Shown here in pieces: positions 1 through 64,000 of a DNA stretch of 64,000 bases (positions are counted from its first letter, which is position 1; each line of letters starts with the position of its first letter). The notes beneath the pieces were generated by a model that worked only from the letters and a program-made list of their open reading frames with translations, was not told the DNA's origin and made no database searches. Position numbers and translations under genes: made by a program. This stretch comes from Herpetosiphon aurantiacus DSM 785 (GTDB lineage: Bacteria; Chloroflexota; Chloroflexia; Chloroflexales; Herpetosiphonaceae), in contig CP000875.1 of assembly GCA_000018565.1 (NCBI GenBank), positions 4,231,199 to 4,295,198 on the forward strand, written 5' to 3'.

Positions 1-119
1 GCTATTTTCAGGCTGAATTAAAAGCCCCGATGACTGCCGCCGTCCACGCTGAACGCGGCCAACAATTGCATGGCTGGGAACATCTGATCAATTGCCTTGA
101 ACGAATTGGGGCCAAATAA
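1..119 (+). CDS. C-terminal end of an unidentified protein, cut by the window start
   Basis: The reading frame is open from the window edge to a TAA at 117-119 and encodes about 38 residues ending in LNCLERIGAK-like sequence (NCLERIGAK). The stop overlaps the ATG of the next gene (TAATG), so the two are translationally coupled. Position at the head of a sugar-polymer operon makes a glycosyltransferase likely, but too little is present to identify it. Confidence 0.6.
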   Translation, partial: YFQAELKAPMTAAVHAERGQQLHGWEHLINCLERIGAK

Positions 120-1348
120 TGCGGCGGGTCGTTTTTCTGATCACGATGGGTATTGAACGACCTTCGGGTCAGCGCTACTTTAATCTGGCCAAGGAATTGG
201 TGCGCCAAGGCGATCAGGTACGCATCTTGGCCTTGCACCCCGATTTAGAACAATGTCAACAACGCCGCTTTGTGCAGGATGGAGTTGAAATTTGGTATGT
301 TGGCCAGATGCACTCGCGCAAACGCCATGGCGAGGTACTGCCATTTTCACCCTTGCAGTTGCTAGCGGTCTTGATTCGTGCCACATTAGGCATGCTGTGG
401 GCCATTCTCTGCTCGCCCGCTGAGATTTACCACCTTGGCAAACCACAACCTGTCAATGGTTTGGCGGCGATTTTGGGGGTGTTGTTGGGGCGTGGTCAAC
501 GCTTTTGGGTCGATTGCGACGATGATGAAGTTGGTAGCAATCGCCTGACCAACCAAGCGCAGCGTATGGTGTTTGGCTTTTGGCAATGGCTCTTGCCGCG
601 TTTAGCCCAAGGCGTAACCGTCAATACCCAAGCCTTAGCGGCGCGAATGCTTGCTGCGCGGGTTGCCAACATTGTCTATGTGCCCAACGGCGTTGATTTG
701 AGCTTGTTCCAAGCGCCAGAGCCAGCAGTTTTGGCAGGCTTGCGCACAAGTTTAGGTTTGGATGGAATGCAGGTGATCGCCTATGTTGGCACAATCGCCC
801 TGCACAACCACCCAATCAACCTTTTGCTCGAAGCCTTTGATCAACAATTAAAGCATGATCCTCTGATTCGACTGGTGCTCGTTGGTGGCGGCGAAGATCT
901 GGGTTATGTTCAAACTTGGATTCGCGACCATGGCTACCACGATCGCATCTTCTGTCTTGGGCATCAAGATCGGCGCAGCATTCCCATGTGGATGGCGCTT
1001 GCCAATGTGACGGTTGATCCAGTGTATGATGATATGGTGGCACAAGCCCGTTCGCCCTTGAAGCTGTTTGAAAGCTTGGCCTTGGGAATTCCCCCAGTTA
1101 CTGGCGATGTTGGCGATCGGCGGCTTGTCTTGAATTTTGCTGCTGATCGGTTGATCGCTCCGGCTGGTGATGCATTGGCGTTAGCTCAAACCCTGCAAGC
1201 TGTGCTAGCAACCTGGAGTACAACTAATCGCCAAGCCTGCTTTGAACGAGCGACTGACTATGCATGGTCGGCGTTGGCGCTACGTTGGCGAGCAGGCTAC
1301 GAGGAATCTTATGCGAACCAGGCACTTGACTCAACCTCAACCAAATAG
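119..1348 (+). CDS. GT-B glycosyltransferase, family 4-like
   Basis: A 409-residue cytoplasmic glycosyltransferase that probably adds one sugar to a lipid-linked exopolysaccharide intermediate. The N-terminal Rossmann half starts with VVFLITMGIERPSGQRYF, typical of GT4 enzymes searching for the acceptor. The C-terminal half has the donor-binding pattern: VIAYVGTIALHNHP (about residue 220), LVLVGGGEDL (about 255), and SPLKLFESLALGIPPVTG (about 320), which contains the usual SPLKxxE element with its conserved glutamate. The ATG overlaps the preceding stop. The next gene, a flippase, starts 11 bases after the stop, so this is an operon. Donor and acceptor cannot be told from sequence. Confidence 0.88.
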   Translation: MRRVVFLITMGIERPSGQRYFNLAKELVRQGDQVRILALHPDLEQCQQRRFVQDGVEIWYVGQMHSRKRHGEVLPFSPLQLLAVLIRATLGMLWAILCSPAEIYHLGKPQPVNGLAAILGVLLGRGQRFWVDCDDDEVGSNRLTNQAQRMVFGFWQWLLPRLAQGVTVNTQALAARMLAARVANIVYVPNGVDLSLFQAPEPAVLAGLRTSLGLDGMQVIAYVGTIALHNHPINLLLEAFDQQLKHDPLIRLVLVGGGEDLGYVQTWIRDHGYHDRIFCLGHQDRRSIPMWMALANVTVDPVYDDMVAQARSPLKLFESLALGIPPVTGDVGDRRLVLNFAADRLIAPAGDALALAQTLQAVLATWSTTNRQACFERATDYAWSALALRWRAGYEESYANQALDSTSTK

Positions 1349-1359
1349 CGAGTTTGGCA

Positions 1360-2631
1360 ATGATTAAGGAATCTACGCCAACGCAAGCCAGTGTGGCCGA
1401 AGCCCCTGCCCCTGCCAAATTGCCACGCGCTCGGCTTTTTCAGATCAGCTTTGGGGTTGGCGGGGTCATGCTGGCGCGGGTGTTGGGGATTTTCACCCAA
1501 ATTATTTTGGCACGACGCTTGGGTGCTGAGCAATATGGCTTGTTTAACTCGCTGTATGCCTTGCTCAACCCACTGATTATTTTAGCCAACCTAGGCTTGG
1601 ATAATTGGCTATTGCGTCAAAGCACGGATCGTACAAAGCTCAACAAATCGGTAAGTCGGGTGTTTGCCTTACGGGGGTTTGTGCTGGCAGGCCTGTTATT
1701 GGCCGCTGCACCATTTGTCAGTATGCGCAGCCCTGAATTTACCCCGCACCTCATTGCCTTGGCTTGTGCCGGAATTATTGGCGATTTATTGGTAGGCACC
1801 GCTGATACCGCCTTGCGAGCCTCAATTCAAGTGCTCAAAGCCTCAAGTTTGCAAATTGTGGTTGCGCTAAGTTTGTTTGTGCCGATTTGGTTTACCCCCA
1901 ACTTGCCATTTTCCACCGTGGTGATCTATCGTTGTATCGCGGTAGCCTTGGGCTTTGGCCTGAGTGTCTACTACTTGCATGGCATTTTGCGCTGGGTTTG
2001 GCAACCACGCCAATGGATCAATACAATTAGCGAGGCGCGTTTCTACTTTATCTCCGAGGTGATGGCCTATTTGACCTTGCGGGTTGATCTGTTTTTGGTG
2101 GCTTTGCTGCTACCAACGATCAATTCAGGGATTTATGCGCCACCACTAGCAATTATCAATAATACCTTTTTAGTGCCCAGTATTACCGCCCAAATCTTGC
2201 TACCGATGATCGTCAAGCATCCGCCGCGCTCACCACTCTATCGCCGCGTGATTAGCTTGGCAATTGGCTTGAGCATTCTCTACGGCTTGGCATGGTTGGC
2301 GCTGCTCACCTGGCATTCCGATTGGATTATCAATCTGATGTATGGGCCACAATATGCCGATGCCATCCCGTTGTTGCAAATCATGGCCATCATTCCATTG
2401 CTCAAAAGCCTGAATTTCTGCTGGGCGACCTTTATGGTTTCCAACGATCAGCAGCCGTTACGAGTTAAATTGCAAACCATCGGGGCCACAATTAGCATTC
2501 TCGGCAATTTTGTGGTGATTCCGTTGTATGGTCTGCATGGCGTAGCGATTATTAACATGATCACCGAAATTGCCCTGTTTATCTCGTATGGTTATGGAGC
2601 TTGGCTGACCTATAAGAAAGTGATGCGATGA
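1360..2631 (+). CDS. Wzx-type oligosaccharide flippase (MATE/MOP superfamily)
   Basis: An integral membrane protein of about 423 residues with 12-14 hydrophobic segments, matching polysaccharide biosynthesis flippases that move lipid-linked repeat units across the membrane. The segment GVGGVMLARVLGIFTQIILA followed by RRLGAEQYGLFNSLYAL is the characteristic N-terminal Polysacc_synt signature (LG.. YG.f). I place the start at the ATG at 1360; a TTG two codons upstream (1354) is also possible. It sits between a GT4 enzyme and a pyruvyltransferase-like gene whose ATG overlaps its stop (ATGA at 2628-2631). Substrate unknown. Confidence 0.88.
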   Translation: MIKESTPTQASVAEAPAPAKLPRARLFQISFGVGGVMLARVLGIFTQIILARRLGAEQYGLFNSLYALLNPLIILANLGLDNWLLRQSTDRTKLNKSVSRVFALRGFVLAGLLLAAAPFVSMRSPEFTPHLIALACAGIIGDLLVGTADTALRASIQVLKASSLQIVVALSLFVPIWFTPNLPFSTVVIYRCIAVALGFGLSVYYLHGILRWVWQPRQWINTISEARFYFISEVMAYLTLRVDLFLVALLLPTINSGIYAPPLAIINNTFLVPSITAQILLPMIVKHPPRSPLYRRVISLAIGLSILYGLAWLALLTWHSDWIINLMYGPQYADAIPLLQIMAIIPLLKSLNFCWATFMVSNDQQPLRVKLQTIGATISILGNFVVIPLYGLHGVAIINMITEIALFISYGYGAWLTYKKVMR

Positions 2632-3935
2632 AGGTTTTATTATTGAATGCCCATTCGCCGCAAAATGCTGGCGATTTGGCCTTACTTGAGCAATCGTTGG
2701 CCCATTTACGAGCCGCGTTTCCCCATGCCGATTTGAGCTATGTGATCAATCAGCCTGATCCGCCGCAATGGCTGCCTGCTGATGTTCCCTATATTTTGTC
2801 GATCCATGAGCATAAAACCAATTTGATCAAAGATGCACCCAAGCCACGGCGTAAATGGCTGATGCTGGGGCTGGCAATCTGGTTGGTTGGCATCAGCCTG
2901 ATCTATCGCTGGACAGGCATCAAACTCAAGCCAGCCAAAACCAGCGATTGGCGTGAATTACTTGAGCATTATTTTGAGGCCGATGTTACGGCAGCGATTG
3001 GCGGCGGCTATTTGTATGCGACCAAAGCCTTCGACCTGAACTACATTTGGGTGTGGTTGGGCGTGGCCTTGCCCGTGCTCATGGGCAAGCCGCTAGTAAT
3101 GTTGCCGCAATCGTTTGGGCCGGTCACTGGCAAAATCAACCAACTGCTGTTGGCATGGTTGGTCAATCGCTCAGTCCAAGCCTATGCCCGCGAAGAACGT
3201 TCGCAGCACTATCTCTATAGCATCGGGGTTAATCAATCAGTTCAGGTTGTGCCTGATGTCGCCTTCAACTGCCCAACCGTCGAGCCAGCCCAAGCCGAGC
3301 ACTATTTGGCCCGTTGGTGGCAACCAGCCAAACGCCCTGCTTTAGTCGTTGGCATCACGGCGATGGATTTTGGCATTCAGCACCCAGGCTCGGGGTTTAG
3401 CCATGGCCAACGTTATGAGCAAGCCTTGCTCGATTTGATTCAACATATCGGCCAGTGTGATGATGTGCATATCTTGCTGTTTGCCCAATGCGTTGGGGCC
3501 AGCGAGGCTGAGGATGATCGCGTGGTGGCGCGGCGCTTAATCGCTCAACTGCCAGCCACTACGCCAATCACTTTTATTGATGATCGCCTGCAACCAGCCA
3601 TGCTCAAACAACTCTACAGCCAGATTGATCTACTGATTGCAACGCGTTTGCATTCGGCAATTTTCGCCTTGAGTACGGCCACACCCAGCTTTGTGATTGG
3701 CTATTTGCACAAATCGGCAGGCGTGATGCACATGCTTGGCTTGGCTGATTACCAAATTCCGATTGAATCGATCGATAGCAGCAACATTATTAGTGCCTTT
3801 GAACAAACCCTCGCTGCCCGTGGCTCGATTAAAACCATGATGCGCAGCAGCATTCCCGCCTTGCAAAGCCAACTTGAACGTTTGCCCAAGCAGATTCGGG
3901 CGGCGGTTGGCGATTGGTTACGAGGAGCAAAGTAG
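2628..3935 (+). CDS. Polysaccharide pyruvyl transferase family protein (CsaB/WcaK-like)
   Basis: A 435-residue protein of the polysaccharide pyruvyl transferase family, which attaches ketal pyruvate from PEP to sugars of surface polymers. The N-terminus MKVLLLNAHSPQNAGDLALL carries the typical N.GD.ai motif. Later come TAIGGGYLY (about residue 125), MLPQSFGPVTG (about 158), AREERSQHYL (about 190) and the diagnostic TRLHSAIFALS near residue 340, as in CsaB and WcaK. One hydrophobic stretch near residues 83-99 could be a membrane anchor and is unusual for the family. Overlap with the flippase stop indicates translational coupling. Members of this family include non-pyruvyl transferases, so the reaction is not proven. 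Confidence 0.85.
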   Translation: MKVLLLNAHSPQNAGDLALLEQSLAHLRAAFPHADLSYVINQPDPPQWLPADVPYILSIHEHKTNLIKDAPKPRRKWLMLGLAIWLVGISLIYRWTGIKLKPAKTSDWRELLEHYFEADVTAAIGGGYLYATKAFDLNYIWVWLGVALPVLMGKPLVMLPQSFGPVTGKINQLLLAWLVNRSVQAYAREERSQHYLYSIGVNQSVQVVPDVAFNCPTVEPAQAEHYLARWWQPAKRPALVVGITAMDFGIQHPGSGFSHGQRYEQALLDLIQHIGQCDDVHILLFAQCVGASEAEDDRVVARRLIAQLPATTPITFIDDRLQPAMLKQLYSQIDLLIATRLHSAIFALSTATPSFVIGYLHKSAGVMHMLGLADYQIPIESIDSSNIISAFEQTLAARGSIKTMMRSSIPALQSQLERLPKQIRAAVGDWLRGAK

Positions 3936-3943
3936 CAAATTGT

Positions 3944-5110
3944 ATGCGTAAAATAACTGTCGCTCAAGTGATTACCGGCTTTGCGAGTGCCGAAGGTGCT
4001 GGCGGCTCAGCCTTATTTGGCATCGAAGTAGCACGAGCTTTAGATAAAAGCCGTTTTCGGCCAATTTTGTGTGGAATTCATCGGTTTAATGCACCTTCGG
4101 AGCAGCGTTGGCTCAAAACCTTGGCCGATGAGGGCATTGAAACCAGAATTATGGTGCAAGAACGCAGCAAATTGCGCTACGATATGGTGCGCTTCAGTGC
4201 GTTGCTCAATCAACTGATTCAAGCACAAGCCGTTGATATCATTCACACCCATGTTGAGCGAGTTGAATTTTTCATTAGTTTGCAAAAATTACTCCACCCC
4301 AGCCACTATCCCAAACTTGTCCGCACCATTCATGTCAATGCCATGTGGGTTACGCGGCCATTAGTACGACGCTTGATGAACATTGTCTACACCCAACTAT
4401 TTGGCGAGGAAATCGCAATTTCCCAAGCCACCAAAACCATGCTTGATCAACGCATGGCAGCCAAGGTCTTTGGGCGCTCGGCCAGCTTAATTCAAAATAG
4501 CCTACCGCTCGCACGCCTGCAAAAATTCGATCTACCCAAACAGCACCAGCGATTTAGCCCACCCCGTTTTTTAGTGATTGGCCGGCTAGAAATCCAAAAA
4601 GCTCAAGATATTTTTATTCAAGCGGCGGCGTTGGTGTTGCAACAATACCCTGAAGCCGAGTTTTGGTTGGCAGGCGAAGGCACCCAAGAGGCCAATTTTC
4701 GCCAATTGACGGCCAATTTAGCGATTGAGCATGCAGTTAAATTCCTTGGGCCACGCGGTGATATTCCCGAAGTGTTGAGCCAAGTCGATGTGCTGGTCTC
4801 AACCTCACGCTGGGAAGGCTTTGCAACGGTAATTTTAGAGGCAATGGCAGCACGCACGCCAGTGATTGCTACCGATATTGGCGGCAATAACGAACAAATC
4901 GTTGATGGCGAAAATGGGCGTTTGGTCGCAAGCGAAAATCCTAGCGCAGTCGCCGATGCCATGATCTGGATGCTTGAACATCCTCAAGCAACTGCGCTGA
5001 TGGCACAGCGCGGCTACGAATGGGGGCAGCAGTTTACGATGGAACGCACTGCTGCCCAGTATGGCGAACTGTACGAGCGTTTGCTTAGGGAGCAAAAATA
5101 TCGACCTTAA
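3944..5110 (+). CDS. GT-B glycosyltransferase family 4
   Basis: A 388-residue GT4 enzyme, last of the sugar-polymer operon. The N-terminal half starts MRKITVAQVITGFASAEGAGG with the glycine-rich acceptor loop; the C-terminal half has FLVIGRLEIQKAQDIFIQA (about residue 205), AEFWLAGEGTQE, VDVLVSTSRWEGFATVILEA (about 285) and TPVIATDIGGNNEQIVDGENG. The EGFATVILEA segment carries the two nucleotide-binding glutamates of the E-x7-E motif. I use the ATG at 3944, preceded by AGGAGC, rather than an upstream in-frame TTG at 3914 that lies inside the previous gene. The 3' end overlaps the convergent lipoprotein gene by 26 bases. Confidence 0.9.
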   Translation: MRKITVAQVITGFASAEGAGGSALFGIEVARALDKSRFRPILCGIHRFNAPSEQRWLKTLADEGIETRIMVQERSKLRYDMVRFSALLNQLIQAQAVDIIHTHVERVEFFISLQKLLHPSHYPKLVRTIHVNAMWVTRPLVRRLMNIVYTQLFGEEIAISQATKTMLDQRMAAKVFGRSASLIQNSLPLARLQKFDLPKQHQRFSPPRFLVIGRLEIQKAQDIFIQAAALVLQQYPEAEFWLAGEGTQEANFRQLTANLAIEHAVKFLGPRGDIPEVLSQVDVLVSTSRWEGFATVILEAMAARTPVIATDIGGNNEQIVDGENGRLVASENPSAVADAMIWMLEHPQATALMAQRGYEWGQQFTMERTAAQYGELYERLLREQKYRP

Positions 5111-5591
5111 GTGGGCCTAAATCAAGCTTTTGATCAACCTTGGCATCAATTACCATGGTTACTTGGTCAGGGCCAAGCAAAATTTTATAATTGCTATAAA
5201 CATCGCCTACCACCACTACATAGCGATGGGGTGGAATGTTTTCAAAGACAAAATCGCCCTGATCATCGGCAAAGGTAATGGGGCTTTGAACGGTATTGAG
5301 CACAAAATTGGTTTCGCCTTTGTCATTATCGTAGGCTTCTGCCAATTGCACCTGAACCTGACTATAAGGCTGATTGTTGGTAGGGTTGCTAACATTGCCA
5401 AAAACCGTAGCTTTACCACTTTCTGGATCTTTAATTTGGGTCAGATCAATATCTTGAACGATATCACCACGCATTGTGGGAGTTGGCAACGCCCCAACAG
5501 TTGGCAATGGGCCAGCCGTTGGGGTAGTACTACTATCGCTACAACCCACTAAAGCCCCAATCATTAACCCCATCAAAAGTATTTTGCGCAT
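5085..5591 (-). CDS. Putative lipoprotein with a carboxypeptidase-regulatory-like fold
   Basis: A 168-residue exported protein. The N-terminus MRKILLMGLMIGALVGCSDS is a type II signal peptide with lipobox LVGC, so it should be anchored to the membrane by a lipidated Cys at residue 17. A low-complexity Thr/Pro linker follows. The rest (GKATVFGNVSNPTNNQPYSQ then DDQGDFVFENIPPHRYVVVV) has the sequence rhythm of CarboxypepD_reg or CNA-B-like beta-sandwich domains: G.V.....P, G.F.f..ippg.Y.v. A GAGGGAG ribosome site precedes the ATG. It is convergent with and overlaps the polysaccharide operon. The two methyltransferase genes upstream on the same strand may be cotranscribed. Specific role unknown. 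Confidence 0.72.
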   Translation of the reverse strand: MRKILLMGLMIGALVGCSDSSTTPTAGPLPTVGALPTPTMRGDIVQDIDLTQIKDPESGKATVFGNVSNPTNNQPYSQVQVQLAEAYDNDKGETNFVLNTVQSPITFADDQGDFVFENIPPHRYVVVVGDVYSNYKILLGPDQVTMVIDAKVDQKLDLGPLKVDIFAP

Positions 5592-5618
5592 CGAAAAACT
5601 CCCTCGAATAGCACTAAT

Positions 5619-6359
5619 TTAGCGGCGGGTAATATGCAAGCGACTTTTATGCTCAAAGCGAAATTCAGCTTGGCGGTCGCGGAAGAAATCATCAACAGCT
5701 TGGCGGCAGCCCGACCAACTAGCATAGTCGTCGATCACCAAAATGCCACCTTGGGCGAGGTGCGGCACAATCCGCTCAAGACAAACCATCACCGAATCAT
5801 ACCAATCACAATCGATATGGGCCAAAGCAACTGGCTGGTTGATCTGCAAACTATCTTCATATAAGCCCTTGACCAAGCTTACCTGATGCTCTTCAATTGG
5901 GTAACCAGCTTCGGCGAAGGCCGTAATCACCTTTTGATCAAGCGCCTCCTCGTAGCCATAGTAACGCCGATTGCCTAAGCCAAGCGACTTACCAGTGCTA
6001 ATAACCTCGTAGCGTTGATGGACATCCTGACCATCACGTTCAGATGGTGGTGGGATCATGCCAAAAACATCGTAAATGGCGAATGGGCGCTGTTTTGCTT
6101 TAACACTCGTAATGACGATTGCTGAGCCACCAGCAGCACAGCCAAGCTCAAGCATTTGGCCCATAACGCCTTGCTGCTCGATTTGGGCAACCGCTGCGCC
6201 AAGATCGAGCAAGGCCTGTTGCTCAAGGTAGGTTAAGTGCTGTTGCTGAACATGGCTGATTGCTGCGACAAGCTTTGGTTGCAACCGATTGAGCTTGCTT
6301 AATTGCCAAGCATTGATCAGCGTTGACGTGATATACTTCAGTGATGCTTTGATTCCCAA
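5619..6359 (-). CDS. TylF/MycF-family O-methyltransferase
   Basis: A 246-residue SAM-dependent methyltransferase of the TylF/MycF (macrocin O-methyltransferase) group, which methylates sugar hydroxyls. The SAM loop is MLELGCAAGGSAIVI near residue 68, the lid region FAIYDVFGMIPPPSERDGQD near 93, and the metal/acceptor motif VALAHIDCDWYDSV near 178 followed by GGILVIDDYASWSGCRQAVD. The D..D...D pattern matches the Mg2+-dependent MycF family. The start is a TTG at 6359 with AGGAG ten bases upstream; no ATG sits close enough. Proximity to the exopolysaccharide operon suggests methylation of its sugars, but that is inference. Confidence 0.85.
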   Translation of the reverse strand: MGIKASLKYITSTLINAWQLSKLNRLQPKLVAAISHVQQQHLTYLEQQALLDLGAAVAQIEQQGVMGQMLELGCAAGGSAIVITSVKAKQRPFAIYDVFGMIPPPSERDGQDVHQRYEVISTGKSLGLGNRRYYGYEEALDQKVITAFAEAGYPIEEHQVSLVKGLYEDSLQINQPVALAHIDCDWYDSVMVCLERIVPHLAQGGILVIDDYASWSGCRQAVDDFFRDRQAEFRFEHKSRLHITRR

Positions 6360-6446
6360 AATGTGACTACTCCTGTTGATTACTGCTAATTAACCCCTCT
6401 AAACAAGGGCTAAACTGCCCGATTAACCCAAAAGGATTAGTGGCAT

Positions 6447-7166
6447 TTAGCCAGTTTTACGAGCGATTAGCGCATAATTTTTGCACATTCCGGCGGCAGT
6501 GTATTTATATTGAAGGTCAAGGCGGCTAAATAACAATGAGGTAACCACCAGCATTGGCCGAAGCAGCAGTGCGGCCAAACTTCCGCCAAAACCAGCAAAA
6601 CCACCACCATACAAGCGCGGATTGAGCGGCAAACTGCGCACGGCTAAGTCGGCCTGATAGGCTAATGTGCCGTAATAGCCTTCAAGCCACTGCGTTTGCT
6701 CAACCTGAAACCCCGCCTGCGTCAGCTGATGCTTGAAGCCAAACTGAGTATAGCGATAGAAATCGTAAGGCACTTCATGCTCTTCATAAAATAAAGGAGC
6801 TGAGAGCCAAAGCGTGCCATTCGGCTTGAGCAGCCGCAGCATCTCTTTTAATACCAGTTGGGGATTGGGCAAATGCTCCAAAACCTGAGTCAGCAAAATC
6901 AAATCATAGCGTTCGGACTCAACCGGCACTGCCGCTAAATCACAGACATAGGTCATCGCTGCATAGGCTTTATCGACCTGGCAAAAATCGGCTGACTCAT
7001 AGGTTACATGGCTAAAAAAGCGCTGATATGCGCCATCGCCCGCCCCAGCATCGAGCATTCGTTGGCCCGGTTGCAGGCTTTGGGCAGCCTGTTGCACAAA
7101 CTGCTCAAGATACACTCGCGATGAATTTTTGGCATAACGGCGCAGAATTTTTGGCAAAATTGCCAT
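6447..7166 (-). CDS. Class I SAM-dependent methyltransferase (Methyltransf_11/25 type)
   Basis: A 239-residue Rossmann methyltransferase. Motif I is RMLDAGAGDGAYQRFF near residue 37, motif II around VCDLAAVPVESERYDLILLT near 74-93, and the post-II stretch QVLEHLPNPQLVLKEMLRLL is the classic UbiE-like pattern. The C-terminal 60 residues are hydrophobic (FAGFGGSLAALLLRPMLVV), giving a possible membrane association. An AGGAAG ribosome site precedes the ATG at 7166. It lies 87 bases upstream of the TylF-like gene in the same direction, probably one unit. Substrate unknown; sugar or lipid methylation are both plausible. Confidence 0.82.
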   Translation of the reverse strand: MAILPKILRRYAKNSSRVYLEQFVQQAAQSLQPGQRMLDAGAGDGAYQRFFSHVTYESADFCQVDKAYAAMTYVCDLAAVPVESERYDLILLTQVLEHLPNPQLVLKEMLRLLKPNGTLWLSAPLFYEEHEVPYDFYRYTQFGFKHQLTQAGFQVEQTQWLEGYYGTLAYQADLAVRSLPLNPRLYGGGFAGFGGSLAALLLRPMLVVTSLLFSRLDLQYKYTAAGMCKNYALIARKTG

Positions 7167-7290
7167 AATAACTTCCTAAAACAATAGTTAACGAACCGCT
7201 GCCAAGCATACCATGCTGTTAAGCCATCAGCAAACCAACCCAAATCCACTTAAACCGATCAATAATCCCCCGATTAGCCAAGATGGAGTA

Positions 7291-7319
7291 TTGCGAGGAA
7301 CCTAGGATCTTGTGATACT
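7291..7319 (+). promoter_or_regulatory. Probable sigma70-type promoter of the secreted repeat protein gene
   Basis: TTGCGA at 7291-7296 and GATACT at 7314-7319 are separated by exactly 17 bases, and a TG one base before the -10 makes it an extended -10 promoter. The gene starts at 7390 behind AAAGGAG (7377-7383), so the leader would be about 65 bases. Confidence 0.55.
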
Positions 7320-7389
7320 ATAGCCAGCATAACAAGGGAATACCTAAAAGCGTTTAGGTAGATTAACGGTCTTATAAAGGAGTTTATCA

Positions 7390-8808
7390 ATGACGTTTGC
7401 GAAGCTGCGTGTACGGGCAATGATGGTTGCCTTGTTGCTTTCAATCTTTGCAGTAGGCGGTCGGGGCGTATCAGCTCAAACCAATGCCTATGCAACCGCA
7501 TTCACCACCTCGATCACCTACCAAAACATTGGTACTGGTACTGCTAACATCAACTTGACCGTGTACAGCTCAAGTGGAACTCCATCAGCCATCCCAGCCT
7601 CAACCTTGGCTGCTAATGGCGCTGGTGCCTACTTTGTTGGCTCAGTCAGTGGCTTGGGCACCACCTTCAATGGTTCAGCAGTGATCTCAGCAGATCAACC
7701 AATTGCTGCAACCTTGGTGCAAATCCCAGCCGCAGCTTCACAAGTCAAGAACCGCCCATTGTCAAATGGTTTCTCAAGCGGCTCAGACACCGTGTTGATT
7801 CCAACGGTTTTGAAGGCATCATCAAACTACACCACCAAGTTTGTGATTCAAAACACCGACTCAGTGGCAAATGACTTCACCGTTCAATTCATCAATCCAG
7901 CAACTGGGGCAGTTGTTCACACTGCTAACCCAACTAACGTCTTGCCAAACACCTCAGTCTACTACGATGCTGGCACGATTTCAGCCTTGGGTGCAAGCTT
8001 CAGCGGCTCAGTCAAAGTAACGGCTGTCAAGAATGGCACCAGCAACCCTGGTAGCGCCGTTGGTACCGCCCTTGAATTGCAAACCAATGGTGTTGGTGCT
8101 TATGCTTCACAAGCATTCCCATCAACTGCTGCTGCAACCAAAGTTTCGATGGCAACTGCCCTCTGTAGCTATGTGATTCCAAGTGGTCAAACCACCTCGT
8201 TCTATGCAGTCCAAAACGCTGGTACTTCATCAGCAAGCGTGACTGTAACCTACGTTGGTACCGCTGCTGGTTCACCAGTCAACGTTACAAGCACCGCAGT
8301 CAACATTGCTGCTGGCGCTAAAGCTAGCTTCAATCCTTGTGGTACCACTCCAACCAACTTCACTGGCTCAGCAACCATCAACTCAACCCAACCAATCTTG
8401 GCTGTTGGTAAAGTTAATGGTGGTGGCTTGTACACCGCATTCGAAGGTGCAACCGCTGGTAGCGCCAAGACTGCATTGCCATACGTTCGCTGGTTGACCC
8501 CAGCTCAAGGTGGCCAACAAACCTACATCGCTATCCAAAACGTTGGCACGAGCGCAGCAAGCAGCGTAACCGTCAAGTACTATAGCGGTGCTGGTGCATT
8601 GCTCGGTACTCACACCATCCCAAGCATCGCTGCTGGCGCTAAAGCTAGCTCAAACCCAACCAACGCTGGCGTAACCAATATGGGTGTTGGTGGTGGTTCA
8701 GCCGTGGTTGAAGGCGCTGGCGCTCAATTGATTGTGGTTGCCCGCGTAACTTCACCTGTTGGTACTGGTACCACCGGCGAAGACTACAACGGTATTCCTT
8801 TCAACTAG
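7390..8808 (+). CDS. Secreted Ala/Thr/Ser/Gly-rich protein with four beta-sandwich-like repeats
   Basis: A 472-residue exported protein of unknown function. Residues 1-29 form a signal peptide ending GRGVSAQ. The mature part has four degenerate repeats of about 100-110 residues (roughly 32-112, 138-235, 258-345, 365-458). Each begins with an aromatic-x-QN-G/T pattern (ITYQNIGTGTANI, FVIQNTDSVANDF, YAVQNAGTSSASV, IAIQNVGTSAASS) and ends with a G-SA/V strand (FNGSAVISADQPI, FTGSATINSTQPI). It has only two cysteines (259, 317). A strong ribosome site, extended promoter, efficient terminator and restricted codon choice suggest an abundant surface, sheath or filament protein. No catalytic motif is seen. 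It is a monocistron. Confidence 0.75.
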   Translation: MTFAKLRVRAMMVALLLSIFAVGGRGVSAQTNAYATAFTTSITYQNIGTGTANINLTVYSSSGTPSAIPASTLAANGAGAYFVGSVSGLGTTFNGSAVISADQPIAATLVQIPAAASQVKNRPLSNGFSSGSDTVLIPTVLKASSNYTTKFVIQNTDSVANDFTVQFINPATGAVVHTANPTNVLPNTSVYYDAGTISALGASFSGSVKVTAVKNGTSNPGSAVGTALELQTNGVGAYASQAFPSTAAATKVSMATALCSYVIPSGQTTSFYAVQNAGTSSASVTVTYVGTAAGSPVNVTSTAVNIAAGAKASFNPCGTTPTNFTGSATINSTQPILAVGKVNGGGLYTAFEGATAGSAKTALPYVRWLTPAQGGQQTYIAIQNVGTSAASSVTVKYYSGAGALLGTHTIPSIAAGAKASSNPTNAGVTNMGVGGGSAVVEGAGAQLIVVARVTSPVGTGTTGEDYNGIPFN

Positions 8809-8835
8809 GCTTAAACACTCTTAGTATTCCCTTGG

Positions 8836-8865
8836 GCCTGCTCCAGCAATGGGGCAGGCTTTTTT
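8836..8865 (+). terminator. Rho-independent terminator of the secreted repeat protein gene
   Basis: A 9-bp stem (GCCTGCTCC at 8836-8844 with GGGGCAGGC at 8851-8859, one G-T pair) and a 6-base loop are followed directly by TTTTTT, 28 bases after the stop codon. Confidence 0.85.
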
Positions 8866-8876
8866 GACCCAATAAA

Positions 8877-8904
8877 AAACGCCAGTTCGTTTGAACTGGC
8901 GTTT
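8877..8904 (-). terminator. Terminator of the aminotransferase operon
   Basis: A perfect 12-bp stem (AAACGCCAGTTC with GAACTGGCGTTT) around a GTTT loop. On the - strand it is followed by GTTTTTTATT, and it lies 16 bases beyond the ilvE stop. It forms a back-to-back pair with the terminator at 8836-8865. Confidence 0.85.
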
Positions 8905-8920
8905 GCGTTGCTGAGAAGAT

Positions 8921-9856
8921 TTAGGCTAAGACTGAATTATAGACTGGGCTGCACCATTCACGCCGCTTGGGATCTTGGCCATGGGTCACAGCATAATACA
9001 AGCTGCAAATTTGGCTGAAGATCGGGCCAATTTGGCCATTGCCAACTGCCCGATGATCAACCTCAACTACCGGAGTAACTTCAACCCCTGTGCCACAAAA
9101 GAAGATTTCATCAGCAGCATACAGTTCGGTGCGATCAATTGAACGCTCAACAACTTGCAAGCCCAACTCTTCTGTTGCCAGTTGTTTGATCACATGGCGG
9201 GTGATGCCTTCAAGAATGTTATCGGTAATGCCAGGGGTGTATAGCACGCCATTGCGCACCACATAGATATTTTCGGCGCTACCTTCGCAAACATGGCCAT
9301 CTTGGGTCAAGACAATCCCTTCATCAAAGCCATTTTGCATGGCTTCGCTCTTGACCAAAGCCGAATTCACATATGAGCCAGTTGCTTTCAAACGCGCCGG
9401 AATCGCATTATCGTCAATCCGTCGCCATGAACTGATGCCAACTTTCAAGCCAGCTTCTTTTTCGATGTATTTGCCAAAGGGAATTGCCCAAATCGTAAAA
9501 TCGTCGCTAATATCGTGTAAGCGCACGCCAATACCTTCAAATGATTTGTAGGCCAGCGGGCGAATATAGACATCGCTGCGAAATTCTTCACGGCGCAATA
9601 ATTCAAGCGTGGTCTCAACCAATTGCTCGGCGCTGTAAGGTAGGCGAATTTGCAGCACTTTGCATGAACGCAACAAACGTTCGTAGTGGGCTTGCAAATG
9701 AAACACATACAATTGCTCGTCGGCTTCGTTCCAATAAGCCCGAATGCCTTCAAAGCAGCCTGTGCCATAATTCAAGGCATGGTTCATCACGCTGACTTTG
9801 GCATCAGCAATCGGCACAATTTCCCCTTTGAAAAAGGCAAAACGATTGGTGGACAT
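8921..9856 (-). CDS. ilvE: Branched-chain amino acid aminotransferase
   Basis: A 311-residue fold-type IV PLP aminotransferase that interconverts Leu/Ile/Val with their 2-oxo acids in the cytoplasm. It shows KVSVMNHALNYGTGCFEGIR at the N-terminus, the RIRPLAY-like IRPLAYKSFEGIGV, the PLP-lysine region IPARLKATGSYVNSAL near residue 160-175, and the phosphate-binding EGSAENIYVV and GITDNILEGITR stretches. Length is normal for IlvE (about 305). AAGGAGT precedes the ATG. It is the last gene of a - strand group with an EamA transporter (29 bases upstream) and a MocR-type regulator, so amino-acid export or metabolism may be coordinated. Confidence 0.93.
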   Translation of the reverse strand: MSTNRFAFFKGEIVPIADAKVSVMNHALNYGTGCFEGIRAYWNEADEQLYVFHLQAHYERLLRSCKVLQIRLPYSAEQLVETTLELLRREEFRSDVYIRPLAYKSFEGIGVRLHDISDDFTIWAIPFGKYIEKEAGLKVGISSWRRIDDNAIPARLKATGSYVNSALVKSEAMQNGFDEGIVLTQDGHVCEGSAENIYVVRNGVLYTPGITDNILEGITRHVIKQLATEELGLQVVERSIDRTELYAADEIFFCGTGVEVTPVVEVDHRAVGNGQIGPIFSQICSLYYAVTHGQDPKRREWCSPVYNSVLA

Positions 9857-9885
9857 AGATACTCCTTAAACTAGGCAACAACGAA

Positions 9886-10800
9886 TTAGTTACTGGGTGC
9901 GGCAACGGTCTGACGACGAAATGGCCATTTGCCATTGACAATAATCACGCCCAGCAAAATCAAACAGAGGCCAATCAGCATATCGCTGCGAATGGCTTCA
10001 TTCAAAAACAGCCAGCCCCAAAAAATCGCGAAGATTGGCAAAATATAGGTAACTTGGGCGGTTCGCGCCGCGCCAACCTGCTTTACCAACCAAAAGTAGA
10101 GAATTTGGGCAATGCCTGTGCCTAAAATGGCTAAACCAAACAGTGAGCCAAGCGAAACCAAACTTGGCATTTGCCAACTATTATGATCAACCACGAGCGC
10201 AACTGGCAAAAGCATAATCGCGCCACTTGCCATTTGACCAAAGGCGGGAATCAGCGCTGGCAGGCTGCCAAAGTTGCGGCGCACATACAGCGTACCAATT
10301 CCATACATCGATGAGGCAATGATACAGGCAATTTGGCCCCACGTATCCAAGCTATTGATATTGCCAATCGAACGTGAAAAGAGATAGACCACGCCCGCAA
10401 AACCCAAGACAATGCCAAAGGTACGCACGCCCGTCAAACGCTCGGAACGCACAAAGGCAAAAGCTAAAATCACTGTCCACAAGGGTGTTGTCGCATTATA
10501 GATCGAAGCCAAGCCGCTGGCGTTAGTACCCATTTTGTGTTCGCCCCATGCAAACAAACAGTACGGCAGAGCTGCATTCACGAAACCAACAAAACCCAGT
10601 GAATACCATAGTTTGCGCTCACGCGGTAGCTGAACTTTTTGCCAGCGCAACACAGCATAAATTAACACCGCAGCAATCGCCAAACGCAAAAACACAAAGG
10701 TAATTGGTGGAATGGTTTCTACGCCCAGTCGAATGAATAAAAATGATGCTCCCCAGACTAAGGCCAAAATTAAGAGAACGCCCGTTTGCCGCAGTGTCAT
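9886..10800 (-). CDS. EamA/DMT-family transporter
   Basis: A 304-residue inner-membrane protein with about ten hydrophobic segments in two EamA repeats. The first repeat has LVWGASFLFIRLGVETIPP and VFLRLAIAAVLIYAVLRW; the end of repeat one has YNATTPLWTVILAFAF, and the second half has ILPIFAIFWGWLFLNEA with the typical NEA ending. Members export amino acids or metabolites. I use the ATG at 10800 because it has GGAAGGG upstream; an earlier in-frame ATG at 10881 would add 27 polar residues and has a poor ribosome site. It lies between the MocR-like gene and ilvE, so an amino-acid substrate is a fair guess only. Confidence 0.87.
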   Translation of the reverse strand: MTLRQTGVLLILALVWGASFLFIRLGVETIPPITFVFLRLAIAAVLIYAVLRWQKVQLPRERKLWYSLGFVGFVNAALPYCLFAWGEHKMGTNASGLASIYNATTPLWTVILAFAFVRSERLTGVRTFGIVLGFAGVVYLFSRSIGNINSLDTWGQIACIIASSMYGIGTLYVRRNFGSLPALIPAFGQMASGAIMLLPVALVVDHNSWQMPSLVSLGSLFGLAILGTGIAQILYFWLVKQVGAARTAQVTYILPIFAIFWGWLFLNEAIRSDMLIGLCLILLGVIIVNGKWPFRRQTVAAPSN

Positions 10801-10889
10801 ACCTAAATTCCCTTCCTTGAAAGCCAGCAATCTATCGATCAACCGAGGCTGAGTAGCACTGTTACGGCCTTGTTTCGGCATTCACCAAC

Positions 10890-12386
10890 TTACATCAGTG
10901 GGGTGGTTTCGCGCCAAGCACGGGCAGCAAGTTGACCACAACGCAAGACATGGCGGGTTAGCACATCGCCAAGGATGCGAATTCCACGATCAATTAATTC
11001 TGGTGATTGGGTGGCAAAACAGAGCCGTAAGTGGGCGTTGCGTGGCGGTTGTGGAAAAAAGACATTGCCAAGGGTCACGCCAACGCCTGCTTCAATCGCC
11101 TCGGTATAAATATCGGTGCCATTTAATCCAGAGGGCAAGGTTAGCCAGTAGCATAACCCGCCACGTGGATGCGTCCATTGAATATCACGGGGACAATAGC
11201 GGTTCAACGCTCGTTCCATGGCATCGCGACGCTCACGATAGAGTTCACGCACATAGCGCAAATGCGCCGCCAACTGACCACGGCCAAGATAATCGGCCAA
11301 AGCTCGTTGCAATAATGGCGAGCAGTGGAGATCGTTGCCACGCTTGGCAGTCAGCAACGGGTGCAAAAATTCGTCACGGGCAACCAAATAACCTAGGCGT
11401 AAGCCCGGAGTTAGAATTTTGGAGAAGCTGCCAAGATAGACCACCTGCCCATTAGTATCGCGGGCTTTGATTGGGTGTGGTGCTTGAGCATCGTAGCTCA
11501 GCGGCCCATAGACATCATCTTCTAAAATAATTAAGTTATGTTCTTGGGCCAATTGCAATAGGGCTTCTTGGCGCTCGGTCGAAAGGCAAACGCCGGTTGG
11601 GTTGTGGAAGGTTGGCACGGTATAGAGCAACCGTGGTTTGTATTCACACAATACCCGTTGCAAAATATCCAACCGCAAGCCTTGATCATCCAATGGAATG
11701 CCGATTAAGCGCACACCCAAGGCCGTAGCCTGCTCGATAAAGCCCAAATAGGTTGGCTCCTCGACCAAAACCACATCGCCTTGGCGAACAAAGGCCTTTA
11801 ATGCCAAGGCTACGCCCTGCTGAGCACCAGTTGTCACCAGCACATGGTCGGGCGAGGTTACAACATTGCGGTCGAGCAGCCATGTGGCAATCGCTTCGCG
11901 CAAACATAATTCGCCTTGGGTTGGGCCATAGCCTAGGGCGCTGGGGTCGCGCAGGGCTTGCTGAATTGCGCGGCCAATTTCACGCACTGGAAAGGTTTCT
12001 TCGGCTGGCGCGGCTTGGGCAAAGGAGATTAAATTTGGCTGTTGGGCCAAGCGTAGCATATCGGCCAACATGCCTTGGCTAAACCATGGCGTTTGTAGCT
12101 CATCCACTACCCGTTGGCGAATCTCATATGCTGGAATAATCGGCTTGATCCGCTCGGCGACGAAGGTGCCGCGACCAACGTAGGCCTCAACCCAACCACT
12201 TGCTTGCAGTTCGCTATAGGCATTGTGAACCGTCAAACGGGTGAGACCAAGTGATTCAGCTAAATCGCGCACTGGCGGCAGTTTCGTGCCAGCTGGCAAC
12301 GAGCCACTCCGAATCCGCTCTTGCAGTTGTTCGGATAATTGAATATAGAGTGGTTTGGCGTGCTGACGATCAAGCTGAAATTCCAT
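10890..12386 (-). CDS. MocR-family regulator (GntR HTH fused to class I aminotransferase) or 2-aminoadipate-type aminotransferase
   Basis: A 498-residue two-domain protein. Residues 1-75 are a GntR winged helix (PLYIQLSEQLQERIRSGSLP, then LPPVRDLAESLGLTRLTVHN). Residues 120-490 are a fold-type I aminotransferase with GYGPTQGELCLREAIATWL, ITTGAQQG-like VTTGAQQGVALAL, TVPTFHNPTGVCLS and the PLP lysine in YLGSFSKILTPGLRLGYLV. MocR proteins sense PLP-linked amines or amino acids and act as repressors or activators. The ATG at 12386 follows GAGAAAGG; an upstream in-frame start at 12425 would run into the hairpin at 12424-12461. Neighbouring EamA and ilvE genes are likely its targets. Confidence 0.88.
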   Translation of the reverse strand: MEFQLDRQHAKPLYIQLSEQLQERIRSGSLPAGTKLPPVRDLAESLGLTRLTVHNAYSELQASGWVEAYVGRGTFVAERIKPIIPAYEIRQRVVDELQTPWFSQGMLADMLRLAQQPNLISFAQAAPAEETFPVREIGRAIQQALRDPSALGYGPTQGELCLREAIATWLLDRNVVTSPDHVLVTTGAQQGVALALKAFVRQGDVVLVEEPTYLGFIEQATALGVRLIGIPLDDQGLRLDILQRVLCEYKPRLLYTVPTFHNPTGVCLSTERQEALLQLAQEHNLIILEDDVYGPLSYDAQAPHPIKARDTNGQVVYLGSFSKILTPGLRLGYLVARDEFLHPLLTAKRGNDLHCSPLLQRALADYLGRGQLAAHLRYVRELYRERRDAMERALNRYCPRDIQWTHPRGGLCYWLTLPSGLNGTDIYTEAIEAGVGVTLGNVFFPQPPRNAHLRLCFATQSPELIDRGIRILGDVLTRHVLRCGQLAARAWRETTPLM

Positions 12387-12423
12387 GGTTGGCCTTTCTC
12401 TAGCAGAATTGTCGATTAAACAC

Positions 12424-12461
12424 AACGGCGTAGGAGACTATTGTACCAGTCCTACGCCGTT
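12424..12461 (-). terminator. Hairpin between the 51-residue peptide gene and the MocR gene
   Basis: A perfect 12-bp inverted repeat (AACGGCGTAGGA at 12424-12435, TCCTACGCCGTT at 12450-12461) with a 14-base loop lies just after the stop at 12470. The tail on the - strand (GTGTTTAATC) is only weakly U-rich, so it may be a partial terminator or mRNA end-stabiliser. Confidence 0.55.
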
Positions 12462-12469
12462 ATTGTCAT

Positions 12470-12625
12470 CTAGGCCATGACAATCGAGAGCAAAAGCATG
12501 ACAATTGGTAGGACAATCAGCAAGTTCAAGGGGTTTTTGATCGTCCAATGCGCTTGATCGTCGATTGGCATCCATGATTGTTGGTTAGCTGGGCTAAATA
12601 TATTGGCATATTGTTGCTTATTCAT
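12470..12625 (-). CDS. Small single-pass membrane peptide, unknown function
   Basis: A 51-residue protein: a polar N-terminal half (MNKQQYANIFSPANQQSW) and a C-terminal hydrophobic segment (LLIVLPIVMLLLSIVMA) that would make it tail-anchored. GAGGAAC sits eight bases upstream of the ATG at 12625 and a hairpin follows the stop, both supporting a real gene. A longer in-frame start at 12673 lacks a ribosome site. No family recognised. Confidence 0.55.
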   Translation of the reverse strand: MNKQQYANIFSPANQQSWMPIDDQAHWTIKNPLNLLIVLPIVMLLLSIVMA

Positions 12626-12750
12626 GTTTAGTTCCTCAATGATGTATCCGGTTTGTGGAACTAAATGTACCATGCCATGCAGACATTGTAGAGGGACAAT
12701 TAGCGATTGTCCCCTATGACATATTGTTTATATTCGTTAATAATCGAAGT

Positions 12751-14934
12751 TTATTGAGGATTTCCAGTTTGCAGCGGTAAATACACCGTGAACAGGCTAC
12801 CTTGGCCAACTTGGCTGCTCACTTCAATGCTGCCACCATGCAGATCGACAATTTCTTTGACCACAAATAGGCCAATGCCTAGCCCTGCTACATGGCTACG
12901 CGCAGCATTGCTGGCCCGATAAAAACGGGTAAAGAGGTTGGGGATCGATTCTGCTGGAATGCCAATGCCATGATCGCGAATCTGGACGATCGCTTGTTGG
13001 GCATTCCGATCAGCACGTACCAGCACTTCGGTTTGTTCGGGGCTATATTTCATGGCATTGTTGATCAAATTGACAAATACTTGCTCTAAGCGAATTGGGT
13101 CGCCCACCACTTGGATAGGCTGGCTGCTCGTGCAGTGGTAACTAAGCTGGTGATGATCGATCGTGATGGCTAAATCGTTGACCAATTGTTGTAAAAGCTG
13201 AGCCAAATCGATTTGATCATGCTGAATATCGAGCTGGCCTGTTTCGATGCGTGAAACATCGAGCAAGGCGGTCACCATTTTATTCATGCGGCTGGCCTGA
13301 GCTTCAATCGCTTGCAGCGAACGCTGAAGTCGCTCATCGACCAAATTCAGTCGTTCTAGGCGGCGCAAACTCAATTGCGATTGACCAAGCAAGGTGGTTA
13401 ATGGGTTTTTCAACTCGTGCGAGGCAATCGATAAAAAGACATCACGCAAACGCACAGCATTTTGGGCTTGACGATAGAGATAGGCCTGCTCAATCGCCAA
13501 GACCATCCGCTGACTTAGCTCCTCGGCCAATTCAACATCAATTTGGTCAAATCGATGTTGATCGTGCAAAAAGACGATTGCCCCGCTGAGCTGATGTTGA
13601 TCGCGAAAAGGGATGATAATTGCCGAGTGATATGGCTCAGGCAAGGCTTGATCGATAATTTGGGCTTGGCTGTTAGCTAGCGCGGCGGCAAAAGCTGGGT
13701 GTTGCTGCCAATTGAGCAATGGCTCATGGGCACTGCTATAGCTGCTCAGAGGCTCTTCATCGGCATCTAGCAGCAAATATAAACCGCAGGCAGCGCTAAA
13801 ACTGGGAGTTGGCACAGCAGTGCTGGTTTCTAGCACTTGCGCTAAATCAATCGTCGCCGCCAATCGATTATGTAATGTTCGTAACAAGCGTTGGCCAAAC
13901 TCATCGCGATAGCGTTCGCTTACATCACGAAAAACCATCACCGCGCCAATCACCTGCTGTTCGCGGTCGTAAATTGGCGCGGCGCTATCTTCGATTGCCA
14001 CATAGCCATTGCCTTGGCGCATCACCACCGAATTGCTCAAGGTGACGATTTGACGCTGTGCGAGAGCGGTATTGACCGGATGGGCCAGCTCCTGCTTGGT
14101 TATTGGATCAAAAATTGCTGCCACTGTATGAATTGATTGACCAAGCGCTTGTTGCTCAGGCCAGCCGGTAATCGTCGTGGCAATATGGTTCATAAAGCTA
14201 ATTTTGCCATCGATATCGGTGGTCAGCACCGCATCGCCGATACTAGCGAGGGTAACTGCAAACCATTCGCGCTGGTTGCGCAACTCGTTGGCAGCCAACT
14301 CACGGCGACGCACATCGCGCTCGGTTAAGGCCATTGTGCCAATCACAAAGCCTGTGGCAACCAAAGTAGCAAAGGCCAGCGCAAGGCCTGCTCGTTGCAC
14401 ATTGAGTTTGGTCTGAGCCGCTCTATCAAGCGCCCGAATATTTTCGCGATCAAGCAATTGATCGATAATTTGACGAATGCTATCCATGTGCTGCTTGCCC
14501 TGATTTTCCAGCACAATCGCCTGGGCGGCTTCAAAGCCTTGGCTGCGCCGCAAATCAATCGTCGTGCTCAGCTCCTGTTGCTGCTCAGCGATCAAGGTTT
14601 TCAGCTCAGGTAAGCGTTCGATAAACAATGGGCGTTGACTGCTGTAGGCTTCAATCTCAGCAAGCAGGCTAGGGAGTTCGGTTTGGGCGGTTTGGTAGGG
14701 AGCTAAATATTGTTCGCTGCCAGTGATAATAAACCCACGTTGGCCGGTTTCAGCGTCTTTCAACAACGATAACAGCCGATCCAAACGATTGGTCATGGTT
14801 TCCGATTCGATCACACTAGCATTATTGGCTTGAATCGTTTGGAGATATTGCCACGAAAGGAGGCCATTGACGATAATCACAAGTGCTGCTAGCATGAACC
14901 AACGATTTAATTTATGCGCAATTAATGATTTCAT
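12751..14934 (-). CDS. Membrane sensor histidine kinase (CHASE3-PAS-GAF-HisKA-HATPase)
   Basis: A 727-residue sensor kinase. An N-terminal membrane segment (about 10-30) and a second near 180-205 flank a CHASE3 sensor domain with the telltale DAETGQRGFIITGSEQYL. Then come a PAS domain (about 225-340, ASIGDAVLTTDIDGKISFMN), a GAF-like domain (about 355-490), a HisKA dimerisation helix with SIASHELKNPLTTLL (phospho-His about 506) and an ATPase domain with N box VNLINNAMKYSP, G1 IRDHGIGIP and G2 GLGIGLFVVKEI. I use the ATG at 14934; a GTG six codons upstream is possible. No response regulator is adjacent, so it is an orphan kinase. Signal unknown. Confidence 0.9.
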   Translation of the reverse strand: MKSLIAHKLNRWFMLAALVIIVNGLLSWQYLQTIQANNASVIESETMTNRLDRLLSLLKDAETGQRGFIITGSEQYLAPYQTAQTELPSLLAEIEAYSSQRPLFIERLPELKTLIAEQQQELSTTIDLRRSQGFEAAQAIVLENQGKQHMDSIRQIIDQLLDRENIRALDRAAQTKLNVQRAGLALAFATLVATGFVIGTMALTERDVRRRELAANELRNQREWFAVTLASIGDAVLTTDIDGKISFMNHIATTITGWPEQQALGQSIHTVAAIFDPITKQELAHPVNTALAQRQIVTLSNSVVMRQGNGYVAIEDSAAPIYDREQQVIGAVMVFRDVSERYRDEFGQRLLRTLHNRLAATIDLAQVLETSTAVPTPSFSAACGLYLLLDADEEPLSSYSSAHEPLLNWQQHPAFAAALANSQAQIIDQALPEPYHSAIIIPFRDQHQLSGAIVFLHDQHRFDQIDVELAEELSQRMVLAIEQAYLYRQAQNAVRLRDVFLSIASHELKNPLTTLLGQSQLSLRRLERLNLVDERLQRSLQAIEAQASRMNKMVTALLDVSRIETGQLDIQHDQIDLAQLLQQLVNDLAITIDHHQLSYHCTSSQPIQVVGDPIRLEQVFVNLINNAMKYSPEQTEVLVRADRNAQQAIVQIRDHGIGIPAESIPNLFTRFYRASNAARSHVAGLGIGLFVVKEIVDLHGGSIEVSSQVGQGSLFTVYLPLQTGNPQ

Positions 14935-15175
14935 CGTAGCCCATCGCAACACAATCTAACCCCAAAGTTCAATATGCCAGCAGTTCTACCGAATCATTGC
15001 CTAGCAAGCTTTGATGGCTGCCGTAACATTACGACAACCAATGGCAATCAAATTGAGTGTTCGGTGTACGCGAATTGTAGCATATTCATGCCACATCATT
15101 GCCACTCATTATCAACATCCACTCATTACTGATCTGCGTAGCTTTGGCTATGGCAATCACAGGAAGGAGCATTGA

Positions 15176-15478
15176 ATGTTCAATGCCCACGAACGAACCC
15201 TTTTAGAGCAACAAGCAGTTTGGCTGTTTTGTCAACATGTCGAACGTCTATGGCATGGGTTTGTAAGCCCACGCAACTATGGCACGCTTGATGGCGATGC
15301 GCTGCAACCACCGCAATTTCCAGCAATTCGCCGTAGCTCGTTGATAATCGAAGCTCATCCCTTGGACAGTCAGTCGTTCTTTGTTGTCTGTCAACGCCGC
15401 GATGGCCTTGATGGCGATTGGCATCGATTACAACGCTTGTTCAACTACCAAATTTTGGCCAATTTGGCGCTAAGTTAA
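15176..15478 (+). CDS. Hypothetical 100-residue protein
   Basis: A soluble protein of 100 residues with no recognised family. It is rich in aromatic residues (AVWLFCQHVERLWHGF) and has two Cys. A strong AGGAAGGAG lies seven bases before the ATG, and the stop is followed by the promoter of the inositol-phosphate synthase gene, so it is its own unit. Could be a small cytoplasmic regulatory or accessory protein; nothing in it says which. Confidence 0.55.
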   Translation: MFNAHERTLLEQQAVWLFCQHVERLWHGFVSPRNYGTLDGDALQPPQFPAIRRSSLIIEAHPLDSQSFFVVCQRRDGLDGDWHRLQRLFNYQILANLALS

Positions 15479-15548
15479 GCGACAAACCGCCAAAACCAGC
15501 CTTTCGATGCGCACAGCTTGATCAAGGTGTGCAATTTGCTATGTTTCC

Positions 15549-15577
15549 TTGCCAATGGATTTTAACTGGAGTACAAT
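15549..15577 (+). promoter_or_regulatory. Sigma70-type promoter of the inositol-phosphate synthase gene
   Basis: TTGCCA (15549-15554) and TACAAT (15572-15577) each match five of six consensus bases and are exactly 17 bases apart. The start codon at 15627 would lie about 43 bases after the transcription start. Confidence 0.75.
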
Positions 15578-15626
15578 TTTTCCTTGGATAGAGCTTTCGT
15601 TCAGCCTTTTAAGGAGTTGTGTCGTT

Positions 15627-16700
15627 TTGAGTAAGAAAATTCGCGTAGCCATTATCGGCGTGGGCAACTGTGCCTCGTCGCTCGTCCAAGGGATTGAGTT
15701 TTACAAAAATGCCAACGAGGACGATCACGTACCAGGTTTGATGCACGTCAACCTTGGCGGTTATCACGTTCGCGATATCGAATTTACCGCTGGCTTCGAT
15801 ATTAATATTACCAAGGTCGGCAAGGATTTATCTGAGGCGATTTTTGCTGAACCCAACAACACCTATAAATTTTCCGAAGTTCCACATTTGAACGTGCCTG
15901 TCTATCGCGGCATGACCCACGATGGTTTGGGCAAATATCTTTCACAAGTGATCGAAAAAGCGCCTGGCTCGACCGCTGATATTGTGAAAATTCTGCGCGA
16001 CACCAAAACCGATGTTGTGATCAGCTACTTGCCAGTTGGCTCAGAAATGGCCACCAAATGGTATGTTGAGCAAATTCTCGAAGCTGGTTGCGCCTTCATC
16101 AACTGCGTACCCGTCTTTATTGCCAGCCAAGAATACTGGCGCAAACGCTTCGAAGAAAAGAACTTGCCCATTATCGGCGACGATATTAAATCGCAAGTTG
16201 GCGCAACCATCGTCCACCGCGTGCTGACCAATTTGTTCGAGCAACGGGGCGTGCGCTTGGATCGCACCTATCAATTGAATTTCGGCGGCAACACCGATTT
16301 CTACAACATGCTTGAACGCGAACGCTTGGAATCGAAAAAGATCTCCAAGACCAACGCTGTTACCAGCCAATTGCCCTATGCCTTGCCCGCCGATAGCGTG
16401 CACGTTGGCCCAAGCGATTATGTGCCTTGGTTGACCGACCGCAAGTGGTGTTACATCCGCATGGAAGGCACAACCTTTGGCAATGTGCCATTGAACGCCG
16501 AAGTTAAGCTCGAAGTTTGGGATTCGCCTAACTCGGCTGGCGTGGTGATCGATGCAATTCGCTGTGCGAAGTTGGCGCTTGATCGTGGGGTTGGTGGCGC
16601 ATTGTACGCACCTTCATCTTACTTTATGAAAACCCCACCTGAACAATACACCGATGACGAAGCCCATCGCCGCACCGAAAGCTTTATCGCTGGCGAATAG
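15627..16700 (+). CDS. ino1: Inositol-3-phosphate synthase (myo-inositol-1-phosphate synthase)
   Basis: A 357-residue NAD-dependent cyclase that converts glucose 6-phosphate to inositol 3-phosphate, first step of inositol lipid and mycothiol-type synthesis. The Rossmann NAD loop is [16 protein letters not shown] at the N-terminus; catalytic-region landmarks include [20 protein letters not shown] (about residue 190-210), [13 protein letters not shown] and SKTNAV-like [13 protein letters not shown]. It is the short prokaryotic form. The start is a TTG at 15627, ten bases after AAGGAG; the longer frame reaching 15549 begins inside the -35 box and cannot be translated from this promoter. Downstream lie an acyltransferase and a GT2 enzyme that fit an inositol glycolipid route. 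Confidence 0.92.
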
Positions 16701-16749
16701 GAGTTCGTAGAACAAAGAACCTAATGGTTGGTTGGCAACCATGCCTGAG

Positions 16750-16843
16750 ACCCCCTCGCCCGCACGCGAGGCGAGGGGGAACCGCTCCAAGCGTGCTCCC
16801 CTCTCGCGCCGCAGTGGGAGAGGGGCTGGGGGTAAGGGCATGT
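16750..16843. repeat. Dispersed G/C-rich hairpin repeat, family A, copy 1
   Basis: A block of the type CCCTCGCCCGC ... GGGGCTGGGGGTAAGGGCATG made of C-rich and G-rich halves that can fold. The same module is found at 20925-21020, 25480-25520, 45465-45577 and 58632-58860, always between genes. Confidence 0.8.
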
Positions 16844-16867
16844 CATGGATTATCAATCTAATGAACC

Positions 16868-16915
16868 ATTACACCTAAGCCCTATGCTCTATGCTCTTTG
16901 TTCTATGCTCTAAAC
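16868..16915. repeat. Dispersed repeat family C (GCTCTATGCTCTTTGTTCTATGCTC type), copy 1
   Basis: A short tract of TATGCTCT and TTTGTTC units immediately upstream of the acyltransferase gene. The same units occur, in both orientations, at 29460-29577 around another intergenic gap. Confidence 0.6.
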
Positions 16916-16919
16916 AATT

Positions 16920-17786
16920 ATGAACACACTACCATTCTTTCGATTGGCGATGCGTTGGCTGCCGCGACTCCCTAATTGGCTGGTCGATGCAGCCTGTGAT
17001 CTTTTAGGGGTCGGCTTGCTGGCTATCCCTCGCTTGCGCCATAACACCCGTTCGAACCTCAAGCGGATTGCTCCAAAAACCCAAGGCTTGGCTCGTTGGT
17101 ATTTGCAATCGCGCGTGCTGGCAAACTCCTTGCGCCATTATGCCGATCTGGTGCGGCTTCCAGCTTGGAGTTCCGAGCAACTGCGCCAACGCTTCGAGCA
17201 TTCGGGTTTAGAACACTTACGCCAATTAACTGAAACTGGCGGCTTAGTCATCGTCGCGCATACTGGCTCGTTTAGCACTGGCCTTTCGGTTTTAGCGGCT
17301 CATGGCTTGCCAGTTGTACTGGTTGTTGAGGCAATCGAGCCACCAGAACATTTGGAACTTGTCAAGGAATTACGCGCAGCCCATGGCGGCGAATTGATTG
17401 TGCTGGGGCCAAACGCTGGGCGTGAAGTGCTCAAGGCGTTACGTGCCAAAAAATTAGTGGTGCTAGCAGGTGATCGCGATCTGGCGGCTCAATCAATTAA
17501 GTTGCCGTTTTTTGGTGAGCCAGCCGATGTGCCAATTGGCCCAGCTCGCTTGGCTTTACGCGGCTGGCCAGTGGTCGTGGGTACTTGTGGCTGGTTTGAT
17601 GATCATCGCTCATTCTTTCGGGCCGAGCCAATCCAACATTTTCAGGTTTTAGCCCATGAAACGCCCGATCAAGCAGCAGCACGGGTTGCCAGCGACATGT
17701 TGGGCTACCTCGAATACCGAATCGCCACCCATCCTGCAAGTTGGGTTGTACTGCAATCAGTGTGGGCCAATCGCACCGACGATTAA
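16920..17786 (+). CDS. LPLAT-superfamily acyltransferase (HtrB/LpxL/PatA-like)
   Basis: A 288-residue membrane-associated lipid acyltransferase. Family features: RHNTRSNLKRI near residue 40, GGLVIVAHTGSFSTGL near 108-122 (the catalytic HX4D/E region), NAGREVLKALRAKKLVVLAG near 160-180 and VPIGPARLALRGWPVV near 200. The active His is H114, but the acidic residue expected five positions later is a Ser (S119), so either another residue substitutes or activity is altered. In Actinobacteria the homologue PatA acylates phosphatidylinositol mannosides; the preceding inositol-phosphate synthase and following Dol-P-Man-like GT2 fit that. No clear ribosome site: a family C repeat runs right up to the ATG. 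Confidence 0.8.
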   Translation: MNTLPFFRLAMRWLPRLPNWLVDAACDLLGVGLLAIPRLRHNTRSNLKRIAPKTQGLARWYLQSRVLANSLRHYADLVRLPAWSSEQLRQRFEHSGLEHLRQLTETGGLVIVAHTGSFSTGLSVLAAHGLPVVLVVEAIEPPEHLELVKELRAAHGGELIVLGPNAGREVLKALRAKKLVVLAGDRDLAAQSIKLPFFGEPADVPIGPARLALRGWPVVVGTCGWFDDHRSFFRAEPIQHFQVLAHETPDQAAARVASDMLGYLEYRIATHPASWVVLQSVWANRTDD

Positions 17787-17865
17787 AATTCGTGCTACTA
17801 TTGGGCCAATTGATCCAAATTTGCCGATTTGCTGAACAACTACCAAATAAAGGAAGGCCAAGCAC

Positions 17866-18915
17866 ATGGCCACGATGCCAATGAGTGAAACCTATATTCA
17901 ACCAAGCGAGCCAACTCGTAGCCATCCATGGCGGGTGATTATTCAGATTCCCTGTTTGAATGAAGAAGCAACCCTGCCCGATGTGTTGAATGATATTCCC
18001 TTGGATTTACCGAATGTGCATTTTGAAACCTTGGTAATCGACGATGGCTCAACTGATCGCACGGTTGAGGTCGCTCGTGAACTAGGGGTTAACTATATTG
18101 TACGCCATCGTGGACGCAAAGGCCTACCAGCCGCCTTTCAATCGGGCATGGATGCCGCATTAAAACTTGGCGCTGATATTATTGTCAACACCGATGGCGA
18201 TCATCAATACCCAGGCTCGGCGATTCCTGAGTTGATCAAGCCAATTTTAGAGGGCAAGGCCGATATTGTGATTGGCGATCGCCAAACCCAAAATGTTGAG
18301 CATTTCTCAACCCAAAAGAAGCTCTTGCAACGGGTTGGCAGTTGGGTTGTGCGCGTTGCTTCCGATACCGATGTGCCCGATGCGCCCAGTGGTTTTCGAG
18401 CCTACTCCAAAGAAGCTGGCTTGCGTTTATATGTCACTAGCGAATTTTCCTACACGATTGAAAATTTAATTCAGGCTGGCAAACGTCGCTTAAATGTTGA
18501 TCATGTGGCGATTACCACCAAGCCAACTCGCCCTTCACGCTTACATCGCGGCAATTTCAATTTCGTCAAACGCCAAGGCGCGACGATTATCCGTACCTAT
18601 GCCCAATATGAACCACTCAAAACCTTCACCTACTTTGCCCTGCCATTTTTGCTCATTGGCGGCGGCCTGCTGCTACGCTTTATGATCTACTACCTGATCG
18701 ATCCTAATCAGACCTATACCCGCTATTTGCAATCAGTTTTTATTGGCGGGGTGTTTATGATTGTCGGCATTTTGACCTTCTTCATTGGGATTTTGGCCGA
18801 CCTCAGCGGCAACAATCGCCGAATCAACGAAGAAATTCTGTATCGTTTGCGTAACCTTGAAGTCGAGGTCGCCCGCCGCTTGCCCAGCAACGATAGCGAT
18901 GAAATTCATGATTAA
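17866..18915 (+). CDS. Family 2 glycosyltransferase with C-terminal membrane segments (polyprenyl-phosphate mannose/glucose synthase-like)
   Basis: A 349-residue GT2 enzyme. The GT-A domain has IIQIPCLNEEATLPDVL, the nucleotide-binding VIDDGSTDRTVEVA (DDGS at 59-62), the donor metal site IIVNTDGDHQYPGS (DGD at 110-112) and DAPSGFRAYSKEAGLRL. Two membrane helices follow at about 252-276 and 288-311, as in GtrB/DPM1-type enzymes that load a sugar onto a polyprenyl phosphate for use outside the cell. AAGGAAGG precedes the ATG. It is 79 bases after the acyltransferase, probably cotranscribed. The donor sugar is not visible. Confidence 0.87.
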   Translation: MATMPMSETYIQPSEPTRSHPWRVIIQIPCLNEEATLPDVLNDIPLDLPNVHFETLVIDDGSTDRTVEVARELGVNYIVRHRGRKGLPAAFQSGMDAALKLGADIIVNTDGDHQYPGSAIPELIKPILEGKADIVIGDRQTQNVEHFSTQKKLLQRVGSWVVRVASDTDVPDAPSGFRAYSKEAGLRLYVTSEFSYTIENLIQAGKRRLNVDHVAITTKPTRPSRLHRGNFNFVKRQGATIIRTYAQYEPLKTFTYFALPFLLIGGGLLLRFMIYYLIDPNQTYTRYLQSVFIGGVFMIVGILTFFIGILADLSGNNRRINEEILYRLRNLEVEVARRLPSNDSDEIHD

Positions 18916-18944
18916 GGGTTAGGGGTCAGAAGCTAGGGGCTGTT

Positions 18945-19130
18945 TCTGATCCACGAAGAGCACAAAGAGCACGAAGGAAATAGGCTATGGGCTTTTGGCT
19001 TGGAGAGATCATTGGGAATCCCAACTATTAGTCCGATAGCCAAAAGCCATCAGCCAATAGCCTCAGCTCTTGTTCTGTTCTCCGTTAGCTTTTAATCTTC
19101 ATCCCTCATCCTTCATCCTTCATCCTTTCG
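18945..19130. repeat. Intergenic mosaic of CACGAAGAG tract, fold-back repeat and CATCCTTCATCC tract
   Basis: After the GT2 stop there is a CCACGAAGAGCACAAAG-type tract (about 18950-18968), then a fold-back family D unit (GGCTATGGGCTTTTGGCT paired with AGCCAAAAGCCATCAGCC, 18972-19062), then repeated CATCCTTCATCC units (19100-19128). Each module recurs elsewhere in the window. No gene is seen here. Confidence 0.6.
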
Positions 19131-19133
19131 GAT

Positions 19134-19139
19134 TATAAT
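19134..19139 (+). promoter_or_regulatory. Consensus -10 box upstream of the HAD hydrolase gene
   Basis: A perfect TATAAT 38 bases before the ATG at 19178. The -35 region (CTTCAT) is poor and lies in the CATCC repeat tract. Confidence 0.4.
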
Positions 19140-19177
19140 AGGCCTATCGTCCCGCACTTTGTTTTGGGAGGCTTAAG

Positions 19178-19951
19178 ATGAATCAATTTGATGATGTACG
19201 CGCCGTGTTATGCGATATGGATGGGGTTTTAGTTCACGGCGCACAAATTATCCCTGGCGCACCGGAGTTTTTGGGTCGGCTACGGGCTTCAGGCCGTAAA
19301 TTTTTAGTTTTGACCAATAATTCAATTTATACTCCTCGCGATTTACAGGCTCGTTTGGCTCGCATCGGCCTGCCGCTCGAAATTGAAGATATTTATACCT
19401 CAGCCCTCGCTACCGCCAAATTTCTCGATTCGCAACGCCCGAATGGTACAGCCTTTGTGATTGGTGAAGCTGGATTGACCAATGCGCTCTACGATGTTGG
19501 CTACACCATGACTGAGCACGATCCCGATTATGTGGTGATTGGCGAAACCACCTCGTATAGTTTTGAGCGCATCACCCAAGCTGTGCGTTTTGTCGCCGCT
19601 GGCTCACGTTTGATTGGCACCAATCCTGATGTTTCGGGGCCATCGGAGCGCGGAATTTTGCCCGCATGTGGGGCAGTTGTGGCGTTAATTCGCGCTGCCA
19701 CCAACGCCGAAGCTTATTTTGTGGGCAAGCCCAACCCCGTGATGATGCGAACCGCTTTGCGCACCATCGACTCGCACGCTGCCGAAGCTATGATGATCGG
19801 CGACCGTATGGATACCGACATTATCGGCGGAACCGAGTCAGGCATGCGTACAGCCTTGGTACTTTCAGGCATGATGACCCGCCTTGATGCCGAGCGCTAT
19901 CCTTATCGCCCAACCGCAATTATTGAATCAGTCGCTGAATTATTCAATTAA
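19178..19951 (+). CDS. HAD-superfamily IIA hydrolase (NagD/AraL/phosphoglycolate phosphatase-like)
   Basis: A 257-residue phosphatase. Motif I is LCDMDGVLVHG (nucleophile Asp, residues 12-14 region), motif II LTNNSIYTPRDLQARL near 48, the lysine motif FVGKPNPVMM near 185, and motif IV MIGDRMDTDIIGGTESGM near 208-225. The insertion between motifs II and III is the C2A cap of subclass IIA, as in NagD. Substrates in this class are sugar phosphates, nucleotides or 2-phosphoglycolate, not predictable. GGGAGG precedes the ATG. It stands alone with a shared terminator at 19957-19988. Confidence 0.9.
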   Translation: MNQFDDVRAVLCDMDGVLVHGAQIIPGAPEFLGRLRASGRKFLVLTNNSIYTPRDLQARLARIGLPLEIEDIYTSALATAKFLDSQRPNGTAFVIGEAGLTNALYDVGYTMTEHDPDYVVIGETTSYSFERITQAVRFVAAGSRLIGTNPDVSGPSERGILPACGAVVALIRAATNAEAYFVGKPNPVMMRTALRTIDSHAAEAMMIGDRMDTDIIGGTESGMRTALVLSGMMTRLDAERYPYRPTAIIESVAELFN

Positions 19952-19956
19952 ACAAC

Positions 19957-19988
19957 AAATGTCCGCTGGGATTAATCAGCGGACATTT
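19957..19988. terminator. Bidirectional terminator between the HAD hydrolase and panB genes
   Basis: A perfect 12-bp stem (AAATGTCCGCTG with CAGCGGACATTT) and 8-base loop lies between convergent stops at 19951 and 20003, with TGATTTAA on one side and TTGTTGTT-type sequence on the other. Confidence 0.8.
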
Positions 19989-20002
19989 GATTTAACGCTT
20001 AT

Positions 20003-20869
20003 TTAGACAGCGACTTTGGCACTTGCTCCAACGCTGACGGTTTGTTCGCCCAGCGCTTCGGCCAAGGTATTGGCATCAATTACGCTACTATTAGCGGCAG
20101 TTGGGAAACTGCGTTCGCGGACTTCGTGGGCATATTGCGTCAGCGCTTGCTCAATTGTGCTGCCCAAATCGGCATAGCGTTTGGTGTGGCGCGGCAGATG
20201 ATCGCTATACAAGCCCAAAATATCGTGCCAAACTTGCACTTCGCCATCACAACCGACCCCCGCCCCAATGCCAATCGTCGGAATATGCAAGCGAGCCGTG
20301 ATCGCCTTGGCCAAGGCTGCTGGAATTAACTCCAACACAATCGCAAAGGCTCCAGCCGCTTCAAGCGCCAAGGCATCGTCAAGCAACTGACGGGCATGGG
20401 CCACGGTTTTGCCCTGCACCCGCATGCCAATTTGATTAACTGATTGTGGGGTAAAACCCAAATGGCCCATCACCGGAATGCCCAAATCGACCAAGCGGCG
20501 CACGGTGGGAGCCAGATTCACGCCACCTTCGAGCTTTACCGCGCCACAACCACCAATTTGCATCAATTTGCCAGCATTTTGGATGGCCTGTTCAGGGCTG
20601 GTGTAGCTCAAAAATGGCAAATCGCCAACAACTAGGGCTTTGCTGCTGCCCCGCATCACAGCTTTGGTGTGATAAACCATTTCATCGATCGTTACTGGCA
20701 CAGTTGAACTATTGCCCTGAATCACCATCCCCAGCGAATCGCCAACCAAAATTAAGGGAATATCGGTGCGATCGACCAGTTGGGCACTGGTGTAATCGTA
20801 GGCCGTAACCATCACCAAGCGTTCGCCCCGATCTTTCATCCGTTGAATATCGCTCAATTGTGTACGCAT
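20003..20869 (-). CDS. panB: 3-methyl-2-oxobutanoate hydroxymethyltransferase (ketopantoate synthase)
   Basis: A 288-residue TIM-barrel enzyme that transfers the one-carbon unit from methylenetetrahydrofolate to 2-oxoisovalerate, first step of pantothenate synthesis. Signature stretches: [87 protein letters not shown] and [20 protein letters not shown]. The ATG at 20869 has AAGGAGC eight bases upstream; an open frame continues 50 codons further through a family A repeat and is not part of the protein. The DUF2520 dehydrogenase gene lies upstream on the same strand, suggesting a pantothenate unit. Confidence 0.95.
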
Positions 20870-20924
20870 GGTAGCTCCTTTGCTTGGTTGCATATGTTGA
20901 ACTATCGAAAATAGATTGGGTTCC

Positions 20925-21020
20925 CTCACCCCCAACCCCTCTCCCACTGCGGCGAGCGAGGGGAGGGATGGTTCCCCCTCGCCTCGCGTGCGGGAGAGGG
21001 GGTCAGGGGGTGAGGGCATG
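20925..21020. repeat. Dispersed G/C-rich hairpin repeat, family A, copy 2
   Basis: Starts CCCTCACCCCCAACCCCTCT and ends GGGGGTCAGGGGGTGAGGGC, so the two ends are inverted copies and the inner CCCTCGCC/GGCGAG parts also pair. It lies between the DUF2520 gene and panB, inside a probable operon. Confidence 0.8.
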
Positions 21021-21052
21021 CTGGTTGTTGTTAATCTAATGAATCATTCCAT

Positions 21053-21868
21053 CTATGTTCTTAATAATGGTTGAGTCGCCTCGATGCAGGCGCGATACAA
21101 ACTGGCAATATCAGGGGCATTGGCATCTAAGGCTTGGAGATGGCGCTCGACCGTGCCATAATCGCCACGAGCCAATGGGCCAGTTAATGCTTGGGGCAGG
21201 CCAACGCGAGCCAAATTTTCAACGTTATCGCGCAATAAAGGCACGAGTGCTTGCAATGATTCTTGGCTCGACCAACCACAAAGTTGCAATAAATCGACTG
21301 CTCGGGCGGCTAGCATAATGGCATAGTTGGCCGAAAGCACTGCCGCACTGTGATAAAGCACCTTATGCTCGGCTTGAATTGGGCGTGGAGTGCCACCAAC
21401 TGCTTGAACTAATTCCGCCAGCACTAAATACACATCAGCTTCAGCTTCAATTGCCCAGGTAATTGCTGGGGGCAAAGGCGTTGTGCGGCTAGCAAAGGGA
21501 GCCAATGGATGGCAACCAGCAACCTGCCAACCACGCAGTTGCAATGGTTGCAAAACGGCACTGGTCAAGGCTCCTGAACAATGCACCACAATGCCAGTGC
21601 CATGGTCGAGCACATCAGCCAAGGCTTGGGCGGTAGTGGCTAAATGATCATCAGGAATCGTCAGAAAGATCAATTGAGCTTGGGCAAATAATTGGTTGGG
21701 TACGAGCACGGGGCATACAAGGCTTTGGGCTAAAGCCTGAGCCGAAGTAGGTGAACGGGAGCTAACGCCGACAATCGAATAATCGGCTCGTTGTAAGGCC
21801 AAGGCCAAGGCCGTGCCAACCTTGCCTGCGCCCAAAATGCCGACTGTCGGTCGAGCGGAAAAAGCCAT
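21053..21868 (-). CDS. Rossmann-fold dehydrogenase-like protein with DUF2520 domain
   Basis: A 271-residue protein. The N-terminal half is a dinucleotide-binding domain related to F420/6-phosphogluconate-type dehydrogenases (PTVGILGAGKVGTALALALQ, with SSRS after the second strand, compatible with NADP). The middle has IVVHCSGALTSAVLQPL and GCHPLAPFA; the C-terminal helical DUF2520 domain has AADVY-like AEADVYLVLAELVQAVGGTP and HSAAVLSANYAIMLAA. Family members sit beside panC/panD in mycobacteria; here the gene precedes panB, so a ketopantoate-reductase-like role is a reasonable guess. GGAGG lies eight bases before the ATG at 21868. Confidence 0.83.
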   Translation of the reverse strand: MAFSARPTVGILGAGKVGTALALALQRADYSIVGVSSRSPTSAQALAQSLVCPVLVPNQLFAQAQLIFLTIPDDHLATTAQALADVLDHGTGIVVHCSGALTSAVLQPLQLRGWQVAGCHPLAPFASRTTPLPPAITWAIEAEADVYLVLAELVQAVGGTPRPIQAEHKVLYHSAAVLSANYAIMLAARAVDLLQLCGWSSQESLQALVPLLRDNVENLARVGLPQALTGPLARGDYGTVERHLQALDANAPDIASLYRACIEATQPLLRT

Positions 21869-22098
21869 AAAAAAACCTCCGCAACGCCGAATCGCGTCAG
21901 CCGAGGACAACTAAGCACATCACTGTGTACTTACCATCTCGGTCGGGTGCGATCCAAGTGGTGTTTGAAACCAGAAAACCAATCAGTGCTTCCCGCCAAA
22001 TTGGTCGAGAGCATGATCATTGTAGCACGTTCTGCCAAATGTCAATTAGCCATAACTGTAACATTATGGCTTTTGGATTGTTGATCGAATCAAGCTTC

Positions 22099-22174
22099 GC
22101 CACCCTTCCGTCCCTCCGCCGGAGGGAAACGCAGGTGGTTTTCATCCCCCTGCACCCCCTAAAGTACAATTGAT
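22099..22174. repeat. Dispersed repeat family B, copy 1
   Basis: A module of the form CCACCCTTCCGTCCCTCCGC ... GGAGGGAAACGCAGG ... CATCCCCCTGCACCCCCTAAAG. Near-copies are at 45389-45432 (partial) and 48423-48497. The rest of the 380-base gap 21869-22249 shows no gene or clear regulatory site. Confidence 0.7.
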
Positions 22175-22249
22175 GGGCATCAATCGGATAAAGATCTTAC
22201 TTGAAACTCTATTTAGTGCGCATAAATTATGGCTTATCAAGGTCTTTGG

Positions 22250-22948
22250 TTACAACAACCAAGCCATGCTATAGACAATCAGTGCTTGGGCTGGGCCATA
22301 GGTAAACCAAACCACATCGCCAATTCCGCGCCAACGGGCATCATTAAACAATTGGGTTGCCAAAATTAAATCGCTGAGCAAAAACAGCGCTGCGCCGAAG
22401 GCAAATGTCAGCATTGACAGTTGCTCCAAGGCTACACCAGTTGCAATGCCTGTCGTGCTTGCCAGCAACAACGCATAGGGCAAGGCAACTTGATGCAAAC
22501 GACTACGTGAGCTATCGTGCCAAACCACTACATACCAGCCAAGCGCCCCCACGATCAACCAAATCAACCAGCTCAGCACATTGAAGCTTTCGATGCGTAG
22601 ACCAGCCCAAATATAAGCCACATGGCCCAACCCAAAGGCACTCATGCCACCCAAGACATAATTTTTAAGCGGAAAGACTTGGGCCATGCATAAATCGCCC
22701 ACAAAGCCTAAGCTCATGCCAAGCGCGAGTAACAAGGCAGTTAAATTATGCTGCGCACGCAGTTGCCACCACCAACTCCAAGCTGCTACCACCAAAATTG
22801 CCGATGACCCCAAACGCCCCCACAGCGTCATGCGGCGCGTGCCCTCAGCATTCGGCTTGCCGAGCACAAATCCACCAAGCAACACCAGTGCCCACGCGAC
22901 CAATAACCCGCCCAACCAAAGCTGCATCATTGCAGAGAGTGCGTCCAT
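22250..22948 (-). CDS. YhhN/TMEM86-family membrane protein (lysoplasmalogenase-like)
   Basis: A 232-residue protein with about eight hydrophobic segments. The family hallmarks are visible: ALGMSLGFVGDLCMAQ near residue 80 (Asp in a membrane helix), GLGHVAYIWAGL near 110, and LFLLSDLILA near 195. Animal members hydrolyse the vinyl-ether bond of lysoplasmalogens; for bacterial members this activity is only partly established. AGGAGCC precedes the ATG at 22948. It is divergent from the MBL gene at 23065 with 116 bases between, where both promoters must lie. Confidence 0.82.
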   Translation of the reverse strand: MDALSAMMQLWLGGLLVAWALVLLGGFVLGKPNAEGTRRMTLWGRLGSSAILVVAAWSWWWQLRAQHNLTALLLALGMSLGFVGDLCMAQVFPLKNYVLGGMSAFGLGHVAYIWAGLRIESFNVLSWLIWLIVGALGWYVVVWHDSSRSRLHQVALPYALLLASTTGIATGVALEQLSMLTFAFGAALFLLSDLILATQLFNDARWRGIGDVVWFTYGPAQALIVYSMAWLL

Positions 22949-23064
22949 ACTGGCTCCTATAGTGGCTGCAAAATGTGAGTTTTGCACCCTTGTCGGGTCT
23001 TTTATGGCCTATTATACTAATTGCTGCGCTATCTGCGTATATTGCACGACCAAAGGAGGTCCGC

Positions 23065-23832
23065 ATGAGTAATTTGATTGTGCTTGGCTCTGGCACGGCA
23101 CTTCCCGATGCTGAGCGTGAAAATAGTGGCTATGTTTGGCAAAGCGCGGCTGGCCTAGTCTTGCTCGATTGTGGTGGTAGCCCGTATCGCCGAATGCTCA
23201 AATATGGGCTTGATCCACGTCAACTCCGCGCAATCTTCATCTCGCACAATCACCCCGACCACTTGATGGGCTTACCCAGTTTGTTGCTGCATTTGTGGCT
23301 GGCTCAACACAACGGCGAATTGCTCGTGTTTGGTAATTCGCGCACGATTGCTACGGCAGAGGCGGTCGTGCAAGCCGCCGATTTAGGCATTCACGCAATT
23401 AAGCCCCAATTTCAAACCCTCGATGATGCTGGTGGCAAGGTCGAATTACCCTTCGATTTAGGCGCGACACTCACTACAGCCCCAACCTACCATAGCCGCC
23501 CAACCCTCGCCTTGCGGATCGATCAAACAGGCCAAGGCAGTTTGGTGTATGGTGCTGATAGTGGGCCATGCGCTGCACTGGTTGAATTAAGCGATCATGC
23601 GCATACCTTGATTCATGAATGCACTGTTTCAACGCCCTTCGATACCCACTCAACACCTGAGCAAGCCGCTACCACCGCCCAAAATGCTGGAGTCCAACGT
23701 CTGATTCTGACCCACTACAGCCCGATCAATACCGCACCCGAAGCTGAGGTGCTGGCACGAGTTGCCACAATTTTCAAGGGCGAAGTTTTGATCGCCTACG
23801 ATGGTGCAGTTTTTGCATTGGATGCGGGCTAA
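23065..23832 (+). CDS. MBL-fold metallo-hydrolase, ribonuclease Z-like
   Basis: A 255-residue metallo-beta-lactamase-fold hydrolase. The metal site HxHxDH is SHNHPDHLMG (H61, H63, D65, H66); the remaining ligands fit SLVYGADSGPC (Asp about 175) and the His in LILTHYSP (about 222). The N-terminal LIVLGSGTALPDAERENSGY resembles RNase Z and arylsulfatase-like phosphodiesterases, but the tRNase Z exosite arm is absent. AAAGGAGG precedes the ATG. Candidate substrates are phosphodiesters; not decided by sequence. Confidence 0.87.
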   Translation: MSNLIVLGSGTALPDAERENSGYVWQSAAGLVLLDCGGSPYRRMLKYGLDPRQLRAIFISHNHPDHLMGLPSLLLHLWLAQHNGELLVFGNSRTIATAEAVVQAADLGIHAIKPQFQTLDDAGGKVELPFDLGATLTTAPTYHSRPTLALRIDQTGQGSLVYGADSGPCAALVELSDHAHTLIHECTVSTPFDTHSTPEQAATTAQNAGVQRLILTHYSPINTAPEAEVLARVATIFKGEVLIAYDGAVFALDAG

Positions 23833-23901
23833 GCATGCTAAGATAGCGTTGTGGTTACGGCCACCTCTTTTTGTGTCAATTCCCAATAAGGAGCTACGCC
23901 A

Positions 23902-24258
23902 ATGGTTGTGCGCTTAGTTCGGTTAAAATTTGCACCCGAACATGTAGCAGAATTTCTTGCATTTTATGCTGAATGCGAGCCAACAATTCGCCATCAAGAA
24001 GGCTGTTTGGCCTTATCGCTTTTACGTGAAACGGGCGACCCAACCGCCTTTGCAACCTGGAGTACTTGGGAATCAGGCCGTGATTTGCAACGCTATCGCC
24101 GCTCAGAGTTTTTCCGTGGCTTTTGGCCACGGGTCAAATCACTGTTGCGCGAGCCTGCCGATGCAGTTTCCTACGATGCCTTAACTGGCGATGCTATTCC
24201 CGATTTTCATCCGCAGCCAACACATGGTGCTCAGTTAACGCCGCTTGAAGTTGAGTGA
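23902..24258 (+). CDS. ABM-domain (antibiotic biosynthesis monooxygenase-like) protein
   Basis: A 118-residue dimeric alpha/beta-barrel type protein: VVRLVRLKFAPEHVAEFLAF, then EGCLALSLLRETGDPTAFAT and WSTWESGRDLQRYRRSEFFR. This is the ABM fold used by small cofactor-free monooxygenases and haem-degrading proteins; no catalytic residue can be assigned. AAGGAG lies ten bases before the ATG. The 3' end overlaps the convergent MscS gene by 65 bases, which is unusually long and means the last 21 codons are antisense coding. Confidence 0.8.
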   Translation: MVVRLVRLKFAPEHVAEFLAFYAECEPTIRHQEGCLALSLLRETGDPTAFATWSTWESGRDLQRYRRSEFFRGFWPRVKSLLREPADAVSYDALTGDAIPDFHPQPTHGAQLTPLEVE

Positions 24259-25009
24259 TCAAACGCTCACGCACAGCCGGAGCCATACTGTAACGCGCCT
24301 TAACTTTTAATGTAATCGTGGTCGTGACTGCACCAATTTCGCCATCTTCGCTGATGATTTCGGGCGTTTCAATCACATCATCACCTGGATCGCTGATAAT
24401 TTGGTGTAGCACGATCATGGTTTCATCAAGTTTGGTGGTTGGCACGGTCAATTTGATGCTGGCTGGCGACCATTTGCCACGGGTAAAATTGCGAATGGTG
24501 CGAATATCGCCATTAGGCACCAGCCAAAGCTCACCCGATTCACCGCGAATATAGGTCATGCGCAAGCTAATGCGCTCAACACACCCCACCACTTGGCGAT
24601 CGCCAATCTCAACTTTATCGCCCAAGGCAAATTGATCTTCAAACAGCAGCGTAATTCCGCCCAGAAAATCGCTAACATAAGGCCGCGCACTAAACCCCAA
24701 GCCCGCACTAAACAAGCCCAAAAAGGTAAATAAGGCACTGGGCTGAATAAACATGCCCATAATCAAAAACAGCGAGATCAAAATCGCCAAGCCATTGGTC
24801 AGTGACGAAACCAAGGAGCGTAAGGTCTTACGGCGGCGTTCGCTGAGGTTATGGCGGAGCAATTGGGCATTCGAGAGAAAAGCTCGTCGAATGATGATGC
24901 TAATCGCGCGGGCGGCGACAGCCACTACCAAAAACGTCAGTGTACCTCGCAGAATATAGTAAGAAGCGCTATTTGTAGGTGGTAAGTAAGGTTGAATCCA
25001 ATCGAACAT
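24194..25009 (-). CDS. MscS-family mechanosensitive channel
   Basis: A 271-residue protein with three or four N-terminal membrane segments and a soluble beta domain. The pore helix equivalent is LFSAGLGFSARPYVSDFLGG followed by ITLLFEDQFALGDKVEIGD, the most conserved MscS stretch; then VERISLRMTYIRGESGELW and VPNGDIRTIRNFTRGKWSPA. It releases solutes on osmotic downshift. GAGGAAC precedes the ATG. Length is close to E. coli MscS (286). It overlaps the ABM gene at its 3' end. Confidence 0.92.
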   Translation of the reverse strand: MFDWIQPYLPPTNSASYYILRGTLTFLVVAVAARAISIIIRRAFLSNAQLLRHNLSERRRKTLRSLVSSLTNGLAILISLFLIMGMFIQPSALFTFLGLFSAGLGFSARPYVSDFLGGITLLFEDQFALGDKVEIGDRQVVGCVERISLRMTYIRGESGELWLVPNGDIRTIRNFTRGKWSPASIKLTVPTTKLDETMIVLHQIISDPGDDVIETPEIISEDGEIGAVTTTITLKVKARYSMAPAVRERLITQLQAALTEHHVLAADENRE

Positions 25010-25073
25010 AGAGTTCCTCTGCTAGTTGTTTTTCGCCAAATGCTGCGGCAATTCGCATGCCACAGAGTAGCAT

Positions 25074-25443
25074 AGGAAAGGCAAAAGGCAGAAGGCAAAA
25101 GGCAAAATAGCAAGGGCTAGGATTCAGAGATCAGGATTCAGCAGGGGCAGCAGGAATGTAGCGAACAGGCTGGGAACAGCAGCCCAATTATCAAAATCTG
25201 TGTGCATCTGTGGCTAAAATAATTAGCATTGGTGTAATTTGTGCAATTCGTGGCTAAAATATTCTAGGAAAGGCAAAAGGCAAAATAGCAAGGGCTAGGA
25301 TTCAGAGATCAGGATTCAGAATGGGTTGCGGAAATGTAGTAATCACATTGGGTACAGCTGCATAATCATTAAAATCTGTGCGAATCTGTGGCTAAAATAA
25401 TTAGCATTGGTGTAATTCGTGTAATTCGTGGCTAAAATATTCT
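25074..25443. repeat. Imperfect tandem duplication, about 190 and 178 bases
   Basis: Copy 1 (25074-25265) and copy 2 (25266-25443) both start AGGAAAGGCAAAAGGC, pass through CTAGGATTCAGAGATCAGGA and end ATTCGTGGCTAAAATATTCT. The middle parts have diverged. Both contain the AATCTGTGxxxATCTGTGGCTAAAA module seen also at about 31480. No gene is seen in the 523-base gap 25010-25532. Confidence 0.85.
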
Positions 25444-25479
25444 TCGTGTAGCTCCGTGTCCTTCGTGGATCAAAAAGCC

Positions 25480-25520
25480 CCTCGCCCGCGCATGGGAGAG
25501 GGGTTGGGGTGAGGGGATCG
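25480..25520. repeat. Dispersed G/C-rich repeat, family A, short copy
   Basis: CCCCTCGCCCGCGCATGGGA followed by GAGGGGTTGGGGTGAGGGG, a short version of the family A module, 15 bases beyond the rho stop. Confidence 0.7.
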
Positions 25521-25532
25521 ATTAATCGAATT

Positions 25533-26783
25533 CTAGAGGCTCTTGTTGAGAGTGAGCAAGAACTCGTCGTTGGTACGGGTTTTGGACATGCGCGTCAGCA
25601 CCAATTCAGTGCCTTCGTTTTCGCCCAACATACTGACCATACGGCGCAACGTCCAAACTTGGCGCAATTGCTCAGGCAAGAGCAACAACTCATCGCGACG
25701 GGTTGAAGAGCGGGCAATATCGACTGCCGGATAGGTGCGGCGTTCAGCCAAGCGCCGATCCAAGTGCAATTCCATGTTGCCAGTACCCTTGAATTCTTCG
25801 TAAATCACGTCGTCCATACGGCTACCAGTATCGACCAAACAGGTAGCAATGATTGTCAACGAGCCGCCGCCTTCGATGTTACGGGCAGCACCAAAGAAGC
25901 GTTTTGGAGGGTACAAGGCCACTGGGTCGATCCCACCAGTCAAGGTTCGGCCTGATGGTGGCATATCCAAGTTGTAAGCCCGTGCCAAACGGGTGATAGA
26001 GTCCATCAAGATCACCACATCTTGGCCGCCTTCGACCAAGCGCTTAGCTCGTTCGAGGGTCATTTCAGAAACTTTGGTATGATCTTCAACTGGCTCATCG
26101 AAGGTCGAAGCAATCACCTCACCGCGGACTGAGCGGCGCATATCGGTGACTTCTTCGGGACGCTCGCCAATCAACAAGACCATCAAATGGGCATCTTGAT
26201 AATTGGTGGTGATGCCATTAGCAATCGCCTTCATCAGCATCGTTTTACCAGCTTTGGGGGGCGAAACCAGCAGCCCACGCTGACCGCGACCGATTGGCGC
26301 AATCAAATCAACCAAACGAGTTGAAAGAATTTGCGGCTCAGTCTCCAAAATAAAGCGTTCATTGGGAAAAATCGGGGTCAATTTTTCAAAATGGGGGCGC
26401 TTACGAGCTTGCTCAGGGTCCATACCATTCACTAATTCAACCCGCAGCAAACTATAATAGCGTTCACTTTCTTTGGGAGGACGAATCTGGCCGGAGATGC
26501 GGTCGCCAGTACGGAGGCCAAAGCGGCGAATTTGAGTTTGCGAGACATACACATCATCGGGGCCAGGCAACATACGGTCGCTGCGCAGAAACCCGAAACC
26601 GTCAGAAACGATATCGAGAATCCCCGTATTGAAAATATTGCCTGCTTGTTCAGTTTGAGCCTGAATTAATTTGTAAATGAGGTCTTGTTTCTTGAGGCGA
26701 CTATAGCCAGAGATATCGAGTTCCCGAGCCATTTCTTGGAGGTCGCTCAACGTTTTGTTTTCTAAATCAGCAAGGTTGACCAC
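25533..26783 (-). CDS. rho: Transcription termination factor Rho
   Basis: A 416-residue hexameric RNA helicase that ends transcription. The N-terminal Rho_N domain (LSDLQEMARELDISGYSRLK) is followed by the RNA-binding cold-shock domain (LDIVSDGFGFLRSDRMLPGP, with the RNP-like GFGFLR), Walker A LVSPPKAGKT (174-181), Walker B VVILMDSITRLARAYN, the Q loop and the R loop/arginine finger region (LDRRLAERRTYPAVDI). No long basic insertion of the actinobacterial type is present. The start is a GTG at 26783 with AGGAGG eight bases before it. The promoter candidate is about 250 bases upstream. Confidence 0.97.
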   Translation of the reverse strand: MVNLADLENKTLSDLQEMARELDISGYSRLKKQDLIYKLIQAQTEQAGNIFNTGILDIVSDGFGFLRSDRMLPGPDDVYVSQTQIRRFGLRTGDRISGQIRPPKESERYYSLLRVELVNGMDPEQARKRPHFEKLTPIFPNERFILETEPQILSTRLVDLIAPIGRGQRGLLVSPPKAGKTMLMKAIANGITTNYQDAHLMVLLIGERPEEVTDMRRSVRGEVIASTFDEPVEDHTKVSEMTLERAKRLVEGGQDVVILMDSITRLARAYNLDMPPSGRTLTGGIDPVALYPPKRFFGAARNIEGGGSLTIIATCLVDTGSRMDDVIYEEFKGTGNMELHLDRRLAERRTYPAVDIARSSTRRDELLLLPEQLRQVWTLRRMVSMLGENEGTELVLTRMSKTRTNDEFLLTLNKSL

Positions 26784-27040
26784 CGTGCTATCCTCCTACG
26801 ATGAATTCTTACAGCGGGCGTGCATCATCCGACCTCTTCAAAAAATCAATGGCGTTGCGTGGCGAACTAATAGCATAGTTCAGCCAATATGCCGCACAAC
26901 CATGCGTTCACGGACGTGCCCACAATGGGAAGCGATCTTGTGAGGGGATGTAACTAATCAGTTGCGTTTTAAAAAGTTGGCTGCTATTTGGAGATGTGTG
27001 AATGTGACGCTGGAAGGGGATTCCCAAATGCGTCGCACGC

Positions 27041-27069
27041 AGTATACCACGACTGACAAAAGCAAGCAA
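27041..27069 (-). promoter_or_regulatory. Candidate extended -10 promoter for rho
   Basis: Read on the - strand, TTGCTT (27064-27069) and TATACT (27041-27046) are 17 bases apart and the -10 is extended (TGGTATACT). It implies an untranslated leader of about 250 bases before the GTG at 26783. The rest of the 351-base gap 26784-27134 shows no gene. Confidence 0.45.
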
Positions 27070-27134
27070 CGCCATTTTTTAGCATGACGTTGCTCGATTT
27101 TAAGCAATTTCTAACGCAAACAGTGACGGTATAT

Positions 27135-28121
27135 TTAGTGCTCGGCAAACGGCAAATCTGAAATCCGCATCAATTTATCCCAACGGTGACGAGACTCGAT
27201 GTAGCGTACTGTGCCAGAGGCCGAACGCATGACTAACGAGTGAGTGGTAGCACCCCACCCAAAAAATTGTACGCCCTTGAGAAAATCTCCGGTCGTAATT
27301 CCCGTCGCCGCCCAAAAAATATTGTCTCCTTGTACCAAATCGTTGGTCGTGTACACTTTGTCGAGATTCAAGCCGTTCTGACGGGCTAGGTCACGCTCAC
27401 GGTCATTACGCGGCCAGAGCTTACACTGAATCTCGCCACCAGTACACTTCATGGCGCAGGCCGAAATCACCGACTCGGGTGCTCCGCCAATGCCCATGAG
27501 AATATCTGCGGGAGCCTCAAGCATGCTCGGCATGAGGCTGGCTGCAACGTCACCATGCAAAATCAGTTTAATCCGCGCTCCCATTTCACGAATCCGCGCA
27601 ATAACATCGTGATGGCGAGGCCGATCAAGCACAATGACCGTTACATCTTCGACCCGTTTTTTAAGTGCTTTGGCAACGCTGCGGATGTTGTCTTCAACCG
27701 AAGCGTTGATATCGATACTGCCCTTGGCTGATTCGCCAACGGCAATTTTATCCATGTAGACGATCCCTGGTGGGTTGAATAGACTGCCACGTTCGGCTGC
27801 TGCGACGACCGCAATTGCCCCCGGCATGCCCTGGGCTAGCAAGGTCGTGCCTTCAACTGGATCAACCGCAATATCAACCCGTGGTTCGCTGCCGTTGCCG
27901 ATCTGCTCGCCAATGTAGAGCATGGGTGCTTCGTCTTTTTCGCCTTCACCGATCACCACAATTCCATCCATATCGGTGGCATTGAGGGCAAACCGCATCG
28001 CATCGACCGCCGCACCATCAGCTTCGTTCTTATCGCCCCGACCCATCCAGCGGGCTGAACGTAACGCAGCCGCTTCGGTTGCCCGTTGGAGATCAAACCC
28101 CAAATTACGCTCCAGCTTCAT
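27135..28121 (-). CDS. glpX: Fructose-1,6-bisphosphatase class II
   Basis: A 328-residue Li+-sensitive-type phosphatase that removes the 1-phosphate of fructose 1,6-bisphosphate (in some phototrophs also sedoheptulose bisphosphate), a gluconeogenic step. Motifs: ALRSARWMGRGDKNEADGAA near residue 20, GIVVIGEGEKDEAPMLYIGE near 50, the metal site VDIAVDPVEGTTLLAQGMPG near 80 (DPxEGT), and MGIGGAPESVISACAMKCTG near 185. AAGGAGG lies eight bases before the ATG at 28121. Length is normal. It stands upstream of rho on the same strand, with its own spacing. Confidence 0.95.
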   Translation of the reverse strand: MKLERNLGFDLQRATEAAALRSARWMGRGDKNEADGAAVDAMRFALNATDMDGIVVIGEGEKDEAPMLYIGEQIGNGSEPRVDIAVDPVEGTTLLAQGMPGAIAVVAAAERGSLFNPPGIVYMDKIAVGESAKGSIDINASVEDNIRSVAKALKKRVEDVTVIVLDRPRHHDVIARIREMGARIKLILHGDVAASLMPSMLEAPADILMGIGGAPESVISACAMKCTGGEIQCKLWPRNDRERDLARQNGLNLDKVYTTNDLVQGDNIFWAATGITTGDFLKGVQFFGWGATTHSLVMRSASGTVRYIESRHRWDKLMRISDLPFAEH

Positions 28122-28364
28122 GCCAACCTCCTTGTTGTGCAATATCATCGCTTGCGAGCTTTACGAGTATTCTAAAAATGCGATTGTACCATATTTCGCA
28201 AAGTCGGCAGCAAATGATGATTGCTAACCAGCACAGTTCAATTTCTAGGATGTTGAATTAAGCGTGTGAGCCTTTGGTTCGCCTAACTGCGGCTGATAAT
28301 ACCATAGTTTTTCACCAGAACGTAGTAGGTTCTTAGTCCTAGTGCCAATCAGCATGCGTGGGAA

Positions 28365-29453
28365 TTATTTGGGGGCAAAGCGGCCCACCACGGGCAACCA
28401 GCGTGTGGCTCGTACATAGATATGGCTGAGTGCTCCGTTGCCACGCCAGCGTACCATCGCATGAGCCAAACCAATCCAAATCAGCATAATCAAGCCAGCC
28501 ACAAACCAGCCCAGCCATGAGCCAACTAAATAGCCAATCAGCACCGCCAACGACAATAAAATCAGCATAATCAAAAATTCGCTGGGATCGTCGGCTTTGT
28601 AGCTGCGCGGGCGTTGGGGTTCTGCGGGCTTAGCAGCGGGCTTGCTCGGCTGAACTGGATGTTGTTTCACCTTGGTTGGCAAGGCTTCGCTTTCAATCGC
28701 GGTGCTATAACCAGCAGCCGAACTGCCAGCATAGGCGGCTTGCTGTTGCTCACGAAACATCTGTTGCCAATCAAATTGGGTGGTGGCTTGCGAATGCGCC
28801 CAAAGCTCTAATGCTAATTTGATTGCTGCTGGATACCCGCCCGCCAATTTAATCACTTGGCTGATCGTGGTGGGATCGGGATTCAAGTTGGTACTTTGGG
28901 TCAGGGTCGTGATCAAACTACGGACTTCGCGTTCAGGCATGGGCGCTAGGGTTATTTGGCTGAGCGTGCTTTGCCAATCAGCAGCAATCTGATCAAGCGG
29001 TTGGCTGCTAGCAGCAACAATTTGCAAAAAGCCCTCGTTAACCCAGCCACGCAGCGCACTACGAACTACCCCAATCCAACCCATACCCGCCGACTCCAAA
29101 TCGTCGAGCAATAGCAACATCGGTGGGGTTGTCGCTTCGTGAAAGGCTTGGGTTAGGCTGAGTTCATCGTCGCCATTGGCTCGCAGCGCCCGCAACATCG
29201 GCGAATACAAATCACGCGCTTCGTTAACTCGGGCAAGGCTCAGGAAAACTACTTGAGGCGGCTCGTCGAGCACCATGGCCACAGCTTGGCCAATATGGTG
29301 CAGCAACGAAGTTTTGCCACTGCCTTGGGGGCCGATCACTGCACACGAGCGACCAGCCGCCAGCGCTTCGTTAATTTGAACAATCTCACGTTCACGCCCA
29401 ACAAAGTCGCGCGGATCGTGGATGGGTGTGGTTGAAAAGTAAGGTTGTGTCAT
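28365..29453 (-). CDS. AAA/ORC-like ATPase with C-terminal membrane segments
   Basis: A 362-residue P-loop ATPase. The start FVGREREIVQINEAL plus Walker A VIGPQGSGKTSLLHHI (41-48) is the AAA_16/ORC-type arrangement common in regulatory STAND and Cdc6-like proteins; Walker B is MLLLLDDLESAG near residue 118. After a Pro/Lys/Ala-rich linker (about 255-285) there are two or three membrane helices (FLIMLILLSLAVLIGYLVGS, then WFVAGLIMLIWIGLAHAMV). So a cytoplasmic ATPase is tethered by its C-terminus. Role unknown. There is no obvious ribosome site; a family C repeat abuts the ATG. Confidence 0.72.
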   Translation of the reverse strand: MTQPYFSTTPIHDPRDFVGREREIVQINEALAAGRSCAVIGPQGSGKTSLLHHIGQAVAMVLDEPPQVVFLSLARVNEARDLYSPMLRALRANGDDELSLTQAFHEATTPPMLLLLDDLESAGMGWIGVVRSALRGWVNEGFLQIVAASSQPLDQIAADWQSTLSQITLAPMPEREVRSLITTLTQSTNLNPDPTTISQVIKLAGGYPAAIKLALELWAHSQATTQFDWQQMFREQQQAAYAGSSAAGYSTAIESEALPTKVKQHPVQPSKPAAKPAEPQRPRSYKADDPSEFLIMLILLSLAVLIGYLVGSWLGWFVAGLIMLIWIGLAHAMVRWRGNGALSHIYVRATRWLPVVGRFAPK

Positions 29454-29459
29454 AAATTA

Positions 29460-29577
29460 GAGCATAGAACAAAGAGCATAGAACATAATTAAGCATAGGT
29501 TCATCATATGTCTATGATACTCGAAACTTAGCAAGTTCCAAAGCGCGATGTTCTTTGCTCTATGCTCGTTGTTCTTA
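29460..29577. repeat. Inverted pair of family C repeats
   Basis: AGAGCATAGAACAAAGAGCA at 29460-29479 and, in opposite orientation, TGTTCTTTGCTCTATGCTCG starting near 29550. The two arms flank about 65 bases and fill the gap between the mutase start side and the ATPase gene. Confidence 0.6.
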
Positions 29578-31257
29578 TTAGACGATCATCACTTCTTGAT
29601 AAACCCCAAATACCTCGCGCAATACATCGCACATTTCGCCCAACGTGGCATAGGCATTGACCGCCGCCAGAATTGGCTCCATCAGATTGTGCTCACCTTG
29701 CGCTGCTTGGCGTAGGTTATCCATGGCTTCGGCCCAACGAACTTGATCGCGTTCGTTGCGCACTTTGTTGAGGCGAGCCATGTGTTTGTTCTCACCATCG
29801 GGGTCCATTTGCAAAATTGGAATTTCAATTGGATCATCGACGGTGTATTTGTTAACTCCCACAAAGCCGCGCTGGCCGCTATCAACTTCTTGTTGGAAGC
29901 GATAGGATGAATCGGCGATTTGCTGTTGAATCCAGCCTTTTTCCAAAGCCGCTTCCATGCCGCCTTGCTCCTCGATGCGGCGGAAGTAATCGAGACACTC
30001 GGCTTCCATGCGGTTGGTCAAAGCCTCGACAAAATACGAGCCAGCCAACGGATCAATCGTGTTGGTCACGCCGCTTTCTTCAGCAATAATTTGTTGGGTA
30101 CGCAAGGCAATGGTCACAGCTTTTTCCGATGGCAAGGCTAGGGCTTCATCCATCGCATCGGTATGCAATGATTGTGTACCGCCGATCACCGCTGCCAACG
30201 CTTGAATCGCCACCCGCACGATGTTGTTCTCAGGTTGTTGGGCAGTCAGCGAAACGCCCGCCGTCTGGGTGTGAAATCGCATCCACCACGAACGAGGATT
30301 TTTCGCTCCATACACATCACGCATCTGGCGTGCCCAAACCCGACGCGCCGCGCGATACTTGGCAATTTCTTCAAAGAAATCGTTGTGAGCATTGAAGAAA
30401 TAGGAAATGCGCGGTGCAAAATCATCAATATTCAGGCCACGTTTGAGACAAGCCTTGACATACGCTATGCCGTCGCCGAGCGTAAATGCCAGCTCTTGGG
30501 CTGCCGTAGATCCAGCTTCGCGAATATGATAGCCACTGACCGAGACTGGATTCCACTTGGGCATATGTTGGGCAGCAAATTCAATCGTATCAACCACCAA
30601 GCGCATTGATGGTGCAATCGGGAAGATATATTCGTTCTGGGCGGCATATTCTTTAAGGATATCGTTTTGGAGCGTGCCACCTAACTTGGCGCGTGAAATG
30701 CCGCGCTTTTCCGCCGCCGCAATATACATCGCCCAAATAATTGCAGCTGGCGAGTTAATCGTCATCGAAGTGGTTACTTGATCGAGTGGAATGCCATCGA
30801 ACAAAATATCCATATCGGCCAACGAAGTGACGGCCACGCCACATTTGCCAAACTCACCCTCGACCAATGGATGATCGGTGTCACGGCCATAGAGCGTCGG
30901 CATATCGAAGGCCGTCGAAAGCCCAGTTTGGCCTTGGCTCAGCAGATATTTAAACCGAGCATTGGTTTCTTCGGCAGTGCCAAACCCCGCAAACATGCGC
31001 ATCGTCCAGAGCTTGCCACGATAGCCAGTTGGGTGAATCCCACGGGTATAGGGAAACTCACCAGGAAAGCTAATATCCTTCTGATAATCAGTGTCGGCAA
31101 TGTCGAGCGGGGTATACAAGCGCTGAATCGGCTCGCTGGAAATTGTGCTAAATAACGCCGGACGTTCGGGAGTTTTCTGCAGTGTCGGAGCCAGCGTTTC
31201 ATCATTCCAGCGCTCCTGCGCCGCCCGCATCTGAGCTAACTGCTCGGGACTAAACAT
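29578..31257 (-). CDS. icmA: B12-dependent acyl-CoA mutase large subunit, isobutyryl-CoA mutase-like
   Basis: A 559-residue TIM-barrel catalytic subunit of the methylmalonyl-CoA mutase family, without the C-terminal B12 domain, so it needs a separate small subunit not in this window. The acyl-CoA region reads [20 protein letters not shown] and the later one [18 protein letters not shown]. Numbered as in Propionibacterium MutB, position 89 is Phe and 207 is Gln. Methylmalonyl-CoA mutases have Tyr89 and Arg207 there; isobutyryl-CoA mutases have Phe and Gln. His244 and Gln197 are kept. So the likely reaction is isobutyryl-CoA to n-butyryl-CoA, in valine or fatty-acid metabolism. GGGGG precedes the ATG. 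Confidence 0.82.
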
Positions 31258-31329
31258 CGTCGTTTCCCCCTTGGGTTATGAAAATTCTCAACCTTCACGC
31301 GGTATGCTTCCATTGTAGCAAAGAAAATC

Positions 31330-31566
31330 AGAAGGCAGAAGTCAAAAGTCAAAATGGAGGTCAGGAGCCAGGGGCCAGAGGTCAGCGATCAGTTTTTAAC
31401 GCAGAGACGGAGAGCGACCGAAAGGATGAGGGATGAAGGATGAAATGTGGGGAGTAAAGGAAGATAATCAAAAAAATCTGTGCCAATCTGTGGCTAAAAA
31501 CCTTCGCGTGCTTCGTGCCCTTCGTGGTTTCAATCCTTCGTGTCCTTCGTGTCCTTCGTGGATCAT
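31330..31566. repeat. Intergenic mosaic of CACGAAGG, CACAGATT and other tracts
   Basis: Between the mutase and pncB: GCAGAAGTCAAAAGTCAAAA, then AACGCAGAGACGGAGAG, GGATGAGGGATGAAGGATGA, AATCTGTGCCAATCTGTGGC, and finally several CCTTCGTGTCCTTCGTGG units. The modules recur at 18950, 25193, 25373, 41880, 53850 and 58970. No gene is seen. Confidence 0.6.
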
Positions 31567-31579
31567 TAGTGCTTGACAA

Positions 31580-31600
31580 TTAGTGTATTATAGACACTAA
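31580..31600. promoter_or_regulatory. Perfect 21-base palindromic operator at the pncB promoter
   Basis: TTAGTGT (31580-31586) and ACACTAA (31594-31600) are exact inverted copies around a 7-base A/T-rich centre. A consensus -35 TTGACA ends two bases before it (31573-31578), so the palindrome covers the spacer and -10 region and would block RNA polymerase when bound. It lies 33 bases upstream of the pncB ATG. The regulator may be an NAD-pathway repressor such as NrtR; this is inference. Confidence 0.6.
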
Positions 31601-31633
31601 GTCAGTTTTTCGATTTACAAAGGATAGCAATAT

Positions 31634-33169
31634 ATGACAACCCGCTTTCAACATGGCATTCTCTTCACCGATCAATATCAATTAACCATGTCGCAGGTGT
31701 ATTATCGCTTGGGGCTGCATGAACGCCCAGCCTTGTTCGACCACTACTTCCGTTCGTATCCCAATTATGGAGCGCATGCGGCGGGCTATGCGGTGGCCGC
31801 TGGCATGCAACCCTTGCTCGAATGGATGGATACCGCCCGCTTTGGCGAAGGCGAAATCGCTGCGCTCTCGGCGATGAAAGGCCGCACTGGCCAAGCGTTG
31901 TTTAGCAGCGATTTTTTGGGCTGGCTGCGCAAATATGGCGATCTGCGCAATGTTACGATTCGGGCGATTCCCGAGGGGCGTGTGGTGCATCACACCGTGC
32001 CAATGACGATTGTCGAAGGCCCATTGGTGTTGGCGCAAATTCTCGAAACGCCCTTGTTGAATATGCTCAACTTCAGCACACTTATCGCTACCAAAGCGGC
32101 ACGGGTGCGCGAGAGCGCTGGCGATGGCTTATTTTTGGAATTTGGCATGCGCCGCGCTCAAGGCTGGGGAGCCAATTTGGCCACTCGGGCAGCCCTCATC
32201 GGCGGGGCTGATAGCTCATCGAACGTTGGCGCAGCGCTGGATATGGGTGTGCAGCCAAGTGGCACCCATGCCCATAGTTTGGTCCAAACCGCCATGGCGT
32301 TGGGCATGGGCGAATTAGGCGCATTCGAGGCCTACGCTGAAGCCTACCCCGACGACACGCTGCTGCTGGTCGATACGATCAACACCTTGGAAAGCGGCGT
32401 GCCCAATGCGATCAAGGTATTTGAAAAGTTGCGTCGCCAAGGCCATAAACCCGTTGGCATTCGGCTCGATTCAGGCGACTTGGCCTATTTGAGCATTCAG
32501 GCCGCCAAAATGCTCAATACTGCCGGATTCCCCGATGTTTCGATTGTGCTTTCCAACAATCTCGATGAATTAGTGATTTGGCAAATTTTGACCCAAATTC
32601 GCGCCGAAGCGCCGCGCTATGGCCTTGAAGCCGATGCCGTAATCAAGCGCTTGGTGTTTGGGGTCGGCACGCATTTGGTCACATCGTGGGGCGAACCAGC
32701 CTTAGGCGGCGTGTATAAATTGGTTTCATTGTTTGATCGCGATACATGGAAACCAGCGATCAAGCTCTCAGAGAACCCGCAGAAAACTCCAACTCCTGGG
32801 CGCAAAGCAGCATGGCGGGTCTATGATAGCCGTGGGCGAGCTAGCGCCGATGTTTTGACCTTGGATGACGAACATCCACAGCAAAGCGAAGCCTTGAGCC
32901 TGTATCACCCAACTGATTCGAGCAAACAACGCACCCTGACTCCTGCCGACCACACCATTGAGGCCTTGTATGCGACGGTGCTCGATTCTGGCCGACGGGT
33001 CGTTGATGTGCCCGATTTGGCCGAGTTGCGCGAACGGCGGGTGCGCGATTTGGCGCGGCTTGATCCTGGGGTTTTGCGCTTGGTCAATCCCCACATCTAC
33101 CACGTTTCGCTCAGCCAACGCTTATGGGAATTGAAACAGAACCTGATTAAAGAGATGCGCAAGGGCTAA
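31634..33169 (+). CDS. pncB: Nicotinate phosphoribosyltransferase
   Basis: A 511-residue enzyme that makes nicotinate mononucleotide from nicotinate and PRPP, the salvage entry to NAD. Typical stretches: [95 protein letters not shown] and [16 protein letters not shown]. Length fits the long PncB2-like form. AAAGGAT precedes the ATG. A palindromic operator sits at the promoter. nadC, which makes the same product de novo, follows about 250 bases downstream with its own promoter candidate. Confidence 0.94.
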
Positions 33170-33349
33170 GCGCGATCAAACGCCTTGAGATTGGCCACGT
33201 TAATAATCAACTGGCAAATTTAAGGCTTATTTATAAAGATTTTTAATAAATTTATTATTCGATCAGCCCAAGCGATGCTGCCAGAGAATCCTGCAGGCGA
33301 CACCATTAACCATGGATTGCTTGCAGGATTCGTGGTCAGTTGAGGCAAA

Positions 33350-33378
33350 TTGATCACCGCAACAAGGATTTTTATGCT
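33350..33378 (+). promoter_or_regulatory. Candidate promoter of nadC
   Basis: TTGATC (33350-33355) and TATGCT (33373-33378) with a 17-base spacer, 49 bases before the ATG at 33427. A 9-bp inverted repeat, AATCCTGCA (33287-33295) and TGCAGGATT (33322-33330), lies just upstream. Confidence 0.4.
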
Positions 33379-33426
33379 ATGATTGACAATCGTAACCCAA
33401 TGTACAAGGACAATGGTGTTTGTGCA

Positions 33427-34272
33427 ATGTACCTTCCTCAAGCAACTCAACGCCTCATCGAATTGGCGTTAGCAGAAGACCTCGATGGTGGCGACTTAAC
33501 ATCACTTGCCACAATTCCGGCTGATTTAGCAGCCAAAGCCCATGTTTTAGTTAAAGATCAGGGTGTACTCGCAGGCATGGACGTTGCAGCGGCGGTTTGC
33601 CGTTTGGTTGACCCGGCCTTAGAATGGCAACCAGTGTTAGGCGATGGTTCAGCTGTGGAGTATGGCACGATTGTGGCCTACCTCAGCGGGCCAGCTCGCT
33701 CAGTGCTGATGGCTGAACGCACCGTACTTAACTTTTTACAGCGGCTTTCGGGCATTGCCAGCAAAACGGCGCTCTATGTCGCCAAAATCGCCGATACCCA
33801 AGCTAAATTGGTTGATACGCGCAAAACCACCCCAGGCTGGCGGGCTTTGGAAAAAGCCGCAGTACGGGCAGGGGGTGGCGCAAATCATCGGTTTAATTTG
33901 GGCGATGGCGTGCTGATCAAAGACAATCATCTGGCGCTTGGTGGGCATGATATTGTGGGCGCAATTCAGCGGGCACGGGCTGTTGCGCCGCATACCACCA
34001 AAATCGAGGTTGAAGTTGAAGATTTGGCGGGGGTACAAGCAGCACTTGAGGCGGGAGCCGATATCATTATGCTCGATAATATGTCAATTGAGGCCATGCA
34101 CGAGGCTGTACAGTTAATCGCTGGACGGGCCTTAGTCGAGGCTTCGGGCGGCATCACCCTTGAGCGAATTCGGGCGGTCGCGGAAACGGGAGTCAATGTG
34201 ATCTCCTGTGGTGCGATTACCCACTCGGCGACGGCGCTCGACATCAGCTTGGACATTGCAATCAATTCGTAA
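33427..34272 (+). CDS. nadC: Nicotinate-nucleotide pyrophosphorylase (quinolinate phosphoribosyltransferase)
   Basis: A 281-residue enzyme that converts quinolinate and PRPP to nicotinate mononucleotide. Signature regions: LALAEDLDGGDLTSLATIP at the N-terminus, AERTVLNFLQRLSGIASKTA, VDTRKTTPGWRALEKAAVRA, GGGANHRFNLGDGVLIKDNH (Arg/His/Lys contacts to the phosphates), VEVEDLAGVQAALEAGADII, MLDNMS and EASGGITLERI. I choose the ATG at 33427, giving the usual family length, over in-frame ATGs at 33340 and 33400, which lie before or on the promoter candidate; AAGGA is 16 bases upstream, so the start is not fully certain. No nadA or nadB is in the window. Confidence 0.93.
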   Translation: MYLPQATQRLIELALAEDLDGGDLTSLATIPADLAAKAHVLVKDQGVLAGMDVAAAVCRLVDPALEWQPVLGDGSAVEYGTIVAYLSGPARSVLMAERTVLNFLQRLSGIASKTALYVAKIADTQAKLVDTRKTTPGWRALEKAAVRAGGGANHRFNLGDGVLIKDNHLALGGHDIVGAIQRARAVAPHTTKIEVEVEDLAGVQAALEAGADIIMLDNMSIEAMHEAVQLIAGRALVEASGGITLERIRAVAETGVNVISCGAITHSATALDISLDIAINS

Positions 34273-34314
34273 CGTGCTCATCAGTAGGTTATAAGCAATT
34301 TATCAGGTTGGCCA

Positions 34315-34323
34315 TGCTACTAT
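34315..34323 (+). promoter_or_regulatory. Extended -10 element upstream of the first glycoside-hydrolase-like gene
   Basis: TGCTACTAT is an extended -10 (TG-n-TACTAT) 64 bases before the ATG at 34387. The -35 region is weak. Confidence 0.35.
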
Positions 34324-34386
34324 TACGCAGTCAGTACTGAGCAATTGCTTACGAACGATTTAGTGCATCGACAAAAGGAGAATGCC

Positions 34387-36147
34387 ATGCGACGACGATG
34401 GGTTCGTCTTGGCCTGCTCATGCTTATTGCCATGGGCGTAGTGCTACCTGGAACCAAGGCCGAGGCTACACCGCCGCCGCCCTTAGCCCAGTATTTCCCC
34501 GAAACCGGGCAATCAGCGGTCAACTATTTCTGGCAATTTTGGAAGAATACGCCGAATGCCATGCGCGTGTTAGGCTATCCCATTTCTTTGCCATTTGTCC
34601 AAGAAAGCTTTACCGAGCCTGGTAAATTCTATTTGGTGCAATATTTCGAACGCGCCATCTTAGAAGAACACCCTGAAAACTTCAATCACCCAACCAATGG
34701 CAACAAATACTTTGTGCTTGGGCGGTTGCTGGGCAAAGAATTGGCCAAGGGTCGCGAAAATGAACCAGCCTTCAAGCCAGTGGCTAACCCCAACAATGGT
34801 ACGGTTTGGTTCCCTGAAACCCAACATACTCTGACCAACACGCCTGGCCCATTTTTGACCTTCTGGCGCAATTATGGTGGCCTCTCGGTGTTTGGCTATC
34901 CTTTGTCAGAGCCATTCCAAGAGCTGAACCCCGATACTGGTAAAGTCTATTGGGTGCAATATTTCGAGCGCAATCGCTTCGAATATCATCCCGAAGAAAA
35001 ACCTGAATTCCAAGTGTTGCTTGGTTTATTGGGTAAACAATACTATAACGAACACAAAACTGAGCCAAAATTGGCCGTCAAGGAATGGTTCTTCCGCTAT
35101 CACACCCGCGCCGAAGCCATCCCAGTCGATTTCATCTATGGCTACAATGTTCAAGCCTTCTACCAAGAACGTGATCGCTTATACCAATTGGTCAACAACG
35201 CCGCCTTTGGCTGGATTCGCCAACAAGCACCTTGGGAAGATCTCCAAGCTGCTGACGGTACAATCTACTGGGGTGAGCTGGATAAAGTTATCAACGACGC
35301 TCATGCCAAGGGCATTAAAGTCTTGTTAAGTGTGGTTCGTTCGCCAGAATGGGCCAGCGAAAATGGCACGCACGGCTTGCCATCACGCCGCAACTTCCCC
35401 AAATTTGGCGATTTTATGCAGCGCATGGCGCAACGCTACAAAGGCAAAGTCCAAGCTTACGAAATTTGGAACGAGCAAAATTATGCGATTGAAAACGGTG
35501 GCGTGGTAGCTCCAGCAGCCTATTATGTGGATATGCTGGAATATGCCTACAAAGGCGTGAAAGCTGCTGACCCCGAAGCAATTGTGGTTTCTGGCTCACC
35601 AACCCCAACTGCCACCAATCGCACCGATATCGCGGTTGATGAGTTGATTTACTTTGCTCAAATGTTTGCGATTCCTAAATTCTGGAATAACGTTGATGTA
35701 ATTGGTGCGCACTTCGGCGGCACCTACAATCCACCAGATACCAAGTGGCCCGATAACCCAGGCCCAGGCCCAGGTTGGCGCGACAACTCCGAATTCTACT
35801 GGCGACGGATTGAAGATGTGCGCCAAGTGCTGGTCAATAGTGGCAACGGCGACCGCCAAATTTGGGTAACCGAAATTGGCTGGGCCACCGCCAACACCAG
35901 CCCAGGCTTTGAATATGGCAACTCGAATACAATCGAAGAACAAGGAGCTTACCTCGAACGAGCAATGTATATGGCTCGCTACGATTACGCTCCATGGGTT
36001 GGCGCAATGTTCGTGTGGAACTTAAACTTCGCGGTGACCTCACCCGATCCGCTGCACGAAACTGCTTCATTCGGGGTATTGAACCCTGATTGGAGTCCAC
36101 GCCCAGCCTATACCCGCTTGCAACAGTTTGCAGCAACCCATAAATAA
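34387..36147 (+). CDS. Secreted glycoside-hydrolase-like protein with two N-terminal YFPETG repeats
   Basis: A 586-residue exported protein. A signal peptide (about 1-27, ending KAEA) is followed by two 85-residue repeats (about 36-120 and 141-222), each running from a FPET-tryptophan/aromatic start (YFPETGQSAVNYFWQFWKNT; WFPETQHTLTNTPGPFLTFW) through GYPxS.PF, a YxVQYFER motif and a LGxLLGK end. Residues 250-586 are a (beta/alpha)8 clan A hydrolase: acid/base Glu in AYEIWNEQN (E363) and nucleophile Glu in IWVTEIGWA (E496), as in GH39/GH5-like enzymes. The repeats probably bind the wall or a polysaccharide. ATG at 34387 follows AAAAGGAG. The next gene is its paralogue. Confidence 0.85.
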   Translation: MRRRWVRLGLLMLIAMGVVLPGTKAEATPPPPLAQYFPETGQSAVNYFWQFWKNTPNAMRVLGYPISLPFVQESFTEPGKFYLVQYFERAILEEHPENFNHPTNGNKYFVLGRLLGKELAKGRENEPAFKPVANPNNGTVWFPETQHTLTNTPGPFLTFWRNYGGLSVFGYPLSEPFQELNPDTGKVYWVQYFERNRFEYHPEEKPEFQVLLGLLGKQYYNEHKTEPKLAVKEWFFRYHTRAEAIPVDFIYGYNVQAFYQERDRLYQLVNNAAFGWIRQQAPWEDLQAADGTIYWGELDKVINDAHAKGIKVLLSVVRSPEWASENGTHGLPSRRNFPKFGDFMQRMAQRYKGKVQAYEIWNEQNYAIENGGVVAPAAYYVDMLEYAYKGVKAADPEAIVVSGSPTPTATNRTDIAVDELIYFAQMFAIPKFWNNVDVIGAHFGGTYNPPDTKWPDNPGPGPGWRDNSEFYWRRIEDVRQVLVNSGNGDRQIWVTEIGWATANTSPGFEYGNSNTIEEQGAYLERAMYMARYDYAPWVGAMFVWNLNFAVTSPDPLHETASFGVLNPDWSPRPAYTRLQQFAATHK

Positions 36148-36165
36148 TTAACCGAGGTCGGTTGC

Positions 36166-36216
36166 AACAACACGAAGATCACGCTCTGAAGCCAGTGTTG
36201 TGATCTTCGTGTTGTT
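36166..36216. repeat. Perfect 17-bp inverted repeat between the two glycoside hydrolase genes
   Basis: AACAACACGAAGATCAC (36166-36182) and GTGATCTTCGTGTTGTT (36200-36216) pair perfectly around a 17-base loop, 18 bases after the first stop. There is no clean U tail, so it may be a weak terminator, an mRNA stabiliser or another fold-back repeat; its arm contains the CACGAAG unit. Confidence 0.65.
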
Positions 36217-36236
36217 GTCTGACGAGGAGTTTGAAT

Positions 36237-37463
36237 ATGCCTAAATCACGCTGGTTAAGTGCCGCCATGGTCTGCTTGCTAGCAGTTAATCTTTTGGCGG
36301 CCTGTGGTGGCGATAGTGCGCCCACTACCCAACCAACCAATCCTGAAGCAGCCACGGCTACGCCCGAAACTGCTGCTCCAACCACTGATAGCAATCTACC
36401 AGTAACGACGGGCAACCCGTTGCAATTGCCCTATTTGCAATATGGTGCAGCCGCGCAACTGTACTATACTGATCGTAATCGCGCCTTGACCTTGATGAAC
36501 AACGCTGGGTTCGATTGGGTGCGCCAACAGATTCAATGGAAAGATATTGAAGGCCCAAAAGGTAACTTTGGCTGGGGCGAACTCGATGCAATTGTTGCTG
36601 ATGCCAACGCCAAAAATATCAAAGTGCTGTTGAGCATTGTACGCTCACCATCGTGGGCACGGGCCGATGGAACCAACGGCATGCCCGATAACATCAAAGA
36701 TTTTGGCGATTTTGTTGAGGCCTTGGTGGTACGCTACAAAGGCAAAGTCCAAGCCTACGAAATTTGGAACGAACAAAATCTTGATCATGAAAATGGCGGC
36801 TCACGTGATTCGATCGACGCTACCAAATATGTTGATCTCTTGGTCGAAGCCTACAATCGGATCAAACCGATCGATCCTGAAGCCTTTGTGATTTCAGGAG
36901 CATTGACTTCAACTGGCGATTCACCAGCGGCGATCGATGATATGACCTACTTTGAGCAAATGTTTAGCTACAAAGATGGCATTTTCAAAGATCACATCGA
37001 TGGTGTGGGCTTCCATCCTTCGCCATCGTACAATCCGCCAGCAACCTTATGGCCCGACCAGCCCGGCCCAGGCCCAGGTTGGCTCGAAAGCCCAACCCAC
37101 TACTTCCGCCATATCGAAAATCTCAAAATCTTGATGGATAAATATGGCATGCAAGATTATCAAGTGTGGGTGACTGAATTTGGCTGGGCGACCCAAAACA
37201 CCAGCCCAGGCTATGAGTATGGCAACGAAATTAGCTTCGAGCAACAAGGTCAATATGTGCTCGATGCGCTGCAAATGACCCGCCGCGATTACCCATGGGT
37301 TGCCACCATGTTTGTGTGGAACCTCAATTTTGCGGTAACTTCGCCTGATCCGCTTGATCAAACCGCCTCATTCGGTATTCTCAACCCCGATTGGAGTCCA
37401 CGGCCAGTCTTTGAAAAAATTCAAGGCTTTGTTAACGCCGTCAAAACCGAGGAAGGTCGCTAA
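36237..37463 (+). CDS. Lipoprotein glycoside-hydrolase-like protein, paralogue of the preceding gene
   Basis: A 408-residue lipoprotein. The signal peptide ends in the lipobox NLLAAC (Cys 23), followed by a Thr/Pro/Ala linker (about 28-60). The rest is the same clan A hydrolase domain as the upstream protein, with identical blocks such as KGKVQAYEIWNEQN (acid/base E179), WVTEFGWATQNTSPG (nucleophile E314), FVWNLNFAVTSPDPL and NPDWSPRP. It lacks the YFPETG repeats. So one copy is secreted or wall-bound and one is membrane-anchored. GAGGAG lies seven bases before the ATG at 36237. Substrate unknown; a plant or microbial beta-glycan is plausible. Confidence 0.85.
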   Translation: MPKSRWLSAAMVCLLAVNLLAACGGDSAPTTQPTNPEAATATPETAAPTTDSNLPVTTGNPLQLPYLQYGAAAQLYYTDRNRALTLMNNAGFDWVRQQIQWKDIEGPKGNFGWGELDAIVADANAKNIKVLLSIVRSPSWARADGTNGMPDNIKDFGDFVEALVVRYKGKVQAYEIWNEQNLDHENGGSRDSIDATKYVDLLVEAYNRIKPIDPEAFVISGALTSTGDSPAAIDDMTYFEQMFSYKDGIFKDHIDGVGFHPSPSYNPPATLWPDQPGPGPGWLESPTHYFRHIENLKILMDKYGMQDYQVWVTEFGWATQNTSPGYEYGNEISFEQQGQYVLDALQMTRRDYPWVATMFVWNLNFAVTSPDPLDQTASFGILNPDWSPRPVFEKIQGFVNAVKTEEGR

Positions 37464-37534
37464 ATCAATAATTCGGCATAGAGCAGCAGCTGTATGCCGA
37501 GTTGTACTCCTCATGCCACAGCCGCCAAGACTCT

Positions 37535-37542
37535 GGTATACT
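37535..37542 (+). promoter_or_regulatory. Extended -10 promoter element of the NuoB-like/ABC/GlpB operon
   Basis: TGGTATACT is an extended -10 (TATACT at 37537-37542), identical to the element upstream of rho. ATGCCA at 37513-37518 is a possible -35 with an 18-base spacer. The first gene starts at 37575. Confidence 0.45.
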
Positions 37543-37574
37543 AGCACGCGGTTTCATACGCAATGGAGGTCAGC

Positions 37575-37949
37575 GTGATTGCGGTTTATCACCTAAATGC
37601 TGGCTCAACTGGCATCGAAGTTCGGATTTTGGCTGAGGCTATTCGTAGCGCCCGCAACCTGACATGGGCCGCAACTCCGGCTCATGCTGATATTTTTGTG
37701 CTGACTGGGCCAATTCCGCTGTTGTTACGCCCAGCGTTGAGCAATGTTTGGCGCGATTTTATTGCTGATCGTGCGCCATTAATTGCCTTAGGCCGTGCCA
37801 GCATCGATGGACATCCGTTTGGACGCGGTGGATTGGCCGAGCTACCAGAAATCCAAGTAGCCGCCAAAATCGATGGCGATCCACCGACGGTTGCGGCAAT
37901 TCAGGCCGGAATTGTCCAAGCCCTCAATGCCCGTACCGCCAAACACTAA
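37575..37949 (+). CDS. Cysteine-free relative of the NuoB / group 4 hydrogenase small subunit
   Basis: A 124-residue protein whose order of motifs follows the Ech/Hyc small subunit and NuoB: VYHLNAGSTGIEVRILAEAI where hydrogenases have H.N.GSCNGC.IE, then THADI-like AHADIFVLTGPIPLLLRPAL where they have HADVLVVTGPVT, then LIALGRASIDGHPFG where they have A.G.CA..GG.F. All cluster-binding Cys are gone; the protein has no Cys at all. It therefore cannot hold the N2-type 4Fe-4S cluster. The start is a GTG at 37575, right after GGAGG; an ATG four codons upstream overlaps that site. First gene of the operon; the next gene is NuoH/EchB-like. Confidence 0.65.
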   Translation: MIAVYHLNAGSTGIEVRILAEAIRSARNLTWAATPAHADIFVLTGPIPLLLRPALSNVWRDFIADRAPLIALGRASIDGHPFGRGGLAELPEIQVAAKIDGDPPTVAAIQAGIVQALNARTAKH

Positions 37950-37958
37950 AGGTCGTTT

Positions 37959-38804
37959 ATGAATACATTGCTTCAACAATTGATTGCTGCGTTGCTCTAC
38001 CCGGGCATGCTCACCACAATGTTGTTAACCCTCGCCGTGATTGGCATTACCAAGTTGCATGCGCCTGGGGGTGGCTTAAGCCGTGGTTTTTTAGCAGCCT
38101 TGCAGGGCAAAACTTCGCTCAATCTAGCGCTAGCAGCACTTTTGGCGCTGATTGCCCCAGCATTTTTGCCATGGGCTGGCTCGCCACTGGCAACACCCCG
38201 CTTGGGCCAATTATGGTTGGCTTGGGCCTTGCTTGAAACCTCGTTTATGCTAGCGCTCATGCCTGGCTTGCAAAGTTTGGCCGCTTCGAGCGTGCGAGCC
38301 GCCATGCGCGAGGCCCAACTCAGCAGCGCAGGGCGAATTGTGTTGTGGTTAGCGCTGGGGGTGGCCCTTTGGACAGGCGATAATTGGCAGTGGAACATTG
38401 TGCCAGCCCGGGTTTTGGCATTAATCGCAGCAGCAATGGCTTTGCCGGTGGCGCTTGGTTGGGGGCCATTTGCCCACGATTGGAGCCTCACCCCAGGCGG
38501 TCCCGAAGCCGAACTTAACCGTGCTAGTGCTGAGCTAGCCCAATGGGGTCGCGCAATTCGAGCGACTGTCTTGTTAACCTTGATTCCACTCTTGGGTTTT
38601 CCAATCACGGCAGGCTTGCATTGGTCGCTGCATGTAGCCTTGACCATCGCTACGACCTTGGCTTTGGCGGGAGTTGGCCGTTATATTAATGGTTCAACGG
38701 TGCGCCAACCCTTGAACGAGAGTTTGCGTTGGTGTTACACCCGCGCCTTGCCTTTAGCCTTGCTGAGCGGAATTGTCTTGGTTGCGATGCAGCGCTGGCT
38801 GTAG
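37959..38804 (+). CDS. NuoH/EchB/HycD-like membrane protein
   Basis: A 281-residue protein with about eight hydrophobic segments. The first, ALLYPGMLTTMLLTLAVIGI, matches the start of the proton-channel subunit of group 4 hydrogenases (LxYPGLL). The region GGPEAELNRASAELAQWGRA followed by a long hydrophobic run resembles the conserved loop ELTGP..AL.ELGRA before helix 6 in that family, but the acidic cluster is reduced. It begins ten bases after the NuoB-like stop. The pair looks like the remnant or re-purposed core of a complex I or hydrogenase membrane module. Assignment rests on motif order and gene pairing. Confidence 0.6.
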   Translation: MNTLLQQLIAALLYPGMLTTMLLTLAVIGITKLHAPGGGLSRGFLAALQGKTSLNLALAALLALIAPAFLPWAGSPLATPRLGQLWLAWALLETSFMLALMPGLQSLAASSVRAAMREAQLSSAGRIVLWLALGVALWTGDNWQWNIVPARVLALIAAAMALPVALGWGPFAHDWSLTPGGPEAELNRASAELAQWGRAIRATVLLTLIPLLGFPITAGLHWSLHVALTIATTLALAGVGRYINGSTVRQPLNESLRWCYTRALPLALLSGIVLVAMQRWL

Positions 38805-38814
38805 GAGAGAAGCG

Positions 38815-39786
38815 ATGACTGCCTTATTGCTTGAGAAAATCGTCAAACGTTTTGATACAACAACCATTTTGCGTCAACTCAATTTGCTGGTGCAAGAAGG
38901 TCAGGTTTATGGGTTGCTGGGAGCCAATGGCGCGGGCAAATCAACCTTAATTCACTTAATTATGGGTTTTTTATACCCCGATAGTGGTCGAATTGAGGTT
39001 TTTGGCAAAACACCTAGCGCTATGCATGGTCAAATTGGCTATTTGCCCGAACGCCTACGCTACCACACCCATTGTAGCGCCCGCGAATACCTGACCTATA
39101 TGGGCAATTTTGCTGGCATGCGCGGAGCCAGCCTGACCAGCCGAATCAACGATTTGCTCGAATTGGTTGGCCTAACTGAATCTGCCGATAAACGCATGCG
39201 CAATTATTCCAAGGGTATGACTCAGCGCGTCGGAATCGCCCAAGCCTTGCTTAGCGATCCGCAACTATTGCTGATCGACGAGCCATCATCAGGCCTCGAC
39301 CCCCAAGGCCAACTTGAAATGCGCGATCTTTTGCTCGATTTACGCAGCCAAGGCCATACCATTTTGATCTGCTCACACCAGCTTGATGAGATTGAGGCGG
39401 TTTGTAATCGGGTGGGCATTTTGGTGCATGGCGCAATCGCCGCTGAAACCGATTTAGCCCAACTTACTGGCACAAATGGCGTGGTGATTACGCTTAAAGA
39501 AACCCCAACCGATGCGCTCGATTTTGCCTTGCGTTCAATCGACCCAAGCATTGTACGGGATGATCGCTTTATCACAGTGCCCGAAAACAGCCCAAGTTTG
39601 CAAGGGCGTTTATTACAATTATTGCTTGACGAAGGCTATACCGTGGCTTCGCTACAACCAAGCCTTGGCAATTTGCGCGATCTCTATTTGCACGTTGTAT
39701 CGGGTAAAGAACCACCAGCTGAAATGCAGCCCCAAGCGCCGCTGGCCATTCTGGATAGTTTGTTAGCTGGCGAGGAGCAGCAATAA
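38815..39786 (+). CDS. ABC transporter ATP-binding protein (CcmA/DrrA/NodI type)
   Basis: A 323-residue ATPase: Walker A LLGANGAGKSTLIHLIMG near residue 33, Q loop region YLPERLRYH, signature NYSKGMTQRVGIAQALL near 132, Walker B LLLIDEPSSGLDPQGQ near 152 and H loop ILICSHQLDEIE. The C-terminal 90 residues form the regulatory-like extension usual in exporters with separate membrane subunits. The ATG at 38815 follows TAGGAGAG; the NuoH-like stop lies ten bases upstream. The permease gene overlaps the stop (TAATG at 39785). Cargo unknown. Confidence 0.92.
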   Translation: MTALLLEKIVKRFDTTTILRQLNLLVQEGQVYGLLGANGAGKSTLIHLIMGFLYPDSGRIEVFGKTPSAMHGQIGYLPERLRYHTHCSAREYLTYMGNFAGMRGASLTSRINDLLELVGLTESADKRMRNYSKGMTQRVGIAQALLSDPQLLLIDEPSSGLDPQGQLEMRDLLLDLRSQGHTILICSHQLDEIEAVCNRVGILVHGAIAAETDLAQLTGTNGVVITLKETPTDALDFALRSIDPSIVRDDRFITVPENSPSLQGRLLQLLLDEGYTVASLQPSLGNLRDLYLHVVSGKEPPAEMQPQAPLAILDSLLAGEEQQ

Positions 39787-40565
39787 TGGCAAAACTTCGA
39801 CAAATTTGGGCTTGGACACGCTTCATTTGGAGTGAATACCAACGAACAGGGCGTTTTTTAGTTGAGCTAGGGGCATTAATCATTTTTGCCTATGTCTTTC
39901 TGCGCAAACCCAATGTTGATGCTCATCTAACTGCTACCCAGTTCTTTGGCATGACCGCAATTTTTGTGCTCTGTCAAACAATTTTTACCACCACGATGAT
40001 GGCAGGCCTTGGTAATCGACCGCAAGGTTATGTGGTTTTGGCTCGCTCATTAGGCCGCAAAGGCTATTTAGTTGGCCTCTTTTTAGTCGCCTTTTTAATT
40101 AGCTTGGTCAATTTAATCCTCTGTACTATCATCGTCACCATCATCAACAAGCCAGTCTTGTGGGATGCAGTGATTTGGGGCGCGGGAGCCTTGCCGCTGA
40201 TTTTAGATATTGCTTTGGTAACGGCCTTGGTGCTTCTCCTTTCAAGTTTGGTGCTTTCACAAGGCTGGCGCTTGAGCATTTTGGCGGTCATTGCCTTGGC
40301 TTCGTTGAGCACCAGCGATATTTTCACCAATACCTTTGATCCGAATGGCAGCTTGGGCAAAATTTTGGCAGCAATTCGCACAATTGTTGGCATTCCGCTA
40401 ACCCCATTGTTTGCAGGCTTTGAGCTAGCGGTGACGCGCCAAGCCTATGAGAGCAACTTGAATCAAGCTTTGGCAATTTTGGGTGGTCAGGCTGCACTAT
40501 TAATCGCGGTCAGTGCGTTTGGTTTTTTTGCCTTTGAACGACGTGATATTATTCTAGGAGCCTAA
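39786..40565 (+). CDS. ABC transporter permease (ABC-2-like)
   Basis: A 259-residue membrane protein with six hydrophobic segments (among them LVELGALIIFAYVFL, YLVGLFLVAFLISLVNLILC, LILDIALVTALVLLLSSLVL, and the final LGGQAALLIAVSAFGFFAFE). It follows the ATPase with a 1-base overlap and thus forms its membrane partner. The Arg/Lys-rich stretch ARSLGRKGYLVG before the third segment fits the coupling helix position. Cargo unknown. Confidence 0.85.
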   Translation: MAKLRQIWAWTRFIWSEYQRTGRFLVELGALIIFAYVFLRKPNVDAHLTATQFFGMTAIFVLCQTIFTTTMMAGLGNRPQGYVVLARSLGRKGYLVGLFLVAFLISLVNLILCTIIVTIINKPVLWDAVIWGAGALPLILDIALVTALVLLLSSLVLSQGWRLSILAVIALASLSTSDIFTNTFDPNGSLGKILAAIRTIVGIPLTPLFAGFELAVTRQAYESNLNQALAILGGQAALLIAVSAFGFFAFERRDIILGA

Positions 40566-40566
40566 G

Positions 40567-41775
40567 GTGCAAGCTGATGTGTTGGTCATTGGCGCAGGCC
40601 TCGCTGGCTTGTGGAGCGCAATCATCCATGCGCAGGCAGGCCGCAAGGTTAGCCTGTTGGCCAAAGGTCATGGCACATTGCCTTGGAGCAGTGGTTGCCT
40701 TGATCTCCAGCCTCACCAACTACCAACCAACCGAGAACATCCCTACTTCACGCTCCAAACCGTGCTTGAACCAACTACCCAAACTTGGCTTAAATTCACT
40801 CAAGCACAGGATTATCGCTTTGTTGCCAATTTAAAGCAGCATTATTGGCTGCCAACCGCAATTGGTACATGGCGGCCAACCAACGCCGTACCATTAACCA
40901 TGCTCAACGCCGAGCGCTCGATCATCAGCAATTATCGGGTGTTGGTGCTGGGCTTCCGCGAATTACGCGATTTCTTTCCGCCCTTGTTGGCTGCACGCCT
41001 ACAACAACATGGCATTGCTGCCCGTGGCAGTTACTTAACCATGCCAACAAGCCAGCGCTCCCGCGATTTCAATAGCGTGAATTTGGCGCGTTTATGCGAA
41101 CAAACCAGTTTTCGCCAAGCCCTAATCAAGCAGATCGATCAGATCCGTGGTGATGCCCAATTGCTACTGTTTCCCGCCATGCTTGGCATCAGCCACACTA
41201 CTAGCATCATCAATGAGTTGCAAACCGCCTTAGGATGTTTGGTAGCTGAAGTGCCAACCCTACCGACTAATGTAGCTGGCTTACGCTTACAACGCATGTT
41301 GATGACAGAATTAGAGCAATTGAACGGGCGAATACAACTGAATGCCGAGGTTATTCGCGGCGAATTTATCGATCGGCGCTTGGTAGCGGTGTACAGTGCG
41401 GCGGCGGCTCGCGAACAGCGCCACACTGCTGAGCACTTTATTTTGGCAACTGGCGGGATTGGCGGCGGTGGATTACGTGCCGATTATCCCAATGGCTTAC
41501 GCGAAACAGCGCTTAATTTGCCAGTTCAGCAACCAACCGAGCGCGATCAATGGTTCGAGGCCAATGTGCATGCCCAACATCAACTCTTCAAAGCAGGGAT
41601 TGCGGTCAATCAACAACTTCAGCCAATTGATGCCCAACAGCAGCCAATTGCCGAAAATCTACAAGTAGTTGGGGCCGCCTTAGCTGGCTGCGACCCAATT
41701 CGTGAACGCTGGGTTGAGGGTTTAGCCCTTGCTAGTGCCAGCCATGCCTTTGAGAATCGAGGGTTCAGTGGCTAG
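40567..41775 (+). CDS. GlpB-like FAD-dependent dehydrogenase (anaerobic glycerol-3-phosphate dehydrogenase subunit B family)
   Basis: A 402-residue flavoprotein. The N-terminal FAD loop is VLVIGAGLAGLWSAIIHAQA, then VSLLAKGHGTLPWSSGCLDL, which closely follows the GlpB pattern (trailing SSG.LDLL). Near the C-terminus are EHFILATGGIGGGGL and VVGAALAGCDPIRERWVEGL, where the flavin-proximal GG and the family-typical G.aLaG.D are seen. In E. coli GlpB links GlpA to the membrane FeS subunit GlpC, but neither GlpA nor GlpC is here. The start is a GTG at 40567, one base after the permease stop. Last gene of the five-gene operon. Confidence 0.8.
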   Translation: MQADVLVIGAGLAGLWSAIIHAQAGRKVSLLAKGHGTLPWSSGCLDLQPHQLPTNREHPYFTLQTVLEPTTQTWLKFTQAQDYRFVANLKQHYWLPTAIGTWRPTNAVPLTMLNAERSIISNYRVLVLGFRELRDFFPPLLAARLQQHGIAARGSYLTMPTSQRSRDFNSVNLARLCEQTSFRQALIKQIDQIRGDAQLLLFPAMLGISHTTSIINELQTALGCLVAEVPTLPTNVAGLRLQRMLMTELEQLNGRIQLNAEVIRGEFIDRRLVAVYSAAAAREQRHTAEHFILATGGIGGGGLRADYPNGLRETALNLPVQQPTERDQWFEANVHAQHQLFKAGIAVNQQLQPIDAQQQPIAENLQVVGAALAGCDPIRERWVEGLALASASHAFENRGFSG

Positions 41776-41801
41776 GGGTCAGGGCTCAGTTTGGATTACG
41801 A

Positions 41802-41910
41802 AGATAGGCTATTGGCTGAAGGCTTTGGGCTATCGGAACATGGCGTGGGATTGCAACGATTCCAATGGTCAATAGCCTATCACTTCGCGATCTTCGTGGT
41901 TTCGGCCTTT
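41802..41910. repeat. Fold-back repeat family D plus CACGAAG tract
   Basis: ACGAAGATAGGCTATTGGCT near 41797-41816 is opposed by CCAATGGTCAATAGCCTATC near 41861-41882, followed by CGATCTTCGTGG. It is an intergenic inverted repeat of the same type as at 18972, 53808 and 58892. Confidence 0.6.
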
Positions 41911-41924
41911 GTGGATAATCTTCG

Positions 41925-43973
41925 ATGCAGTTACGACCTAAAATTCGCTTACCAACGCTGCTAATCGGCGTAAATTTGGCAGTTTTAATCATTGCCATCG
42001 TAGGTATTGCTACGGTGGCGATTGGTTTGTTATTGGAACTGGGCGATGATCAAGGCTTAGCGCGAGTCCGCCAAGGGGTAGCGATCGCCCAAAACGATGT
42101 GCAACGCTCTGGCAACGAGGTATTAACCACCGCCCAACTGTTGGCCGAACGCCCAACCCTCGCTCGCTTGCTGCAAACCAATGATCAGGTTGCCCTTGAA
42201 GATTTTTTGGGCCAATTTCAGGCCACCAGCGAACTGGCTGGCTGTGCAATTTATCAAGATGGTCAATTATTGATTGCGGTTGGTACTGAAATTCCAGCCA
42301 TGCCTGCGCTCGATAATCGCGCATTATTGCTTGATGGAGCGTTGTTGGGTTTAGCGGCCCGCGTGCCACTTGCCACTGATCCCAGTGTGATCGTTGCAGT
42401 TTGGATTGAGCTTGATCAGCAGTATCAGGCTGAATTATCGACTATTTTGAGTTTACCCGTAGCGATTGTGCCCCAACAACGCCTGACTAACCCCAATGAT
42501 CCCTTGACTGAAACCCAAGCCGCTGCCTTGACGACCAACACCATTACCGATAGCTACTTGCGCGATCAACATCACTATATCGCTAGCGCCCCATTATTGG
42601 CCAGCACCGGTCAGCCAATTGGTGTGGTCAGTGTGACCTTACCTGATACTCAAATTCGTAATTCGGCGCAGCGGCTTAGCGAAGTTCTGCTGACCATTGC
42701 TTTAGTTGGCGGAGTTTTGGCGTTTGGCTTAAATTTGTTGGTTGGGCGCTATGTTGGTTGGCCGTTGCGGCGTTTGACCATGGCCGCCGCCCAAATTGGC
42801 CGGGGCGACTTAACCACGCCAGTTGCTCCAGCCAAAGGCGTTGAAGTGGGCATGTTGGCGGGCACATTGGAGGATATGCGCCAGCGTTTGCGTGGCCTGA
42901 CCGCCGATTTACAACGCCAGCAAGCCGAGGCCAACGCGATTTTGGCTGGCATCGTCGAAGGCGTGTTCACCGTTGATCGTGATCGGCGGATTCGCTATTT
43001 GAATCAACAAGCCGCCAGCATGCTTGGTATCGCGCCAGAGCAGGCAATTGGCCGCTTTTGTGGCGATGTATTACAACCGCAATTGGTCGATGGCGTGCGT
43101 CCCTGTGAGCAGGCTTGTCCAATTATTCATGCACGATTTCGCGGCCAAGCTCAAGCAACCGAACATTTGCAATTGCTTGATGGCCGCCGCCGCACAGTGA
43201 TTATTACCAGCGCTGGCGATGTTGAGCAAAACCATGTGCAAGTAATGCGCGATGAAACTGATATTGAAACCTCACGGCGCTTGCGTGATACGATTCTCGC
43301 CACGATCTCGCACGAATTTCGCACCCCGTTATCAGCCCAATTAGCCTCGTTGGAATTGCTGCTTGATCAATTACCGCAACTTTCGACTGCTCAGATTCGC
43401 CAATTAATCGTATCATTACAGCGTGGAGCCTTGCGATTAACCTATTTGATCGATAATTTACTGGAAAGTGCGCGGATTGAAGCAGGCCAATTGACGATTC
43501 GACGCAGCGAAATTGCGCTTGATGGTGTGGTTGAGGCTGCCGTCGAATTGATGTTGCCCTTGATCGAACAGCGCCGCCAGCAGGTCGAGGTCGATTTGCC
43601 TTATCCGCTGCCGAATGTTGCTGGCGATGCCACCCGCCTAACCCAAGTCTTTGTTAATTTGCTAGCCAATGCCAGTAAATTCTCGCCACCAGATACCACA
43701 ATTGCGATTGGCGGCGAAGTAACCAGCGAACATCTGCTAGTATGGGTCGAGGATGAAGGGCCAGGCATGCCGCCATCGCCCAGCGAATCGCCGTTTCGCT
43801 TGTTTGTGCGCGGGCGCAACGAGCCAGAGCAAAGCGGCGCAGGCTTGGGCTTGTGGATTGTTCAATCAATTATTGAGCGTCACAATGGCCGAATTCATGT
43901 GCCAGCCCGCAGCCTTGGCACGCGGATTGTGATTGAATTACCCAGAGGAACTGATGAAGATTTTAGTCGTTGA
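41925..43973 (+). CDS. Sensor histidine kinase with extracellular domain, HAMP and PAS
   Basis: A 682-residue membrane kinase. Membrane helices at about 10-35 and 252-275 enclose an extracytoplasmic domain of some 215 residues (dCache-like). Then a HAMP (about 275-328), a PAS domain (about 335-445, AILAGIVEGVFTVDRDRRIR) with Cys pairs in VRPCEQACPI, HisKA with ATISHEFRTPLSAQ (His 463) and an ATPase domain with VFVNLLANASKFSPP, WVEDEGPGMPP and GAGLGLWIVQSII. The PAS Cys could bind metal or a cluster. The response regulator gene begins inside its last codons, so the two are coupled. Confidence 0.92.
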   Translation: MQLRPKIRLPTLLIGVNLAVLIIAIVGIATVAIGLLLELGDDQGLARVRQGVAIAQNDVQRSGNEVLTTAQLLAERPTLARLLQTNDQVALEDFLGQFQATSELAGCAIYQDGQLLIAVGTEIPAMPALDNRALLLDGALLGLAARVPLATDPSVIVAVWIELDQQYQAELSTILSLPVAIVPQQRLTNPNDPLTETQAAALTTNTITDSYLRDQHHYIASAPLLASTGQPIGVVSVTLPDTQIRNSAQRLSEVLLTIALVGGVLAFGLNLLVGRYVGWPLRRLTMAAAQIGRGDLTTPVAPAKGVEVGMLAGTLEDMRQRLRGLTADLQRQQAEANAILAGIVEGVFTVDRDRRIRYLNQQAASMLGIAPEQAIGRFCGDVLQPQLVDGVRPCEQACPIIHARFRGQAQATEHLQLLDGRRRTVIITSAGDVEQNHVQVMRDETDIETSRRLRDTILATISHEFRTPLSAQLASLELLLDQLPQLSTAQIRQLIVSLQRGALRLTYLIDNLLESARIEAGQLTIRRSEIALDGVVEAAVELMLPLIEQRRQQVEVDLPYPLPNVAGDATRLTQVFVNLLANASKFSPPDTTIAIGGEVTSEHLLVWVEDEGPGMPPSPSESPFRLFVRGRNEPEQSGAGLGLWIVQSIIERHNGRIHVPARSLGTRIVIELPRGTDEDFSR

Positions 43974-44637
43974 TGATGATGCTGAATTGCGCGGATTAAT
44001 TGGTTTTGCCTTGAGCCAAGCAGGCTATGCGGTAGTGCAAGCAGCTGATGGTACGCAAGCATTAACTCAATTCGCTGCTGAACAACCTGAATTGGTGATT
44101 CTCGATGTAAATATGCCTGGTTTGGATGGATTTGAAGTTTGTCGGCGCATCCGTGCTCAGTCGATAGTACCGGTCATGCTCCTGACTGTGCGCAACAGCG
44201 AAGATGATCTGATTCGCGGCTTGGATGGTGGCGCTGATGATTATCTCAACAAGCCATTTAGCCCGCGCACTCTGACGGCGCGAGTGCGTGCGCTGTTGCG
44301 ACGTGTCGGCGGCGAACGACCAACACCGTTGCAACAAGGCGATTTAGTGTTGGATACCGATCGCCAAAGTGTTAGTCGCGAAGGCTTGGGCTTTGTCGCC
44401 TTGACTAATCGTGAATTTCGTTTGCTGCAATATTTATTGGCCAATGCAGGGCGGGTCGTCAGCAATGAGCAAGTCACAATCCACGTTTGGGGCCATCATG
44501 GAATTGGCGATCGCACCTTGTTGAAACAATTGGTGCATCGTTTACGCCAAAAAATCGAGCCAAATCCCACCGAACCCCAATATTTAGTTACGATCCCTAG
44601 TGTTGGCTATATGTTGCAGCCCAACGGCACAAACTAG
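43954..44637 (+). CDS. OmpR/PhoB-family response regulator
   Basis: A 227-residue DNA-binding regulator. The receiver domain has VVDDDAELRG (acidic pocket), phospho-acceptor VILDVNMPGLDGFE (D51), Thr switch in VMLLTVRNS and Lys in LNKPFSPRTL. The C-terminal winged helix (about 130-225) contains LTNREFRLLQYLLANAGRVV and DRTLLKQLVHRLRQKIEPNP, typical for OmpR. The ATG at 43954 lies 20 bases before the kinase stop, behind GAGGAA. It is the cognate partner of the upstream kinase. Targets unknown. Confidence 0.93.
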   Translation: MKILVVDDDAELRGLIGFALSQAGYAVVQAADGTQALTQFAAEQPELVILDVNMPGLDGFEVCRRIRAQSIVPVMLLTVRNSEDDLIRGLDGGADDYLNKPFSPRTLTARVRALLRRVGGERPTPLQQGDLVLDTDRQSVSREGLGFVALTNREFRLLQYLLANAGRVVSNEQVTIHVWGHHGIGDRTLLKQLVHRLRQKIEPNPTEPQYLVTIPSVGYMLQPNGTN

Positions 44638-44694
44638 AGCTGCATCAAAACCTAGCCAACCAACGTACAAGCTGCGACTATTTGGGAGAGAACG

Positions 44695-45027
44695 ATGAAA
44701 CGTAGCCAGACATTGCTGTACGCAGCTGTTGCACTTGGTGGTGTAGTTATGATCACCGAGCGCTCAATCAATCTTTTCAATAGTAGCTCACTTGAAACAA
44801 CCTTATATGGGTTTGCCATGCTTGGTTGGAGTTTATGGGTTACGAGCCATATCGGCTACTACTGGCTTTTTATGCGCCAATATAGAGCCACAGCCACTGA
44901 ACCACGGCCAACCCTTGCGCTATTTGAGGCTTGGCTCAACCCCAGCCAGCAACGAGTTTTGATTATATTCCAGGCTAGTTCGGTTGGATTTGGTGTGTTG
45001 TGGTTATTGACTAAGTGGTTGCTCTAA
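44695..45027 (+). CDS. Small membrane protein, unknown function
   Basis: A 110-residue protein with three hydrophobic segments (LLYAAVALGGVVMI, LYGFAMLGWSLWVTSHIGYYWLFM in part, and VLIIFQASSVGFGVLWLLT). GGGAGAG precedes the ATG. It follows the two-component pair on the same strand and is followed by another small membrane protein of nearly the same size with the same upstream GGAGAGAACG, which suggests a cotranscribed pair. No family recognised. Confidence 0.6.
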   Translation: MKRSQTLLYAAVALGGVVMITERSINLFNSSSLETTLYGFAMLGWSLWVTSHIGYYWLFMRQYRATATEPRPTLALFEAWLNPSQQRVLIIFQASSVGFGVLWLLTKWLL

Positions 45028-45053
45028 AATAATCACAGCGCTTGGAGAGAACG

Positions 45054-45374
45054 ATGAAATATTGGAAGCAAACACTTTTTGGGCTTATTGGGTTGCTTGG
45101 CACAAGTCTAGCATTATTTGATAGCCCATTTTGGCAAAATATGGAACTACGCACTGGCCTACGGATGCTGATCGATAGTTTGCCAGGCGTGATGCTGATG
45201 GTTGCCAGCTATATCCACGCCCGCTATCACCCGCGCTATCGCCAAGATCGCCAGCCAATCAAGCAAACTGGTGGGCTTTGGCCCGATTGGCTGCCAGATT
45301 ATGCTTTTAAAACCTTGGCAGGCTTGGCTTTAGTACAAGGCTTGTTGATTATTAGTCTATCAATCGTTAGTTAG
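45054..45374 (+). CDS. Small membrane protein, unknown function
   Basis: A 106-residue protein with a helix at about 8-26 (LFGLIGLLGTSLALF), a second at 40-60 (LPGVMLMVASYIHA) and a third at the C-terminus (LAGLALVQGLLIISLSIVS), separated by a basic loop (RYHPRYRQDRQPIKQ). The ATG at 45054 follows GGAGAG. It lies 26 bases after the previous small membrane protein. Unknown role; both may be accessory to the adjacent kinase and regulator, which is only positional. Confidence 0.6.
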   Translation: MKYWKQTLFGLIGLLGTSLALFDSPFWQNMELRTGLRMLIDSLPGVMLMVASYIHARYHPRYRQDRQPIKQTGGLWPDWLPDYAFKTLAGLALVQGLLIISLSIVS

Positions 45375-45388
45375 ATGCTATGTATTCT

Positions 45389-45577
45389 CCACCCTTCCGT
45401 CCCGCCGCTGGAGGGAAACGCAGGGAGAATTAAGGGTAGATTTTTAAGGATAAATCTCCATTCCCTCACCCCAACCCCTCTCCCACTGCGGCGGGAGAGG
45501 GGCATTCCACTCGTCATGCTAGGCTGCTTCCCCCTCGCCTCGCATGCGGGAGAGGGGGCTAGGGGGTGAGGGCATGT
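45389..45577. repeat. Partial family B copy followed by family A copy
   Basis: CCACCCTTCCGTCCCGCCGC ... GGAGGGAAACGCAGG (45389-45425) is a partial family B unit. CCCTCACCCCAACCCCTCTC (from 45463) to GGGGGCTAGGGGGTGAGGGC (to about 45573) is family A with inverted ends. Fills the convergent gap up to the peroxiredoxin stop. Confidence 0.75.
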
Positions 45578-45617
45578 CAATTGACGGCGAATTCCCGCAG
45601 CCCCAGCTTTATGATTG

Positions 45618-46073
45618 TTACAACGTTTCTAAAACCCGAATGACCTCATTTTGGTCGGGTTGTTGGCCGGGGTTAGTCACCGAAACATGGCGAATGATGC
45701 CAGCTTTATCAATGACAAAGACCGCTCGATTGGTAAAACCTTCAGGTCGCAACACGCCATAGGCCTCGGAAACATGGCGCTGATAATCGCTCAGCAACTG
45801 ATATTCCAGCCCAAGTTGCTCGGAAAAGGCTTTATGCGACCACTTGCTATCGGTGCTAATGCCAAAAATCTCGGTATCGCGTTGATCAAACTCAGGCTTG
45901 CGAGCTTGATAGCTGGGCAATTGCAGCGAACAAACAGGGCTGAAATCTAATGGATAAAACAACAGCACAACGTTTTTTTGGCCCTGGAAGCTGGCCAAGT
46001 GTACATCGCCTTCAGTTCCAGTTAACGTCCAATCGGGGGCTTGATCGCCCACTTTGAGGGTGGTACTATCCAC
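45618..46073 (-). CDS. Peroxiredoxin (AhpC/TSA, AhpE/1-Cys-like)
   Basis: A 151-residue thioredoxin-fold peroxidase that reduces H2O2 and organic peroxides. The active site is VVLLFYPLDFSPVCSLQLPS, with the peroxidatic Cys in PVCS and a conserved Pro; the Arg partner is in GFTNRAVFVIDKAG. No second Cys exists, so a 1-Cys mechanism with an outside thiol is expected. The start is a GTG at 46073 with AAGGAG eight bases before. It is divergent from the small membrane protein gene at 46147. Confidence 0.9.
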   Translation of the reverse strand: MDSTTLKVGDQAPDWTLTGTEGDVHLASFQGQKNVVLLFYPLDFSPVCSLQLPSYQARKPEFDQRDTEIFGISTDSKWSHKAFSEQLGLEYQLLSDYQRHVSEAYGVLRPEGFTNRAVFVIDKAGIIRHVSVTNPGQQPDQNEVIRVLETL

Positions 46074-46090
46074 GCGCAGCGCTCCTTAAA

Positions 46091-46119
46091 ATGACACACT
46101 CTGAAGTTTCTATTATACT
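46091..46119 (+). promoter_or_regulatory. Promoter of the small membrane protein gene at 46147
   Basis: ATGACA (46091-46096) and TATACT (46114-46119) each match five of six bases and are 17 apart; the start codon lies about 20 bases after the expected transcription start. Confidence 0.6.
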
Positions 46120-46146
46120 CCGCATTGGGATTAGGTGAGAGGAATT

Positions 46147-46533
46147 ATGACAAGTCGAATATCAACAATCATTGAACAAATTGCCCATGGCAATCTCAAA
46201 ACCTTACGGGCTGAGCAAATTGAGCTACACGCAGCCTATTTGTTAGTTGATCAGGCGATCTTTATGTGGGTAAGCCTCGTTAAAATCGCCCAAGTAACCG
46301 TTCACAAAGCCTTTCCGACCAAGCAATTGCTAATTTCGAGCGCAGCTTTAACCATGCTTATGGGGCTAAAATCGCCGATCTTGGTTGAGCCAGCCCAAAA
46401 TCTCTTATCGGCGGGGCTGATTTTGTGGATACTCTATCTCTTTTATAGTAACGCCGCAGAACACCCCGCCCCAAGACCCACGTGGTGGGTTCCCCGCGCG
46501 GGATGCATGCGTGCCAGTTCTGACGAAGAGTAG
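46147..46533 (+). CDS. Membrane protein of unknown function with a foreign-looking C-terminal tail
   Basis: A 128-residue protein with hydrophobic segments around residues 30-50 (AAYLLVDQAIFMWVSLV) and 82-100 (LLSAGLILWILYLFYS). GAGAGGAATT precedes the ATG at 46147. From about residue 101 the sequence turns hydrophilic and rich in Pro/Trp (EHPAPRPTWWVPRAG), coded by a G/C-rich stretch with short hairpins that belongs to the insertion-element debris downstream. The native C-terminus was probably replaced by that insertion. No family recognised. Confidence 0.5.
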   Translation: MTSRISTIIEQIAHGNLKTLRAEQIELHAAYLLVDQAIFMWVSLVKIAQVTVHKAFPTKQLLISSAALTMLMGLKSPILVEPAQNLLSAGLILWILYLFYSNAAEHPAPRPTWWVPRAGCMRASSDEE

Positions 46534-46562
46534 TTAACAAGCGCATACGATTTCGACGATTA

Positions 46563-46644
46563 CGGGAGATGGTGTAATCCTTGCGAACGCCCTACCTTCC
46601 TCATTCGGTGGAGCCGCACCCTCGACTGGAGCAACGGTGCGAGG
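46563..46644 (+). mobile_element. Possible remnant of an IS200/IS605 3' end
   Basis: GAGATGGTGTAATCCTTGCG at about 46570-46589 shares a 12-base run and the following CC..GCGAA.CGC pattern with the 3' end of the intact tnpB at 48123-48150. Hairpin-forming CCCTCG/CGAGGG sequence follows (46620-46645). No tnpB frame is attached, so it may be a decayed or internally deleted element. Confidence 0.4.
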
Positions 46645-46649
46645 GCATA

Positions 46650-46874
46650 CTAGTCATCCTCGAGGACTAATAACGCTCCGACGGTACATGGGAGCCATGC
46701 ACAAATTCGCCCCAAGTCATCAAGCGGCACATTCTTAATCGTGTTATTGAGGAGGCGTTCAACAGCGCTCCGACTTGCACCAGATTCTGCGGTGATCACT
46801 CGTATCCCCAACGTGCGATTTTCTTTGACTTCTTTTTGTGCCACAAGGACACGGAGGTAGCTTTTGACTTTCAT
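46650..46874 (-). CDS. Small HTH protein (Cro/C1-like)
   Basis: A 74-residue protein with a helix-turn-helix: TLGIRVITAESGASRSAVER followed by LLNNTIKNVPLDDLGRICAW and ending TVGALLVLEDD. The order (scaffold helix, SRS-x-V-x-RLLNN recognition helix, D-x-L-x-I-C, C..G.LL) fits the short XRE/Cro_C1-26 family whose members are often regulators next to mobile elements. The ribosome site is weak. It lies between the IS remnant and tnpB, on the opposite strand. Confidence 0.65.
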   Translation of the reverse strand: MKVKSYLRVLVAQKEVKENRTLGIRVITAESGASRSAVERLLNNTIKNVPLDDLGRICAWLPCTVGALLVLEDD

Positions 46875-46998
46875 GGCAATAGCTTAATATAGTTAAATAT
46901 ATTATGCAACTACTACGATAATAGTGTTTTTAATTCAAATATATTGATTATTGAACAACGTAGTGGTATAGTGTCAATACGTAAAAGGAAGTCTGCTC

Positions 46999-48156
46999 AT
47001 GCGAATGCTGACCCGTTGTTACAAATACCGTCTGCAACTCACACCGACCCACGTTGAAACCTTGGTACAGTGGGCGGGTTGTCGGCGCTTCGTCTGGAAT
47101 TGGGCGCTGCACTGCAAGCAAACCCACTACCAAACAACGGGTCAACGGCTGAGCTATCAACGGCTTGCGGCGGCATTGGTTGATCTGAAACGTCAGCCCA
47201 AAACGGCATTTTTGCGTGATTGCCACTCACAACCGTTGCAACAAACCTTGATGGATTTGGAAACGGCCTTCAGCAACTTTTTTGCCAAACGCGCCAAGTA
47301 CCCGCGATTCAAATCACGCAAAATCACGCCGCACAGCCTACGCTTCCCGCAAGGTGTGATCGTGGTTGATGAACATACCATCAGCGTGCCAAAAATCGGG
47401 CTGATACGGGCGATCATTCATCGCCCCTTGCAAGGCATAGCGAAGAGTGCAACGATCAAACAGGATGCCACAGGCGCGTGGTGGGTCATTTTCGTCTGTC
47501 ATATCGACCTCCCTGATGTTCAACCAACAGCTGATCGACCTGTGGGCATTGATGTCGGGCTTGAATCCTTCACCACGCTGTCAACGGGCGAGAAGACAGC
47601 ACCACCAAAGTTCTACTGTCGAAGCCAAAAGAAACTTGCCCGTGCTCAGCGCAAACTCTCACGCGCCCAAAAGGGCAGCAACAACCGCTTGAAAGCAAAA
47701 AAGCACGTTGCCCGTATCCACAAGAAAATCAACAACCAACGTGCCGATTGGCTGCATAAGCATGCGTTGGGGATAGTTCGCCAATTTGACGTGGTGTGCA
47801 TCGAAGACCTGAATATTAAAGGCCTTGCGAGAACCAAGCTGGCCAAATCATTCAGTGATGCCGCACTGAGTACCTTCATGCAACGATTGCAGGAAAAAGC
47901 TGAATGGCACGGACGACGAGTTGTTAAGATTGGGCGGTTCTACGCCTCATCGAAAACTTGCCACTTCTGTCATTCCAAGACTGCCTTGACGCTGGCTGAC
48001 CGCGTGTGGACATGCCCCACCTGTGGCACGACCCATGATCGCGATGGCAACGCCGCGATCAACATGCTGTATGAAGGGCTACGCCTGCTTGCCGTTGGGA
48101 CGACGGAAAGCCAAAACGCTGCTCGAGATGGTGTAAACCCAGCGAAACGCTGGTAG
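46999..48156 (+). CDS. tnpB: TnpB, RNA-guided nuclease of an IS605-type element
   Basis: An intact 385-residue TnpB. The N-terminal HTH_OrfB region has TPTHVETLVQWAGCRRFVWN and the OrfB_IS605 core AFSNFFAKRAKYPRFKSRK. The RuvC active site is complete: D185 in PVGIDVGLES, E269 in VVCIEDLNIKGL, and D347/D349 in THDRDGNAAINML. The Zn finger has CHFC (321-324) and CPTC (339-342). TnpB proteins of this kind cut DNA guided by an RNA made from the element's right end. ATG follows AAAAGGAAG. It probably persists by homing without TnpA here. Confidence 0.93.
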   Translation: MRMLTRCYKYRLQLTPTHVETLVQWAGCRRFVWNWALHCKQTHYQTTGQRLSYQRLAAALVDLKRQPKTAFLRDCHSQPLQQTLMDLETAFSNFFAKRAKYPRFKSRKITPHSLRFPQGVIVVDEHTISVPKIGLIRAIIHRPLQGIAKSATIKQDATGAWWVIFVCHIDLPDVQPTADRPVGIDVGLESFTTLSTGEKTAPPKFYCRSQKKLARAQRKLSRAQKGSNNRLKAKKHVARIHKKINNQRADWLHKHALGIVRQFDVVCIEDLNIKGLARTKLAKSFSDAALSTFMQRLQEKAEWHGRRVVKIGRFYASSKTCHFCHSKTALTLADRVWTCPTCGTTHDRDGNAAINMLYEGLRLLAVGTTESQNAARDGVNPAKRW

Positions 48157-48204
48157 CTGTCGTTGAAGGCAGAAGCCACGCCCCTTGTGGGCGTGGTAGT
48201 TCAC
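48075..48204 (+). ncRNA. Probable TnpB omega (right-end) RNA scaffold
   Basis: In the family the guide RNA overlaps the tnpB 3' end and runs to the right end of the element. Here the expected parts are seen: GC-rich stems in the last codons (CCAGCGAAACGCTGG at 48137-48151) and the terminal 8-bp stem at 48177-48197 followed by TAGTTCAC. The guide would be the next 16-20 bases, from 48205. The 5' limit is a guess. Confidence 0.5.
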
Positions 48205-48411
48205 GATTATTTGGGCTGGCGTGATCAAGCAGGGCTACTGATTATGCCGATGACGACTTTCGCTACTGAAAAAGATGCCGCAATTATAGTGACCCATGAA
48301 AATCCTGAGTTTATTGGCTAAATACTTGAGACGATCGAACAAGCCTTGACTCAGCCTGAAGTAGCTTCTTACACAATTGATTGTAAAACACAAATGATTA
48401 AAGCTTTATAA
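48205..48411 (+). pseudogene. 3' fragment of a disrupted gene downstream of the IS element
   Basis: Directly after the IS right end a frame reads DYLGWRDQAGLLIMPMTTFA and goes on to ENPEFIG, meets an in-frame TAA at 48319, and continues in the same frame as [18 protein letters not shown] to a second stop at 48409. So it looks like the C-terminal 69 codons of a gene broken by the insertion and by one later nonsense change. Family unknown. The matching 5' part was not found in the window. Confidence 0.45.
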
Positions 48412-48422
48412 GTTTGGGATCA

Positions 48423-48497
48423 CCACCCCTCCGCCCCGCCTCAAGGCGGGGAAGGCAGGGTGTTTTCATCCCCCTGCACCCCTAAAGGACAATTTTC
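48423..48497. repeat. Dispersed repeat family B, copy 3
   Basis: ACCACCCCTCCGCCCCGCCT ... GGGGAAGGCAGGGTG ... CATCCCCCTGCACCCCTAAA, near-identical in its second half to 22150-22170. The CGCC/GGCG part is a small hairpin. Confidence 0.7.
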
Positions 48498-48540
48498 GGA
48501 TGCTTGCGGTTCTAAATTTTACTCAAAAGATAAGGAGACT

Positions 48541-49005
48541 TTACTGAATTGCAATCCAAATTTCGGCCTGATCGGGCTGGGCAAAATCATAGTATTCAAA
48601 ATCGGCGGTATAGCTCCGTTGATATAGCTGAGGTTGGCTAAAATACTCCCAAATGTGCATCCACATGCCAATCACATCGCTGGGTTGGGCAATTGTGCCC
48701 TGCCAACGGAGATAGCGCTGAGCTGGAATCGTAATCTGGATCAAACCGTCAGGCTGTGGTTGATCGCTACTTACAGCATGGCCGACAATCAGATCATATT
48801 CGCCTTGATGATCGCTGGCATAGTTGGTATACACCCCATAGCGACTGGTTAAATCGGCGTTAGCGAGCTGTTGGCTGATGTTTTCGCCAAAAAAGCGCTG
48901 ATAGAGCGGGCCAATCAAGCCCGTGCGCGGATCAGCCTCGGCCTGATTGGTGGTGCGCGTCGCCAAGCCAGCAATCGTCAAACCAGCACGTTCGTAAACT
49001 TGCAT
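48541..49005 (-). CDS. GyrI-like / AraC effector-binding-domain protein
   Basis: A 154-residue soluble protein of the GyrI-like small-molecule-binding superfamily: starts MQVYERAGLTIAGLATRTTN, has GVYTNYASDHQGEYDLIVGH in the middle and IPAQRYLRWQGTIAQPSDVI then MWMHIWEYF near the C-terminus, the typical V.G......p.g.....ip...Y......g.......W..iw pattern. It has no DNA-binding domain. Such proteins bind or hydrolyse hydrophobic amphiphiles. The ATG at 49005 is preceded by GAGGAATG. The HU terminator lies just upstream. Confidence 0.8.
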   Translation of the reverse strand: MQVYERAGLTIAGLATRTTNQAEADPRTGLIGPLYQRFFGENISQQLANADLTSRYGVYTNYASDHQGEYDLIVGHAVSSDQPQPDGLIQITIPAQRYLRWQGTIAQPSDVIGMWMHIWEYFSQPQLYQRSYTADFEYYDFAQPDQAEIWIAIQ

Positions 49006-49066
49006 ACACATTCCTCATACAAACACAACAGCTGATTATATAAAACATTTGTTCTATTTTCAAGTT

Positions 49067-49105
49067 AAAAAAACCACAGCTAAGCGCTTGGCCTAGCCGT
49101 GGTTT
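49067..49105 (-). terminator. Terminator of the HU gene
   Basis: AACCACAGCTAAG (49072-49084) pairs with CCTAGCCGTGGTT (49092-49104) with two G-T-type mismatches, and on the - strand seven U residues follow (49067-49073). It lies 17 bases beyond the HU stop. Confidence 0.8.
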
Positions 49106-49121
49106 TTAGGGGTGACCAAGC

Positions 49122-49400
49122 TTATTTCTCGGTCACAGCCTTTTTCAAGTTGCTACCAGCCGAGAATGCTGGGGCGCGGGTAGCAGGAATTTCCAATGGC
49201 TCACGGGTTTTGGGGTTGAAGCCAGTACGAGCTTGGCGTTCGCGGACTTCAAACGTCCCGAAGCCAGTCAAGACGACCCGATCGCCAGCAGCCAACGCTT
49301 CGGTGATGCTTTCGAGCAAGGCGTTAACTGCTTTGCCAGCTTGGGCTTGGCTCAAACCTGATTTTTCCGCAATGGCCTTGATCAAATCCGATTGATGCAT
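49122..49400 (-). CDS. HU-family nucleoid protein
   Basis: A 92-residue DNA-bending protein: KSDLI-like QSDLIKAIAEKSGLSQAQAG, then VNALLESITEALAAGDRVVL, TGFGTFEVRERQARTGFNPK (the beta-arm start with FGTFEVR) and TREPLEIPATRAPAFSAGSN with the Pro-containing arm tip. Length is normal. AAGGAGT precedes the ATG. It is a monocistron with its own terminator. HU compacts the chromosome and aids replication and repair. Confidence 0.95.
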   Translation of the reverse strand: MHQSDLIKAIAEKSGLSQAQAGKAVNALLESITEALAAGDRVVLTGFGTFEVRERQARTGFNPKTREPLEIPATRAPAFSAGSNLKKAVTEK

Positions 49401-49571
49401 TTGGAGTTACTCCTTACACTACCTGTCTTCACCAGAATTGAAAGACAGCCGCATGGCTTTAGTATCCTCGTAATACCACAAGCATTCGCGATATCACCTA
49501 CCTTATATCACCCGTGCCAAGAATGCAAGTGTTTTTTGGCTCAGGGAGTAGGTTTTTGTCCTGATAAAAAG

Positions 49572-49600
49572 CAAATGCAGTGCCATGAGCACTGCATTTG
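49572..49600 (-). terminator. Terminator of the vitellogenin-like gene
   Basis: A perfect 12-bp stem (CAAATGCAGTGC at 49572-49583, GCACTGCATTTG at 49589-49600) with a 5-base loop, followed on the - strand by CTTTTTATC. It lies 20 bases after the stop at 49620. Confidence 0.9.
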
Positions 49601-49619
49601 GGCCATTCATTAAGCTTCT

Positions 49620-52217
49620 TTAGAAATTTGTGTTCCAAATTGGCCAGGTTTGGGTTGCGGCACTCCAATTCCAAATCGTCCATTCGTTGCGGCTCTTCCA
49701 GCTACCATTCCATTTGCGCAATTGATACCAGAGGAAAATGCGCACTGCCAATGGTTGAACCGAGATGTTCAGGCCTAAGTTGCCGTGGAACCCATTGGTA
49801 ATGTGGTAGGTCGCGCTGGCCTTGGCTTCGAGCGAGGTTTTGAGGAAGTCGGCGTTGATGCCTACGCCACCGCGAGCGATAAAGATGGTAACAGCGGCGG
49901 TAGCACTGGCCGAAGCCCAAACCGTTGGCGTAATCGAAACATTGGCGCTGGCTGAGATTGGCACATCACAGGCGGTTGCAACAATCTTCCAAGGAATTGA
50001 GATGCTGCCACTGGCTGACAAGCCCAATTGAATTGGAATCGGGCCAACCATAAAGGTTTTAGTTACCGAGAAGAAGGTCATCGTGGTTTGATACAGATTG
50101 CCAGTGCGTTGAACACCACAAGCGATGCGTTCTTTGATTGGGGTAAAGACATTGTTGCCCAAGACTTTGACATAGGCTTCAAAGTAGCGATACTTGGTGC
50201 CATTTTCGGTTTGGACATATGAGGTAGCTTTGGCATCGGCCAAGGTGTAGCTCCACGACCAGGCATGGGCTTTGGCTTCACCGTGGGCAAGGGCGGTAAT
50301 ATCTGGGCCATCGCTCAAGTACAAGCGAGCTTTCAATTCGCCCTTGAGGTCGCCACCGCCAACAAATTTTTGCCAATTCCAATCGAAGGCGTTCAGCGTT
50401 GGAGCATCGCCGTTGGCATAGAGCAACTCGCGAGCCGTGTGGCGAGCTACTGGGCTAGTTTCGTTGGTGTAGGCTTGGAGCAATAAGGCTTGAGTTTCAG
50501 CCGCTGGGAACTTGCGTAAGGCATCAATTGCCGAGGTGCGCACAATTTCGTTGCTATGGCTCAAGTAGCCACTGATAACGCTCAAGTTGGTTGCTGGGCC
50601 AGCATTGCCCAAGGCACGCAAGGCTAGGTCGCGGTCGAGGTCGGTTTTGGCTTTGGCGAGCTTGGTTTCAATAATTTGGCTGAGTTCTTGCGCCAATTGT
50701 GGTTGTTTGGCCTGCACATTATTGGCAATTGCGCCCAAGACCAACAAGGCTTGCTTGGCATCGCTGCCATTGGCTTGCACCAAGTTGCGCACAGCAGCGA
50801 TGGTTTCAGCGCTTGGCTCACCAACTGTCAACGCAGTCAAGGCTTGAGTTCGGGTGGTTTGATTCAGGCTTTGGTTACCAACAAAGTGCTTGATGATCAT
50901 GGCTTGGGCTTGGCTATCAACCACGCCAGTCAAGGCACCGATAATCCCTTCGTGCAAGGCTGGATTGGTACGGCCTTTGCTCAATTGTTGATCAAGCTGG
51001 GCCAAAGCGCCATCAACCGTGTTTAAGGTTGCACGAAGGCGAGTTACAGCGTTGGGGTCGCTAGGTGCAGCTGCAAGTTCCTTCAAGGCCGTCGCCAAAT
51101 CGGCAGCTGCCAAACCACGGTCAGCATTAGCCTTATTGCTGGTCACGCTGGCGACAATATCGGCTGATTTGTATTCTTTGCCTTCGATTGTGCGAATCAG
51201 GTTGGTAATTGATTTAGTGCTGGCCTTGCCTTCGAATGATTGTGGCTCTAAGAAGCCAGGAATCGTGCCTTCATAGCGAATCGAATCGTCAGAATCGGCT
51301 CCTGATTGAATGCCGTAGCCTGAGCCTTCGTAGTTGTTGAGGCTATTTTCGGTGCTGAAGCCGCTGCGAATCCGTTGGGTCGTGGTATTTTTGAGCAAGA
51401 TCCCTGCTCGCAAATCGTAGATTGCAACACTGGTGCTTTCAATTTTGGTTGCTTCAGCATTGGCAATTGAACGATCAGCAAAGCTCTTGTAGGATTTTTC
51501 GGTGCGTTTTTTGGTAATTTCAACCGTTTGGGCATCGATCATGCGGCTGGTGTAATCGGCGGTATATACGCCTGAAACATCGCTTTCGCCAATGCTATAC
51601 GGTTGCAAGCACTGAATTTGGGTAGGATCTGAGCACTCGCCGATTGGATTTGGATCGTAGAAGAGGTACATTTGCAACTGTGAAAGCGCTGCTCGCTTGA
51701 TATTTTGCACATCTTCAGTATCAGCGCTATCGAAATACAGGCCATAGATCGTGCCATTACGATCTTGTTGGAAGTAGAAAGGGCGAGCTAATTCAGCATC
51801 AGCAGTCCGGCCAATCACTTCAGGATCAGTGACCTGTTGCCAGCCAGCCTCAGTTTTGTTGTACATCACAGGGTTAATAACTTGGGCTCGCAGGTAAGCA
51901 CTGTAGCTATCGTAGGCATAGCGTTCGACTTGCAAATAGCCTTGCAGATTGAAGCTGTTGCTATCGTTGCGAACACCACTGCTTTGCTCTTGGGTGGTTG
52001 AAACCGTATCAACCAAGGTTGACCAGTAGTATTGATAGATACTGTTTGCTGGATAGTTGTAGTGTTCGCCGGGCAGGGTAGCAGGCAATTCACTTGCGGG
52101 GGTCGCTTGCTTGCTTTGGCTTTGAGCAGCAGCACTGCTTGGAATCAGTACCAACTGGACGGTCAAGGCGGTCAGTAGGATCAGCGAAAACAATCGAACC
52201 AGACGTGGATGAGCCAT
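49620..52217 (-). CDS. Secreted vitellogenin / large-lipid-transfer-protein-like protein
   Basis: An 865-residue exported protein. A signal peptide (about 1-31, ending SSAAAQ) is followed by a domain (about 45-270) with LLTP hallmarks: LPGEHYNYPANSIYQYYWST at its start, NGTIYGLYFDSADTEDVQNI then KRAALSQLQMYL (172-185), where animal vitellogenins have NIKRGILSLLQ, and GESDVSGVYTADY (about 210-222), where they have E.DVSG.C...Y. Residues about 370-605 are HEAT-like helices resembling the lipovitellin superhelix, with LALRALGNAG and VRTSAIDALRKFP. The rest (about 610-865) is beta-rich, probably a lipid-cavity sheet. ATG at 52217 follows GGAGGAAG. It is monocistronic, with a strong terminator. 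Confidence 0.78.
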   Translation of the reverse strand: MAHPRLVRLFSLILLTALTVQLVLIPSSAAAQSQSKQATPASELPATLPGEHYNYPANSIYQYYWSTLVDTVSTTQEQSSGVRNDSNSFNLQGYLQVERYAYDSYSAYLRAQVINPVMYNKTEAGWQQVTDPEVIGRTADAELARPFYFQQDRNGTIYGLYFDSADTEDVQNIKRAALSQLQMYLFYDPNPIGECSDPTQIQCLQPYSIGESDVSGVYTADYTSRMIDAQTVEITKKRTEKSYKSFADRSIANAEATKIESTSVAIYDLRAGILLKNTTTQRIRSGFSTENSLNNYEGSGYGIQSGADSDDSIRYEGTIPGFLEPQSFEGKASTKSITNLIRTIEGKEYKSADIVASVTSNKANADRGLAAADLATALKELAAAPSDPNAVTRLRATLNTVDGALAQLDQQLSKGRTNPALHEGIIGALTGVVDSQAQAMIIKHFVGNQSLNQTTRTQALTALTVGEPSAETIAAVRNLVQANGSDAKQALLVLGAIANNVQAKQPQLAQELSQIIETKLAKAKTDLDRDLALRALGNAGPATNLSVISGYLSHSNEIVRTSAIDALRKFPAAETQALLLQAYTNETSPVARHTARELLYANGDAPTLNAFDWNWQKFVGGGDLKGELKARLYLSDGPDITALAHGEAKAHAWSWSYTLADAKATSYVQTENGTKYRYFEAYVKVLGNNVFTPIKERIACGVQRTGNLYQTTMTFFSVTKTFMVGPIPIQLGLSASGSISIPWKIVATACDVPISASANVSITPTVWASASATAAVTIFIARGGVGINADFLKTSLEAKASATYHITNGFHGNLGLNISVQPLAVRIFLWYQLRKWNGSWKSRNEWTIWNWSAATQTWPIWNTNF

Positions 52218-52414
52218 GGCTTCCTCCAAGGTAAGGAAATAGTTGGTGGATAGTGTTTTCGAAGTAGGAGTTTGTTGTCTGGCTCTATTTCACCATATTC
52301 AATTACCCAACACTAGTTCTTAAGTGATCCTTAAAGCGATATTCAAGCGATACAGCTAGCTATATCACTAGCCATAATTCTGTGCTTGCAAATGTGCCAT
52401 TGCTAAAATATCGG

Positions 52415-52444
52415 TTTCCATTGCGCTTAAAATCGCCGTATAAT
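52415..52444 (+). promoter_or_regulatory. Promoter of the histidine phosphatase / DUF3090 / SCO1664 genes
   Basis: A perfect TATAAT (52439-52444) with TTTCCA (52415-52420) 18 bases upstream; the start codon at 52483 lies about 33 bases after the expected transcription start. The -10 is centred in CGTATAATACG. Confidence 0.5.
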
Positions 52445-52482
52445 ACGATGTATTGTGCGTCGTAGCGGAGGAATCGATACCA

Positions 52483-53154
52483 ATGACGACGTTTTTGTTA
52501 ATTCGCCATGCCACCAACGATATGGTTGGCAAAGCCTTGGCTGGCTGGACACCCAACGTCCATCTGAATGCTGAAGGTCAGGCTCAAGCCCAACGCTTGG
52601 CTGAACATTTAGCCAAAGCCCCGATCAAAGCAATCTATAGCAGCCCGCTTGAGCGAGCCGTGGAAACCGCCCAACCAATTGCCCAGCAACTCGGCCTCGA
52701 AATTCAAATCTTGGCGGGTGTTGGCGAAATTCAGTTTGGCGAGTGGACAGGCCGCACGATTAAAGAATTAGCTGATACGCCAACTTGGGCCAATATTCAG
52801 CGCTTTCCATCGGGCACCCGCATTCCAGGTGGCGAAACCCTGCGCGAGATGCAAAATCGGGTCGTCGATGCACTCGAAGCCTTGCGCCACCAACACCCCG
52901 ATGAGCTGATCGCCGTTTTTGCCCATGCCGATGTGGTCAAAGCGATGATCGCCCACTATTTGGGGGTTCATTTAGATTTATTCCAACGGATTATTATCAG
53001 CCCAGCCTCAGTCACGATTGTCTCGGTCAACGATAGCGGGCCACATGTGCTATGTGTCAATCACACTGGCGAAATGCCTAGCTTTCCGGAAGCCAAACCT
53101 GCTTCAAGCGATTCGAACGAGCTTACGCCGGAAACTGAACGGCCTGTGGGCTAA
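52483..53154 (+). CDS. Histidine phosphatase family protein (phosphoglycerate-mutase-like, GpmB type)
   Basis: A 223-residue phosphatase. The catalytic RHG motif is present as LLIRHATND with RHA (His 9); further YSSPLERAVETAQPIAQQLG, IQFGEWTGRTIKELADTPTW (catalytic Glu) and the second His in VFAHADVVKAMIAHYL. The C-terminal tail is disordered (SSDSNELTPETERPVG). It starts a three-gene group with DUF3090 and a SCO1664-type kinase-like protein, a set conserved in Actinobacteria. The ATG at 52483 follows GGAGG at about 52470; an upstream in-frame start at 52453 lies on the promoter. Substrate unknown. Confidence 0.9.
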   Translation: MTTFLLIRHATNDMVGKALAGWTPNVHLNAEGQAQAQRLAEHLAKAPIKAIYSSPLERAVETAQPIAQQLGLEIQILAGVGEIQFGEWTGRTIKELADTPTWANIQRFPSGTRIPGGETLREMQNRVVDALEALRHQHPDELIAVFAHADVVKAMIAHYLGVHLDLFQRIIISPASVTIVSVNDSGPHVLCVNHTGEMPSFPEAKPASSDSNELTPETERPVG

Positions 53155-53191
53155 ACTAAACTCTCTCTTGCACTGAATTGAAAGGTTCGGC

Positions 53192-53794
53192 ATGTCAGAT
53201 TTCGTCTACGATTTACGGCGCGTTAGCCATATTACGGCAGCAGCAGTCGGTCAACCAGGCCAACGCACCTTTTATTTACAAGCTCAAAAAGGTAGCGATC
53301 TGGTTTCATTAATCACCGAAAAAGAGCTGGTTCGGGCACTCTGCTTGCGCATTGACGATATTTTGGAAGAGTTGGATAAGCGTGGGGTTGCTCGACCTGA
53401 TGCTTCCGAGGAGCCAACACCCGCCGAATTGCTGCTGCGCCCCCCATTAAATCCCTTCTTTCGCATCGCCCAAATGTCGTTGGCCTACGACCCAACCAGC
53501 GATTTGTTGGTGATCGAGGTCGAAGAATTTCAATTGGCCGATGATGAGGACGATGAGGAAATCGACCCAATTTTGCAACAAAATGCTGAGGCCGAGGAAG
53601 GCAAAAACGATCCACGACGAGTGCGGATTTCGGCAACGCGGGCGCAAATGCAGGCACTCAGTCGCAACGCCATGGACATTATCACCACTGGCGGGCGGCC
53701 AATTTGCCCTCAATGTTTGCAGCCAATGGAAGATGAAGGCCATCTCTGCGTCAAGAAAAATGGCCACGGCAATAAAAAAGCCTCGGAAATGTAA
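53192..53794 (+). CDS. DUF3090 family protein
   Basis: A 200-residue cytoplasmic protein. DUF3090 hallmarks: FVYDLRRVSHITAAAVGQPG, RTFYLQAQKGSDLVSLITEK, then FRIAQMSLAYDPTSDLLVIE, an acidic linker (ADDEDDEEIDP), RVRISATRAQMQALSRNAMD and the C-terminal Cys pair GRPICPQCLQPMEDEGHLC, which could bind Zn. Biochemical role is unknown. It begins 37 bases after the phosphatase stop and precedes the SCO1664-like gene, the conserved order also seen in mycobacteria and streptomycetes. Confidence 0.9.
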   Translation: MSDFVYDLRRVSHITAAAVGQPGQRTFYLQAQKGSDLVSLITEKELVRALCLRIDDILEELDKRGVARPDASEEPTPAELLLRPPLNPFFRIAQMSLAYDPTSDLLVIEVEEFQLADDEDDEEIDPILQQNAEAEEGKNDPRRVRISATRAQMQALSRNAMDIITTGGRPICPQCLQPMEDEGHLCVKKNGHGNKKASEM

Positions 53795-53807
53795 CATAAG
53801 GCTATAG

Positions 53808-53948
53808 ACTATAGGCGTTTGATTCATCCAGAACTATGGCGTTGCGGTTTAACGCAGAGGCGCGGAGAATGCAGAGCAATGGGCTATTGGAACGTCGATT
53901 GAATTATCAAATCCTGTTCCGATAGCCTAACGTCAATAGCCTATAGCC
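53808..53948. repeat. Fold-back repeat family D with an AACGCAGAGGCGCGGAG unit
   Basis: AAGGCTATAGACTATAGGCG at 53798-53817 faces CCGATAGCCTAACGTCAATA-GCCTATAGCC near 53918-53948. Between them lie AACGCAGAGGCGCGGAGA (53852) and TGGGCTATTGGAACGTCGAT. The arms are imperfect. Confidence 0.6.
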
Positions 53949-53970
53949 AAACAATCAACTGAGGTAGCCC

Positions 53971-54726
53971 ATGAGCGATCACGAATCAGAGCAACCCCAA
54001 GCGCTCGAATTGGCAACAATCTTGCAAGTGCTGCGCGATGGTCGGATGGAATTGCAGGGATTATTGCCATGGAGCAGTAACTATACGTTTTTGGTTGAAG
54101 TGCACGCCGACGATCAGAGTGAGCTGGTGCTTGGGGCTGTCTATAAACCACAGCGTGGCGAAAACCCGCTCTGGGATTTCCCTCAGGGCACGTTGTACAA
54201 ACGCGAGGCCGCAGCATTTTTGATTAGCCATGCCTTGGGTTGGCATTTAGTGCCGCCAACCGTCACCCGCGAAGGCCCACACGGCGTTGGCTCAGTGCAA
54301 TTGCTGATTCACGCCGATTATGAGCAACATTTTTTCACCTTGAAAGAAGGCCATGAACGCGAGTTTCAGCGCATGGCATTGTTCGATATTGTGATCAACA
54401 ACGCTGATCGCAAGGGTGGCCATGTGTTGGTTGACGACGATCAACGGATTTGGGCGATTGATCATGGCATCTGCTTTCACGATGAATATAAGTTGCGCAC
54501 CGTGATTTGGGATTGGGTTGGGCAGGAGATTGATGAAGCTGATTTGGCCGACCTCAAACAACTCAATCAAAATTTAGAGCCAGAAACCAGCCTGACCATC
54601 GCACTTAATACCATGCTCTATCCACGTGAAATCAAAGCGATGCGCCAACGGCTCAGCCGCTTGATTAGCAGTGGCAAATTTCCCGCCTCGTATGGGCAGC
54701 GCTCAATTCCATGGCCGCCCGTTTAG
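53971..54726 (+). CDS. SCO1664 family kinase-like protein
   Basis: A 251-residue protein with PI3/PI4-kinase-like (HipA-related) layout. N-terminal GRMELQGLLPWSSNYTFLVE resembles the ATP-binding region, AVYKPQRGENPLWDFPQGTL carries the ATP-contacting Lys, EAAAFLISHALGWHLVPPTV follows, and the catalytic and metal loops are DIVINNADRKGGHVLV (NADR) and IWAIDHGICFHDE (D-H-G where kinases have DFG). It is the third member of the phosphatase, DUF3090 and SCO1664 set. A 176-base gap with a fold-back repeat separates it from DUF3090. The nitroreductase ATG follows 14 bases after its stop. Confidence 0.87.
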   Translation: MSDHESEQPQALELATILQVLRDGRMELQGLLPWSSNYTFLVEVHADDQSELVLGAVYKPQRGENPLWDFPQGTLYKREAAAFLISHALGWHLVPPTVTREGPHGVGSVQLLIHADYEQHFFTLKEGHEREFQRMALFDIVINNADRKGGHVLVDDDQRIWAIDHGICFHDEYKLRTVIWDWVGQEIDEADLADLKQLNQNLEPETSLTIALNTMLYPREIKAMRQRLSRLISSGKFPASYGQRSIPWPPV

Positions 54727-54740
54727 ACAAGGAAGTCTCT

Positions 54741-55538
54741 ATGGATTTGCTTGATGCAATTCGTTCGCGCCGCACCACCAACGGCCCATTTGAAGATCGC
54801 CCGCTCGATCCGACCCATGTCCAAACCATTTTGGAGATGGCGGCTTGTGCTCCCTCGCACTTCAATTCGCAGCCTTGGCGTTTCGTGGTGATTCAAGATC
54901 AAACGACGCGCATGCAATTGGCCGAGATTGCAGGTGAATCGATGCAGAAATTAATGGCGGGGGGCCGCTTCTGGCAACGCTATCGCAAATATTTTCGTTT
55001 CTCCAAGCAAGAAGTTGATCAACGGGGCGATGGGATTTTGATCGACAATATGCCAGCAATTTTAAAACCATTTGCTAAATATATCTTTACTGAGCGTGGC
55101 GGCGAGTTGATGGCCAAATTTCAAGTGCCCAAAGTGCTCGGCAAAGATGCTCGGAAATTAGTCGCTGGTTCGCCCTTGATTTTGGGGATTACGCTCGATA
55201 AAAGCGAATACAAACCCGATGATTTATCGGGCATGTACTCGCTACTTTCCTTGGGCGCGGTGATGCAAACGATTTGGCTGACTGCAACATCGTTGGGCAT
55301 TGGCATGCAATTTATCTCGACCCCGATGGAAGTTGAGGGCCAATGGGAGAAAATCACCAAGCTGTTGCAAATTCCTGATGAACATAGCTTGATGGTGCTG
55401 TATCGCTTGGGCTATATCCCGCAGGCCGCCGACCGCCCAACGATCGATTGGACCTCATCGCAGCGCAAACGCACAGCGGCTTTAGCCTATGCCAATCGTT
55501 GGGACCAACCGTTTGAGCCAGCAACCAAGCCCGATTAA
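54741..55538 (+). CDS. Nitroreductase-family FMN protein
   Basis: A 265-residue flavoprotein. The FMN-binding N-terminus has LLDAIRSRRTTNGPFEDRPL and MAACAPSHFNSQPWRFVVIQ (the APS..N.QPWRF motif), the C-terminal side has SLGAVMQTIWLTATSLGIGM and MVLYRLGYIPQAADRPTIDW. A 60-residue insertion (about 65-125) with RYRKYFRFSKQEVDQRG is unusual for small nitroreductases. The reductase substrate is unknown. ATG at 54741 follows AAGGAAG. It sits next to the SCO1664-like gene and overlaps the convergent STAS gene by 4 bases. Confidence 0.88.
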   Translation: MDLLDAIRSRRTTNGPFEDRPLDPTHVQTILEMAACAPSHFNSQPWRFVVIQDQTTRMQLAEIAGESMQKLMAGGRFWQRYRKYFRFSKQEVDQRGDGILIDNMPAILKPFAKYIFTERGGELMAKFQVPKVLGKDARKLVAGSPLILGITLDKSEYKPDDLSGMYSLLSLGAVMQTIWLTATSLGIGMQFISTPMEVEGQWEKITKLLQIPDEHSLMVLYRLGYIPQAADRPTIDWTSSQRKRTAALAYANRWDQPFEPATKPD

Positions 55539-56620
55539 TTATAGTTGGGGATGCGTTGCAAGCCTTCTTGCAAGGTCGCCGAGGTACTAATTGAATCCAA
55601 TTCAAGCCCTAACGAAACCATGGCTTGGGCAACTTCAGGTCGAATCCCGACCAACATGGTTTCAGCGCCAAGCAAGCGTACTGAGCGCACCACGCTAATA
55701 AAGCCTTGGGCAACTTGGCTATCAACCACCACAACTCCGGTAATATCCAGCACCAAATGTTTGATCGACTGACGCTGCACCGCTTGTAAGGCATTCTCTT
55801 GCAGGCGGGTCAGGCGTTCACTGTCGAGCGCTCCAATCAATGGCATCACCAATACTTTGGCCGCCACTGGCAAAACTGGCACGCTCATCTCGCGAATCAC
55901 TTCACGCTGCTGTTCAATCTCATCAAGCAAGCGTTCTTGGGTGCTAGCCCGATCTTGCAATTTCATGAGAGCGTTTTCAAGGTCGGCAGTCCGCTCATGG
56001 ACTTGGGCTTCCAACGAGGAGTTTAATTCGACTAATTGTTTGGCATTTTGCTCGATCGTGCGCTGGCCTTCGGAAACCGCATGAAAAGCCCCAACCGTAA
56101 TTCGGCTATTCACAAAACTAATAATCGAACCAATCATGGTAATCAAGATCGCATGGGTAACCACCCCACCAGTTGTTGCAACCTGATCGGTTGTGGGATA
56201 GACAAACGCCAATGTGCCAATAATCACCCATGCCCCAACCAAGACCATTAAAATTTGCCATGGGCGCAGCACGACCCCAGCAATCAAGACTGGAACCAGT
56301 AAATAGGCTAGGGTATAGCTGGTTTCGCCGCGCAACATCATCGGAATCGAGACGATCACGGAGGTGGTAATCACCACAATCCAGCCAGCAAACGTTACTT
56401 TGCCACGCCGCGCCAACGGAATCACCACCACCGCCAAAACCAAGCCTAAGCCCAAAGCCACAGCCGAGGTCAATGGTTTCGGATTAAAGAGCAGGGAAGG
56501 AATGGCAATCACAACAATAACGAGGAGCGCACACATCACGCTGATGATAATTTGGCCACGTCGCCGCACATCCTCAAGCGGATGATCAACCTGAGCTAAC
56601 CATGCCAGTAGTGCTTTCAT
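55535..56620 (-). CDS. Membrane protein with C-terminal STAS domain (RsbR-like)
   Basis: A 361-residue protein: six hydrophobic segments (about 23-175, for example IIISVMCALLVIVVIAIPSL), a coiled coil of about 60 residues (NAKQLVELNSSLEAQVHERT ... RLLDEIEQQREVIREM) and a STAS domain (about 250-355) starting VPVLPVAAKVLVMPLIGALD, as in RsbR-type stressosome proteins. The conserved phospho-acceptor region is HLVLDITGVVVVDSQVAQGF, where a Val-Asp-Ser follows (Ser about 309). So it may sense membrane signals and pass them to a stress-response partner not in this window. ATG at 56620. Confidence 0.85.
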   Translation of the reverse strand: MKALLAWLAQVDHPLEDVRRRGQIIISVMCALLVIVVIAIPSLLFNPKPLTSAVALGLGLVLAVVVIPLARRGKVTFAGWIVVITTSVIVSIPMMLRGETSYTLAYLLVPVLIAGVVLRPWQILMVLVGAWVIIGTLAFVYPTTDQVATTGGVVTHAILITMIGSIISFVNSRITVGAFHAVSEGQRTIEQNAKQLVELNSSLEAQVHERTADLENALMKLQDRASTQERLLDEIEQQREVIREMSVPVLPVAAKVLVMPLIGALDSERLTRLQENALQAVQRQSIKHLVLDITGVVVVDSQVAQGFISVVRSVRLLGAETMLVGIRPEVAQAMVSLGLELDSISTSATLQEGLQRIPNYN

Positions 56621-56835
56621 GAAAAAACCCTTTTTGGCTCAATGGGCTAAAACAACCAGTATTTGCATCGCCGCAGATTGGGAAGAATAACAAGTTGCCC
56701 TACTATACCCTAGCCTGTAATTGCACGCAAACAGCCAACGGTACTAGGGCTAGCCTGCTTTTTTATAGTACTAGCGCCATTTATTGAAATACGGTTGTTA
56801 TAGAATGTTAGGTATTATTCTTACAGCCAGCACCC

Positions 56836-58506
56836 TCAACTAAGCAATATTTGGTTATCATTGGCATCGATTGTGGCAATTAAATTAACTGCGCTACAAC
56901 TAAACCGGCGGGCTGCTGCCGCCAACCAACGATCATTCGGGGCAATCAAGGCGGCTTGGGCATGTTCGATTAACAACGCCAATTCCAATGCTCGCCCAAG
57001 GGTTAATGCCCAACGCCGTGCCCCCATTTCAGCAACACTACGATCATTGCTACTTTCAGCGAGCCATTGTTCACATCGATCAAGCGCAGTTTGGACCACC
57101 ACAATCGCTTGGCTGAGGCTTGGATCATGAGCATTGCTCAGCCACAAATTGACTTGTTCACGCAATACGGGCCAAATGCCAGGATCTTCGCTAAGTGCTC
57201 GTAGGCTGTCAAGCGCTAAAACATTGGTCGTGCCTTCCCAAATCGAAAGCACTTGCGCATCACGCAGCAAGCTGGGCAAGCCTGTATCCTCAACATAGCC
57301 CGCCCCACCAAAACTCTCAATAATCTCGCTGGTATGGTTTACTGCTTGGCGAGCGGTGGTCAATTTGGCAATAGATGTTAATAATCTTAATAATTGTCGT
57401 TGTTGGGGCGTGCTTCGGCCAGTTTCATCTAAGCCCAATAATTCGATTAAATAAAAGGTCAGCAGGAACGCCCCAGCATACTCAGCCTGCAAACCAGCCA
57501 AGGTATCGACATGCAGTGGTTTTTGATTGAGCAATGAGCCAAAAGCCCAGCGTTTTTGGGCATAATCTTGGGCGAGCGCCATGCCACGTCGCATAAAGCC
57601 CACTGCTGAAACGCTGTTCCAAGTGCGGGTAATTTGCAACATCGGCACAATCGCACGCACACCATCGCGCAAGCCTTGCACCGGAATTGCTGGTGTGCCA
57701 AGCAGATTCAGCTCAGCCGTCGGTACTTTGCGCGTACCCAATTTATCCTTGAGCCGATTAACTTCGATCTGAGTGAGCCGCCCGCGTTGATCGCGGGTTT
57801 CGACGTAGAACAAAGCCAAACCACGCCCACCAGCGGGATTGCCCTCTGGTCGCGCCAAAGTCAAGGCCATTTGCGAGGTTGTAGCCGAGCTAAACCACTT
57901 GCGGCCATACAAACGCCAAGTACCATCCTCGGCTTGGCGGGCGATCGTTTCCGAAAGCCCAACATCTGAACCGCCAGTCGATTCGGTCATCCACTGGCCG
58001 CTCGTCCAAAATTGGTCGGGATCGCGGCTAATTAAATGCGGTATGGCTCGTTCGATCAAGGCCTGATTGCCCGCTTGGAGCAAGGTTCGGGCAGCGCCGT
58101 CAGTCATCGCCAAGGGGCAGCTATACACATCGCTCGATGGATGGAAGAGATAGGCTAAAGCAAATTGGCAGGTACGCGAATATTCATGGAAGGTTTGCTC
58201 GTAGGCCGTGGCAATCAAGCCATAACTGGCAGCGATTTGCTCGGCACGTTGCCAGAGCGGGGTCAATACAATCTGATCAATCCGCTCGCCCCAGGCATCC
58301 CATTGGGTTAATTGCGGCTCATTCAAACGATCAGCCAATTGCAACTGATACAATTCGTTGCCAGCTAAATCGCCGATTGTTTGCAGCGCAGGTTTGATTT
58401 GGCTAAGGACATCGGCGGGTAGGCGGCGGCGGAGATAAAGCTGGAGTAGACGATCATCGCTATATTGATTGCCAAGTTGTGGGGCTGGTTGATTAAAGGG
58501 CGGCAT
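56836..58506 (-). CDS. AidB-like acyl-CoA dehydrogenase
   Basis: A 556-residue flavoprotein of the acyl-CoA dehydrogenase family, AidB subgroup (usual length about 540). It has GQWMTESTGGSDVGLSETIA (FAD/substrate loop), YGRKWFSSATTSQMALTLAR, KLGTRKVPTAELNLLGTPAI, IIESFGGAGYVEDTGLPSLL and RDAQVLSIWEGTTNVLALDS, the last typical for AidB. The residue standing for the catalytic Glu is the Glu in WEGTTN. E. coli AidB protects against alkylation. ATG at 58506 follows GGGAG; no operon partner is adjacent. Confidence 0.9.
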   Translation of the reverse strand: MPPFNQPAPQLGNQYSDDRLLQLYLRRRLPADVLSQIKPALQTIGDLAGNELYQLQLADRLNEPQLTQWDAWGERIDQIVLTPLWQRAEQIAASYGLIATAYEQTFHEYSRTCQFALAYLFHPSSDVYSCPLAMTDGAARTLLQAGNQALIERAIPHLISRDPDQFWTSGQWMTESTGGSDVGLSETIARQAEDGTWRLYGRKWFSSATTSQMALTLARPEGNPAGGRGLALFYVETRDQRGRLTQIEVNRLKDKLGTRKVPTAELNLLGTPAIPVQGLRDGVRAIVPMLQITRTWNSVSAVGFMRRGMALAQDYAQKRWAFGSLLNQKPLHVDTLAGLQAEYAGAFLLTFYLIELLGLDETGRSTPQQRQLLRLLTSIAKLTTARQAVNHTSEIIESFGGAGYVEDTGLPSLLRDAQVLSIWEGTTNVLALDSLRALSEDPGIWPVLREQVNLWLSNAHDPSLSQAIVVVQTALDRCEQWLAESSNDRSVAEMGARRWALTLGRALELALLIEHAQAALIAPNDRWLAAAARRFSCSAVNLIATIDANDNQILLS

Positions 58507-58604
58507 CGTTGCAACTCCCAAAGATTAATAAAACCAACGAATGACTGTATTATAGCGCTCAAAGTAGCCTTCACGCAGGGGCTAGGGATCATGGATCAGC
58601 AGTT

Positions 58605-58865
58605 AGGGGTAATGGTTCATTGGATTGGCAATGACATCATTCCCTCACCCCCTTGCCCCCTCTCCCGCATGCGAGGCGATGGGGAACTAGCCCATCGTGA
58701 TCATTGGAACACCCCTCGCCCGCCGCAGTGGGAGAGGGGCTGGGGGTGAGGGGTCGTAAAACCTACCCTTGTATGCGAGACGAGGGGGAAACCCTTGATC
58801 ATGATCACAGTATCTCCCCTCTCTCGCCGCCGTGGGAGAGGGGTCGGGGGTGAGGGCACGAAATT
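58605..58865. repeat. Cluster of three family A repeats
   Basis: Three abutting C-rich/G-rich modules: CCCTCACCCCCTTGCCCCCT from 58632, CACCCCTCGCCCGCCGCAGT from 58710 to GGGGGTGAGGGG, and CGCCGCCGTGGGAGAGGGGT ending GGGGGTGAGGGC near 58857. Longest family A block in the window, filling the gap between the acyl-CoA dehydrogenase and the DUF5682 operon. Confidence 0.75.
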
Positions 58866-58891
58866 CACTGCTAACCTTATAAACCATTACA

Positions 58892-58946
58892 GCTATAGGC
58901 TATCGGAATTATTGCGATACTACTGCATACTCCGATAGCCTATAGC
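58892..58946. repeat. Perfect 16-bp fold-back repeat (family D)
   Basis: GCTATAGGCTATCGGA (58892-58907) and TCCGATAGCCTATAGC (58931-58946) are exact inverted copies separated by 23 bases. It is the cleanest copy of family D. Confidence 0.85.
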
Positions 58947-59012
58947 CTTGCTTGCTCTGCGCCGCTGCGTTAAATCCCGATCTTCGACCACCAACAACCG
59001 CGCCCCAAAAGC

Positions 59013-61694
59013 TTAGCCGATATTCAACAGCGCCGCCAAGGCCTGCATTCCGGCTGGGTGAGCCAAAAGCAAATCATGGGCAAGTTGATCGTCAGGGCTT
59101 AATTCGGCGCTGATTGCAATTTCACCCTCAGGCAACCGTTGTTGATCTTGCATCCAATTGGGTTGCCATGCACCAAGGCCAGCCAAATCGCTTGGGAAAA
59201 CCAAGGCCGCTTCTTTAATCAATGGCTCTAGAATTGTGGCATTGCGCCGTAATTGCAAAATAAAGCCAGGCAACCATGGAATCAGCACCGAATCGGGCAC
59301 AATTCGGAAGATATGGCTCAACAGTTCAACCACGAACAGCGCAATCCGTGGGGCAAATTTCAAGGCCAAAATAAAGCCATTCAGGTAGGCTGGCAGCCCT
59401 TGCAAACTTAGTGAATCTTCGGTGAGATGCTCGAAAAATTCGCGCATTGACTGAATACTGCGCCGATTGAGCAGCCACTCGGCCACCCACAACAAACCAA
59501 GTTTATCGGGGGCAACCTCGCCCTTGCCAGCTAGCTCAACGCTAATCAGCAATTCGCTGCGCTGGCAGCCAACCGATAAGGCCAAACTTTCGAGCGAAAA
59601 GATAAAGCCCAACATGCCTGCCACTGCTTCGGGCGTAGTGCCGCGATCGGCGATAGCCTGCGGTAGCAACGAAGCATAATGGCTATAACCAGTTGCCACA
59701 AACGATTCGAGCCAAACCGCCAAGCCTTGAGGCGTAGTGCGATAATATTGCACCAAATGGCGAGCACGATCGAAAATATCTGGCGCATCTTGCACACCCG
59801 TTTCTTGAATCAACAAGGCGCGGCTGTGAAACCCAAGTTCCTCGGTAAAGCGTGGGCTATACAAATACATCAAGCTGGCTTCGGCGGTATGCAGCGCTTT
59901 GGAAGCGGTGGCATCATCGCCAAAAGCACGTTGACGCATACGCTGTTCCAACACTTGCTCCAACGTAATGCCTTCGTAGCCAAGTTGAATCACATCGCGT
60001 TGGTATTTGCCAATTCGAATTTCCCACGATTCTTGTAGTGATTTGCTGCCAAGTTTGCGTTCGCCAATGATTGGCTGCACTACATAATTACCCAGCAAAT
60101 AATTCAAGCGCCAAAGCAACTCTGAGCTATCAAGCAAATCGGGGCGTTGGCTAAAATCCATTAAGGCGCGTTGGTTGGTTTTGGCATACAGGTTGATATT
60201 CAACGGCGCTAATCGATCATAGATATTTTTGGCTAATGGTGGCAGCGATTCATAGCCAACCGTGCCAACCCGATCGCCGCCCAACAAGACCCGACACAAT
60301 TGGCTGATATTGCGTTTGCGTGGCGTGCGATCTTTCTCCAAACAGGTGATCGCCGCATCTTCAAAATCGTAGGGCGAGGGCTGGCGGCGATTACGAATAT
60401 TGGCCAAAAGATAGGCGGTTTCATAGATGGCAATCGAATCAGCGGTGCTCGCCAAATAGCCATTTTCCCGCGCCAACCCGACAATTCGCGCACACCAATC
60501 GATCAATTGCTCATGATCGGCTTCGGCTACTTCGGGCGGCATGCCCAGAAAATTAGCCAAGGCCTGCGGATTGTTGGGTTGTTGGCTGGCAACGGCTGGT
60601 ACTTTGTTACGACTGGCTTTGGGCGGTTTTTGCTCCTTGCTCAGCTGAAAGGCCTTAATATCAACAGCTTTCAGGCTTTTGCGCCAGGTCGATTCAGCCA
60701 AGGCAATCGTGCCAGGTGGATGATTGAACTGTTGCTCAATTGCCACAAAACTTGATGGAATCAGGCCAAACAGCCATTGAGTATTGCTTTTAGCAGGCAT
60801 TTCAGCCCATTGCGCAGAATTGTGCGTGCCAAATTCGGCCACATCGCTGGCCAAATGCGCTGCTCCACAAATATACAACGCATCAGTTGGCTCAATCGCA
60901 TGCTCGGCTAAATGTTGTTTGATCCGTGTCCACATATAGCGTTCGCGCAAACGATCATTCACCACATCTTGAGGTTTGCGGCCAAGTTGGTGAATTAAGC
61001 TGCCAACCAAGGTCATTACTTGGCGATAGATGGCATAATCGGCGTGCAAAATCACCCGCTCAACATATTGCTCCCACCACTCAGTAAAATGGCGTGAGTT
61101 GGAGTTTTGCAGCAAATAATGCAGAAAATCGTCAAACGTCGGTTCCAACGAGCCAATTGTTACCCCAATCGACTTGCCATGCAGTTGGGCAGCCTCATCG
61201 TCGTCATCGGTTTCGTTCTCGTCAATTGTTGGCAAGGGTTGCCATTGAAACACGTAATCAACTGGCCGATCAACAAAAACCAATTGGGTTTCGGGGTGAG
61301 TTAAGGCATAGGCAATCGCTTGATATTCAGCCGATGATTCGGTCAGCGGGGCAACCACGCTAATTGGCAGCGCCTCGGCTGGAACCAGCTCGCTTTCGGC
61401 GGCAAACGCCTGAAACGCCACTGGCAATTTACAATCGCGCAAATGCCCCACTAATTCGAGCATATCCTCACAAAGCTCGATGTAAATAACTTTTGGCTGC
61501 TTTTGATGCAAGCGGCGTACCAGTTGCAAGGCCGAAGCAGGCGAATGATGCGCCACCGGAAATAGATCAAGCGGCTCGTGTTCAGCTCGCTCAACATCAT
61601 GGGCCATGCGTTGGAGCAAGCGTTGCAGTGCCTCAGCATCTTCGCTGAAGGCTGCCGCTGTGGCCTTTAATTGTTGGGTTAGTGAATCAAGCAT
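59013..61694 (-). CDS. DUF5682 family protein
   Basis: An 893-residue cytoplasmic protein, third gene of the MoxR/VWA operon. The N-terminal 300 residues look like the TraB/ChaN/EreA-type hydrolase fold: LFPVAHHSPASALQLVRRLH (46-62), VIYIELCEDMLELV (70-83), and ALYICGAAHLASDVAE near residue 280, corresponding to the usual H, E and G..H motifs. A Lys/Pro linker near 355-385 leads to a large helical region (about 390-893) ending HDLLLAHPAGMQALAALLN. Its partner genes are MoxR and VWA. GAGGGG precedes the ATG. Function unknown; a substrate-processing effector of the complex is inferred. Confidence 0.83.
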   Translation of the reverse strand: MLDSLTQQLKATAAAFSEDAEALQRLLQRMAHDVERAEHEPLDLFPVAHHSPASALQLVRRLHQKQPKVIYIELCEDMLELVGHLRDCKLPVAFQAFAAESELVPAEALPISVVAPLTESSAEYQAIAYALTHPETQLVFVDRPVDYVFQWQPLPTIDENETDDDDEAAQLHGKSIGVTIGSLEPTFDDFLHYLLQNSNSRHFTEWWEQYVERVILHADYAIYRQVMTLVGSLIHQLGRKPQDVVNDRLRERYMWTRIKQHLAEHAIEPTDALYICGAAHLASDVAEFGTHNSAQWAEMPAKSNTQWLFGLIPSSFVAIEQQFNHPPGTIALAESTWRKSLKAVDIKAFQLSKEQKPPKASRNKVPAVASQQPNNPQALANFLGMPPEVAEADHEQLIDWCARIVGLARENGYLASTADSIAIYETAYLLANIRNRRQPSPYDFEDAAITCLEKDRTPRKRNISQLCRVLLGGDRVGTVGYESLPPLAKNIYDRLAPLNINLYAKTNQRALMDFSQRPDLLDSSELLWRLNYLLGNYVVQPIIGERKLGSKSLQESWEIRIGKYQRDVIQLGYEGITLEQVLEQRMRQRAFGDDATASKALHTAEASLMYLYSPRFTEELGFHSRALLIQETGVQDAPDIFDRARHLVQYYRTTPQGLAVWLESFVATGYSHYASLLPQAIADRGTTPEAVAGMLGFIFSLESLALSVGCQRSELLISVELAGKGEVAPDKLGLLWVAEWLLNRRSIQSMREFFEHLTEDSLSLQGLPAYLNGFILALKFAPRIALFVVELLSHIFRIVPDSVLIPWLPGFILQLRRNATILEPLIKEAALVFPSDLAGLGAWQPNWMQDQQRLPEGEIAISAELSPDDQLAHDLLLAHPAGMQALAALLNIG

Positions 61695-61698
61695 GGGT

Positions 61699-62817
61699 TT
61701 ACCCCTCGATGACCTTCATTGCATCCTGACCGCCAGCCATGAAATCACGCCATTCGCCTTGGTGTTTCTCGCTGTGTTTGGCCACCACGCTATGCCAAAA
61801 TTTGTTCATCACGGCGACATCTTCGGGGCGGCGACGAACCAACGTGCCAACCAACGAGCGTCCAAGAATCTCGGGCGTGAGGCGCTGCTCACCAAAATAG
61901 GTCGAATAGAGCACAGCATCTTCCAGCACGCCAATTTGTTCAGCAGTCGAGAGCGCTGATTCAAGTTTGGCATCGTCGGAGCTAGCACTGGCACTGGCTT
62001 CGCGCAAATCGGCAAAAGTTTGTAGCAAGACATCAAGCAAGGTTGGCGCAACGTCGATTCGCACTTGTTGGCGCTCCAAAAGCTCGGTCGTGCGAAACAG
62101 AATAATTTCGCGTTCTTGCTTTTTGTTGGTCACAACCGGAATATGCACAAAATTAAAACGCCGTTTGAGCGCCGACGAAAGGTCGTTAACCCCGCGATCA
62201 CGGCTGTTGGCAGTGGCAATGATGTTGAAGCCTTGCTTGGCAAACACCACATTATCGTTGCGCAATTCAGGAATCGAAATATATTTTTCGCTCAAAATCG
62301 AGATCAGCGCATCTTGGACATCGCTGGTACAACGGGTTAATTCTTCAAACCGACCCATCGCGCCAAGTTGCATACTGGTCATAATGGGCGAAGGAATCAT
62401 CGAATCACGCGATTGGCCAGCGGCAATCACCATGGCAATATTCCACGAATATTTAATTTGGTCTTCGGTTGTGCCTGCCGTGCCTTGCACAACGTAGGTC
62501 GAATCGCCACAAATCGCTGCCGCCAGCAATTCGGCCAACCAGCTTTTGCCCGTGCCAGGGTCGCCAATCAACAATAAACCGCGATCCGAGGCCAAGGTAA
62601 CAATCGCTCGCTCGGCAATGCTGGGGTCGCCATACCATTTTTGGGCAATCTCGCGATCAAGCTTTTGAGCAGGCGTACTGCCAAGCACGAAGGTGCGCAC
62701 CATCTGGGGCGAAAGTTGCCAGCGAGCAGGGCGTTGACCGTTATCCCGCTCGGCTAAATAGCGCAATTCATCGGCATATTTGAGTTCGGCGGGCAAGCGC
62801 AAAACGGTATCAGACAT
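61699..62817 (-). CDS. MoxR-type AAA+ ATPase
   Basis: A 372-residue AAA+ ATPase. Walker A is LLLIGDPGTGKSWLAELLAA (85-92), Walker B falls in MGRFEELTRCTSDVQDALIS, and the sensor region is FNIIATANSRDRGVNDLSSA followed by LKRRFNFVHIPVV (arginine finger zone). MoxR ATPases remodel proteins together with VWA partners, inserting metals or maturing complexes. It overlaps nothing: the DUF5682 ATG follows 4 bases after its stop and the VWA stop is 16 bases upstream. AAGGAG precedes the ATG. Confidence 0.92.
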   Translation of the reverse strand: MSDTVLRLPAELKYADELRYLAERDNGQRPARWQLSPQMVRTFVLGSTPAQKLDREIAQKWYGDPSIAERAIVTLASDRGLLLIGDPGTGKSWLAELLAAAICGDSTYVVQGTAGTTEDQIKYSWNIAMVIAAGQSRDSMIPSPIMTSMQLGAMGRFEELTRCTSDVQDALISILSEKYISIPELRNDNVVFAKQGFNIIATANSRDRGVNDLSSALKRRFNFVHIPVVTNKKQEREIILFRTTELLERQQVRIDVAPTLLDVLLQTFADLREASASASSDDAKLESALSTAEQIGVLEDAVLYSTYFGEQRLTPEILGRSLVGTLVRRRPEDVAVMNKFWHSVVAKHSEKHQGEWRDFMAGGQDAMKVIEG

Positions 62818-62833
62818 TATGACAACTCCTTCA

Positions 62834-64000
62834 TTACAAGGTAATAAATTGCTTAATTTGTTCGATCAGCTTGCGAGGGCTGCCAGCAAAAATTGGCCGA
62901 CCCATTTCTTTGAGCTTGGTACGGAACCAATCGTTGACGCTGAAATAGCCCGAACTGGTGACCGCCCCGACCGGAATAAAATGCACACCCGATTCGATCA
63001 TGGCTTTGATTGTATCGAGCAGCACTTGATCCGAACCGCCTTCGTAAAAATCGGTGATCAGCACCACGGCGGTTTTGCGTGGCTCTTGAATTTTTTCGCT
63101 GGCAAAGAGCAAGGCTTCGTTGATGCTTGTGCCGCCGCCAAGCTGAGTGCGCAGCAATACCTCAAACGGGTCGTGCACCCAAGGCGTGAGATCAAGCATG
63201 CGCGTGTCGAAGGCGATCAAATGCATATCAACATGGGGCAAACCGGCAAAAATCGAAGCCAGAATTGTGCATTGCACCATGGCATCAACCATCGAGCCAG
63301 ATTGATCGACGACCACGATCATGCGCATTGGGGTGCGTTTTTTGGCAGTTTGACGATAATACAAGCGATCAACATACAAACGGCCTTCATTGGAATTCCA
63401 ATTGGTCAGATTGCGCCAAATTGTGCGTTTCAAATCGAGGTTGCGAAACACCCGCTTAGGTGGCACTGAACGATCGATTTTGGCTGAAACGGCTTGCATC
63501 ACCTGCAAACGCAACACATCGGCCAATTCATCAACATATTGCTTGATCAGGCGTTTGGCGTTAATCAAGGCATTGCCCGAAAGATGGCTTTTATCGCGCA
63601 GCAATTGCTCAACCACCGCCATCGAAGGCGTAAGTTGGGCGGCAAGCCGATTATCTTGCAGCACTTCGCGCAAAGCCATGCGCTTGATCAAATCTTTTTC
63701 CAGCCCTTGGATAACTTGGCGCAACTCTTCTTCGGAGAGATTGAAGCCTGAGCCAACGCCCTGCCCACCTTGCAAACCACCAGGTTGGCTAGCTTGGCCT
63801 TGACCAGGTTGGCTTTGACGCAACGCTCCAGGCTGAAAACCCAAACAACGTTCAAGATGGGCCACATCTTTGAGCCATTGGGCATACTCGGCAGCGCTGA
63901 TCGAGCGTTTTTGGGTTTGAGGGCCAAAGACATTCAGCAACAACTTCGAAATAATTAACGAACGGCGCAAAGTCGTAGGATCTTGGCGATCGTCAAGCTC
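62834..64000 (-). CDS. VWA-domain protein, N-terminus cut by the window edge
   Basis: At least 388 codons are present, open to the window end; the frame continues upstream of an in-frame TTG at 63970 (ELDDRQDPTTLRRS), so the true start lies outside. The C-terminal third is a von Willebrand A domain with MIDAS DQSGSMVDAMV, then LIAFDTRMLDLTPW, GGGTSINEALLFA and VLITDFYEGGSDQVL. The N-terminal part has a Gln/Gly-rich linker (QPGQGQASQPGGLQGGQ). It is the first visible gene of the VWA, MoxR, DUF5682 operon and probably binds metal-dependent partners of the MoxR ATPase. Confidence 0.9.
   Translation of the reverse strand, partial: ELDDRQDPTTLRRSLIISKLLLNVFGPQTQKRSISAAEYAQWLKDVAHLERCLGFQPGALRQSQPGQGQASQPGGLQGGQGVGSGFNLSEEELRQVIQGLEKDLIKRMALREVLQDNRLAAQLTPSMAVVEQLLRDKSHLSGNALINAKRLIKQYVDELADVLRLQVMQAVSAKIDRSVPPKRVFRNLDLKRTIWRNLTNWNSNEGRLYVDRLYYRQTAKKRTPMRMIVVVDQSGSMVDAMVQCTILASIFAGLPHVDMHLIAFDTRMLDLTPWVHDPFEVLLRTQLGGGTSINEALLFASEKIQEPRKTAVVLITDFYEGGSDQVLLDTIKAMIESGVHFIPVGAVTSSGYFSVNDWFRTKLKEMGRPIFAGSPRKLIEQIKQFITL

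Follow-up and report, generated by a model that had tools for sequence, protein, structure and literature searches.

The open reading frame at 49620..52217 (minus strand) of the window, the stretch of 64,000 nucleotides from the genome of the Herpetosiphon aurantiacus type strain that we analysed, encodes a protein of 865 aa which, by family and by fold, is almost certainly a large lipid transfer protein (LLTP). The assignment draws on a match to the Pfam family Vitellogenin_N (PF01347; 7e-20), on structure matches and on dN/dS. The homology of two of its modules, the N-sheet and the helical domain, is established by computation, and the C-terminal sheets of the family are probably present as well. 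Taken as a whole, the observations are best explained by an exported LLTP with a cavity that would bind lipid outside the cell membrane; we put the probability of this reading at roughly 0.7.

A ribosome-binding site, GGAGGA (52222..52227, minus strand; read directly from the sequence), is located 4 nt ahead of the ATG at 52217, and for this reason we took that codon as the start; the frame upstream of it, LEE.M, is common to the orthologs. Residues ~1-31 (MAHPRLVRLFSLILLTALTVQLVLIPSSAAA; 52125..52217, minus strand) read by eye as a Sec-type signal peptide that has no lipobox Cys, and the AlphaFold2 model places a helix at residues 6-23, within this region. The LLTP homolog is thus presumably exported. 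The GC content of the gene is 0.507, the same as that of the host. The motifs listed in an earlier note made from the letters of this DNA, NGTIYGLYFDS, NIKRAALSQLQMYL (residues 172-185), GESDVSGVYTADY, ALGNAG (535-540) and AIDALRKFP, together with Cys195 and Cys203, were all found in the translation of 865 aa.

The same note had placed the protein in the vitellogenin/LLTP family, and the profile searches bear this out. Vitellogenin_N matched the whole protein with 71.6 bits (the cut-off of this family is 24 bits) in two stretches, which cover the N-sheet and the helical domain; besides it, the Pfam scan of the focal protein returned HEAT_2 (6.1e-8) and no other family. All eight members of the bacterial family matched PF01347, the relatives that we scanned scoring 56-83 bits. 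When residues 50-326, the N-sheet domain (51240..52070, minus strand), were taken alone, with the HEAT repeats left out, the match was still above the cut-off (6.4e-9, 35.4 bits), and this part alone matched in eight members out of eight. A profile of the N-sheet made from the eight bacterial proteins was run against 177,635 PDB sequences; it picked lipovitellin (5e-7) and MTP (0.012), with nothing else below an E-value of 0.6, and a profile ending ahead of the HEAT_2 region showed the same behaviour. The full family profile reached lipovitellin at 1.2e-17 in a single stretch (profile positions 83-554) and MTP at 3.4e-8 (positions 93-587); designed HEAT proteins also ranked high with this profile. 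A phmmer search of PDB with the single sequence produced no match; therefore, the family alignment is needed to see the relationship.

In the alignment made with the N-sheet profile, ESDVSGVYTADY pairs with ETGVEGICQTTY of lipovitellin and with EVDISGNCKVTY of MTP. The helix motif of the N-sheet, NIKRAALSQLQMYL (51663..51704, minus strand), lines up with NIVRGILNLFQLSL in lipovitellin and with NIKRGLASLFQTQL in MTP; the motif ESDVSGVY (residues 211-218; 51564..51587, minus strand) is aligned to ETGVEGIC and EVDISGNC, respectively. Four residues, E211, G216, Y222 and K236, are invariant among the eight bacterial proteins. As a lead only, we take it that Lys236 may correspond to MTP Lys189, a position beyond the printed alignment. 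Asp169 of MTP (in our own numbering), which belongs to the EVDISG motif, aligns with Asp213, a residue kept in six of the eight proteins. A salt bridge of MTP Asp169 with Lys187 and Lys189 is required for lipid transfer and for PDI binding (PMC5538283).

The disulfide of the animal N-sheet, C156-C182 in lipovitellin (PMC5538283), is absent: where animals have G-x-C, the focal protein has G-V-Y (Tyr218), and none of the eight bacterial proteins has a Cys at the position of this disulfide, a trait of the animal members that stands outside the Pfam definition. The suggestion that Cys195 and Cys203 provide a replacement did not survive comparison of the cysteine columns of the alignment; these residues sit in a loop insertion (51609..51635, minus strand) that is limited to close Herpetosiphon copies and is away from the position of the family's disulfide. 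Only one Cys pair, Cys700 and Cys750 (49968..50120, minus strand), is conserved without exception across the eight proteins; it probably forms a disulfide.

The AlphaFold2 model of the focal protein, of moderate confidence (pLDDT 66.8, pTM 0.41), consists of a strand-rich N-domain with one long helix, of helices from ~374 to 601 and of long strands to the end. The helical superhelix carrying ALGNAG (residues 362-603; 50409..51134, minus strand) is supported by a PF01347 stretch (441-588), by the helices of the model and by the VIA alignment to lipovitellin 1LSH. In a Foldseek search of PDB the nine best matches were all to MTP, lipovitellin, honey-bee vitellogenin or apoB, with MTP in the first place (2.3e-30). 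VIA-align superposed 468 residues over 54-591 on lipovitellin 1LSH (Z 21.9, rmsd 5.9) and 638 residues over 48-865 on MTP (Z 20.9, rmsd 10.3), rmsd values that are large; the best protein from outside the family, a HEAT protein, had Z 13.1. The comparison with 1LSH and MTP that had been proposed as a check thus gave a matching fold over residues 48-865, and the predicted fold is LLTP-like, with N-sheet, helical arch and C-terminal sheets.

Among the known LLTPs the large subunit of MTP is the closest in size (865 aa versus 884-894 in PDB chains), has the same order of N-sheet, helical domain and C-terminal sheets, and is the best Foldseek match, aligned over 48-865; unlike MTP, the bacterial protein is predicted to be secreted, has no N-sheet disulfide and no known PDI partner, and there is no apoB in the cell. 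Lipovitellin/vitellogenin (1LSH, 9ENR) is the best match by sequence among natural proteins of PDB (1.2e-17) and by VIA score (Z 21.9), and has the motifs N..RG.L..LQ, E..vsG and ALGNAG in common with the bacterial protein; the latter, however, is much shorter, has neither vWF-D nor DUF1943 (Pfam) and has Tyr in place of the N-sheet Cys. The N-terminal beta-alpha1 region of apoB is similar in the fold of N-sheet and helical arch (Foldseek 1.3e-17), whereas the long lipid-surface belt of apoB (4,526 residues in 9ea7) has no counterpart. As the N-sheet disulfide, vWF-D and DUF1943 are all absent, the bacterial protein is a minimal, MTP-sized LLTP and not a vitellogenin; nor can it strictly be called apoB or MTP.

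The H. aurantiacus genome carries three copies of the LLTP gene, one of them on a plasmid of 340 kb. Three further Herpetosiphon genomes contain orthologs; more distant relatives, again full-length, come from another genus of the family (G007) and from a genus of the same order (G045). When the plasmid copy and these two relatives were left out of the profile, it still recovered all three, with 600 shuffled decoys absent from its matches. In searches that overlap in part, we used Vitellogenin_N on 400 Chloroflexota genomes, the family alignment on 158 Chloroflexia genomes and the N-sheet profile on 47 and 393 genomes of two other Chloroflexota classes; no further full-length member appeared in these several hundred genomes, and the N-sheet profile detected all six positive genomes, our positive control. 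Weak matches in other Chloroflexota span the HEAT-like end only and fail the N-sheet profile; we did not count them as members. A scan of a genome-contig collection, a search for close relatives, matched only H. llansteffanensis, and a plasmid collection gave no match to the family. In Pfam, PF01347 includes some bacterial proteins.

The order of genes around the focal gene is the same in four Herpetosiphon species. Contamination by an animal genome is rejected by this common gene order, by the GC content of the host and by the low dN/dS. We also rejected the cargo of a mobile element: no such element borders the focal gene, and the empty site is clean in two species. In these two (G002, G004), 397-398 bases separate the HU gene from the histidine phosphatase gene, and the LLTP gene is missing from the interval (L074 5590-5986, L075 6246-6643); 219 bases are kept on the downstream side of the empty site, at 92-93% identity, and 25 on the upstream side. 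In a tree of six flanking genes, G005, which has the LLTP gene, groups with G002 and G004 with support 100. Given this grouping, the simplest reading is that the gene was probably lost in the two sister species, transfer into G005 being the less simple alternative. The LLTP gene is an accessory single gene with no mobile flanks and a fixed place within the genus.

No conserved operon partner was seen among the neighbours. Those of the paralogs and of the G007 and G045 copies differ, and we can therefore name no partner protein; nor did the neighbours include a receptor, an acceptor protein or a lipid gene travelling with the LLTP gene. As to what the surroundings do hold, the interval 46650-48156 of the window has a gene that by eye is TnpB-like, of IS200/IS605 type (46999-48156, plus strand), and a small ORF, both present in this genome only, the interval in G001 being short. 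The upstream membrane-protein ORF has 172 aa in G001 versus 132 aa here and was apparently truncated by the insertion. The plasmid paralog (L064 7329-9986) adjoins a Peptidase_C25 (gingipain family) gene at 10515-11492, and at 13211-15322 of L064 the peptide VLFLHIVGRVP recurs in several small ORFs, pointing to a repeated DNA element. An FG-GAP repeat protein (seven stretches; L063 4028-6058) is encoded ~1.3 kb downstream of the second chromosomal copy, and a protein of 1063 aa with no Pfam match (L066 3795-6986) directly upstream of the G045 gene on the same strand.

The description of the organism as gliding, predatory filaments (PMC3368417) fits the earlier note, which had guessed at a gliding, possibly predatory filament; Chloroflexi have no LPS-containing outer membrane (PMC3368417). 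We propose that the minimal, MTP-sized LLTP would be exported to the outside of the cell membrane, where its helical arch and C-terminal sheets may enclose a hydrophobic cavity and bind lipid as in MTP and lipovitellin, so that lipid could be picked up and shuttled outside the membrane. The cargo could be lipid from lysed prey or, alternatively, lipid of the cell itself on its way to sheath or vesicles. Binding of lipid by the focal protein is likely; any particular cargo or route is doubtful.

The chief rival of this proposal keeps the LLTP fold by descent and gives it another use: the protein would be a secreted or surface binding protein, acting as an adhesin or in recognition or defence, and would no longer move lipid. 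The lack of lipid genes among the neighbours and the accessory nature of a gene that two Herpetosiphon species do without agree with such repurposing, as does the reported binding of pathogens by animal vitellogenins (PMC8727950). Against it stands the C-terminal sheet, the expected lining of the cavity: no other part is under such tight constraint, and its strands have alternating hydrophobic faces. In comparisons with orthologs in other Herpetosiphon species, omega was 0.08-0.13 for the whole protein and 0.03-0.06 for the C-terminal part; between the chromosomal paralogs the C-terminal part is 83% identical, the N-sheet 48%. Selection on the gene is purifying and reaches its greatest strength in the C-terminal sheet. 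Hydrophobic and polar residues alternate in the C-terminal strands beyond shuffling (combined p 2e-5; e.g. 727-748) and do not in the N-sheet strands (p 0.34), a result to be read as supporting evidence only, with the strand limits taken from the model. We consider repurposing unlikely.

Less probable still is that the C-terminal part (residues 608-865; 49623..50396, minus strand) is an unrelated beta domain, e.g. a membrane-inserting sheet, joined to an LLTP N-module and acting at a membrane surface with no enclosed lipid. This part has no PDB sequence match, no Pfam match above the cut-off and no sequence match to a known lipid-binding domain, and vWF-D and DUF1943 are absent from it in Pfam at E-values up to 10. 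Folded alone (pLDDT 68.9), it gave VIA scores to MTP (Z 8.3-8.4) tied with those of unrelated outer-membrane barrels (Z 8.8). In Foldseek, on the other hand, MTP, lipovitellin and vitellogenin took the first four places, MTP being first (7.6e-6) and lipovitellin third (1.6e-4), and VIA aligned the part to residues 623-877 of MTP, the C-terminal region of that protein. Foldseek on the part alone, the amphipathic strands and the highest conservation point to LLTP C-terminal sheets that are likely to face lipid; we call the sheets only probable because VIA ties MTP with barrels and no sequence match exists. A weak match to DUF7223 below the threshold was seen in four of the eight members (best E-value 0.021).

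Very improbable is a HEAT-repeat protein of generic kind, secreted and beta-rich at its ends, with a Vitellogenin_N match driven by HEAT. Generic HEAT matches alone were an outcome that the earlier note had named beforehand as refuting it, and the HEAT_2 match and the rank of designed HEAT proteins might suggest this reading. We rejected it as an artefact: the N-sheet-only and HEAT_2-free profiles still find LLTPs, which refutes it at the sequence level, LLTPs score much higher in the fold comparison than HEAT proteins do, and the HEAT-only matches of Chloroflexota fail the N-sheet profile.

LLTPs have been treated as animal machinery of lipoprotein assembly and yolk; PMC1783640 and PMC5538283 discuss only animal members. 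Our search of the open-access literature found no paper on bacterial LLTPs, which is weak evidence of absence. The lipid-carrier family LLTP is not confined to animals. More tentatively, and at somewhat less than even odds, the bacterial proteins may form an old branch with working lipid cavities that moves lipid outside a predator's membrane; the animal proteins MTP, vitellogenin and apoB would then have an ancestry in common with it, either inherited or acquired through gene transfer. A minimal secreted relative from bacteria makes one ask whether the family arose in bacteria, moved into them or predates both, and it would make it possible to study the lipid-cavity design of LLTPs without PDI or apoB. 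The protein would also be a candidate for the capture of lipid outside the cell by a predatory bacterium.
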